This document shows positions 1 to 36,277 of a stretch of DNA of 36,277 bases, piece by piece; position 1 is the stretch's first letter; every line of letters begins with the position of its first letter. The notes below the pieces were generated by a model that made no database searches, was not told the DNA's origin, and was given only the letters and a program-made list of their open reading frames with translations. Source of the DNA: Streptomyces boluensis (lineage in GTDB: Bacteria > Actinomycetota > Actinomycetes > Streptomycetales > Streptomycetaceae); NCBI RefSeq assembly GCF_009908195.1, contig NZ_JAAAHS010000029.1, forward strand, positions 1 through 36,277, in the 5' to 3' direction. The position numbers were made by a program, and so were the translations under genes.

Positions 1-525
1 CGCCCAACTGGCGCCATCACCGACCGCCGCGGCGAGCGCCACCTTGTAGGCGGTGATCGCGGTGGCGTCGTTCACCAGCGACTCGCCCTGCAGGATCGTG
101 GTGATCCGCGAGGGCAGTCCGACCCGGCGCGCGATGGCCGTCGCCGCGACGGCGTCCGGCGGCGCGATCACCGCCCCGAGCACGAGCGCCGCCGTGAGCG
201 GCAGACCGGGCACGATCAGATACACCGCGTAGCCGACCACCAGCGTCGCGAACAGCACGTAACCGACGGAAAGCAGCGCCACCGGCCGCCAGTTGGCCCG
301 CAGATCGAGATACGAACTCTCCACACCGGCCGTGTAGAGCAGCGGCGGCAGCAACAGCGGCAGAACGACCTGCGGATCCAGCTCGTACGCGGGCACGCCG
401 GGCACGTACGAGATCACCAGACCGGCGGCGACCAGCAGCAGCGGCGCCGGAACCGGGGTGCGGCGGGCCACCCCGGCCACCACGGCACTGCCCGCGACCA
501 ACAACAGCAACGGCAAGGCATGCAT
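1..525 (-). CDS. Na+/H+ antiporter, CPA1/NhaP type (C-terminus cut by window edge)
   Basis: The first 175 residues of a membrane cation/proton antiporter read on the minus strand from ATG at 525 to the window edge with no stop. The N-terminus is a run of hydrophobic helices with very short loops. The segment APPDAVAATAIARR followed by LQGESLVNDATA (about residues 124-156) is the hallmark of CPA1 exchangers, where the Asp residues of the PPDAVAA and GESLVND motifs bind cation and proton. The start follows a weak purine-rich stretch (GAAGGGGAC) and begins directly with the first membrane helix (MHALPLLLLVAGS). It is divergent from the UBP zinc-finger gene, sharing a 73-bp promoter region. In some bacteria a UBP zinc finger is fused to the C-terminus of this antiporter family, so the two neighbours may work together; the missing C-terminus prevents checking that here. 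Confidence 0.9.
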   Translation of the reverse strand, partial: MHALPLLLLVAGSAVVAGVARRTPVPAPLLLVAAGLVISYVPGVPAYELDPQVVLPLLLPPLLYTAGVESSYLDLRANWRPVALLSVGYVLFATLVVGYAVYLIVPGLPLTAALVLGAVIAPPDAVAATAIARRVGLPSRITTILQGESLVNDATAITAYKVALAAAVGDGASWA

Positions 526-549
526 CGGCTCGGGCCCGTCCCCTTCGGC

Positions 550-570
550 ACGTGCACGTCCAAGTGCACT
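550..570. promoter_or_regulatory. Two adjacent GTGCAC palindromes in the antiporter/zinc-finger divergent promoter
   Basis: ACGTGCACGT (550-559) and AGTGCACT (563-570) are perfect palindromes whose centres lie 12 bp apart, about one helical turn. They sit midway between the two divergent start codons. This spacing suits a dimeric or tetrameric repressor, but no regulator is known to me for this motif, so the operator role is inference. Confidence 0.3.
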
Positions 571-598
571 GTCACAGGTGCGTCGTAACCTGGCCATC

Positions 599-859
599 AT
601 GAACGAGTGCTCGCACCTCCCCCTGCTGCCGCACCCCGAACCCGCACCGCTGACCTCGACCTGCCCCGAGTGCCTGGCGGTCGGCAGCCACCCGGTGCAG
701 CTGCGCCTGTGCCTGAGCTGCGGGCACATAGGCTGCTGCGACTCGTCGCCGTACCGACACGCTTCGGCACACTTCAAGGAGACCGGCCACCCGGTGATGC
801 GCACCTTCGAACCGGGGCAGGACTGGCGCTGGTGCTTCGAGGACGGCGTACTCGTCTAG
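599..859 (+). CDS. UBP-type zinc-finger protein
   Basis: An 86-residue soluble protein that is essentially one UBP (ZnF-UBP/PAZ-like) domain. Visible metal ligands are C4 and H6, the pairs C22/C25 and C38/C41, C46, and the histidines H54, H58 and H64; CGHIGCC and HFKETGHPV are typical of the family. In eukaryotes this fold binds the free C-terminus of ubiquitin; streptomycetes have no canonical ubiquitin, so the ligand here is unknown. The ATG at 599 is chosen because homology begins there; a start at 458 would run through the divergent antiporter gene. The neighbour is a Na+/H+ antiporter, and this domain is found fused to antiporters elsewhere, which suggests regulation of ion transport rather than protein degradation (inference). 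Confidence 0.85.
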   Translation: MNECSHLPLLPHPEPAPLTSTCPECLAVGSHPVQLRLCLSCGHIGCCDSSPYRHASAHFKETGHPVMRTFEPGQDWRWCFEDGVLV

Positions 860-1160
860 TGACAACGGACAGTGACCGGCCGAGGAGCGCCTCCGGGCGG
901 TTCGACCGCCCCGGACCTGGGTACGTCAACCCGGCGCGCGCTCTTTCCAATTGGACCCGCGCAACCCCTAGCCACTGTCCGTACCGAACGACTTACTATG
1001 AGTGAACAGACGGGCTTGGGGTCCGCGGGACACAGAGCGCCGGAGCGCGATAGCGTCACCTGCTGAACACACAGCGCAGCACCCGTGCGACGCTGTGCCG
1101 GAACGCCGCCGAGCGGCGGGCCGGAACCCCGAACGTGCTTGTACCACCTTGGAGGTGAGG
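860..1160. other. Intergenic promoter region upstream of the anti-sigma/sigma cassette
   Basis: About 300 bp without a supported gene. It holds a candidate SigB/SigH-type promoter (899-924) and, further down, a TACTAT hexamer at 994-999 that could be a -10 element, though I see no good -35 for it. The in-frame ORF start at 1002 lacks a ribosome site and is not believed. A long leader with several promoters is the arrangement described for S. coelicolor sigH. Confidence 0.5.
899..924 (+). promoter_or_regulatory. Candidate SigB/SigH-type promoter (GGTT-N16-GGGTAC)
   Basis: GGTT at 899-902 and GGGTAC at 919-924 with a 16-base spacer fit the GNTT-N14-16-GGGTAY consensus of actinobacterial SigB/SigF-group promoters. 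It lies about 237 bp upstream of the anti-sigma start, so the sigma factor encoded here, or a close paralogue, could activate its own operon. Not tested. Confidence 0.5.
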
Positions 1161-1574
1161 GTGTCCCAGATCGCAGGCGAGCCCGGGACTCAGGACTTCG
1201 TGGAAGTCCGGCTGCCGGCTGCGGGTGCCTACCTTTCGGTGCTGCGGACGGCCACGGCCGGCCTCGCGGCGCGTCTTGACTTCACCTTGGACGAGATCGA
1301 GGACCTGCGCATCGCGGTCGACGAGGCCTGCGCGATCCTGCTGCAGCAGGCCGTGCCCGGCTCGGTGCTCAGCTGTGTCTTCCGCCTCGTCGACGACTCC
1401 CTCGAGGTCACGGTCTCGGCGCCCACGACCGACGGCCGGGCCCCTGAGCGTGACACCTTTGCCTGGACTGTCCTGTCAGCCCTCGCGGGCAAGGTCGACT
1501 CCACGGTCGCCGACGACAAGACCGTCTCGATCAGCCTGTACAAACAGCGCGGCGCGGGACCCGGGCCGGCGTGA
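1161..1574 (+). CDS. ushX: RsbW-like anti-sigma factor (UshX/PrsH type)
   Basis: A 137-residue protein of the RsbW/SpoIIAB serine-kinase-like anti-sigma family (HATPase fold). The N-box is visible at about residues 46-57 (IEDLRIAVDEAC), with a shortened, degenerate ATP-lid region, as in other streptomycete SigH anti-sigma factors. It is expected to bind and hold the sigma factor encoded immediately downstream and to be countered by an anti-anti-sigma protein encoded elsewhere. The GTG at 1161 follows a strong GGAGG (1151-1155); an upstream in-frame ATG at 1002 has no such site. The stop codon overlaps the next start (GTGA, 1571-1574), so translation is coupled and stoichiometry with the sigma factor is likely controlled. 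The symbol follows the S. coelicolor sigH operon, recalled rather than searched. Confidence 0.85.
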   Translation: MSQIAGEPGTQDFVEVRLPAAGAYLSVLRTATAGLAARLDFTLDEIEDLRIAVDEACAILLQQAVPGSVLSCVFRLVDDSLEVTVSAPTTDGRAPERDTFAWTVLSALAGKVDSTVADDKTVSISLYKQRGAGPGPA

Positions 1575-2575
1575 GGGACGGGGACGGGCCGGTGCGTGAC
1601 GAAGAGCGCAGCACATCGAGTCTGCCCGCCGCGAACGCCGACGGCAGCGGCGGAGAGTCCCGGGCGCGACGCGCCACGGGCATCCCCGAACAACAGGCCA
1701 GGCCGCACCCGGAAGAACCGGGCACCACGGAGCAGGCACAGCGCGACGACAGGGGCGAGCGCCAGGTCGGCGAGGGGCGACGGGCGGGACACATGACAGA
1801 GCACGGGCACCACCACGATCCGCAGGACCGCAGCGGCGCGCGAGCCATGTTCATCGAGCTCCGCAAGCTGCCCGACAGCAGCCCGGAGTACGCGGAACTG
1901 CGCAACCAGCTGGTCCGCATGCACCTGCCCCTGGTCGAGCACCTGGCCCGCCGCTTCCGCAACCGCGGCGAACCGCTGGACGACCTGACCCAGGTGGCCA
2001 CCATCGGCCTGATCAAGTCGGTGGACCGCTTCGACCCGGAGCGCGGCGTCGAGTTCTCGACGTACGCGACACCCACCGTCGTCGGCGAGATCAAGCGCCA
2101 CTTCCGCGACAAGGGCTGGGCGGTGCGCGTACCGCGCCGGCTGCAGGAGCTGCGTCTCGCCCTGACCACCGCCACCGCCGAGCTCTCCCAGCAGCACGGC
2201 CGCTCCCCCACGGTGCACGAGCTGGCCGAGCGGCTGAGCATCTCCGAGGAGGAGGTCCTGGAGGGCCTGGAGTCGGCGAACGCCTACTCCACGCTGTCCC
2301 TGGACGTCCCGGACACCGACGACGAGTCCCCCGCGGTCGCGGACACCCTGGGCTCGGAGGACGAGGCGCTTGAGGGCGTCGAGTACCGCGAGTCCCTGAA
2401 GCCGCTCCTCGAGGACCTTCCACCCCGCGAGAAGCGCATCCTGCTGCTCCGCTTCTTCGGGAACATGACGCAGTCGCAGATCGCCCAGGAGGTCGGCATC
2501 TCCCAGATGCACGTCTCCCGGCTGCTCGCCCGCACCCTCGCCCAGCTGCGCGAACGACTGCTCGTCGAGGAGTGA
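1571..2575 (+). CDS. sigH: SigB/SigF-family stress sigma factor (SigH-like)
   Basis: A 334-residue group 3 sigma factor. Region 2 is clear (HLPLVEHLARRF, then DLTQVATIGLIKSVDRFDPERG and STYATPTVVGEIKR), followed by region 3 and a C-terminal region 4 helix-turn-helix (MTQSQIAQEVGISQMHVSRLLA). The first about 90 residues are charged and low in complexity, ahead of the conserved part. GTG at 1571 overlaps the anti-sigma stop. Internal ATGs at 1793 and 1847 could give shorter forms starting just before the conserved core; several SigH isoforms from alternative starts and proteolysis are known in S. coelicolor. It probably directs osmotic/stress and developmental transcription and is held by the upstream RsbW-like protein. 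The gene faces a membrane-protein gene; a perfect inverted repeat lies between. Confidence 0.9.
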   Translation: MRDGDGPVRDEERSTSSLPAANADGSGGESRARRATGIPEQQARPHPEEPGTTEQAQRDDRGERQVGEGRRAGHMTEHGHHHDPQDRSGARAMFIELRKLPDSSPEYAELRNQLVRMHLPLVEHLARRFRNRGEPLDDLTQVATIGLIKSVDRFDPERGVEFSTYATPTVVGEIKRHFRDKGWAVRVPRRLQELRLALTTATAELSQQHGRSPTVHELAERLSISEEEVLEGLESANAYSTLSLDVPDTDDESPAVADTLGSEDEALEGVEYRESLKPLLEDLPPREKRILLLRFFGNMTQSQIAQEVGISQMHVSRLLARTLAQLRERLLVEE

Positions 2576-2598
2576 CAAGCTCTCCGACGCGAACGAGA

Positions 2599-2616
2599 CG
2601 TACGACAGGTCGTACG
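2599..2616. terminator. Perfect 8-bp inverted repeat between convergent genes
   Basis: CGTACGAC (2599-2606) and GTCGTACG (2609-2616) are exact reverse complements separated by AG. The position between the convergent ends of sigH and the small membrane protein favours a bidirectional terminator. The tiny central gap means the real loop would take in the innermost pairs, and there is no T-run. Confidence 0.45.
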
Positions 2617-2630
2617 ACGGGCCGGGCGCG

Positions 2631-3059
2631 CTAAGCGGCGTCGCGCGGCCCGATGCCCAGCGCCTTGGTCGTCTCCGGGTTCACCAGCAGCACCAGCGAC
2701 GTCACCGCGACCACGGCGAGCGCGATGCCGCCCGGGATGGCGACGCTGTTCGTCTGCAGCAGCTGCCAGGCCACCGGCAGCGCCATGATCTGCGTGATGA
2801 CCGCAGGGCCGCGGCTCCAGCTCCGCAGCTTGAACAGACCCCGCGCGGCGATCAGCGGCAGCAGCGCAAGCGCGATCATGGTGAGCCCACCGGTCACCGC
2901 GGACCGCATGTCGCCCGCGTCCCCGACCAGCCCCTGCACGGCCAGGTATCCGCCCACGGCGACGAGCACAAGCCCTTCGAGCGCGGCGAGCGCCGCGGCG
3001 GCGGTCAGTCGCCCGGGACGCGGGCCTTCGGAGTTCTGGGTCTGCTCAGCACTGCTCAC
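2631..3059 (-). CDS. Small integral membrane protein, function unknown
   Basis: A 142-residue protein with a short polar N-terminus (VSSAEQTQNSEGPRPG) and about four hydrophobic helices covering most of the rest (for example ALAALEGLVLVAVGGYLAV and GIALAVVAVTSLVLL). No catalytic motif is recognised; the pattern resembles conserved actinobacterial membrane proteins of unknown role. GTG at 3059 was chosen because the hydrophobic region starts soon after; the longer in-frame reading to 3383 overlaps the divergent lipid-kinase gene and is rejected. No strong Shine-Dalgarno sequence precedes it. It is divergent from the lipid kinase with about 90 bp between, so the two may share a control region. 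Confidence 0.75.
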   Translation of the reverse strand: MSSAEQTQNSEGPRPGRLTAAAALAALEGLVLVAVGGYLAVQGLVGDAGDMRSAVTGGLTMIALALLPLIAARGLFKLRSWSRGPAVITQIMALPVAWQLLQTNSVAIPGGIALAVVAVTSLVLLVNPETTKALGIGPRDAA

Positions 3060-3152
3060 CCATGCAGGGTAGCCCCGCACCCCGGCCTCACCGGGGGCCA
3101 GGTGCGGACCTGGGTCTGGGTCACGTAAAGAGCGATGGGTACGCTGCTCCGC

Positions 3153-4121
3153 ATGCGTGCACTTCTCGTGGTCAACCCGGCAGCCACCACCACCAGTGCC
3201 CGCACGCGGGACGTACTGATCCACGCGCTCGCCAGCGAGATGAAGCTCGAGGCGGTGACCACGGAGTACCGCGGTCACGCCCGCGACCTGGGCCGGCAGG
3301 CCGCGGAGAGCAAGGACATCGAGCTGGTCGTCGCCCTCGGCGGCGACGGCACCGTCAACGAGGTCGTGAACGGCCTCCTGCACAACGGCCCGAACCTAGA
3401 CTCCCTGCCGGGCCTCGCGGTGGTCCCCGGTGGCTCCACCAACGTCTTCGCCCGCGCCCTCGGTCTGCCCAACGATCCCGTCGAGGCGACCGGCGCCCTG
3501 CTCGACGCCCTCCGCACCGGCAGCCGGCGCACGGTCGGCCTCGGTCTGGCCGCGGGCACGCCGGGCACGGAGGACGAAGGGGTTCCGGAGCGCTGGTTCA
3601 CTTTCTGCGCGGGCCTCGGCTTCGACGCGAGCGTGATCGGCCGGGTCGAGAAGGAACGCGAGCGCGGCAGGCGTTCGACACATGCGCTCTATGTGCGACA
3701 GATGGTCCGCCAATTCCTCGACGAACAGCACCGCAGGAATGGCACGATCACCCTCGGTCGCCCCGGCGAAGAAGAACTCGACGATCTTGTGCTGGCCATA
3801 GTGTGCAATACCTCGCCGTGGACCTACCTGGGCAATCGCCCGGTGTACGCGTCCCCGCAGGCATCCTTCGACACCGGCCTTGACGTGCTCGGACTCAAGA
3901 AACTGTCGACCCCGGCGATGGCCCGTTACGCGACCCAGCTGCTGACCTCGACACCCGACCGCGGACCGCACGGAAAGCACGCGGCCACCCTGCACGATCT
4001 GACGGACTTCACCTTGCAATCAAAGGTCCCGCTGCCCTTCCAGATGGACGGTGACCACCTGGGGCTCCGTACGAGCGTGACGTTCACAGGCGTACGCCGT
4101 GCACTGCGTGTGATTGTGTGA
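3153..4121 (+). CDS. Diacylglycerol kinase-family lipid kinase (DagK/LCB5/YegS type)
   Basis: A 322-residue cytosolic kinase of the DAGK_cat family, expected to phosphorylate diacylglycerol or a related lipid using ATP. The N-terminal nucleotide-binding domain has VVNPAA (start of the fold), VVALGGDGTVNEVVNGL (GGDGT signature, about residues 54-70) and PGGSTNVFARALGLP. The C-terminal beta-rich domain ends with the family's PFQMDGDHLG motif. ATG at 3153 coincides with the start of the conserved domain; an in-frame ATG at 3135 has a slightly better purine stretch (AAAGAG) and would add six residues. The gene precedes wblE, separated by a 317-bp regulatory region. Which lipid is used cannot be told from sequence. 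Confidence 0.88.
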   Translation: MRALLVVNPAATTTSARTRDVLIHALASEMKLEAVTTEYRGHARDLGRQAAESKDIELVVALGGDGTVNEVVNGLLHNGPNLDSLPGLAVVPGGSTNVFARALGLPNDPVEATGALLDALRTGSRRTVGLGLAAGTPGTEDEGVPERWFTFCAGLGFDASVIGRVEKERERGRRSTHALYVRQMVRQFLDEQHRRNGTITLGRPGEEELDDLVLAIVCNTSPWTYLGNRPVYASPQASFDTGLDVLGLKKLSTPAMARYATQLLTSTPDRGPHGKHAATLHDLTDFTLQSKVPLPFQMDGDHLGLRTSVTFTGVRRALRVIV

Positions 4122-4234
4122 GTGGAAGGGCCCTAAGTCCTTTCAGTCGAACGTTTAGACCAGCCTCCACCCCATGGAAGTACGGCTGTGACCTAGCCGA
4201 CACCGAGGAATCAAAAAAAACTTTCCGGAAGGGG

Positions 4235-4263
4235 TTGTATCCGCCGCCGAGGTTTGCGAATCT
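4235..4263 (+). promoter_or_regulatory. Candidate distal wblE promoter
   Basis: TTGTAT at 4235-4240 and GAATCT at 4258-4263 with a 17-base spacer resemble a housekeeping HrdB promoter; the -10 match is only moderate. It would give a leader of roughly 170 bases ahead of wblE. Confidence 0.4.
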
Positions 4264-4379
4264 CTTCTTGGCGCTCAGGACGGCCCGCAACACCGGCCCC
4301 ACAGAGAGCCCGAACCCCCTCTCTCACACAGGACCTACACCAGGCGACTGGTGGCTGGCCCTTCCCTTGCGGGGGGATT

Positions 4380-4395
4380 CGTGAAAGCGTTCACA
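4380..4395. promoter_or_regulatory. CRP-family operator in the wblE leader
   Basis: GTGA (4381-4384), six bases, TCAC (4391-4394), then A: an exact GTGA-N6-TCAC core of the CRP consensus TGTGA-N6-TCACA, 44 bp upstream of the start. The right half overlaps a TTCACA hexamer (4390-4395) that pairs with TGTAAT (4413-4418) at 17-bp spacing, so occupancy would act directly on that promoter. The M. tuberculosis orthologue whiB1 is controlled by the CRP homologue Rv3676. Confidence 0.6.
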
Positions 4396-4418
4396 TTCAC
4401 AAGCAACCTGCATGTAAT
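4390..4418 (+). promoter_or_regulatory. Candidate proximal wblE promoter
   Basis: TTCACA (4390-4395), 17 bases, TGTAAT (4413-4418): each hexamer matches five of six positions of TTGACA/TATAAT. The predicted transcript would begin near 4424, within the ribosome-site region, so the leader would be very short; this weakens the call. Confidence 0.35.
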
Positions 4419-4438
4419 ACCAAGGAGAGGTAGCAGCC

Positions 4439-4696
4439 ATGGACTGGCGTCACAACGCCGTTTGCCGCGAGGAAGACCCCGAGCTCTTCTTCCCCATCGG
4501 CAACACCGGTCCTGCGCTGCTGCAGATCGAGGAAGCCAAGGCCGTCTGCCGCCGCTGCCCCGTCGTGGAGCAGTGCCTGCAGTGGGCGCTCGAGTCCGGC
4601 CAGGACTCCGGCGTCTGGGGTGGCCTCAGCGAGGACGAGCGTCGCGCAATGAAGCGCCGCGCCGCCCGCAACCGGGCCCGCCAGGCCAGCGCCTGA
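4439..4696 (+). CDS. wblE: WhiB-family Fe-S transcription factor WblE (WhiB1 type)
   Basis: An 85-residue Wbl protein. The four iron-sulfur cluster ligands are C9, C37, C40 and C46, with the spacing C-x2-C-x5-C; the beta-turn GVWGG lies at 58-62 and the basic DNA-binding tail (MKRRAARNRARQ) at the end. The 4Fe-4S cluster responds to nitric oxide in the WhiB1 subfamily, and the protein acts through the primary sigma factor. Sequence and neighbourhood (pdtaS convergent next door) match M. tuberculosis whiB1 beside Rv3220c. ATG at 4439 follows AAGGAGAGG. A CRP-like site and two candidate promoters precede it; a strong terminator follows. In S. coelicolor this corresponds to SCO5240 (recalled). 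Confidence 0.95.
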   Translation: MDWRHNAVCREEDPELFFPIGNTGPALLQIEEAKAVCRRCPVVEQCLQWALESGQDSGVWGGLSEDERRAMKRRAARNRARQASA

Positions 4697-4808
4697 CACC
4701 CACGCCCCGAACGGCCTGAGCCCGGCGGCGCGTACGGCGAGTACGCATCTCCCGCCCCCGAGCCGCAGCGCGCAGTACCCCCCGATGCGCTCAGCAACGT
4801 GAGCTTTG

Positions 4809-4836
4809 AGCCCCGGACCCACCAAGGTCCGGGGCT
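4809..4836. terminator. Rho-independent-like terminator between wblE and pdtaS
   Basis: An 11-bp perfect stem, AGCCCCGGACC (4809-4819) with GGTCCGGGGCT (4826-4836), and a 6-base loop. Located between convergent genes, so probably serving both. The short T content after it is typical for Streptomyces. Confidence 0.8.
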
Positions 4837-4998
4837 TACTGCTGTGTGCGCTTAGTGCTGTGTGCGCTTGCTGCCGTGCGGGGCTCGCTGCTGTGCGGGG
4901 CTTGCCGCTGTGTGCTGCGACACATCGCGGGAGGTCAACCGGCTTACGGGTAAGTCGAGTTGATGCGGCGAGGGCACAGTGCCCCTCGCCGCCCGTGC

Positions 4999-6465
4999 CT
5001 ACTTGTCGCCGCGCACCGGGATGTCGAGGATGACCTGGGTGCCGCGCTCGGGTGCGGGGACCATGTCGAACGTGCCCCCCAACTCGCCTTCCACCAAGGT
5101 CCGTACGATCTGCAGGCCCAGGTTGCCGGTGCGGTGCGGGTCGAAGTCGGCGGGCAGGCCGACGCCGTCGTCCTGGACGGTGATGAGGAGGCGGGCGTCC
5201 TTCCGCGTACCCCCACGGACCGCGGAGACCTCGACCGTGCCGTGGTCGCCTTCGCGGAAGCCGTGCTCCAGGGCGTTCTGCAAGACCTCGGTGAGGACCA
5301 TCGACAGCGGGGTGGCGACCTCGGCGTCGAGGATGCCGAAGCGTCCGCTGCGGCGACCGGTGACCTTGCCCGGGGAGATCTCGGCGACCATCGCGAGGAC
5401 CCGGTCGGCGATCTCGTCGAACTCGACGCGCTCGTCGAGGTTCTGCGACAGCGTCTCGTGCACGATCGCGATGGAACCCACGCGACGCACGGCCTCTTCG
5501 AGCGCGGCGCGGCCGCGGTCGGAGTCGATCCGGCGGGCCTGCAGGCGGAGCAGGGCGGCGACCGTCTGCAGATTGTTCTTCACCCGGTGGTGGATCTCCC
5601 GGATGGTGGCGTCCTTGGTGATCAACTCGCGCTCGCGGCGGCGCAGTTCGGTCACGTCGCGCAGCAGTACGAGGGAGCCGATCCGGGTGCCCTTGGGCTT
5701 GAGCGGGATGGCGCGGAGTTGGATCACGCCGTCGTCGCCCTCGACCTCCGTCTCGCGCGGCGCCCAGCCGCTGGCCAGCTTGACCAGCGCTTCGTCCACG
5801 GGGCCGCGGGAGGGAGCGAGTTCGGCGGTGGCCCGGCCGAGGTGGTGGCCGACCAGGTCGGCGGCGAGGCCAAGGCGGTGGTACGCGGACAGGGCGTTCG
5901 GCGAGGCGTACTGCACGATGCCGTCGGCGTCGAGACGGATCAGGCCGTCGCCCACGCGCGGTGACGCGTCCATGTCGACCTGCTGACCGGGGAACGGGAA
6001 GGACCCTGCGGCGATCATCTGCGCGAGGTCGGAGGCGCTCTGGAGGTACGTCAGCTCCAGGCGGCTCGGTGTGCGGACCGTGAGCAGGTTGGTGTTGCGG
6101 GCGATGACGCCGAGGACGCGGCCCTCGCGGCGCACGGGGATCGACTCGACGCGGACCGGCACCTCCTCGCGCCACTCCGGATCGCCCTCGCGCACGATGC
6201 GGCCCTCGTCGAGCGCGGCGTCGAGCAGGGGGCGCCGGCCGCGGGGGACGAGGTGGCCGACCATGTCGTCCTGGTACGAGGTCGGGCCGGTGTTGGGGCG
6301 CATCTGGGCGACCGACACATAGCGCGTGCCGTCGCGGGTGGGCACCCACAGGACCAGGTCCGCGAAGGAGAGGTCGGAGAGCAGCTGCCACTCCGAGACC
6401 AGCAGGTGCAGCCACTCGAGGTCGGTGTCACCGAGGGCTGTGTGCTGGCGTACGAGTTCGTTCAT
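4999..6465 (-). CDS. pdtaS: PdtaS-type sensor histidine kinase (GAF-PAS-HisKA_2-HATPase)
   Basis: A 488-residue cytosolic kinase without membrane segments. Order: a GAF-like sensor (about 1-155), a PAS domain (about 170-275; LIRLDADGIVQYASPNA), the HisKA_2 dimerisation domain with the phospho-acceptor motif HHRVKNNLQ (292-300), and a HATPase_c domain (N-box VLTEVLQNALEHGF; G-boxes DDGVGLP and GNLGLQIVRTL). This architecture and the wblE neighbour match M. tuberculosis PdtaS (Rv3220c), whose partner PdtaR is an ANTAR-type RNA-binding response regulator; a partner is not in this window. ATG at 6465 is preferred because homology starts there; a GTG nine bases upstream is possible. Upstream lies a 418-bp region with a probable small RNA gene on the same strand, so pdtaS may be transcribed partly by read-through. 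Confidence 0.92.
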   Translation of the reverse strand: MNELVRQHTALGDTDLEWLHLLVSEWQLLSDLSFADLVLWVPTRDGTRYVSVAQMRPNTGPTSYQDDMVGHLVPRGRRPLLDAALDEGRIVREGDPEWREEVPVRVESIPVRREGRVLGVIARNTNLLTVRTPSRLELTYLQSASDLAQMIAAGSFPFPGQQVDMDASPRVGDGLIRLDADGIVQYASPNALSAYHRLGLAADLVGHHLGRATAELAPSRGPVDEALVKLASGWAPRETEVEGDDGVIQLRAIPLKPKGTRIGSLVLLRDVTELRRRERELITKDATIREIHHRVKNNLQTVAALLRLQARRIDSDRGRAALEEAVRRVGSIAIVHETLSQNLDERVEFDEIADRVLAMVAEISPGKVTGRRSGRFGILDAEVATPLSMVLTEVLQNALEHGFREGDHGTVEVSAVRGGTRKDARLLITVQDDGVGLPADFDPHRTGNLGLQIVRTLVEGELGGTFDMVPAPERGTQVILDIPVRGDK

Positions 6466-6562
6466 GGAGGGCACGTGTGCGAGCGTACCTGCCGCCTCGG
6501 ACAGCGCCGACCTCGTAGGGCGCGCCGGTTCCGGGCCTGAAAACACCCGCGGGCCGCGGCAC

Positions 6563-6721
6563 CTGAGAGGGACCCTCAACCCTCTCGGCACCGCAGCCCG
6601 GAGCTGTTCCGGCCGTCGGGTGTGCGGTTCCCGTGCGGCCGAGAGGCTCCGACGCGGTCAGGGCAGAGAGCGTCGGGCGCCTCACTCCGCTCTTCTGTGC
6701 GGGAAGAGCGGAAGCTTTACC
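6563..6721 (-). ncRNA. scr5239: Probable small RNA, scr5239 orthologue
   Basis: S. coelicolor scr5239 is a conserved 159-nt RNA from the intergenic region upstream of SCO5239, the pdtaS-type kinase gene; it pairs with dagA and metE mRNAs (recalled). Here the same intergenic region has a minus-strand promoter ending near 6727, a stem of ten pairs (6686-6695 with 6703-6712) near the 5' end and a terminator-like stem GAGAGGG/CCCTCTC (6565-6571, 6580-6586). Counting 159 nt from a start near 6721 ends at 6563, exactly after that stem. Boundaries are inferred, not observed. A dre site in the promoter fits reported DasR dependence. Confidence is limited because I cannot align it with the known RNA. 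Confidence 0.65.
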
Positions 6722-6726
6722 AGTGC

Positions 6727-6756
6727 ATTGTGGACTAGACCATTCTCGGATGTCCA
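6727..6756 (-). promoter_or_regulatory. Small-RNA promoter with embedded DasR operator (dre)
   Basis: On the minus strand TGGACA (6756-6751), an 18-base spacer and CACAAT (6732-6727) resemble a housekeeping promoter. The spacer and the -10 edge contain a palindrome at 6731-6742 that reads TGGTCTAGTCCA on this strand and matches 11 of 12 positions of the dre core TGGTCTAGACCA. DasR bound there would block RNA polymerase. Confidence 0.6.
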
Positions 6757-6883
6757 TGCGTGGGTAGATGTTTGTTCTCCTGCGCCGCCTCAACGGCCAT
6801 CTGCCCCTGCGGCTTTCTACCTCTGCGGCAGCCCGCGCCGCAATGAGTCGCACCCTCACATCTTGCGCCCTGTCCCCTACCGC

Positions 6884-7609
6884 TCACGGGGCGGGGGGCC
6901 ATGCGGCCATCGCGAGGTCGGCTACGCGCTCCAGCTCCTCTTGGGTGGCACCGTCCCTGGCCTGCTGCGACATGCCCTGGAAGACGGCTGCCGTGTAGCG
7001 GGCGAGGGCTCCGGGATCGCAGTCCGCGGGCAGTTCGCGGGCCGCTACTCCGGCGCGGATACGAGACTCGAACGTGCTGATGTTGGCCTCGCGCCGCTCC
7101 CGCAGGGTCTGTTCGACCTCGGGGGTCGTGCAGTTGGTGGCGGCGTGGATGACGAGGCAGCCGTGCGGGCGGCCGGGGGCGGCGAACTCGGCGGCCGCCT
7201 CGTGCAGCATCCGGCCCAGGGCGGCTCGGGCGGTGGGTTCCTCGTCGAGAGCGCGCGTGCCGAAGGAGCCGTACGAGTCGACGTATGTCTCCAGGACCTC
7301 TTCGAAGAGGGTGCGCTTGTCGCCGAAGGCGGCGTAGAGGCTGGGGGGTCCGATACCCATGGCGCGGGTGAGGTCGGAGACGGACGTCGCTTCGTAGCCC
7401 CGCTCCCAGAAGGTCCAGATCGCTTGGCGGAGGGCCTTCTCGCGGTCGAAGGAGCGCGGGCGCCCACGCTGCTTCGCCGGGCCTGCGGCGGGATCCTTGA
7501 CGTTCTTCTTCGCGGGCTCCGCCGCTACCGCCTTCGCCGCCGCGGCGTCCGCGGATCTCTCCGTCGCCGCCGGGGTCGTGCGTCGCTTCGCTGCCGGGTT
7601 CGCCACCAT
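6884..7609 (-). CDS. TetR-family transcriptional repressor
   Basis: A 241-residue regulator. Residues 1-48 are an Ala/Lys-rich, probably disordered extension; the TetR DNA-binding domain follows (about 53-100; ALRQAIWTFWERGYEATSVSDL, then PPSLYAAFGDKRTLF). The C-terminal domain (about 110-235) has CLVIHAATNC and is of the YjdC/NemR-like class that senses small electrophilic or hydrophobic molecules. ATG at 7609 is the longest start; an internal start near the HTH is possible given the low-complexity leader. Two matching palindromes lie just upstream and probably bind this protein. No recognisable target gene is divergent from it, which is unusual for this family. Confidence 0.85.
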   Translation of the reverse strand: MVANPAAKRRTTPAATERSADAAAAKAVAAEPAKKNVKDPAAGPAKQRGRPRSFDREKALRQAIWTFWERGYEATSVSDLTRAMGIGPPSLYAAFGDKRTLFEEVLETYVDSYGSFGTRALDEEPTARAALGRMLHEAAAEFAAPGRPHGCLVIHAATNCTTPEVEQTLRERREANISTFESRIRAGVAARELPADCDPGALARYTAAVFQGMSQQARDGATQEELERVADLAMAAWPPAP

Positions 7610-7622
7610 GGAGTGAATTGTA

Positions 7623-7682
7623 TAGCGGACACTAGAAAATCTGGGCGAGATCGGGCTACGGTTCTTTTTGTAGCGACCGCTA
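7623..7682. promoter_or_regulatory. Two TetR-type operators, 48 bp centre to centre
   Basis: TAGCGGACACTA (7623-7634) and TAGCGACCGCTA (7671-7682) share the pattern TAGYG-N2-CRCTA; the second is a perfect inverted repeat and the first has one mismatch. The first lies 14 bp upstream of the TetR start codon, suggesting autorepression; the second would control rightward transcription. Confidence 0.6.
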
Positions 7683-7876
7683 GGGAAATGGAGCTCATGA
7701 CATGTGGACCGAAGACCGGCGGACCCCTGCCACCCCCTCGCGCACCCTTCCGACTCGCACCTCCGGCGGCTCGGGTGTGGAGTGGTCGGGGGTGGATCGC
7801 GGAGCGCCCGAGGGGCGAAGAGTGGCGCCGAGAGAGGTGTCGAGTTCCGGCGGCGGGGCGGGGGTTGCTCTGTTAG

Positions 7877-7892
7877 ATTGGTCTATACCACC
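7877..7892. promoter_or_regulatory. DasR operator (dre) of nagB
   Basis: The core TGGTCTATACCA (7879-7890) matches the dre core at 11 of 12 positions and lies 48 bp upstream of nagB, where DasR represses nagB in S. coelicolor. Confidence 0.85.
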
Positions 7893-7939
7893 ATGACCAA
7901 CGCGTGCACTATCCACTACCTCAGATCGGCAGGCCCAGC

Positions 7940-8725
7940 GTGGAAGTTGTCATCGTCAAGGACGCCAAGGCGGGCGGAGAGCTCATCGCGGGGGCCATCG
8001 TGGACCTGCTCGCCCGCAAGCCCGACGCGCTGCTCGGCGTGGCCACCGGATCGACCCCGCTGCCCATCTACGACGCCCTGATCGCCAAGGTGCGGGGCGG
8101 CGGCGTGGACGCGTCGCGGGCGCGGATCTGCCAGCTCGACGAGTATGTGGGGCTGCCCGCCGGGCATCCGGAGTCGTACCGCGCGACCGTGCTCCGTCAG
8201 GTGGTCGAGCCGCTCGGACTGCCCGCGGACCAGTTCATGGGGCCGGACGGCAGCGCCGAGGACGTGCAGGCGGCGTGCGAGGCGTACGACAAGGCGCTGG
8301 CCGGGGCCGGCGGGGTGGACCTGCAGATCCTCGGGATCGGGACCGACGGGCACATCGGGTTCAACGAGCCGTGCTCCTCGCTCGCCTCGCGTACGCGGAT
8401 CAAGACGCTGATCGAGCAGACCCGGATCGACAACGCGCGCTTCTTCGACGACGACATCGACCAGGTGCCGCACCACGTGATCACCCAGGGCATCGGGACC
8501 ATCCTGGACGCCCGCCATCTGGTGCTGCTCGCCACCGGTGAGGGCAAGGCGGAGGCCGTGGCGCAGACCGTCGAGGGGCCGGTGTCCTCGCTGGTGCCCG
8601 CGTCGGCGCTGCAGTTGCACCCGCACGCCACGGTCGTGGTGGACGAGGCGGCGGCGTCCAAGCTGAAGCTGGCGGACTACTTCCGGCACGCCTTCGACAA
8701 CAAGCCCTCCTGGCAGGGGATTTGA
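7940..8725 (+). CDS. nagB: Glucosamine-6-phosphate deaminase
   Basis: A 261-residue cytosolic enzyme converting glucosamine-6-phosphate to fructose-6-phosphate and ammonia, the step that feeds imported N-acetylglucosamine into glycolysis. Family motifs: phosphate-binding GVATGSTPLP (33-42), catalytic D67 in CQLDEYVGL, and D136, H138 and E143 in GIGTDGHIGFNEP; length is close to E. coli NagB (266). GTG at 7940 is chosen because the conserved fold begins there (VEVVIVKDA); an ATG 36 bases upstream lacks a ribosome site. The dre site just upstream makes it a DasR target: GlcN-6-P, its substrate, is the DasR effector, closing a feedback loop. It converges with dasD, separated by a strong stem-loop. 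Confidence 0.96.
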   Translation: MEVVIVKDAKAGGELIAGAIVDLLARKPDALLGVATGSTPLPIYDALIAKVRGGGVDASRARICQLDEYVGLPAGHPESYRATVLRQVVEPLGLPADQFMGPDGSAEDVQAACEAYDKALAGAGGVDLQILGIGTDGHIGFNEPCSSLASRTRIKTLIEQTRIDNARFFDDDIDQVPHHVITQGIGTILDARHLVLLATGEGKAEAVAQTVEGPVSSLVPASALQLHPHATVVVDEAAASKLKLADYFRHAFDNKPSWQGI

Positions 8726-8738
8726 TCGGCTGAGACGG

Positions 8739-8777
8739 CGAAGGCGCCGGGGTCGGCGGACTGGCCCGGCGCCTTCG
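8739..8777. terminator. Bidirectional terminator between nagB and dasD
   Basis: A 13-bp perfect stem: 8739-8751 (CGAAGGCGCCGGG) pairs with 8765-8777, with a 13-base loop, between convergent genes. Confidence 0.8.
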
Positions 8778-8795
8778 TACCTGCTGCGGTGGGGT

Positions 8796-10301
8796 TCAGT
8801 GGTCCGTGCCGAGCAGGGCCTCCGCTGCCGCTACCGCGCACACTCGGGCCGCGCCGTAGGTGGCGATGTGTACGGCGCCGCGTGGGGGTGCCTGGGGGAC
8901 GCCCATCTCGACGACCACCGTGTCCGGGCGGGCGGTGAGCAGGGCGTCCAGGGTGGCCGCCATCCACGGGTGGCGGTGGGCGTCGCGGACGACGGCGACG
9001 ATGCGGCGTCCGCCGGCCGCGGTGAGGATGTCGGCGGGGTCGGACTCGGCCGCGTAGCTGCCGGTCTCGGTGCCGGGGAGCAGGCGGGTGAGTTCGGCGG
9101 CGACGCCCCAGGGGGTCTCGTCCCCGACGGCGATGTTGGCCATCGGGGTGAGTGCGGCGACGAAGGCCGGTGCGGTGAGCAGCGGGTGCTCGGCGTCGAC
9201 GGTGACCGCGAGGGCGCGGCGGGCCGCGATCTGGCCGATGTCGCGGCCGACACCGCTCTCGACGCGTACCGCCGTGGTCGTCCACTCCCCCAGGGCGCGC
9301 ACCCGGGCGGCGGCGTCGGCGAGGCGTTCCTCGGGGAGTTCGCCGCTGCGGACGGCGGCGACGAGGGCGTCACGGAGCCGTAGGACGGTCTCCTCGTCGG
9401 CGAGGCCGCCGCCGACGCAGATCGCGTCGGCGCCTGCGGCGAGGGCGAGGACGCTGCCGCGTTCGATGCCGTAGGTGGAGGAGATGGCCTGCATCTCCAT
9501 GCCGTCGGTGACGATCAGGCCGTCGAAGTTCAGTTCCTCGCGGAGCAGGCCCGTCAGGATGCGGCGGGAGAGCGTCGCGGGGCGGTCCGGGTCGAGGGCC
9601 GGGAGCAGGATGTGGGCGCTCATCACGGCCTTGGTGCCGGCGGTGATGGCGGCGCGGAAGGGGGCCAACTCCCGTTCGCGCAGCACGTCGAGGCTCGCGT
9701 CGATGCGCGGCAGCGAGTGGTGCGAGTCCACGGCGGTGTCGCCGTGGCCGGGGAAGTGCTTGGTGCAGGCGGCCACACCGGCGGCCTGGAGGCCCTTGAC
9801 GTACGCGGCGGTGTGCCGGGCGACCAGGTCCCGGTCGGCGCCGAAGGAGCGGACGCCGATGACCGGGTTGTCGGGGTTGGAGTTGACATCGGCGGACGGC
9901 GCCCAGTTGAGGTTGACGCCGCAGGTGGCGAGGCGACGGCCGAGTTCGGCGGCGACGTCGCGGGTGAGGATCGGGTCGTCGACGGCGCCGAGGGCGTGGT
10001 TGCCGGGGAAGGAGGAGCCGGAGCGGACCTCGAGGCGGGTGACGTCGCCGCCCTCCTCGTCGATGGCCACCAGCACGTCTTCGCGTTCGGCGCGCAACTG
10101 GGCGGTGAGGGCGGCGAGTTGATGAGGGGAGGCGATGTTGCGGCCGAACAGGCCGACCGAGTGCAGGCCTTCGCCGATGCGGCGGAGCAGCCACTCGGGC
10201 GCGGTGGTGCCGACGAAGCCCGGCTGGAGGACGGCCAGGGCGTCGCGGGCGAGCCCGTCTTTCGCGTTGGATCCGGTGGTGGCTCGGGTGGGTGTCGTCA
10301 T
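8796..10301 (-). CDS. dasD: Family 3 beta-N-acetylglucosaminidase (DasD)
   Basis: A 501-residue GH3 enzyme with no signal peptide, so cytosolic, placed to split imported chitobiose into N-acetylglucosamine. The (beta/alpha)8 domain carries the substrate motif KHFPGHG (181-187), the D192-S-H194 loop whose His is the acid/base in NagZ-type GH3 enzymes, and the nucleophile D266 in VTDGMEM. A second alpha/beta domain of about 150 residues follows, without an evident catalytic residue. ATG at 10301 lies 10 bases after the dasC stop, so it is the last gene of the das operon. NagZ cell-wall recycling is an alternative role, but the transporter context favours chitooligosaccharide use. Confidence 0.9.
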   Translation of the reverse strand: MTTPTRATTGSNAKDGLARDALAVLQPGFVGTTAPEWLLRRIGEGLHSVGLFGRNIASPHQLAALTAQLRAEREDVLVAIDEEGGDVTRLEVRSGSSFPGNHALGAVDDPILTRDVAAELGRRLATCGVNLNWAPSADVNSNPDNPVIGVRSFGADRDLVARHTAAYVKGLQAAGVAACTKHFPGHGDTAVDSHHSLPRIDASLDVLRERELAPFRAAITAGTKAVMSAHILLPALDPDRPATLSRRILTGLLREELNFDGLIVTDGMEMQAISSTYGIERGSVLALAAGADAICVGGGLADEETVLRLRDALVAAVRSGELPEERLADAAARVRALGEWTTTAVRVESGVGRDIGQIAARRALAVTVDAEHPLLTAPAFVAALTPMANIAVGDETPWGVAAELTRLLPGTETGSYAAESDPADILTAAGGRRIVAVVRDAHRHPWMAATLDALLTARPDTVVVEMGVPQAPPRGAVHIATYGAARVCAVAAAEALLGTDH

Positions 10302-10311
10302 ACGGCGGGGG

Positions 10312-11157
10312 TTATCCCTTCACGGCGCCTGCGGTGAGGCCGCTGACGGCCTTGCGCTGCAGGAAGAGGAAGAGGAGCAGGATCGGGATGGCGAAGAGGG
10401 AGGAGGCGGCCATGGTGGCGCCCCAGTCGTCGCCGAACACGGTCTGGAACTTGGAGATCCACAGGGGCAGGGTCTGGGCCTCGGCCTGCTTGTTGAGGAT
10501 CAGCACCATCGGGAACTCGTTCCAGGCGGTGATGAAGCCGAAGAGGGAGGTCGCCATCAGGCCGGGGGCGAGCAGCGGCAGGATGACCTTGATGAAGGCC
10601 TGGGGTCTGCTGCAGCCGTCGACCATCGCCGACTCCTCCAGGTCCTTGGGGATGGCCCCGACGAAGCCGCGGAGCGTGAGCAGCGTGAAGGGCAGCACCA
10701 TCATCATGTAGAAGAGGGTGAGCGGGACGAGGCTGTTGAGCATGTCGGCGTCGCGGACCAGCATGTAGATCGCGATGACCATGACTTCCCAGGGCGCCAT
10801 CTGCGCGAGCATGAAGGCGATGATGAAGCCGCGGCGCCCCTTGAACCGCATCCGGGCCAGGGCGAACGACGCGAGCAGCGCGATGACCAGGGAGAACAGC
10901 ACCGCGAGCCCGGTCACGGTGACCGAATTCCGTACCAGGGTCCAGAAGTTGTCGGCGGTGACGGCGGTCTGGAAGTGCTCGAAGGTGAAGTCGAGGGGGA
11001 ACCAGACGGGGTCCTCGCTGATGATGTCGCCGGTCGGTTTGAAGGCCGTGGCGAACATCCAGTAGACGGGGAAGACGAAGACGAGGGTCAGCACGGTGGC
11101 CAGGGCGTTGGGCCAGATCCGGCGCAGCCGCGACGCGGTGGATCGGGAGCGGCTCAC
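10312..11157 (-). CDS. dasC: Chitobiose ABC transporter permease DasC
   Basis: A 281-residue inner-membrane permease of the MalG class with about six helices. The cytoplasmic EAA loop that docks the ATPase is clear (DLEESAMVDGCSRPQAFIKVILPLLAPG). It pairs with DasB to form the channel for N,N'-diacetylchitobiose delivered by DasA; no ATPase is encoded here, and in S. coelicolor the shared ATPase MsiK serves this system (recalled). The GTG start overlaps the dasB stop as GTGA (11154-11157), indicating translational coupling. Confidence 0.94.
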   Translation of the reverse strand: MSRSRSTASRLRRIWPNALATVLTLVFVFPVYWMFATAFKPTGDIISEDPVWFPLDFTFEHFQTAVTADNFWTLVRNSVTVTGLAVLFSLVIALLASFALARMRFKGRRGFIIAFMLAQMAPWEVMVIAIYMLVRDADMLNSLVPLTLFYMMMVLPFTLLTLRGFVGAIPKDLEESAMVDGCSRPQAFIKVILPLLAPGLMATSLFGFITAWNEFPMVLILNKQAEAQTLPLWISKFQTVFGDDWGATMAASSLFAIPILLLFLFLQRKAVSGLTAGAVKG

Positions 11158-12155
11158 AGCTCGTCCTCCTCTTGCTTGAGCACGATGCGAAGGTAGTACG
11201 AGGTCAGGGCGAGCAGGATCACGATGGTGAGCAGCGCGATGGCGGAGCCCATGCCGAAGTGCTGGTTGCCGAAGCCCTCGATGTACGCGTAGACGGGCAG
11301 GATCTCGGTGAGCCGGTCCGGGCCGCCCTCGTTGATCGCGAAGACCTGGGTGAAGGCCTTGAAGACCCAGATGACCTCCAGGAACGTGGTCGCGAGGAGG
11401 AAGGGCCGCAAGAACGGCATGGTGACCGAGGTGAAGCTCGTCCACGCGCCGGCGCCGTCGAGCGAGGCGGCCTCGTAGAGCTCCTTGGGGATGGTGGTGG
11501 TGGCCGCGTACAGGTTGATCGCCACGAACGGGATGGACTGCCAGACGATGAGCAGGGTGACCACGGCGAAGGTGGAGAACTGCGTGCCGAGCCAGTTGTG
11601 GTCGGCCATCGAGTGGAAGCCGAGCTTGTCGAGCACCCAGTTGACGACGCCGAAGCGCTGGGCGAACAGCCACTGGAAGACGGTGGTGCCGGCGATCGGC
11701 GGCATGGCCCAGGCGAGGACGAGGCCGATGAGCAGGGTCAGCCGCATCTTGCTGCCGAGCCGGGCGAGCAGCAGCCCGACCAGGGTGCCGAAGATCATGA
11801 TGAGTACGACATTGGCGCCGGTGAACAGGACGGAGCGGACGGCGACCCGCCAGAACTCCGAACTGGCAAGCACCTCGGCGTAGTTGTCGATGCCGTTCCA
11901 CTCGGTGAGGTGCTGGATCAGCTGCCTCATGTTGAGGTTCTGGAACGACAGGAGCCCGTTCTTGACCAGCGGCCAGCCGAGCAGCAGCAGGGTCGCCGCG
12001 AGGGCGGGGAACAGCAGCAGATAGGGCGCGAGTGCGGTGGTGCGGGCCCGTGCCGCCGCTGTCCTGCGCGGCGCCCGCCGTTCACCGCCGTCCGCCTTGA
12101 GGACCTCCGCCGGGCGGGAGTCCGGGCGTTCGGTCTGCACGGTCATGCTCGCCAT
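11154..12155 (-). CDS. dasB: Chitobiose ABC transporter permease DasB
   Basis: A 333-residue MalF-class permease: a basic, Arg/Ala-rich cytoplasmic N-terminus of about 40 residues, then about six membrane helices. The EAA loop is KELYEAASLDGAGAWTSFTSVTMPFLRP. ATG at 12155 abuts an AAAGAG sequence; a second in-frame ATG three codons later (12146) has better spacing and may be the true start. It lies downstream of dasA across an 84-bp gap containing a stem-loop that would lower its expression relative to dasA. Confidence 0.94.
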   Translation of the reverse strand: MASMTVQTERPDSRPAEVLKADGGERRAPRRTAAARARTTALAPYLLLFPALAATLLLLGWPLVKNGLLSFQNLNMRQLIQHLTEWNGIDNYAEVLASSEFWRVAVRSVLFTGANVVLIMIFGTLVGLLLARLGSKMRLTLLIGLVLAWAMPPIAGTTVFQWLFAQRFGVVNWVLDKLGFHSMADHNWLGTQFSTFAVVTLLIVWQSIPFVAINLYAATTTIPKELYEAASLDGAGAWTSFTSVTMPFLRPFLLATTFLEVIWVFKAFTQVFAINEGGPDRLTEILPVYAYIEGFGNQHFGMGSAIALLTIVILLALTSYYLRIVLKQEEDEL

Positions 12156-12190
12156 CTCTTTCGTACGAGAGCTTTCCGGTGCGGCAGTGG

Positions 12191-12235
12191 CGCGCCGGGG
12201 GCGGGGCGGGGAGGCCGGTGCCCGTCCCCGGCGCG
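12191..12235. promoter_or_regulatory. Stem-loop between dasA and dasB
   Basis: CGCGCCGGGG (12191-12200) pairs perfectly with CCCCGGCGCG (12226-12235) around a 25-base loop. Such hairpins after sugar-binding-protein genes protect the upstream mRNA or partly stop transcription, raising binding protein over permease. Confidence 0.6.
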
Positions 12236-12239
12236 TGGG

Positions 12240-13508
12240 TCACTGCTTCTGCGCGAGGCGCTTGTTGAACTCGCCCTCGACCTGCTTGGCGGCGGCGGCG
12301 TGCGACTTACCGTTCAGGACCGCGGTCATGTAGGTCTTGATCGGGTTCGGCGGGTTCTCCACGGCGGCCCACTCGGGGATCAGCGGGGTGGTGCCGCCGC
12401 CGGCGACGGCGGGAGCGGCGGCCTCGCCGGCGGGCTGGCCCTGGAGGTTCTTCTGCAGCGACTCCTTGTTGGGGATGACGCCGAGTTCCTTGGAGAGCTG
12501 GCCCTCGAACTTGTCGGAGAGCGCGATCTTCAGGAACTCCTTGGCGAGTTCCTGCTTCTCGCTGCCCGCGGCGACGGCGAGGTTGGAGCCGCCGAGGAAG
12601 ACGCCTTCCGGCTTGTCCGCGGTGTCGCCCGGGATCGTGAAGTAGCCGATGTCCTTCTCGATCTTCGGGTTGGCCTTGATGGCGATGCCGGATTCCCAGC
12701 CCATGCCGATGAAGGCGCCGGTCTTGCCCTTGGCGAAGACCTCACCCTGCTGCGGGGTGGCCTCGTCCTTGTCCTTGGGGGCGGTGGAGTACGAGGCGTA
12801 CTTCTTGTAGATGTCCATGGCCTCGCCGACCTTGGGGTCCGCGAGGTTGGAGACCCACTTGTCGCCCTTCTTCTTGACCAGTTCGGCGCCGGTGCCGATG
12901 GTCAGGCCGTCGAAGAAGTACCAGTTCTGGCCGGGCATGTAGACGGGCTCGGCCTTGCCCTTGGCCTTGATCTTGTCGAAGGCCTCGAAGAGTTCGGCGC
13001 GGGTCTCGGGGATGCCGGTGACGCCGGCTTCCTTGAAGACCCGCTTGTTGTAGACGACGACGCGGTTGGCGGCGAACCAGGGGGCGGCGTACTGCTTACC
13101 GTCGAAGACCGAGGGCTCGTTGAGGGTCTCGGTCCAGTCGGCGCCGATGGACTTCTTGAGGTCCTCCAGTTCGGCGAGGCCTCCGGTCTGCGCGTACGCC
13201 GGGGTCTGGGTGTTGCCGATCTCGAAGACGTCGGGCGGGTTCTCCTCGGAGAGGGCGGTGGTCAGCTTCTGCTGAATGCCGTTCCACTGCTGGATCTCGA
13301 CCTTGAGCTTGGCGCCGGTCTTCTTCTCGAAGGCCGCCTTCACGTCCTTGGACCAGCCGTCGGGAGTGGAACCGTCCATGGCCCACACGGTCAGCGTCTG
13401 GCCCTTGAACCCGTCCGCCCCCGTGCTCTTGCCGTCGTCCGAACCGCAGGCCGCGACCGACACCAACATGCCCGCTGCACCGATCGCGGCTATGAGCTTG
13501 CGCTTCAC
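12240..13508 (-). CDS. dasA: Chitobiose-binding lipoprotein DasA
   Basis: A 422-residue extracellular solute-binding protein (family 1). A basic start (MKRKL), hydrophobic core and lipobox SVAAC place the lipidated cysteine at residue 21, so it is anchored to the outer face of the membrane. The mature part has the two-lobe sugar-binding fold (LTVWAMDGS at the start; GAFIGMGWESGIA and FLGGSNLAVAAGS further on). It captures N,N'-diacetylchitobiose from chitin breakdown and passes it to DasBC. GTG at 13508 follows GAGGAGGG. It is divergent from dasR with two dre sites in between, so it is expected to be repressed by DasR and released by GlcN-6-P. Confidence 0.95.
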   Translation of the reverse strand: MKRKLIAAIGAAGMLVSVAACGSDDGKSTGADGFKGQTLTVWAMDGSTPDGWSKDVKAAFEKKTGAKLKVEIQQWNGIQQKLTTALSEENPPDVFEIGNTQTPAYAQTGGLAELEDLKKSIGADWTETLNEPSVFDGKQYAAPWFAANRVVVYNKRVFKEAGVTGIPETRAELFEAFDKIKAKGKAEPVYMPGQNWYFFDGLTIGTGAELVKKKGDKWVSNLADPKVGEAMDIYKKYASYSTAPKDKDEATPQQGEVFAKGKTGAFIGMGWESGIAIKANPKIEKDIGYFTIPGDTADKPEGVFLGGSNLAVAAGSEKQELAKEFLKIALSDKFEGQLSKELGVIPNKESLQKNLQGQPAGEAAAPAVAGGGTTPLIPEWAAVENPPNPIKTYMTAVLNGKSHAAAAKQVEGEFNKRLAQKQ

Positions 13509-13871
13509 GTCACCCTCCTCAGGGATGCCACCAACCCCCCACCCACTTCGGCGACATGTGGCAGTGCACTGTTCGTGGGACTGGGACCTGGTCTTTAATG
13601 GTGTAGACCAGTACGGGGAGCTTGGCCTAGACCTTTAGGGGTGTCAAGGGTGTATAAGAGGGGTCCCGCATCCCGTTACCTGACCGACACCTGAGGGAGA
13701 GCGACAGGTCGCGGCCGGGCCGTGCCACGATGTGAGCCGCGACAGACGGAGGAGCCGGTGACGGCAGCAGCACAGGAGCCGCAGCGGGGAACCGCGCGCA
13801 GGCGGTCCCCCCTGACGGGGTCCGAGGGAGCGGCGAAGAGGGGCGGGGCCTCTCGGACAGATGGGCAGGGC
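13509..13871. other. dasA-dasR divergent control region
   Basis: 363 bp if dasR starts at 13872. It holds two dre sites, a TTGACA hexamer read on the minus strand (13646-13641) that could be the dasA -35, and a plus-strand TATAAG at 13653-13658. From 13758 onward the dasR frame is open and preceded by GGAGGAG, so part may code for a longer DasR. Confidence 0.6.
13597..13634. promoter_or_regulatory. Two DasR operators (dre) controlling dasA and dasR
   Basis: The cores TGGTGTAGACCA (13599-13610, 11 of 12 matches) and TGGCCTAGACCT (13623-13634, 10 of 12) are 24 bp apart centre to centre. A further left half-site, TGGTCT, begins at 13589. Confidence 0.85.
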
Positions 13872-14666
13872 ATGGGCACCGAGACGAGCAGCACGGAGAA
13901 CGGCACGGGCATCGCGTCCGCGGAGACGCGCGAGCCGCAGGCCGCGACCCGTACCGCACGCGTGCCCAAGTACTACCGGCTCAAGAAGCACTTGCTCGAC
14001 ATGACGGAGACGCTGCCGCCCGGCACGCCCGTACCGCCCGAGCGCACGCTGGCCGCCGAGTTCGACACCTCCCGCACCACCGTGCGCCAGGCCCTTCAGG
14101 AACTGGTCGTCGAGGGGCGCCTGGAGCGGATCCAGGGCAAGGGCACGTTCGTGGCCAAGCCCAAGGTGTCCCAGACGCTCCAACTCACCTCGTACACCGA
14201 GGACATGCGCGCGCAAGGGCTCGAACCCGCCTCGCAGCTCCTCGACATCGGGTACGTCACGGCCGACGACCGGCTCGCCGAGCTGCTCGACATCGCCGCC
14301 GGCGGCCGGGTGCTCCGTATCCAGCGGCTCCGCCTCGCGAACGGCGAGCCGATGGCGATCGAGACCACCCATCTCTCCGCCAAGCGCTTCCCCGCGCTGC
14401 GCCGCTCCCTGGTCAAGTACACCTCGCTCTACACGGCGTTGGCCGAGGTGTACGGCATCCACCTCGCCGAGGCCGAGGAGACCATCGAGACCTCCCTCGC
14501 CACCCCGACCGAGGCGGCGCTGCTCGGTACGGACGTGGGGCTGCCGATGCTGATGCTGTCCCGGCACTCTGTCGACGCGGAGGGCCAGCCGGTGGAGTGG
14601 GTGCGGTCCGTGTACCGCGGCGACCGGTACAAGTTCGTCGCTCGCTTGCAGCGGCCGCAGGGGTAA
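13872..14666 (+). CDS. dasR: GntR/HutC-family regulator DasR
   Basis: A 264-residue master regulator of aminosugar use, development and antibiotic production. The N-terminal winged helix (about 32-105) shows [21 protein letters not shown] and GKGTFVA; the C-terminal UTRA domain (about 110-258) binds GlcN-6-P and related phosphosugars, which release it from dre sites. Its core sequence is nearly the same as I recall for S. coelicolor DasR. ATG at 13872 is chosen because the opening residues ([10 protein letters not shown]) resemble the S. coelicolor start (MSTDVSSAEN). An in-frame GTG at 13758 has a much better ribosome site (GGAGGAG) and would add 38 residues. It is divergent from dasA and shares its dre sites. 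Confidence 0.95.
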
Positions 14667-14677
14667 GTCTTTACGTG

Positions 14678-14705
14678 GGGGGTGCGCACCGGGGTTGTGC
14701 GCCCG
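14678..14705 (+). terminator. Possible dasR terminator stem
   Basis: GCGCAC (14684-14689) pairs with GTGCGC (14697-14702), flanked by GGG and CC that can extend the stem with one bulged T. It begins 12 bases after the dasR stop. Confidence 0.4.
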
Positions 14706-14752
14706 CACCGTCGGCTCGGAACCGTCGATCGCCCTTCGGGCTCGTCCTCAAT

Positions 14753-14850
14753 CGCCGGACGGGCTGAATTCCGAACGCTGGCGGGCTGGTTGAAGCCGGA
14801 CGGGCTGATTTGAAGCGCCAGGCGGGCTGGACGATGCCGGACGGGCTGAG
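14753..14850. repeat. Degenerate tandem repeat with core GCCGGACGGGCTGA
   Basis: About five imperfect units of roughly 20 bp around the core (G)CCGGACGGGCTGA: at 14753, 14775, 14793, 14815 and 14835 (approximate). It follows GCCC-TTCG-GGC, a small stem with a UUCG loop (14731-14741). Sequences like this recur between genes in many Streptomyces chromosomes, so it is likely a dispersed intergenic element; its role is unknown. Confidence 0.7.
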
Positions 14851-14921
14851 ACTGCCCCCTGGTGCGGCACCACTTCCTGCTCTACGTTCCTCCCGTCGTC
14901 GCATGAACGGGAGGAACCCCG

Positions 14922-17102
14922 GTGCGTACCGCAAGCCCCAGAACCATCCTCGTCTGGACGCTCGTCGCGCTGGTCGGTGCGGCCGGGTGGAGTGTGCTCG
15001 CGTTGTCCCGCGGTGAGGAGGTGTCGGCCGCCTGGATGGTGGCCGCGGCCCTCGGCTCGTACGCCATCGCGTACCGCTTCTACGCGAAGTTCATCGTGCA
15101 CCGGGTGCTCAAGGTCGACCGGACCCGCGCCACCCCGGCCGAACGGCTCGACAACGGGATCGACTTCCACCCCACCGACCGGCGCGTGCTGCTCGGGCAC
15201 CACTTCGCGGCCATCGCGGGGGCGGGGCCGCTCGTCGGTCCGGTGCTCGCCGCGCAGATGGGGTACCTGCCGGGCACCGTCTGGATCATCGTCGGCGTGA
15301 TCTTCGCGGGCGCCGTACAGGACATGGTGGTGCTGTTCTTCTCGACCCGGCGCGACGGCCGTTCGCTCGGGCAGATGGCGCGTGAGGAGATCGGCCCGTT
15401 CGGCGGCGCCGCGGCGCTCGTCGCCACCTTCGTCATCATGATCATCCTGCTCGGGGTGCTCGCCCTGGTGATCGTGAACGCGCTCGCCGAGTCGCCCTGG
15501 GGCACCTTCTCCATCGCGATGACCCTTCCGATCGCCCTGTTCATGGGCTTCTACCTGCGGGTCCTTCGGCCGGGGCGGGTCTCCGAGGTCACCCTCATCG
15601 GGGTCTCGCTGCTGCTGCTCGCGATCGTCGCGGGCCGCTGGGTGGCCGAGTCCGCGCTCGCCGACACCTTCACCCTCGAACCGGCCACGCTGGTCGTGTG
15701 GTTGGTCGCGTACGGCTTCGTCGCGTCCGTCCTTCCGGTGTGGATGCTGCTTGCGCCGCGCGACTACCTGTCGACGTTCATGAAGGTCGGCACGATCGTG
15801 CTGCTCGCGCTCGGGGTGGTGGTCTCGCTGCCCACGCTGAAGATGGACCCGGTCACGGAGTTCGCGGGGCGCGGGGACGGGCCGGTGTTCGCCGGTTCGC
15901 TCTTTCCGTTCGTCTTCATCACCATCGCCTGCGGCGCCCTCTCCGGTTTCCACGCGCTGATCTCCTCCGGTACGACGCCGAAGATGATCCAGAAGGAGAC
16001 GCAGATCCGGATGATCGGCTACGGCTCCATGCTCATGGAGTCGTCCGTGGCCGTGATGGCGCTGATCGCGGCGAGCATCATCGACCCGGGCCTGTACTTC
16101 GCGATGAACGCGCCCGCCGGGGTCATCGGCGACAGCGTGCAGAGCGCGTCCGAGGCCGTGGCGAACTTCGGGTACTCCATCACTCCCGAGGAGTTGGCGC
16201 TTGCGGCGAAGAGTGTCGAGGAGGCCTCCCTGCTGTCCCGTACGGGTGGGGCGCCGACCCTCGCCGTCGGGGTCTCGGAGATTTTCTCGACGGTCACCGG
16301 GGGCGGCCTGAAGGCGTTCTGGTACCACTTCGCGATCATGTTCGAGGCGCTGTTCATCCTGACCGCGCTCGACGCGGGCACGCGCGTGGGGCGGTTCATG
16401 CTCCAGGACATGCTCGGCAACGTCCACAAGCCGTTCCGGAACGTGAGTTGGAAGCCGGGTCTGCTGCTCACCAGCGCCGCGGTGACCGGCCTGTGGGGGT
16501 ACTTCCTCTGGGTCGGCGTGCACGAGCCGCTCGGCGGGATCAACCAGCTGTTCCCGGTCTTCGGCATCGCCAACCAGCTCCTCGCCGCCGTCGCGCTCGC
16601 CGTCTGCACCACGCTCCTGGTGAAGTCCGGACGCCTCAAGTGGGCCTGGATCACCGCCGTTCCGCTCGCCTGGGACGCCACGGTCACACTCACCGCGAGC
16701 TGGCAGAAGGTGTTCTCCAGCGACCCGCGCGTCGGCTTCTTCGAGCAGCGCGCGATCTACCAGGACGCCATCGACGCGGGCAAGGTGCTGCCGCCCGCCA
16801 AGTCCATGGACGACATGCACACCGTCGTCACCAACTCCACCGTCGACGGCGTCCTCGCGGCCCTGCTCGCCCTGCTCGTCCTCGTCGTGATCGCCGACGC
16901 CACCCGGGTCTGCGTACGGCACCTGCGCGACCCCGCCGCCTCCCGGCTCAGCGAAGTGCCGTACGTGAAGTCGGAGTTGACCGTGCCGGACGGGATCTGG
17001 GCCACCAAGGCGGAGAAGGCCGAGCAGGCCGCCCTCGCCACGGCCGCCCCAGCCGCCCCACCCTCCGGCCCCGACTCCGCCCGCACGGACGGCGAACCGT
17101 GA
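14922..17102 (+). CDS. cstA: CstA-family carbon-starvation/peptide-pyruvate transporter (copy 1)
   Basis: A 726-residue multi-spanning membrane protein with the full CstA fold. Diagnostic stretches include GHHFAAIAGAGPLVGPVLAAQMGYLPG (positions about 90-116), RRDGRSLGQMAREEIG, and near the end GGINQLFPVFGIANQLLAAVAL. CstA proteins were named for peptide uptake in carbon starvation; the E. coli relatives CstA and BtsT (YjiY) transport pyruvate. The C-terminal about 35 residues are a soluble Ala/Pro-rich tail. GTG at 14922 follows GGGAGG. Its stop overlaps the start of a YbdD-like small protein (GTGA), the conserved cstA partner. A second copy of the same pair follows directly downstream. Confidence 0.93.
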   Translation: MRTASPRTILVWTLVALVGAAGWSVLALSRGEEVSAAWMVAAALGSYAIAYRFYAKFIVHRVLKVDRTRATPAERLDNGIDFHPTDRRVLLGHHFAAIAGAGPLVGPVLAAQMGYLPGTVWIIVGVIFAGAVQDMVVLFFSTRRDGRSLGQMAREEIGPFGGAAALVATFVIMIILLGVLALVIVNALAESPWGTFSIAMTLPIALFMGFYLRVLRPGRVSEVTLIGVSLLLLAIVAGRWVAESALADTFTLEPATLVVWLVAYGFVASVLPVWMLLAPRDYLSTFMKVGTIVLLALGVVVSLPTLKMDPVTEFAGRGDGPVFAGSLFPFVFITIACGALSGFHALISSGTTPKMIQKETQIRMIGYGSMLMESSVAVMALIAASIIDPGLYFAMNAPAGVIGDSVQSASEAVANFGYSITPEELALAAKSVEEASLLSRTGGAPTLAVGVSEIFSTVTGGGLKAFWYHFAIMFEALFILTALDAGTRVGRFMLQDMLGNVHKPFRNVSWKPGLLLTSAAVTGLWGYFLWVGVHEPLGGINQLFPVFGIANQLLAAVALAVCTTLLVKSGRLKWAWITAVPLAWDATVTLTASWQKVFSSDPRVGFFEQRAIYQDAIDAGKVLPPAKSMDDMHTVVTNSTVDGVLAALLALLVLVVIADATRVCVRHLRDPAASRLSEVPYVKSELTVPDGIWATKAEKAEQAALATAAPAAPPSGPDSARTDGEP

Positions 17103-17299
17103 CCGGCCGGGGCCCGCGCTGGTGGCGGGCGGTGCGCTGGTACGTACGCGAGTTCACCGACGAGTCGGCGTACGACCGCTATGTGGCGCACGCGCGCAAG
17201 GACCATCCGTGCGCCGCCGTGATGTCGCGGCGCGCCTTCGAACGGAAGCGGACGGACCGCCAGGAGTCGGACCCGCGGCAGGGTTTCCGCTGCTGCTGA
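17099..17299 (+). CDS. YbdD/YjiX-family small protein (partner of cstA copy 1)
   Basis: A 66-residue protein of the YbdD/YjiX (DUF466) family: an N-terminal segment WWRAVRWYVREFTDESAYDRYVAHAR, a middle FERKRTDRQ and the terminal RQGFRCC. Family members are almost always encoded immediately after cstA or btsT, and the E. coli relatives YbdD and YjiX sit beside pyruvate transporters; a role in transporter function is inferred. The start overlaps the cstA stop (GTGA, 17099-17102), so the two are translationally coupled. The closing CC pair is also present in the second copy. Confidence 0.88.
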   Translation: MTGRGPRWWRAVRWYVREFTDESAYDRYVAHARKDHPCAAVMSRRAFERKRTDRQESDPRQGFRCC

Positions 17300-17413
17300 C
17301 GGGTCGAAAGCGCATTTCGTGGCCGTACCGATATGCGGACAGGGGGTGACTCATGGCGAGACGGTCGCCTAGATTTCCAGCGCATTACAAGGGGATCTAG
17401 GGACGGAGCCAGC

Positions 17414-19672
17414 ATGCCGGAGTCGGCGCCCGCGACGGCGCGGAGCACGCGAAGAATCACGCCCAAGTCGATCGTCATCTGGACACTCGTCGCCCTGGTC
17501 GGCGCCGTGGGCTGGGGGGTACTCGCCCTCTCGCGCGGTGAGGAGATCTCCGCCGCCTGGGTGCTCGCCGCGGCGCTCGGCTCGTACGCCATCGCGTACC
17601 GCTTCTACTCGAAGTTCATCGCCGACAAGGTGCTGAAGGTCGACAAGACCCGCGCCACTCCGGCCGAACGCCTCGACAACGGCGTGGACTTCCACCCCAC
17701 CGACCGGCGCGTGCTCTTCGGCCACCACTTCGCGGCCATCGCCGGCGCCGGACCGCTCGTCGGTCCCGTACTCGCCGCGCAGATGGGATACCTCCCCGGG
17801 ACCATCTGGATCGTCGCGGGCGTGATCTTCGCGGGTGCCGTGCAGGACATGGTCACGCTGTTCTTCTCCACCCGCCGCGACGGGCGTTCGCTCGGGCAGA
17901 TGGCGCGGGACGAGATCGGGCCGTTCGGCGGCGCCGCCGCCCTGGTCGCGGTCTTCGCCATCATGATCATCCTGCTCGCGGTGCTCGCCCTGGTCATCGT
18001 GAACGCCCTGGCGCACTCGCCCTGGGGTGTCTTCTCCATCGCGATGACCATTCCGATCGCCCTGTTCATGGGCTTCTACCTGCGCATACTGCGGCCCGGC
18101 CGGGTCACCGAGGTCTCCGTCATCGGCGTCGCGCTGCTGCTGCTCGCGATCGTCTCCGGCAGCTGGGTCGCGGACTCCTCACTCGCCGACACCTTCACCC
18201 TCGAACCAGGCACCCTGGTCATCTGGATGGTGGTGTACGGGTTCCTCGCCTCGGTGCTTCCGGTGTGGATGCTGCTCGCGCCGCGCGACTACCTGTCGAC
18301 CTTCATGAAGGTCGGCACGATCGTGCTGCTCGCCCTCGGCGTCGTCATCGCGCTGCCGAACCTGAAGATGCCCGCCGTCACCGAGTTCGCGACCAGCGGC
18401 ACCGGTCCTGTCTTCGCCGGTTCGCTCTTCCCGTTCGTCTTCATCACCATCGCCTGCGGCGCCCTCTCCGGCTTCCACGCCCTGGTCTCCTCGGGCACCA
18501 CCCCGAAGATGATCCAGAAGGAGACCCAGGTCCGCCTGGTCGGCTACGGCTCCATGCTCACCGAGTCGTTCGTCGCGATCATGGCGGTCATCGCGGCCTG
18601 CATCATCGAGCCCGGCCTGTTCTTCGCGGTCAACTCGCCCGCGGGCTTCCTCGGCACCACCGTCGACTCCGCCTCGCAGGCGGTGCACAGCCTCGGATTC
18701 TCCATCTCCCCCGAGGAGTTGACGGCAGCCGCCAAGGCCGTCGAGGAGCCCACGCTGCTCTCCAAGACCGGTGGCGCCCCGACGTTCGCGCTCGGTATGT
18801 CGGAGATCTTCTCCGCGGTGATCGGCGGTGCCGGGCTCAAGGCGTTCTGGTACCACTTCGCGATCATGTTCGAGGCGCTGTTCATCCTGACCACCGTCGA
18901 CGCCGGTACCCGCGTCGGCCGCTTCATGCTCCAGGACACCCTCGGCAACGTGTGGAAGCCGCTGCGCGACGTCTCCTGGAAACCGGGCGTCTGGCTCACC
19001 AGCGCCGTGGTCGTCGGCGGCTGGGGCTACTTCCTCTGGGTCGGCGTGCACGACCCGCTCGGCGGCATCAACCAGCTGTTCCCGCTCTTCGGCATCGCGA
19101 ACCAGCTCCTCGCCGCCGTCGCGCTCGCCGTCTGCACCACGCTGCTCATCAAGTCCGGACGCCTCAAGTGGGCCTGGGTGACGGCCGTTCCGCTGTTCTG
19201 GGACGTGGCCGTGACGCTGACCGCGAGCTGGCAGAAGATCTTCTCGGACGACCCGAAGGTCGGCTTCTTCGCCCAGCGTTCCGTGTACCAGGACGGCATC
19301 GACGCGGGCAAGGTGCTGCCGCCCGCCAAGTCCATGGACGACATGTCGACCGTGGTCACCAACTCCACGGTCGACGGCGTGCTTTCGGTGCTGTTCGCGG
19401 TCCTCATCCTGATCGTCCTCGCCGACGCGACCCGCGTCTGCGTCAAGGCCATCCGCAACCCCGGGACGGCGAAGCTCTCCGAGACGCCGTACGTCGAGTC
19501 CAAGGTGGTCGCCCCGGCCGGGCTCTGGGCCACCAAGGAGGAGAAGGCGGAGCTCGCGGCCGTGGGTGCGGCCGCCTCGTCCGGTGACGGCTCGGGCCCC
19601 TCGGGCGACAGCGACGGTGACGGCGACAGTGACGGTACCGGCGGCGTGCGCGTCGGCACCGGGGCACGCTGA
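17414..19672 (+). CDS. cstA: CstA-family carbon-starvation/peptide-pyruvate transporter (copy 2)
   Basis: A 752-residue paralogue of the preceding cstA, alike along almost the whole length (GHHFAAIAGAGPLVGPVLAAQMGY, SLGQMARDEIG, GGINQLFPLFGIANQLL). It differs mainly in the N-terminal about 20 residues and in a longer Ser/Gly/Asp-rich cytoplasmic tail (about 725-752). ATG at 17414 is chosen over the in-frame start at 17333 because it has a nearby purine-rich site (GGACGGAG) and fits the paralogue's start. It has its own 114-bp upstream gap, so it may be separately transcribed. The tail's low-complexity GDSDGDGDSD-like repeats are unlike the neighbours and may bind metal or be disordered. Confidence 0.93.
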   Translation: MPESAPATARSTRRITPKSIVIWTLVALVGAVGWGVLALSRGEEISAAWVLAAALGSYAIAYRFYSKFIADKVLKVDKTRATPAERLDNGVDFHPTDRRVLFGHHFAAIAGAGPLVGPVLAAQMGYLPGTIWIVAGVIFAGAVQDMVTLFFSTRRDGRSLGQMARDEIGPFGGAAALVAVFAIMIILLAVLALVIVNALAHSPWGVFSIAMTIPIALFMGFYLRILRPGRVTEVSVIGVALLLLAIVSGSWVADSSLADTFTLEPGTLVIWMVVYGFLASVLPVWMLLAPRDYLSTFMKVGTIVLLALGVVIALPNLKMPAVTEFATSGTGPVFAGSLFPFVFITIACGALSGFHALVSSGTTPKMIQKETQVRLVGYGSMLTESFVAIMAVIAACIIEPGLFFAVNSPAGFLGTTVDSASQAVHSLGFSISPEELTAAAKAVEEPTLLSKTGGAPTFALGMSEIFSAVIGGAGLKAFWYHFAIMFEALFILTTVDAGTRVGRFMLQDTLGNVWKPLRDVSWKPGVWLTSAVVVGGWGYFLWVGVHDPLGGINQLFPLFGIANQLLAAVALAVCTTLLIKSGRLKWAWVTAVPLFWDVAVTLTASWQKIFSDDPKVGFFAQRSVYQDGIDAGKVLPPAKSMDDMSTVVTNSTVDGVLSVLFAVLILIVLADATRVCVKAIRNPGTAKLSETPYVESKVVAPAGLWATKEEKAELAAVGAAASSGDGSGPSGDSDGDGDSDGTGGVRVGTGAR

Positions 19673-19860
19673 TGAACTCCCTTGCGGCACAGGTCCGTTA
19701 CTGGTGGCGCGAGCTGTCCGGGGAGGCGGTGTACGACCGGTACGTCGCCCACACCCGGGCCTGCTCGCCCGACGCGGAGATCCTGAGCCGGCGCGCGTTC
19801 GAACGGCAACGCATGGACGCGCGCGAGGCGGACCCACGCGAGGGTTTCCGCTGCTGCTGA
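19672..19860 (+). CDS. YbdD/YjiX-family small protein (partner of cstA copy 2)
   Basis: A 62-residue paralogue of the protein at 17099-17299, sharing the WWREL, VYDRYVAH, SRRAFERQR and EGFRCC segments. ATG at 19672 overlaps the cstA stop as TGATG. The arrangement repeats the cstA-ybdD unit exactly, showing that the duplication covered both genes. A very strong stem-loop follows 19 bases after the stop. Confidence 0.88.
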   Translation: MNSLAAQVRYWWRELSGEAVYDRYVAHTRACSPDAEILSRRAFERQRMDAREADPREGFRCC

Positions 19861-19879
19861 GCGCCGACGCTCACTTCGA

Positions 19880-19913
19880 GGGGCGGTACGGGACCACGGT
19901 CCCGTACCGCCCC
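19880..19913. terminator. Strong terminator stem after cstA-ybdD copy 2
   Basis: A 16-bp perfect stem: 19880-19895 pairs with 19898-19913 around AC, extended by an A-T pair. In RNA the inner pairs would open to form the loop. It separates the transporter operon from nrdA. Confidence 0.85.
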
Positions 19914-19924
19914 TTCGTCGTACG

Positions 19925-19972
19925 ACACAACATATGGGGGCACCCACAAGCATCGCCCACCACATGTATGCT
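19925..19972. promoter_or_regulatory. Paired NrdR boxes
   Basis: ACACAACATATGGGGG (19925-19940) and a second weaker element around CCACATGTATGC (19960-19971) have AT-rich centres 31-32 bp apart, the three-helical-turn spacing typical of paired NrdR boxes. NrdR represses ribonucleotide reductase genes when dATP/ATP signals excess. The second box is less conserved, and any promoter would overlap these boxes. Confidence 0.6.
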
Positions 19973-20087
19973 CGTCCTCGCTGTCGCCGCAGGGGAATCC
20001 GGTGCGAATCCGGAACTGTCCCGCAACGGTGTATCGGTGCGCTTTTGCGTACCTGTCGAGTCCGAAGACCTGCCGACGGCGCACCCG
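19971..20087 (+). ncRNA. Cobalamin (AdoCbl) riboswitch
   Basis: The conserved core is plain: GGGAATCCGGTGCGAATCC (19993-20011), then CTGTCCCGCAACGGT (20016-20030), and the 3' element GAGTCCGAAGACCTGCCG (20058-20075). The order and spacing match the actinobacterial cobalamin riboswitch. In S. coelicolor this RNA switches off the class Ia nrdABS operon when coenzyme B12 is present, so that the B12-dependent class II enzyme NrdJ is used instead (recalled). Exact ends are approximate. Confidence 0.93.
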
Positions 20088-20106
20088 TACCGTCCGGTCC
20101 GGGTGC
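20081..20106 (+). terminator. Hairpin at the riboswitch 3' end (candidate expression platform)
   Basis: GCACCCG (20081-20087) pairs with CGGGTGC (20100-20106), and inside it ACC pairs with GGT. It begins 5 bases after the last conserved riboswitch motif, so it can compete with the aptamer's closing helix. No T-run follows. Confidence 0.5.
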
Positions 20107-20225
20107 AGACGACGTCCGGGCCTCGCGGAATGGGCCGGTGGACGCGCTGCGGTACGCCGTTCCCCGGTGCGCCCAACGCCCACTCCCGCCCGCCTGGCCC
20201 CGAGCCGAGCGAGGGAGTGCTCCAC

Positions 20226-22607
20226 GTGACCATCGCGCCAGCCGATCCTGTCTCAACCCAGGCCGCACCGGGCCGGGCCGACGAAGACGCCCCAGGTACC
20301 GCGCTCCTGCGCACCCTGACCGAGCTGACCGCCGACCTGCCCGACACCGACCCGGGACGGGTCGCCGCAGCCGCACTGCGCGGCCGGCACGCGGGCTCGG
20401 ACGCGGCCGAACTGCGCGAACTGGCCACCGACGCCGCCGCGGGCCTGATCTCCGAGGACCCGGCGTACTCCCGGCTCGCCGCCCGGCTGCTCACCCGCAC
20501 CGTCGCCGACGAGGCGGCCTCGCAGGGCGTCACGTCGTTCACCGAATCCGTCGCCGTCGGGCACCGCGAAGGCCTGATCGCCGACCGTACGGCCGCGTTC
20601 GTGGCGGCGCACGCCGAGCGGCTCGACGCCCTCATCGACACGGCCGCCGACGACCGCTTCGGCTACTTCGGGCTGCGCACCCTGCACAGCCGCTACCTGC
20701 TGCGGCACCCCCTCACCCGCAAGGTCGTCGAGACCCCGCAGCACTTCATGCTGCGCGTCGCGGCGGGCCTCGCCGAGGACGACAGCACCCGAGCCCTCGA
20801 CGAAGTCGCCGCCCTGTACGGCCTGATGAGCCGCCTGGACTACCTGCCGTCCTCGCCGACCCTCTTCAACTCCGGTACGCGGCACCCGCAGATGTCGTCC
20901 TGCTACCTGCTCGACTCCCCTCTGGACGAGCTGGACTCCATCTACGACCGGTACCTCCAGGTCGCCCGCCTCTCCAAGCACGCCGGTGGCATCGGCCTCT
21001 CGTACTCCCGTATCCGCAGCCGGGGTTCGCTGATCCGGGGCACCAACGGGCACTCCAACGGCATCGTGCCGTTCCTGAAGACCCTCGACGCCTCGGTCGC
21101 CGCGGTGAACCAGGGCGGGCGCCGCAAGGGCGCGGCCGCCGTCTACCTGGAGACCTGGCACTCCGACATCGAGGAGTTCCTGGAGCTGCGCGACAACACC
21201 GGTGAGGACGCGCGCCGCACGCACAACCTCAACCTCGCGCACTGGATCCCCGACGAGTTCATGCGCCGCGTCGACGCCGACCAGGACTGGTCGCTGTTCT
21301 CGCCGGCCGACGTGCCCGAGCTCGTCGACCTGTGGGGCGAGGAGTTCGACGCCGCGTACCGCAGGGCCGAGGCGGACGGACTGGCCCAGAAGACCATCCC
21401 CGCACGGGACTTGTACGGCCGCATGATGCGCACCCTCGCGCAGACCGGCAACGGCTGGATGACCTTCAAGGACGCCGCCAACCGCACCGCCAACCAGACC
21501 GCCGAGCCCGGCCACACGGTGCACTCCTCGAACCTGTGCACCGAGATCCTGGAGGTCACGGACGACGGGGAGACCGCGGTCTGCAACCTGGGGTCCATCA
21601 ACCTCGGCTCGTTCGTGGACGCCGGCTCGCAGGGCATCGACTGGGAACGCCTCGACGCCACCGTCCGTACCGCCGTGACGTTCCTCGACCGCGTCGTCGA
21701 CATCAACTTCTACCCGACCGAGCAGGCGGGCCGCTCCAACGCCAAGTGGCGCCCGGTGGGCCTGGGCGCGATGGGTCTGCAGGACGTGTTCTTCAAGCTG
21801 CGGCTGCCCTTCGACTCCCCCGAGGCGCGCACCCTCTCCACCCGCATCGCCGAGCGCATCATGCTCGCCGCGTACGAGGCGTCCGCCGGACTCGCCGTGC
21901 GCAACGGCCCGTTGCCCGCCTGGGAGAAGACCCGTACCGCGCGCGGTGTGCTGCACCCCGACCACTACGGCGTGACCGCGCACTGGCCGGAGCGCTGGGC
22001 GGCGCTGCGGGAACGTATCGCCACGACCGGGATGCGCAACTCGCTGCTGCTCGCCATCGCGCCGACCGCCACCATCGCGTCCATCGCGGGTGTCTACGAG
22101 TGCATCGAGCCGCAGGTCTCCAACCTCTTCAAGCGCGAGACGCTGAGTGGGGAGTTCCTCCAGGTCAACGCGTACCTGGTGGAGGAGCTGAAGCGGCTCG
22201 GCGTCTGGGACGCGCAGACCCGCGAGGCGCTGCGCGAGGCCAACGGCTCGGTGCAGGGCTTCGGTTGGGTGCCCGAGGAGGTGCGTGCCCTCTACCGCAC
22301 GGCCTGGGAGATCCCGCAGCGCGGCCTGATCGACATGGCCGCCGCCCGCACCCCGTACCTCGACCAGGCGCAGTCGCTGAACCTGTTCCTGGAGACGCCG
22401 ACCATCGGGAAGCTCTCCTCGATGTACGCGTACGCCTGGAAGCAGGGCCTGAAGACCACGTACTACCTGCGGTCCCGCCCCGCGACCCGGATCGCCCGCG
22501 CGGCCGGCTCCCAGAGCGCCGCGACCCCGATCCCCGTGCAGGCCGCCGACCCCGACGCCGTCGCCTGCTCCCTGGAAAACCCCGAGTCCTGCGAGGCCTG
22601 CCAGTAA
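20226..22607 (+). CDS. nrdA: Class Ia ribonucleotide reductase large subunit
   Basis: A 793-residue catalytic subunit that reduces ribonucleoside diphosphates to deoxy forms with NrdB. Visible: SSCYLLDS (active-site Cys), the thiyl-radical loop NLCTEIL with the finger motif, the TATIASIAGVYECIEPQ signature, and the C-terminal redox pair C789-E-A-C792. The first about 70 residues retain only the last part of the usual ATP-cone region; the N-terminal nucleotide-binding strand (KRDG type) is absent, so dATP inhibition may be lost or altered. GTG at 20226 follows GAGGGAG; upstream in-frame reading passes through the riboswitch and is rejected. Its stop overlaps the nrdB start (TAATG). Controlled by NrdR boxes and the cobalamin riboswitch. 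Confidence 0.95.
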   Translation: MTIAPADPVSTQAAPGRADEDAPGTALLRTLTELTADLPDTDPGRVAAAALRGRHAGSDAAELRELATDAAAGLISEDPAYSRLAARLLTRTVADEAASQGVTSFTESVAVGHREGLIADRTAAFVAAHAERLDALIDTAADDRFGYFGLRTLHSRYLLRHPLTRKVVETPQHFMLRVAAGLAEDDSTRALDEVAALYGLMSRLDYLPSSPTLFNSGTRHPQMSSCYLLDSPLDELDSIYDRYLQVARLSKHAGGIGLSYSRIRSRGSLIRGTNGHSNGIVPFLKTLDASVAAVNQGGRRKGAAAVYLETWHSDIEEFLELRDNTGEDARRTHNLNLAHWIPDEFMRRVDADQDWSLFSPADVPELVDLWGEEFDAAYRRAEADGLAQKTIPARDLYGRMMRTLAQTGNGWMTFKDAANRTANQTAEPGHTVHSSNLCTEILEVTDDGETAVCNLGSINLGSFVDAGSQGIDWERLDATVRTAVTFLDRVVDINFYPTEQAGRSNAKWRPVGLGAMGLQDVFFKLRLPFDSPEARTLSTRIAERIMLAAYEASAGLAVRNGPLPAWEKTRTARGVLHPDHYGVTAHWPERWAALRERIATTGMRNSLLLAIAPTATIASIAGVYECIEPQVSNLFKRETLSGEFLQVNAYLVEELKRLGVWDAQTREALREANGSVQGFGWVPEEVRALYRTAWEIPQRGLIDMAAARTPYLDQAQSLNLFLETPTIGKLSSMYAYAWKQGLKTTYYLRSRPATRIARAAGSQSAATPIPVQAADPDAVACSLENPESCEACQ

Positions 22608-23623
22608 TGTCCGAAAGCCGTACCAAAAACCTGCTCGACCCGGGCTTCGAACTGACCCTGCGCCCCATGCGCTACCCCGACTTCTACGAGCGCTACCGGG
22701 ACGCGATCAAGAACACCTGGACCGTCGAGGAGGTCGACCTCCACTCGGACGTCACCGACCTCGCGAAGCTGTCACCGGGTGAGCAGCACATGATCGGCCG
22801 GCTCGTCGCGTTCTTCGCGACCGGCGACTCGATCGTCGCGAACAACCTCGTGCTCACGCTCTACAAGCACATCAACTCCCCTGAGGCGCGGCTGTACTTG
22901 AGCCGCCAGCTCTTTGAGGAGGCCGTGCACGTCCAGTTCTATCTGACGCTGCTCGACACGTATCTGCCCGACCCGGAGGACCGCACTGCGGCCTTCGCGG
23001 CGGTGGAGAACATCCCGTCCATCCGCGAGAAGGCCGAGTTCTGCTTCAAGTGGATGGACTCCGTGGAGTCCATCGACCGCCTGGAGACCCAGGCCGACCG
23101 GCGCCGCTTCCTGCTCAACCTGATCTGCTTCGCGGCGTGCATCGAGGGGCTGTTCTTCTACGGCGCTTTCGCGTACGTGTACTGGTTCCGCTCCCGCGGC
23201 CTGCTGCACGGCCTGGCCACCGGCACGAACTGGGTGTTCCGGGACGAGACGATGCACATGAACTTCGCCTTCGAGGTCGTGGACACCGTCCGCAAGGAGG
23301 AGCCCGAACTCTTCGACGACAAGCTGCGGGAGCAGGTCACGGACATGCTGCGCGAGGCCGTCGAGGCGGAGCTGCAGTTCGGCCGTGACCTGTGCGGCGA
23401 GGGCCTGCCGGGCATGAACACCGAGTCGATGCGGCAGTACCTGGAGTGCGTCGCCGACCAGCGCCTGACCCGCCTCGGCTTCGCCCCGGTGTACGGCTCC
23501 GAGAACCCGTTCTCGTTCATGGAGCTGCAGGGCGTTCAGGAGTTGACCAACTTCTTCGAGCGCAGGCCGTCCGCGTACCAGGTGGCCGTGGAGGGCTCGG
23601 TCTCCTTCGACGACGAGTTCTGA
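22607..23623 (+). CDS. nrdB: Class Ia ribonucleotide reductase small (radical) subunit
   Basis: A 338-residue ferritin-like diiron protein. All metal ligands are in place: D74, E105, H108, E180, E214 and H217, with the radical tyrosine Y112 four residues after H108, as Y122 is after H118 in E. coli. The 31-residue spacing from D74 to E105 equals that in E. coli NrdB. The acidic tail VSFDDEF is the peptide that docks into NrdA. ATG at 22607 overlaps the nrdA stop as TAATG, coupling the two. A tyrosine at the radical site argues against the Mn/Fe class Ic type. Confidence 0.95.
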   Translation: MSESRTKNLLDPGFELTLRPMRYPDFYERYRDAIKNTWTVEEVDLHSDVTDLAKLSPGEQHMIGRLVAFFATGDSIVANNLVLTLYKHINSPEARLYLSRQLFEEAVHVQFYLTLLDTYLPDPEDRTAAFAAVENIPSIREKAEFCFKWMDSVESIDRLETQADRRRFLLNLICFAACIEGLFFYGAFAYVYWFRSRGLLHGLATGTNWVFRDETMHMNFAFEVVDTVRKEEPELFDDKLREQVTDMLREAVEAELQFGRDLCGEGLPGMNTESMRQYLECVADQRLTRLGFAPVYGSENPFSFMELQGVQELTNFFERRPSAYQVAVEGSVSFDDEF

Positions 23624-23787
23624 GCCGGCTTCCGGGCCGCCCCGGGCTGCCCCTCCCCTCGCTCCGCCGCCCTCAACTGCCGGTCCACGCGCCGGTCGTG
23701 GAGGTGGCCGATGAGGGAGGGGAGCGCGAGGAGGAGGAAGACCCCGAGGACGCCGACTGTGTTGAGCAAGGTGTGTGTTGAGTTCAT
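23536..23787 (-). CDS. Possible small single-pass membrane protein antisense to the nrdB 3' end
   Basis: An 83-codon minus-strand reading with one clear membrane helix (TVGVLGVFLLLALPSLIGHL, about 10-29) followed by a charged tail (HDRRVDRQLRAAERGEG). ATG at 23787 follows AAGGGG at good spacing. The membrane segment and part of the tail lie in the 257-bp gap between nrdB and nrdS; the last 88 bases overlap the end of nrdB on the other strand, where sequence is dictated by nrdB. I recognise no family. The clean start and helix make it plausible, the overlap makes the C-terminus doubtful. Confidence 0.45.
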   Translation of the reverse strand: MNSTHTLLNTVGVLGVFLLLALPSLIGHLHDRRVDRQLRAAERGEGQPGAARKPAQNSSSKETEPSTATWYADGLRSKKLVNS

Positions 23788-23880
23788 GCCCCTTACTCTG
23801 GCCCGCCCGGCGCCTCGGGGTGAGTGGCAGGACTGACAGGAAAGCTCGACATCCTGCCAACCCGGCGGCACACTGACGCC

Positions 23881-24849
23881 ATGCTGACGAATGTGGCCGC
23901 AGTGCTCCTCGACGACGTGCACCCCTTCGAACTCGGCGTGATCTGCGAGGTGTTCGGCCTCGACCGCGGCGACGAGGGCCTGCCGGTGTACGACTTCGCG
24001 GTGGTCTCCGCCGAGGGGCCGACCCTGAACGCCAACGCCGGTTTCACCATCACGACGCCGTACGGCCTCGACCGCCTGGAGGAGGCCGACCTCGTCGCCG
24101 TCCCCGCGGCCCGCCCGCACGCCGCCGACCGGCCCTACCCGCCCGAGCTGCTCGACGCCCTGCGCCGCGCGGTGGACCGGGGCGCCCGGGTCCTCTCGGT
24201 CTGCTCCGGCGCCTTCGTCCTCGGCGAGGCCGGCCTGCTCGACGGCCGCCGCTGCGCGGTGCACTGGCGGTACGCGCGCGAACTCGCCGTCCGCTACCCG
24301 CGCGCCCGCGTGGAGCCCGATGTGCTCTACGTCGACGAGGACCCGGTGATCACTTCCGCGGGCACCGCCGCCGGGATCGACGCCTGCCTGCACCTGGTCC
24401 GCAAGGAGCACGGCACCGAGGTCGCCAACGCGATCGCGCGCCGTATGGTCGTCCCGCCGCACCGCGACGGCGGCCAGGCGCAGTACGTGGCCCGGCCGTT
24501 GCCCGCCACCGCCTGCGACACCGTCGGCGAGGTCCTGGCCTGGCTTGAGCGGCACCTGCACGAGGACGTCACCGTCGAGCAGCTCGCCGCCCGCGCCCAT
24601 ATGTCACCGCGCACGTTCGCCCGCCGCTTCCTGCAGGAGACCGGCACCACCCCGTACCGCTGGCTGCTGCGCCAACGCGTGCTGCGCGCCCAGGAGTTGC
24701 TTGAGTCCGGCGACGAGACGGTCGACGCCATCGCGGGCCGCGTCGGCTTCGGCACCGCGGCCGCGCTCCGCCACCACTTCCTGCGCACCCTGGGCACGAC
24801 CCCGAACGCGTACCGGCGCACGTTTCAGGGGCCGGCCCGCGTGGCGTGA
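23881..24849 (+). CDS. nrdS: AraC-family regulator with DJ-1/PfpI-like domain (NrdS)
   Basis: A 322-residue GlxA-type regulator: an N-terminal class I glutamine-amidotransferase/DJ-1-like domain (about 1-190, with the nucleophile-elbow-like VCSGAFVLGEAGLL) and a C-terminal AraC DNA-binding domain with two helix-turn-helix units (LAARAHMSPRTFARRF and IAGRVGFGTAAALRHHF). In S. coelicolor the third gene of nrdABS encodes an AraC-like protein, which this matches by position. ATG at 23881 is chosen over 23824 because homology starts there (MLTNVAAVLLDD). Here it sits 257 bp after nrdB, so co-transcription is possible but a separate promoter cannot be excluded. Its target and ligand are unknown. 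It converges with def. Confidence 0.85.
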   Translation: MLTNVAAVLLDDVHPFELGVICEVFGLDRGDEGLPVYDFAVVSAEGPTLNANAGFTITTPYGLDRLEEADLVAVPAARPHAADRPYPPELLDALRRAVDRGARVLSVCSGAFVLGEAGLLDGRRCAVHWRYARELAVRYPRARVEPDVLYVDEDPVITSAGTAAGIDACLHLVRKEHGTEVANAIARRMVVPPHRDGGQAQYVARPLPATACDTVGEVLAWLERHLHEDVTVEQLAARAHMSPRTFARRFLQETGTTPYRWLLRQRVLRAQELLESGDETVDAIAGRVGFGTAAALRHHFLRTLGTTPNAYRRTFQGPARVA

Positions 24850-24882
24850 CCGACCCCTGAGACGTGAACTCGACTGTGCGGC

Positions 24883-25542
24883 CTAGTCGTTGGGCACGAC
24901 CTCGTACCGCGGCGTGCCCTCGGCCATCTGCCGCAGGGCTTCCTTGCGCTCACGCTTGGAGAGGCGGTCGATGTACAGGTAGCCGTACAGGTGGTCCGTC
25001 TCGTGCTGCAGGCAGCGGGCGAAGAAGCCGGTGCCGCGCACGGTGATCGGGTTGCCCTTCTCGTCCTGGCCCTTGACCACCGCGTAGTCGGGGCGGGCGA
25101 GCTCGGCGTACGCGGTGGGCACCGAGAGGCAGCCCTCGTTGCCGTCGTCGAGGCGGCGCTGCTCGGCCGGGAGCTCCTGGAGCACCGGGTTGCAGACGAC
25201 ACCGGTGTGCCGCGCGCCGTCGTCGTCCGGGCAGTCGTACACGAAGACCTTGAGGTCGACACCGATCTGGTTCGCGGCCAGGCCCACGCCCTCGGCGGCG
25301 CGCTGGCTGGCGAACATGTCGTCGACCAGCTGCGCCAGCTCGTCGCCGAATTCCGTGACGTCCTTGCACTCCTTGTGCAGCACCGGGTTGCCGACGACGG
25401 TCACCGGGCGGGCCGTGCCGCGCTCACGGTAGGCCGCCTCACGCGCCTCGCCGTCCTGGGTGTCGATGACGAAGCCCTCGTCGTCGACGGGGAGCACGCC
25501 CGCGCTCGCCGCCGTCTGCTGATCGGTGTCCTGCTGCGCCAT
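24883..25542 (-). CDS. def: Peptide deformylase
   Basis: A 219-residue cytosolic metalloenzyme removing the formyl group from nascent proteins. All three family motifs are present: [10 protein letters not shown] (85-94), EGCLSVP with metal ligand C138, and QHETDHLYG with ligands H180 and H184 and catalytic E181. The N-terminus carries about 40 extra residues rich in Asp/Gln/Ala, common in actinobacterial forms. ATG at 25542 is supported by a continuous open frame; a GAGGAAGG lies further upstream than usual. The gene is convergent with nrdS, only 33 bp apart, without an obvious terminator between. Confidence 0.96.
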
Positions 25543-25601
25543 GTCCGACGTACGCCTTCCTCAACATGCCAGATGATGGGGTACAGCCTACGGGGCCGCC
25601 G

Positions 25602-26582
25602 TCAGCAGACTTCTTCGAGATCCCGCCAGTCACGGGAGTCCGGGCTGTCCGCCACCCAGCCGTCGAGCAGCCCGCGCACCAGGCCCGCGGGCGCCGCGAT
25701 GCCGCACTCGCGCTCCGGTACCCACAGCGCACCGGGGCTGCGGTGCCCGAGCGGTCCCGGGTGGCCGGGCTCACTGTGGTCGTGCGGGTCGAGGTGCTCG
25801 CCGTCGCCCTCGTCGCTGGGCATCCGGGACTCCGAGCACATCCGGCAGAGCAGCCGCACCGAGGACGACCAGTCCTCGGCGGCGAACCCGGCGTCCGCCG
25901 CGAGCCGCTCCAGGGCGTCCCGGTCGGCCTCCGTCGCCGCTTCCAGGAGCACCACCCAGGTCGGCACGGGCGAGGGCGCCCACAGCTCGATCTCGTCGAA
26001 GACGGGGTACGAGCGGCCCGCGCCGGTGGTCCGCTCGCCGTGCGGGACGCCGTCGTGCAGCACGACCTCGCCCCAGCGCCGGCCGGACGACGGCAGCGGG
26101 ATGGACAGCACCTCGATCCGGGCGGGGTCGAGGCGGCGGCCCCACACCACTTCGGCCTCGCCCTCCGGGGAGAGCCGCACGGCCGCGCTGCCCAGCTCCA
26201 TGCCGAGCGGCGCCTCACCGCCGACCGTGCCGCCGGGCACCTTCAGTCCGTACGCCTGCCAGGCGCGGCGGGCGAGGGGCCAGTCCTGCAGGGCGGTCGC
26301 GGCGATGCCCACGTTCCACCAGTCCGGGGCGCCGGTCTCCCGGTCGAGCAGGGCGACAGCGCGCAGACCTGCGGCCCGCGCCTGCTCCCAGTCGTGCCGG
26401 AACTTGTGCAGCAACGCGAGGTTGAACCAGGACTCCGAGAGCCACGGCTCCAGGTCGGCGGCGCGGGTCAGGAGCGCTCCCGCGTCCTCGTACCGGCCGT
26501 CGCCGATGAGCGTGAACGCACGGTCTGTGGCCTGCCGCCAGGAGGCGGAGGGCCGGTGCCGTCCCTTGCCGAAGATCCTCAC
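25602..26582 (-). CDS. TPR-containing protein of unknown function
   Basis: A 326-residue soluble protein. The first about 120 residues form two to three tetratricopeptide-like helical pairs (ASWRQATDRAFTLIGDGRYEDAGALLTRAADLEPW, ending with SESWFNLALLHKFRHDWEQARAAGLRAVALL, described here in parts). The remainder is a mixed beta-rich region with Trp-rich segments (FDEIELWAPSPVPTW) and CRMCSESRM, which could hold a metal or be incidental. GTG at 26582 follows GGCGGGA; a longer start at 26666 has no support. I do not recognise a named family; similar genes occupy this place in other streptomycetes. It is transcribed toward def, about 60 bp away. Confidence 0.75.
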   Translation of the reverse strand: MRIFGKGRHRPSASWRQATDRAFTLIGDGRYEDAGALLTRAADLEPWLSESWFNLALLHKFRHDWEQARAAGLRAVALLDRETGAPDWWNVGIAATALQDWPLARRAWQAYGLKVPGGTVGGEAPLGMELGSAAVRLSPEGEAEVVWGRRLDPARIEVLSIPLPSSGRRWGEVVLHDGVPHGERTTGAGRSYPVFDEIELWAPSPVPTWVVLLEAATEADRDALERLAADAGFAAEDWSSSVRLLCRMCSESRMPSDEGDGEHLDPHDHSEPGHPGPLGHRSPGALWVPERECGIAAPAGLVRGLLDGWVADSPDSRDWRDLEEVC

Positions 26583-26824
26583 GATTCCCGCCTGCCCAGG
26601 TCGTTCCACAATCAGTGCAGCATCGGGCCTTTGCCCCCGGACACCCTGCACTTCGCATCCAACCATGCCCGGTCGGACGCCCGCTCATTACCCATGGGTT
26701 ACCCAGGCAGGGCCCGGAGATCCCTGATGGGAGCCGCTGATCCCGGGGAAAGTCCCGGCCCGGCACCACTACGGGAACTCGGTCCCGCACCGGCGTGCGG
26801 CGGGCGGGTGCGCGGCCCACGGCC

Positions 26825-28096
26825 TCAGCCGCCGACCGGGGCGAGACCGCCCCGGGAGAGCACCCGGGCCAGGGACTCCACGACCTCCGGCTGGTGGTCG
26901 TGGCCGGTGCCGAGCCGCAGCCGCTCAAGCGCGGCCAGCGGCCCTCCGGGTCCTTCTTTCCGCGCCATCTCGTCGTATGCGTTCGCGGTACGGACGATGC
27001 GCGCGGTGAGCGGCTGCTCACGGTACGGATCGGCCTGCAGCTCGACCACCACCGCGACATCGGCGGGCACCCCGGTCTGCCGCACCACGGCCCCGCCGAG
27101 CAGGGCGATACGGCGCTGCTCGGTGGCGGGCAGCACGGCGGTGGCGCCGTCGGGCACCGGGTCGACGAGGGAGAGCTGCCCGATGTCGTGCATCAGGGCC
27201 GCGTACTCGAGGACGACCAGGTCGGCCGCGGTGAGACCGAGGTCACGGCCGACGGCCCGGCTGAGCGCGGCGACCCGGCGGGCGTGCCCCTGCGGGGTGT
27301 ACCCGGCGATCTCGGTGGCCCGCGCGAGGGACGTGATGGTCTGCCGGTAGGTGGTGCGCACCGCGGCGTACCGGCTGAAGGAGAGCTGGGTGAGGAGCAG
27401 CGGCAGGCAGAACACCGGCAGCGCCCACAGACCCGCGACGGCCACCGCGAGGGCGAGCACGACACCGGTCGCGCCGACCGCGGAGCCGATGCCGCGCATG
27501 GCCCGCAGCTCGTCGCGGAGCAGCGGCCCGAACGGCCAGCGGGTACGGGCCCGCACCAGGGCGGCGGCGAGCACCGCGTCGCAGAGCGCGGTGAGCGCGA
27601 GCAGCACGACCAGCCACAGCGCGTAGGCGGGTCCCGGCCCGAGCAGGTCCGTCAACTTGCCGGAGTTGTACAGGGGTTGGAAGCACACCGCGGCGAAGGC
27701 CGTGCTCAGCACCCGGCGCGCGAGGTGGTCCGGCAGCGGCGCCCGGCCGAGCGCGACCTGCGGCACGCACCCCACCAGGAAGGCGGCCGAGGTCACCGCG
27801 ACCACCTGGAGGGCGCTGTGCATGGTGGGGTGCCCGGCGTTCTCCCCGAGCAGCGCGTACGCGAGCGCCCCGGCGGCACCGAGCGGTGCGGGCTCCCGCT
27901 CCTGGGCCGGGTCGCCCCCGCGGGCCAGCTCACCGACGGCCACGAGGGCGCCGAAGGCCAGGGCCACGCCCCGGTCGGCGAGCCCGGACCACAGCACGTG
28001 CGCGAGCGAGCCGAGCACGAGGAGGGCGGTGACCAGGTGCACGGCCCGTACCGCGAGCGGCGCCCTGACCTTGGTGGCGGCGACCTTGGCGCTCAC
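26825..28096 (-). CDS. Membrane protein with degenerate HD domain
   Basis: A 423-residue protein with six to eight hydrophobic helices (about 20-240) and a C-terminal cytoplasmic HD domain (about 250-415). H271 and the H303-D304 pair (LMHDIGQL) remain, but the HHExxDGxGYP segment that defines HD-GYP cyclic-di-GMP phosphodiesterases is replaced by VVELQADPYREQP near 348-361. It is therefore probably not an active HD-GYP enzyme; a plain HD phosphohydrolase or a non-catalytic partner is possible. The GTG start overlaps the stop of the upstream HD-GYP gene (GTGA, 28093-28096), implying matched synthesis and perhaps a complex. The N-terminal extension visible in the same frame is antisense-type shadow of the upstream gene. 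Confidence 0.85.
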   Translation of the reverse strand: MSAKVAATKVRAPLAVRAVHLVTALLVLGSLAHVLWSGLADRGVALAFGALVAVGELARGGDPAQEREPAPLGAAGALAYALLGENAGHPTMHSALQVVAVTSAAFLVGCVPQVALGRAPLPDHLARRVLSTAFAAVCFQPLYNSGKLTDLLGPGPAYALWLVVLLALTALCDAVLAAALVRARTRWPFGPLLRDELRAMRGIGSAVGATGVVLALAVAVAGLWALPVFCLPLLLTQLSFSRYAAVRTTYRQTITSLARATEIAGYTPQGHARRVAALSRAVGRDLGLTAADLVVLEYAALMHDIGQLSLVDPVPDGATAVLPATEQRRIALLGGAVVRQTGVPADVAVVVELQADPYREQPLTARIVRTANAYDEMARKEGPGGPLAALERLRLGTGHDHQPEVVESLARVLSRGGLAPVGG

Positions 28097-29469
28097 CGGG
28101 CGCGGTCCCCGGCGACGGGGCTGCGCGGGCCGCGCGGTGGCGGCACGTTCCGGCGGTGCCTGCCGCCCTCGCCCTCCGGGGAGTCGGCGGTGACGGCGGG
28201 ACGCCAGCCGTGCCGGTCGAGGGCGCGCACCAGGGCCCGCACCATCTGCGGGTCGAACTGCCGCCCCGCGCACCGCTTCAGCTCGGTCAGGGCGTCCGCG
28301 ACGGGGCGGCCGCGGCTGTAGGAGCGGGTCGACGTCATCGCGTCGAAGGCGTCGGCCACGGCGACCACGCGGGCGAACTCGGGGATCTGCCGGCCGGCCA
28401 GGCCGTACGGGTAGCCGCTGCCGTCGAGCCGCTCGTGGTGGTGCAGGATCGCCGCGCGGGCCTCGCCGAGGAAGCTGATGCCGCGCACCATCTCGTGCCC
28501 GTACTCCGGGTGCAGTTCGATGATCCGCCGCTCCTCGGGGGTGAGCGGGCCGTCCTTGCGCAACAGCCGGGTGGGGACGCCGAGTTTGCCCACGTCGTGC
28601 AGGATCCCGGCGAACCGGAGTACCTCCACCCGCTCGTCGGCCATGCCCAGCTCGCGGGCGATCAGGACGGACGCCTCCCCGACCCGCTCGCTGTGCCCGC
28701 GCGTGTACTCGTCCTTGATGTCGACGGCCTGCACCAGGGCCCGGATGGTGGCCTGGTGGGCGGCGCGCTCGCGGTGGTACTGGGCGAACACCCAGCAGGA
28801 GAGGTACATCGGCAGCAGTACGAGGAGGGCGGCCGGTGGCCCGTACGGGCTGCGCCACAGGACGGCCATCATCAGTCCGGCGAAGCCGTGTACGACGACG
28901 GGCGTGAGGGAGCGCGGGAAGAGGCCGCGCCAGGCCGTGCGCAGCGGGACCCGTTCCGCCGTCGCCAGGATGCCGCCGTCGAGCGCCGCCACGACCAGGG
29001 CGAAGGCCAGCGCGGCGGCCGTGGCGGGGGCGAGGGCGGCCGGGAAGTCCGGCGTCGGCGGGGTGCCCGCGGCGAGCAACTCCCGTCCGCCCAGGGCGAC
29101 ATGGACGGTGGCGGCGGCCGCGCAGGCCACGGCGAGCTGGGCGCCGCGCCAGATCCGGCGGGGCGTGGCGGGGCTGCGCTCGACCCGGGCGAACACGGCG
29201 CCGGGCACGGCGACGAGCGCGGCGGCGGCGGGCGGGAGCAGGAACGCCCCGGCGAGCAGCACGGGGAAGAAGGCGACCATGCCGCGCGGGGCACGCTGGC
29301 CGAGGAAGCGGCACCGGGTGATCTGCTCGCACCCGGCGTACAGCACGGCGAGCAGGGCAACAGCGCCCCACGGGGTGCCTGCCGAGGTGAGCGCGGGCCC
29401 GGCGCAGAGCGCGGCGCAGAGGGCGACGCACCCGATGTAGGCCCAGGCCCGGACGGGAACGGACCGCAT
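28093..29469 (-). CDS. Membrane HD-GYP domain phosphodiesterase
   Basis: A 458-residue protein with about seven membrane helices (10-230) and a C-terminal HD-GYP domain (about 240-430). The full signature is present: H259 (GHSERVG), H291-D292-x-G-K (LHDVGKLGVP), H320-P, HHE at 344-346 and DGSGYP at 349-354, then VADAFDAMTS. These bind the bi/trinuclear iron of cyclic-di-GMP phosphodiesterases. Streptomycetes use c-di-GMP through BldD to time development, so this could be one input, with the membrane part as sensor (inference). ATG at 29469 follows GGAGGAGGG. It is the first gene of a two-gene operon with the degenerate HD protein. Confidence 0.88.
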   Translation of the reverse strand: MRSVPVRAWAYIGCVALCAALCAGPALTSAGTPWGAVALLAVLYAGCEQITRCRFLGQRAPRGMVAFFPVLLAGAFLLPPAAAALVAVPGAVFARVERSPATPRRIWRGAQLAVACAAAATVHVALGGRELLAAGTPPTPDFPAALAPATAAALAFALVVAALDGGILATAERVPLRTAWRGLFPRSLTPVVVHGFAGLMMAVLWRSPYGPPAALLVLLPMYLSCWVFAQYHRERAAHQATIRALVQAVDIKDEYTRGHSERVGEASVLIARELGMADERVEVLRFAGILHDVGKLGVPTRLLRKDGPLTPEERRIIELHPEYGHEMVRGISFLGEARAAILHHHERLDGSGYPYGLAGRQIPEFARVVAVADAFDAMTSTRSYSRGRPVADALTELKRCAGRQFDPQMVRALVRALDRHGWRPAVTADSPEGEGGRHRRNVPPPRGPRSPVAGDRAR

Positions 29470-29628
29470 CGCGCCCTCCTCCCCCGGTGCTGCCAGCCGT
29501 ACCAGGTTCCGGAGAATAGGACGGCGGCAGGGCCAGAGAGGGGGGATCGAGGGATTCCGCGGCTTATGCGACCGCGGATTAGCACCATCGGGTGACAGCA
29601 CCCACGGACCGCCCGAAAGGCACCCCGC

Positions 29629-29670
29629 GGGGCTTCAACTCTGTGCTACGGCACGGGAGTTCAGAACCCC
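29629..29670 (-). terminator. Stem-loop terminating sigR-rsrA
   Basis: A long interrupted stem: GGGG (29629-29632) with CCCC (29667-29670), AACTC (29637-29641) with GAGTT (29657-29661), GTGC (29643-29646) with GCAC (29651-29654), loop TACG. It starts 15 bases after the rsrA stop on the minus strand. Confidence 0.65.
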
Positions 29671-29684
29671 AAAGCCGGCAGCTC

Positions 29685-30041
29685 TCAGGACTCCTGCGGC
29701 GAAGGCGACGGCGCGGGCGAGGGGTGCCGCTGCGCACGCGCGGGGGCCTCCGCGGCGGCCGTCAGGTCGTGCTCGGGCACGGCCTGGCCCGAGCGGATCA
29801 GATCGATCCGGCCCATCACCTTGGCGCGCAGGTCGGTCGGCACGTCATCGTGTCCGCAGCACCTCTTGACCAGCTTCTTCACGGCCTGTTCCAGGCCGTA
29901 CTTCTCCAAGCACGGGGAGCACTCCTCGAAGTGCGTCTCGAACTTGGTGCAGTCACTGTCGGGCATCTCGTGGTCCAGGAACTCATAGAGATGGTCCAGG
30001 ACTTCAGAGCAGTCCGTCTCGTGCGGGTCTCCGCAGCTCAT
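29685..30041 (-). CDS. rsrA: Zinc-containing redox anti-sigma factor RsrA
   Basis: A 118-residue ZAS-family anti-sigma factor that holds SigR in reduced, zinc-bound form. Key residues match S. coelicolor RsrA: C3, H7, C11, C31, H37, C41, C44, C61 and C62, with the HFEECSPC motif. C11, H37, C41 and C44 are the zinc site; oxidation joins C11 and C44, frees zinc and releases SigR. The protein is about 13 residues longer than the 105-residue S. coelicolor form, the extra lying in a Pro/Ser/Ala tail that still ends in PQES. ATG at 30041 overlaps the sigR stop (ATGA, 30038-30041), ensuring coupled production. Confidence 0.96.
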
Positions 30042-30709
30042 GAGCCCGAACCTTTCGTTCCGTTCGACGACTCCGTCGTACCGGTGGTGGCGCCCGCGGG
30101 GACAAGGCCGCGGTCCTTCGCGTAGTCCTCGAGCATGCCGCGCAACTGCCTGCGGCCCCGGTGCAACCGGGACATCACCGTACCGATGGGGGTTCCCATG
30201 ATGTCCGCGATCTCCTTGTAGGCAAAGCCCTCGACATCCGCCAGATAGACGGCGATGCGGAACTCCTCGGGGATCGCCTGCAGCGCTGCCTTGACGTCCG
30301 AGTCCGGCAGGTGGTCGAGCGCCTGGGACTCGGCGGAGCGCAGACCGGTCGACATGTGCGACTCGGCGCGCGCCAGCTGCCAGTCCTCGATCTCCTCGGC
30401 GGCACTGCGCTGGGGCTCGCGCTGCTTCTTGCGGTACGAGTTGATGAACGTGTTCGTGAGGATGCGGTACAGCCACGCCTTGAGGTTGGTGCCCTCACGG
30501 AACTGGTGGAAGGAGGCGTACGCCTTCGCGTACGTCTCCTGCACCAGGTCCTCGGCGTCGGCGGGGTTCCGCGTCATCCGCAGCGCGGCCGAGTACATCT
30601 GGTCGAGGAATTCCAGCGCGTCGCGCTCGAAGCGGGCGTTGCGCTCGGCAGCCGTCTCTTCCGCGGCTTCCTGCACGCGGCCCTCGTCGGTACCAGTGAC
30701 CTGACCCAC
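30038..30709 (-). CDS. sigR: ECF sigma factor SigR (thiol-oxidative stress)
   Basis: A 223-residue group 4 sigma factor directing the disulfide-stress regulon (thioredoxin, mycothiol genes). Region 2 ([31 protein letters not shown], in parts) and region 4 ([36 protein letters not shown], in parts) are almost the same as in S. coelicolor. GTG at 30709 gives the standard form. The frame stays open upstream: ATG at 30874 would add exactly 55 residues, the length of the known unstable isoform SigR' made from the autoregulated promoter. That promoter is found at 30921-30946. The stop overlaps rsrA. Confidence 0.96.
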
Positions 30710-30920
30710 CTCCTCCAGCGACAGGACGGGATCGAATCCGACCCCGCTCGAATCGGAGGATAGACGACGATCCGGTCCGCCCGCCGCCCGAATAGGGGCG
30801 GTCTTGGCCGCTGCCAGCATCGACCTTTCCAGGTCAGCGGCGCTGGCGCGGCTCGGGCAGGCGATCGAACCCATGCGGCGGACTCCCTCACAGTCTCCGG
30901 TACTTGCTGACACCCGCCAC

Positions 30921-30946
30921 AACAGCCGTCACGGCCTCAGCATTCC
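30921..30946 (-). promoter_or_regulatory. SigR-dependent autoregulatory promoter (GGAAT-N18-GTT)
   Basis: On the minus strand GGAAT (30946-30942), exactly 18 bases, then GTT (30923-30921): a perfect SigR consensus. Transcription would begin near 30914, upstream of the ATG at 30874 for the extended SigR'. The -35 element lies inside the last codons of the upstream hydrolase gene. Confidence 0.9.
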
Positions 30947-31578
30947 CGAACGCCCTTGATCCAGGCGGCGACTTCACGCGTGATGACCGCCAGCGCCTCG
31001 TCCTGAGAAATCTCCGCCCGCTTCGGCACGGCGAAACCGTGATCGCCGTACGGGACCTCCACCAGGTCGTACCCGCCCTCGGGGAACTCCGCGGGCTTGC
31101 CGAACGGGTCGTTGCCGCCCTGCACGACCAGCGTGGGCACACCGCTGCCGAGCAGCTCATCGGCGCGCGACTTCTCCGGCTTGCCCGGCGGGTGCAGCGG
31201 GAAGCTCAGGGCGAGCACGGCGCACGCGCCGAGTTCTCCGGCGGTACGGCACGCCACGCGCGCGCCCGCGCTGCGGCCTCCGGCGATCACCGGGAGCCCG
31301 GGTTCGGTGAGCGCGGGCCACAGGGCGCGCCAGCCCGCGTCCAGGGTCTTCGGGGCGGGCGCCACCTTCTTCCCGGCCACCCGCCAGGGCTGCTCGACGA
31401 GGGCCACGGTCACGCCCTGGGTGGGGAGTTCGGCGGCGAGCGCCCGCAGGTCACGCGCCTCGATGCCGCCGCCGGCACCGTGACTGAGGGCGAGGGTGCA
31501 CCGCGCGTGCTTGCCGGGGAACCAGGTGATGCGGGCCTGTCCCGGCGGGGTGTCGACGAGGGTCACGTTCTTGGTCAC
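30937..31578 (-). CDS. Alpha/beta hydrolase (KANL3/Tex30- or dienelactone hydrolase-like)
   Basis: A 213-residue small alpha/beta hydrolase, predicted cytosolic. Oxyanion region LALSHGAGGG (29-38), nucleophile elbow GGRSAGAR with S103, acid D157 in VVQGGNDPFG and base H180 in YGDHGFAVP complete the catalytic triad. Family members of this size are mostly uncharacterised; substrate unknown. GTG at 31578 is the only good start at the point where homology begins. It lies directly upstream of sigR on the same strand, and its 3' end contains the SigR promoter, so read-through could contribute to sigR. Confidence 0.85.
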   Translation of the reverse strand: MTKNVTLVDTPPGQARITWFPGKHARCTLALSHGAGGGIEARDLRALAAELPTQGVTVALVEQPWRVAGKKVAPAPKTLDAGWRALWPALTEPGLPVIAGGRSAGARVACRTAGELGACAVLALSFPLHPPGKPEKSRADELLGSGVPTLVVQGGNDPFGKPAEFPEGGYDLVEVPYGDHGFAVPKRAEISQDEALAVITREVAAWIKGVREC

Positions 31579-31659
31579 GCACCCATAGTGCGCCGCCGGA
31601 CAGTGCGCCGCCGGATACGCACTGCCGCACGTGCGCTGCCGGATGCGCGCTGCCGGGGG

Positions 31660-32475
31660 TCAGAACAGCGTTCCCTCCTCCGGCCCCTCCAGCTCCTTCA
31701 GCAGCTCGGGCCCGGCGTTGCGCACATTGCTGACCGCGGTCGACACCGGATAGGCCCGCATCAGGCCCTCGGGCGGCGGCGCGAGCAGCCCGCGCAGGTC
31801 CGCCACATCGGTGTGCGCGGGGTCCAGCCACGCGTCCCAGCGGTCCGGCGTGAGCATCAGCGGCATCCGCGGGTGGATGTCCGCGAGCGACCGCGGGCCG
31901 TCCGCCGGAGCGACGCCGAGCGGGCCCGCCTCCGCCTCCGTGGTGATCACCGAGCACGTCACCCACCAGGCCTGCGGGTGGTCGTCCGGCAGCGTCCGGT
32001 CGCGCCAGAACTCGTAGAGCCCGGCCATCGCGAAGACCGAGCCGTCGGCCGGGGTGACGAAGTACGGCTGCTTACGGGGCCGCTTCTTGCGCCCCTCGAC
32101 CTCGAGCTCGCGCTCCTCCGGGGCGGTCACCCACTCGTAATAGCCGTCCGCGGGAAGGATGCAGCGGCGGCTGGTGAAGGCCCGGCGGTACGAGGGCTTC
32201 TCGTGCACCGTCTCCGCGCGCGCGTTGATCATCCGTGCCGCGCCCTCCGGCGACTTCGCCCAGGACGGCACGAGCCCCCACTTCAGGGTGCGCAACTGGC
32301 GAACCGGACGCCGGTCGGCGGCGTCTTTCACGGGACGGTCGAGTACCGCGTAGACCTCTTTGGTGGGGGCCACGTTGTAGTCGGCGGCGAGCGCCTCCTC
32401 GGGCTCCCACTTCTCGATCTCGAAGATACCGGCGAGATCCTCGGGCCTACGACTCGATGCATACCGTCCGCACAT
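31660..32475 (-). CDS. SRAP-domain protein (YedK/HMCES-like abasic-site protein)
   Basis: A 271-residue SRAP protein that caps abasic sites in single-stranded DNA through a thiazolidine link to its N-terminal cysteine. C2 in MCGRYAS, NARAET (Asn), GYYEW (Glu) and HPRMP (His) are the active-site set. Because C2 must become the N-terminus, ATG at 32475 is the functional start; GTG nine bases upstream would bury the cysteine. A Lys/Arg-rich insert (EGRKKRPRKQPYF) is present. It is divergent from the M50-like protease with only 50 bp between, so the promoters overlap. No LexA-type box is evident there. Confidence 0.92.
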   Translation of the reverse strand: MCGRYASSRRPEDLAGIFEIEKWEPEEALAADYNVAPTKEVYAVLDRPVKDAADRRPVRQLRTLKWGLVPSWAKSPEGAARMINARAETVHEKPSYRRAFTSRRCILPADGYYEWVTAPEERELEVEGRKKRPRKQPYFVTPADGSVFAMAGLYEFWRDRTLPDDHPQAWWVTCSVITTEAEAGPLGVAPADGPRSLADIHPRMPLMLTPDRWDAWLDPAHTDVADLRGLLAPPPEGLMRAYPVSTAVSNVRNAGPELLKELEGPEEGTLF

Positions 32476-32525
32476 ACGTGCCACACTGCCAGATCCGCTT
32501 ACGCCGACGGGAGCCTGTTCCGCGC

Positions 32526-33248
32526 ATGCACACCACCGCAGCCACGCCCGTGACCGCCCTGTGGGACCGGGTCTTCGGCACTCAGCCGGACCCGGACCAG
32601 TGGCTGGTGATCGCCATGGCGGTGGTCGCGCTCGCCGCGGTCGTGCCGCACAGCGTCTGGCGGGTCACCCGTAACGCCGTCACCATCGCGCACGAGGGCG
32701 GGCACGGCCTGGTCGCCCTGCTCACCGGCCGCAAGCTCGACGGCATCCGGCTGCACAGCGACACCTCGGGCCTGACCGTCAGCCGGGGCAAGCCCACCGG
32801 GATCGGCATGATCCTCACCGCGGCCGCCGGGTACACCGCCCCGCCGCTGCTCGGCCTCGGCGGCGCCTGGCTGCTCGCCGCGGACCACATCACGCTTCTC
32901 CTTTGGCTGGCCACGGCCCTGCTCATCGCCCTCCTCGTGATGATCCGCAACGCCTACGGCGCCCTCACCGTGATCGTCACCGGCGGCGCGTTCCTGCTGA
33001 TCTCCTGGCTGGCCGAGCCGGAGGTGCAGGCGGGCTTCGCGTACGTGGTGGTGTGGTTCCTGCTGCTCGGTGGCGTACGCCCCGCCTTCGAGCTGCAGGG
33101 CAAGCGGCGGCACGGCGGGGCGCCGGACTCGGACGCGGACCAGCTGTCCCGGCTGACCCATGTCCCGGCGGGGCTCTGGCTGTTCTTCTTCCACGCGGTC
33201 TCGCTGTGCTCCCTGCTCGGCGGCGGCCGCTGGCTGCTCGGCCTCTGA
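32526..33248 (+). CDS. M50B-like membrane metalloprotease
   Basis: A 240-residue integral membrane protein of the peptidase M50B-like family. The zinc motif H56-E-G-G-H60 lies in an early helix (VTIAHEGGHGLVALLTG), followed by several membrane helices. The usual NPDG-type third-ligand motif is not clear; NAYG in MIRNAYGAL is the nearest, so proteolytic activity is likely but unproven. Site-2 proteases cut membrane-bound regulators; no obvious substrate is adjacent. ATG at 32526 is used although the purine-rich stretch GGGAG is farther away than usual. It is divergent from the SRAP gene. Confidence 0.85.
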   Translation: MHTTAATPVTALWDRVFGTQPDPDQWLVIAMAVVALAAVVPHSVWRVTRNAVTIAHEGGHGLVALLTGRKLDGIRLHSDTSGLTVSRGKPTGIGMILTAAAGYTAPPLLGLGGAWLLAADHITLLLWLATALLIALLVMIRNAYGALTVIVTGGAFLLISWLAEPEVQAGFAYVVVWFLLLGGVRPAFELQGKRRHGGAPDSDADQLSRLTHVPAGLWLFFFHAVSLCSLLGGGRWLLGL

Positions 33249-33331
33249 AGACCCGGCCGCGGTTCGCCCCTCCAGCCGTGACACCGGCCCCGGCACCGGC
33301 CCCGACCAGCACGAACGCCGGTACGGGGAAG

Positions 33332-33340
33332 TTATCCACA
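33332..33340 (+). promoter_or_regulatory. Isolated DnaA box upstream of aroA
   Basis: TTATCCACA, identical to the E. coli consensus DnaA box and close to the Streptomyces TTGTCCACA, 41 bp upstream of the aroA start in an AT-rich patch. Solitary, so not an origin. Confidence 0.5.
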
Positions 33341-33380
33341 GGCAAAATCCGGGCCCCGGCTCAGCGATTAAAGTGAGGGC

Positions 33381-34703
33381 ATGACCGAAAACCCCGCGCA
33401 CACCGCCCTCTGGCCCGCCCCGACCGCGAGCGGAGCCGTCGACGCGACGGTCCATGTGCCCGGCTCCAAATCGGTCACCAACCGCGCCCTGGTCCTCGCC
33501 GCGCTCGCCGCCGAGCCGGGCGTCCTGCGCCGCCCGCTGCGCTCCCGCGACACCGTGCTGATGGCCGCCGCGCTGCGCGCCCTCGGCGTCGGCATCGAGC
33601 AGACCACGGGTCCCGACGGTGCGGAGGCCTGGCACGTCACCCCCGCCGACCTGCGCGGCCCGGCCACGGTCGACGTGGGGAACGCGGGCACGGTCATGCG
33701 CTTCATGCCCCCGGTCGCGGCGCTCGCCGACGGCCAGGTGCGCTTCGACGGCGACCCGAGGTCGTACGAACGCCCGCTGCACGGTGTGATCGACGCCCTG
33801 CGGGTGCTCGGCGCGGAGATCGACGACGAGGGCCGCGGCTCCCTCCCCCTGACCGTGCACGGCACCGGCTCCCTCAAGGGCGGCCGGGTCGAGATCGACG
33901 CGTCCTCGTCCTCGCAGTTCGTCAGCGCCCTGCTGCTTTCGGCGCCGCGCTTCGAGGAGGGCGTGGAGGTCCGCCACGTGGGCAGCAGCCTGCCCTCCAT
34001 GGCGCACATCCGCATGACGGTCGACATGCTGCGCGAGGTCGGCGCCCAGGTGGAGGAGCCGGAGTCGGGCGGCGAACCGGACGTCTGGAAGGTCGCCCCC
34101 GGCGCCCTGCGCGGCCGTGACCTGACCATCGAGCCGGACCTGTCCAACGCCCAGCCGTTCATGGCGGCGGCCCTGGTCACCGGTGGCCGCGTGAGCATCC
34201 CCGACTGGCCGGCCCGCACCACGCAGCCCGGCGACAAGCTGCGCGACATCTTCACGGAGATGGGCGGCTCCTGCGAACTGACGGACAAGGGCCTGGAGTT
34301 CACCGGCTCGGGCAAGATCCACGGCATCGACGTGGACCTGAGCGAGGTCGGCGAGCTCACCCCGGTGATCGCCGCGGTCGCGGCGCTCGCCGACGGCCCG
34401 TCCACGCTGCGCGGCGTGGCCCACCTGCGACTGCACGAGACGGACCGCCTGGCGGCCCTCACCAAGGAGATCAACGGCCTGGGCGGCGATGTCACCGAGA
34501 CCGCCGACGGCCTGCACATCCGCCCGCGCGCACTGCACGGCGGCACCTTCCACACGTACGACGACCACCGCATGGCGACGGCGGGCTCGGTGATCGGGCT
34601 CGCGGTCGACGGAGTGCAGATCGAGAACGTCGCGACGACGGCGAAGACCCTGCCGGACTTCCCCGACATGTGGACCACGATGCTCGGGAACCAGCAGGGA
34701 TAA
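33381..34703 (+). CDS. aroA: 3-phosphoshikimate 1-carboxyvinyltransferase (EPSP synthase)
   Basis: A 440-residue enzyme of the shikimate pathway, joining phosphoenolpyruvate to shikimate-3-phosphate. Signatures: [18 protein letters not shown] (26-43; K30 binds substrate), [12 protein letters not shown] (about 95-106), and [11 protein letters not shown] (about 352-362). Length fits the family. ATG at 33381 has GTGAGGG just upstream. The frame runs on to within 10 bp of rsgA, so the two probably form an operon. Confidence 0.96.
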
Positions 34704-34712
34704 GGCACCGCG

Positions 34713-35723
34713 ATGCGCCGTTACGGCAAGAACCCCGACGAGGACGACATCCGGGTCCGTCCCAACCGCAAGGGCAACCGCCCCCGCACCCACATCCGGC
34801 CCAAGCACGAGGACGCCGCCGAGGCCATGGTCCTGACCGTGGACCGCGGCCGCCTGACCTGCCTCGTCGAGGACCGGGTGGTCATGGCGATGAAGGCACG
34901 CGAGCTGGGCCGCAAGGCGGCGGTGGTCGGCGACCGGGTGGCCGTCGTCGGCGACCTGTCCGGCAAGAAGGACACCCTGGCCCGCATCGTCCGCATCGAG
35001 GAGCGCGCCTCGGTGCTGCGCCGCACGGCCGACGACGACGATCCGTACGAACGCGTGGTGGTCGCCAACGCCGACCAGCTCGCCATCGTCACCGCCCTTG
35101 CCGACCCCGAGCCCCGGCCACGCCTGATCGACCGCTGCCTGGTCGCGGCGTACGACGCGGGGCTCTCCCCTCTCCTCGTCCTGACCAAGTCCGACCTGGC
35201 CCCGGCCGACAAGATCCTGGAGGCGTACGGCGCGCTGGACTTCCCGTACGTGGTGACCAGCCGCGAGGAGCTGGTCGACGGGGACGCGGCGGGCCGGGTG
35301 CGGGAGTTGCTCGACGGGCACGTCACGGCGTTCGTCGGCCACTCCGGGGTGGGCAAGACGACCCTGGTCAACGCCCTGGTGCCGAAGGACCGCAGACGCA
35401 TCACCGGCCATGTCAACGCCGTCACGGGACGCGGCCGGCACACCACGACCTCGGCGCTCGCCCTCCCCCTCACCGACGCGGAGGGCTGGGTGATCGACAC
35501 CCCGGGCGTGCGGTCGTTCGGCCTGCACCACGTCGACCCGTCGCGGGTCATCAACGCCTTCCCCGACCTGGTGCCGGGCACGGAGGAGTGCCCGCGCGCG
35601 TGCAGCCACGACGAGCAGGACTGCGCGCTCGACGCGTGGGTGGAGGCGGGGCACGCCGACCCGGCGCGGCTGTATTCGCTGCGGCGGCTGCTTGCCACCC
35701 GGGAGCGGCGCGAGGGGGACTGA
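34713..35723 (+). CDS. rsgA: Ribosome small-subunit GTPase RsgA
   Basis: A 336-residue circularly permuted GTPase that releases assembly factors from the 30S subunit. After an N-terminal OB-type domain (about 35-105) the GTPase motifs appear in permuted order: G4 TKSD (158-161), G1 GHSGVGKTT (209-217), G3 DTPG (262-265). The C-terminal zinc finger uses C293, C297, H299 and C304 (ECPRACSHDEQDC). The very basic N-terminal 30 residues may contact rRNA. It starts 9 bp after aroA and probably shares its transcript. Confidence 0.95.
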   Translation: MRRYGKNPDEDDIRVRPNRKGNRPRTHIRPKHEDAAEAMVLTVDRGRLTCLVEDRVVMAMKARELGRKAAVVGDRVAVVGDLSGKKDTLARIVRIEERASVLRRTADDDDPYERVVVANADQLAIVTALADPEPRPRLIDRCLVAAYDAGLSPLLVLTKSDLAPADKILEAYGALDFPYVVTSREELVDGDAAGRVRELLDGHVTAFVGHSGVGKTTLVNALVPKDRRRITGHVNAVTGRGRHTTTSALALPLTDAEGWVIDTPGVRSFGLHHVDPSRVINAFPDLVPGTEECPRACSHDEQDCALDAWVEAGHADPARLYSLRRLLATRERREGD

Positions 35724-35773
35724 CCTCGTCGTTGTTTGCCCGGCGGACCGCGCGGTGAATGCATAATCGGCAC

Positions 35774-35825
35774 CGAACCGGACAGGCGGTTCGCGAGCGG
35801 ACGAAGCGGACAGCGGTTCGCCGAG
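35774..35825 (+). promoter_or_regulatory. Structured leader of the SMR exporter with a repeated CGGTTCG
   Basis: CGAACCG (35774-35780) can pair with CGGTTCG at 35787-35793 or with a second copy at 35814-35820. The two copies lie in an imperfect 19-bp direct repeat (35779-35797 and 35807-35825). The ribosome site GGAGG (35831-35835) follows directly. Mutually exclusive pairing is possible. A CATAAT hexamer at 35762-35767 could be the -10. Confidence 0.45.
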
Positions 35826-35844
35826 GCGTGGGAGGCACACATCC

Positions 35845-36168
35845 ATGGCGTGGCTGCTGGTCATCGTCGCCGGGTTCCTGGAGACCGGCTTCGCCGTCTG
35901 CCTCAAGCTCTCCCACGGCTTCACCCGGCTCTGGCCGACGATTTCCTTCGCACTGTTCGCGCTGAGCAGCTTCGGCCTGCTGACCCTGGCCCTGAAGCGG
36001 CTCGACGTCGGCCCCGCGTACGCGGTGTGGACCGGGATCGGCGCCGCGGGCACCGCGATCTACGGAATGATCTTCCTCGATGACCTGGTCTCCACGCTGA
36101 AGCTGGTCTCGATCACGCTGGTCATCGTGGGCGTCATCGGCCTCCAGCTCTCGGGCGGATCCCACTGA
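35845..36168 (+). CDS. sugE: SMR-family exporter, SugE/Gdx type
   Basis: A 107-residue protein with four membrane helices. E13/E14 region in the first helix (GFLETGF) carries the proton/substrate-binding glutamate of small multidrug resistance proteins; GPAYAVWTGIGAAG matches the SugE/Gdx subgroup rather than EmrE. Gdx proteins export guanidinium, sometimes with quaternary ammonium compounds, working as dimers. ATG at 35845 follows GGAGG. In many bacteria this subgroup is controlled by guanidine riboswitches; the leader here has repeated structure but no motif I can assign firmly. The gene stands alone after rsgA. Confidence 0.92.
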   Translation: MAWLLVIVAGFLETGFAVCLKLSHGFTRLWPTISFALFALSSFGLLTLALKRLDVGPAYAVWTGIGAAGTAIYGMIFLDDLVSTLKLVSITLVIVGVIGLQLSGGSH

Positions 36169-36180
36169 CCGACCCGTCGG
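36169..36180. terminator. Short stem after sugE
   Basis: CCGAC (36169-36173) and GTCGG (36176-36180) form a small inverted repeat directly at the stop; weak. Nothing else is recognised in the remaining 97 bases. Confidence 0.3.
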
Positions 36181-36277
36181 CCGACACACACTGAGCCCCT
36201 GCCCGGCACGCACCGAGACACCAGCCGCCCGGCCCGCGCCGAGACCCCCACGGCGCCCTATCCACCCGGACCACCCC

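Follow-up and report, generated by a model that had tools for sequence, protein, structure and literature searches.

The scr5239 locus and its family

The window analyzed here, a 36,277-nucleotide stretch of one Streptomyces boluensis contig, carries a small RNA gene on the minus strand beside the sensor kinase gene pdtaS, with genes for a TetR regulator, amino-sugar enzymes, an ABC importer and DasR further along (Table 1). The Rfam covariance model RF02605 (scr5239) matched the RNA from end to end (model positions 1-158 of 158, 156 nt, E 3.4e-24) at 142.5 bits, over a gathering score of 64, and a whole-genome search placed it nowhere else in S. boluensis. A sequence-only reading of this DNA had proposed a probable scr5239 gene and named a covariance-model alignment as the check; the full-length match, the SCO5239 orthologue alongside and an exact copy of the published DasR core in the promoter bear the proposal out. 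The RF02605 match, the pdtaS neighbor and the presence of the RNA in 369 of 394 Streptomycetaceae genomes (E ≤ 0.001, strict filters; 288 genomes above the curated score, with matches in 12 of 17 genera) together identify 6559-6714 (-) as the scr5239 gene. This identification is an ordinary one, both the RNA and its control by DasR being established already.

Table 1. Genes and RNA features at the scr5239 locus of S. boluensis, in window coordinates.
Feature	Position	Strand	Basis or remark
pdtaS (SCO5239 orthologue), GAF_PdtaS sensor kinase	4999-6474	-	Pfam
U-rich tail GCGGGTGTTTTC after hairpin	6539-6550	-	expected termination zone, predicted
3' arm of long hairpin GGTGCCGCGGCCC	6551-6563	-	6551-6558 outside Rfam 3' end
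scr5239, Rfam RF02605	6559-6714	-	142.5 bits
P5 stem-loop, 7 bp, tip of long hairpin	6565-6586	-	fold
5' arm of long hairpin GGGCTGCGGTGCC	6587-6599	-	contains the reported core GCUGCGG (PMC4365011)
P1 stem-loop, loop CCGCACA	6685-6714	-	Rfam match and fold
-10-like hexamer CACAAT	6727-6732	-	two-base overlap with dre core
DasR site (dre) core TGGTCTAGTCCA	6731-6742	-	identical to published scr5239 core
-35-like hexamer TGGACA	6751-6756	-	sequence and promoter scan
TetR	6884-7609	-	Pfam
nagB, glucosamine-6-phosphate deaminase	7904-8725	+	Pfam
GH3	8796-10301	-	Pfam
Two ABC permeases and solute-binding protein (ABC importer)	10312-13508	-	Pfam
dasR, GntR/UTRA regulator	13722-14666	+	Pfam

Pfam confirmed the identity of the neighbors, and with it the physical grouping of the RNA with nagB, the ABC genes and dasR, the last about 7 kb away. 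In 12 genomes where both genes could be placed, dasR lies 5.7-8.5 kb from scr5239, so the grouping is old; dasR itself was present in all 20 genomes tested. Two dre-like sites, each two mismatches from the scr5239 core, were seen upstream of nagB (7879-7890) and in the dasA-dasR gap (13599-13610). Elsewhere in the window is a cobalamin riboswitch aptamer (RF00174, 45.2 bits, 19962-20091, +), which ends some 135 bases ahead of a possible frame start, the GTG at 20226.

Comparisons were made over 113 loci, comprising the window, the 30 best of the family search and loci from three further genome batches (22 of 30, 30 of 30 and 30 of 30 genomes) picked to cover weak RF02605 matches and other genera. 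A second, overlapping model match in genome G223 (L054, beside L039) was left out of every locus count; the two matches there reflect extra sequence between the 5' stems and the seed hairpin. Among the genomes listed, G142 is the only one of the same genus without an RF02605 match; the hairpin model and promoter/dre pattern described below also find nothing in it, and it has a dasR that is 92% identical.

The RNA has been described as probably among the best-characterised sRNAs of Streptomyces coelicolor (PMC8388888), where it is reported to be 159 nt long with metE as a target and GCUGCGG as the target core, and to have a five-stem structure for which enzymatic and in-line probing are cited as validation (PMC4365011). 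In the comparisons made here, S. coelicolor A3(2) is represented by the sequences of relatives, for example S. violaceorubidus (L147). The S. boluensis gene resembles that of S. coelicolor in its full-length covariance match, its pdtaS/SCO5239 neighbor, the exact dre core, the stems P1-P3 and P5, and GCUGCGG, which lies within 6587-6599 (-) and is kept as an exact 7-mer in 107 of the 113 loci. It differs in having CAGCUCC ahead of the core where S. coelicolor has UUGCUCC, in a proposed RNA about 20 nt longer at the 3' end, and in the gap between dre core and RNA, which is 16 nt here against 50-51 nt in the presumed S. coelicolor-type loci; the published S. coelicolor spacing is given as 49 nt.

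Promoter and DasR operator

The sequence TGGACA-N18-CACAAT, which the sequence-only reading had picked out on the minus strand, was the sole promoter-like match in 6400-6900 (6756-6727; shuffles gave a mean of 0.0), and a search of the 8.2-Mb genome for the composite of promoter and DasR core found this single copy. Judging by the position of the promoter, the RNA would start near 6721/6720. The palindromic dre consensus is TGGTCTAGACCA; the match of 11 in 12 positions first read from the sequence holds against that consensus, and against the published scr5239 core it rises to 12 of 12.

Control of scr5239 by DasR is already established in S. coelicolor. There DasR was bound upstream of the gene in ChIP-on-chip and gel shift experiments (PMC4398421), and northern blots and a reporter are described in which scr5239 goes up without dasR and down with excess DasR; mutation of dre raised the activity of the scr5239 promoter reporter about three-fold, and a 50-bp promoter lacking dre remained active, its reporter signal being about three times that of the wild type (PMC7025569). 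The identical core, these reports and the presence of dasR in every genome tested all point to DasR control in S. boluensis as well. Compared with other sites of the DasR regulon, the predicted S. boluensis operator is alike in carrying the core of the experimentally bound scr5239 dre, with dasR some 7 kb off, but differs in that the reported binding is that of S. coelicolor.

Across the family, 108 of the 113 loci carry the dre core with at most one mismatch, 104 of them exactly. TGGACA, or a variant differing from it at one base, stands 17 or 18 nt before the -10 hexamer in 105 of the 108. Over all 108, that hexamer is CACAAT in 94, CAGAAT in 12, and AACAAT and CACTAT in one each. Five loci are without dre (L036, L037, L064, L069 and L077), and four of them retain TGGACA-N17/18 with CAGAAT or AACAAT (three recognised by the pattern, L064 by eye); that the hexamers are kept where the operator is not supports their role as a promoter. 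Loss of dasR as the cause of the absent dre was ruled out, since the gene is present in all five genomes. The remaining locus, L037, from a 4.8-Mb genome (G206), has neither dre nor a recognisable promoter, and its RNA comes directly after the end of a gene that by eye resembles an SIS-domain amino-sugar protein, from which it is possibly read through. Some genera other than that of S. boluensis (L046, L050, L053 and L155) have a dre-like TTGTCCAGACCAAT in inverted orientation, about 40 bases further upstream than the scr5239 dre.

The distance between the -10 hexamer and the Rfam 5' end is 12 nt in S. boluensis. It was measured in 103 loci whose dre is exact (L057, at a contig end, was left out) and ranges from 2 to 94 nt in the 88 where P1 is placed as modelled; most of the remaining 15 values, nine of which are negative, cannot be trusted, since divergent 5' ends are misplaced by the model. 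Four loci, L009 and L016-L018, are assigned to the S. coelicolor type on the basis of the published spacing; their gaps of 46-47 nt imply that the RNA there has a leader, is processed at its 5' end or has a second promoter. We consider it unlikely that a second promoter between dre and the RNA gives the published 5' end, with DasR blocking an upstream start or acting as a roadblock: the spread of gaps and the reported activity of the truncated dre-less promoter (PMC7025569) are in its favor, but by eye there are no conserved hexamers just upstream of the Rfam 5' end, and S. boluensis has just those 12 bases to hold one.

The 3' hairpin

The predicted fold of 6539-6721 contained P1, P2, P3 and P5, with a long helix in place of the published P4. 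An alignment of 21 loci showed conservation continuing past the Rfam 3' end, where the block GGCGCCGCGGCCC (GGTGCCGCGGCCC in S. boluensis, 6563-6551) pairs over 13 bp with GGGCUGCGGUGCC (6599-6587), a segment that includes the metE-binding core; P5 forms the tip of the resulting hairpin. The Rfam model covers both partners of five of the 13 pairs and eight require sequence beyond it, the Rfam 3' end at 6559 splitting the full hairpin (20-21 bp, 6600-6550) in half. The first nine columns past that end have a mean identity of 97%, which drops to 65% thereafter, and 14 records of another collection have the same 3' block. The hairpin alone was predicted to fold at -43.7 kcal/mol (z -5.96), compared with z -1.31 when cut at 6559, and as the 3' end is extended past 6559 the predicted fold shifts from a branched form to the long hairpin.

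These results amend what had been read from the sequence by itself. Its 10-bp 5' stem is real and has 11 bp (UUCCGCUCUUC/GAAGAGCGGAG); its terminator-like 7-bp stem is also real, but is the tip of the 20-21 bp hairpin. The start it gave, near 6721, is where the promoter suggests, but the ends of its 159-nt RNA agree with those of neither the Rfam match nor the conserved hairpin. An RNA of about 180 nt, from about 6721 to about 6540, would be expected instead.

In resembling an intrinsic terminator, scr5239 has a long G+C-rich hairpin followed by GTGTTTTC; the 21-bp form of the hairpin is followed by CGGGTGTTTTC. It differs from such terminators in that the 5' arm doubles as the reported target-binding sequence, and in a short U-run that begins several bases past the stem. 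The tail holds at most four consecutive T, which we counted against the terminator reading, and a terminator scan flagged only another hairpin, of 5 bp at 6559-6547. This second candidate was rejected and the long hairpin preferred, since the second arm of the 5-bp hairpin, CGCGG, gives way to different sequence at many loci from other genera.

Covariation was assessed in two alignments. In the first (A1, 109 distinct RF02605-derived rows, being the 113 minus four identical segments), the 13-bp helix is paired in 99.3% of 1415 cells, falling to 38-52% when the partners are slid; the published P4 is paired in 88.0% of 651 cells and shows zero double changes. A1 alone is insufficient as proof of the helix, as it has little variation and its shuffles come close, with 21 of 500 reaching the 2 double-change cells and 18 of 500 the percentage paired. 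The second (A2) has 36 rows, 26 from A1 hand-picked for diversity and 10 new loci found with a model of the hairpin; the hairpin-model matches L164 and L167, which have no promoter/dre at the expected place, were left out. Here the long helix is paired in 98.7% of 468 cells and has 11 double-change cells in 4 pairs, and P4 is paired in 76.9% of 216 cells. None of these values for the long helix was reached by any of 500 shuffles, while the number of further pair types was reached by 75 of 500. Nine of the 11 double-change cells fall in seven loci first found by the hairpin model, which favors pairing; a search with just the promoter/dre pattern recovers the same seven. L067 and L092 hold the remaining two cells. 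At column 30, 2 of 36 A2 rows and 5 of 109 A1 rows break the C-G pair. The compensatory changes support the long hairpin, and the published P4 shows none.

The hairpin model (R1) was run on 20 listed genomes in which the genome scan gave no RF02605 match (five further negatives lay outside this search) and matched in 12 of them. At ten of the 12 places the upstream sequence holds an exact dre core together with hexamers of -35-like and -10-like type, including the variants TAGACA in L157 and CACTAT or CACGAT in some. A rescan of the 12 with RF02605 under lax filters gave no match in nine and 35.2, 28.3 and 23.1 bits in L157, L155 and L160, all below the gathering score. When the same 20 genomes were searched with the promoter/dre pattern alone, nine had one site each and 11 had none, and reversed-pattern controls found no sites in the 20; each of the nine is followed on its own strand, after 108-135 nt, by an R1 match. 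The hairpin model extends searches for the scr5239 family, with matches in 12 of 20 genomes where the RF02605 genome scan had none.

We conclude that scr5239 probably ends in a longer hairpin than published. The reported 159-nt length and probed five-stem structure (PMC4365011) disagree with such a 3' end, and they favor a reading in which most of the stable RNA is the 159-nt form, made by trimming a longer precursor into the hairpin, with P4 forming in the mature RNA. Consistent with that reading, the long helix is incomplete without the arm beyond 6559 and the predicted fold is then branched. It has to contend, however, with the lower pairing of P4 than of the long helix in both alignments, with the lack of any double change in P4 in A1, and with the absence of P4 from the minimum-energy fold of the Rfam-length S. 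boluensis RNA, and we regard it as possible but somewhat doubtful. Both RF02605 and the 159-nt RNA used in the work on targets break off within this family-wide conserved hairpin. Should the RNA indeed end about 20 nt later, its structure, target predictions and in vitro binding would need to be redone with the longer RNA.

The extended hairpin, and the repeated inversion described below, may be new, a suggestion that comes from comparison of sequences. Neither is mentioned in the scr5239 literature searched, parts of papers other than the first reports of 2011/2012 and a 2014 review, and both may be described elsewhere.

Some ATG/GTG frame of at least 10 codons is found in 59 of 113 loci, and scr5239 has been listed among potential dual-function RNAs (PMC8672173). 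The predicted S. boluensis transcript holds no complete ATG/GTG/TTG frame of at least 7 codons, and a separate small protein in this RNA thus found no support.

Inversion, targets and proposed mode of action

PdtaS adjoins the RNA in all 113 loci, with the two in the same direction in 41, S. boluensis included, and divergent in 72. Where NagB, GH3 or TetR was seen (77 loci), its orientation relative to pdtaS is constant; the other 36 loci have none of them within the fetched flank. A quick PdtaS tree requires at least 8 orientation changes, and well-supported branches make 3 of these unavoidable. The promoter, dre, RNA and 3' arm invert as a block, in place, beside pdtaS, which indicates one unit and argues against the 3' block serving in the control of pdtaS. 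The divergent arrangement, in which the RNA points towards nagB, is probably the older state, as most loci from other genera have it.

We think it very improbable that the promoter and dre belong to pdtaS and that the RNA is its 5' leader. The RNA does lie directly upstream of pdtaS in the loci with a common direction, and the S. ambofaciens homologue was first predicted in a UTR before being put on an sRNA list (PMC8388888). The unit nevertheless faces away from pdtaS in most loci, and changes orientation repeatedly on the tree. Furthermore, S. coelicolor SCO5239 is reported to be leaderless with a start of its own (PMC4365011), and in S. boluensis the pdtaS GTG at 6474, with a TACGCT ending seven bases upstream by eye, fits a leaderless start.

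In S. coelicolor, scr5239 is reported to repress metE, dagA and pepck, with gel shifts, an oligonucleotide block and reporter fusions for metE (PMC4365011) and repression described for pepck (PMC7025569). The control of methionine synthase that the sequence-only reading attributed to this RNA is not upheld in S. boluensis, where CCGCAGC, the S. coelicolor core site, is absent near the start of metE (L116). Among 25 scr5239-bearing genomes, 16 have a metE match (15 above the curated score) and 9 have none, and CCGCAGC is near the start in 14 of the 18 metE loci examined, a set that excludes four partial or weak matches (L117, L134, L137 and L138). The pepck pairing, as we read it, joins UUGCUCC to GGAGCAA; with CAGCUCC in the RNA and AAGGAGCAATCGTG in pckG, the S. 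boluensis pairing is by eye down to GGAGC/GCUCC. Duplex energies were reached by 239 of 500 mononucleotide shuffles for metE and by 115 of 500 for pckG, these shuffles being a weak control. Neither metE nor pepck is supported as a conserved target here, the metE core site being absent, the pepck pairing reduced and the energies unremarkable against shuffles.

Taken jointly, the locus very probably encodes an scr5239 RNA with a DasR-blocked promoter and a predicted terminator-hairpin end. A housekeeping-type promoter, TGGACA-N18-CACAAT, would drive the RNA; DasR on the overlapping dre would block it, and an amino-sugar phosphate would release DasR and turn the RNA on, as reported in S. coelicolor. 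Conservation and folding suggest that transcription would stop at the 20-21 bp hairpin and U-rich tail. Since the 5' arm contains the reported metE/dagA-binding sequence, the full-length RNA may keep that sequence double-stranded until the hairpin is trimmed, cut or opened.

It is somewhat less likely than not that the long hairpin is a terminator only, with GCUGCGG kept as its arm, pairing to metE and dagA being incidental or lineage-specific and the functional parts lying elsewhere, as in the P2 loop and the two CCGCACA loops. Where its sequence has changed, in L159-L163, L165 and L166, the arm is for the most part still paired, CCGCACA occurs in 112 of 113 loci, and both the genomes without a metE match and the metE genes without CCGCAGC, that of S. 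boluensis among them, fit this reading; the reported metE regulation in S. coelicolor (PMC4365011) and retention of the core site in most metE loci examined speak against it. More tentatively, and with our own expectation leaning the other way, scr5239 could be a self-masked regulator in which cutting, trimming or unwinding of the terminator hairpin, possibly by RNase III or a 3' exonuclease, sets the amount of active RNA as a second control after DasR. Were that so, the published five-stem structure would be that of a truncated RNA.

The CCGCACA loop is common to P1 and P3 and is found twice in 81 loci. An ANTAR-type site for PdtaR was considered for these C-rich loops and set aside, as they are unlike the motif. 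The published targets, which use P4, leave the CCGCACA loops unexplained, and likewise the CTGCCCTGAC that the P2 loop carries in 102 of 113 loci.
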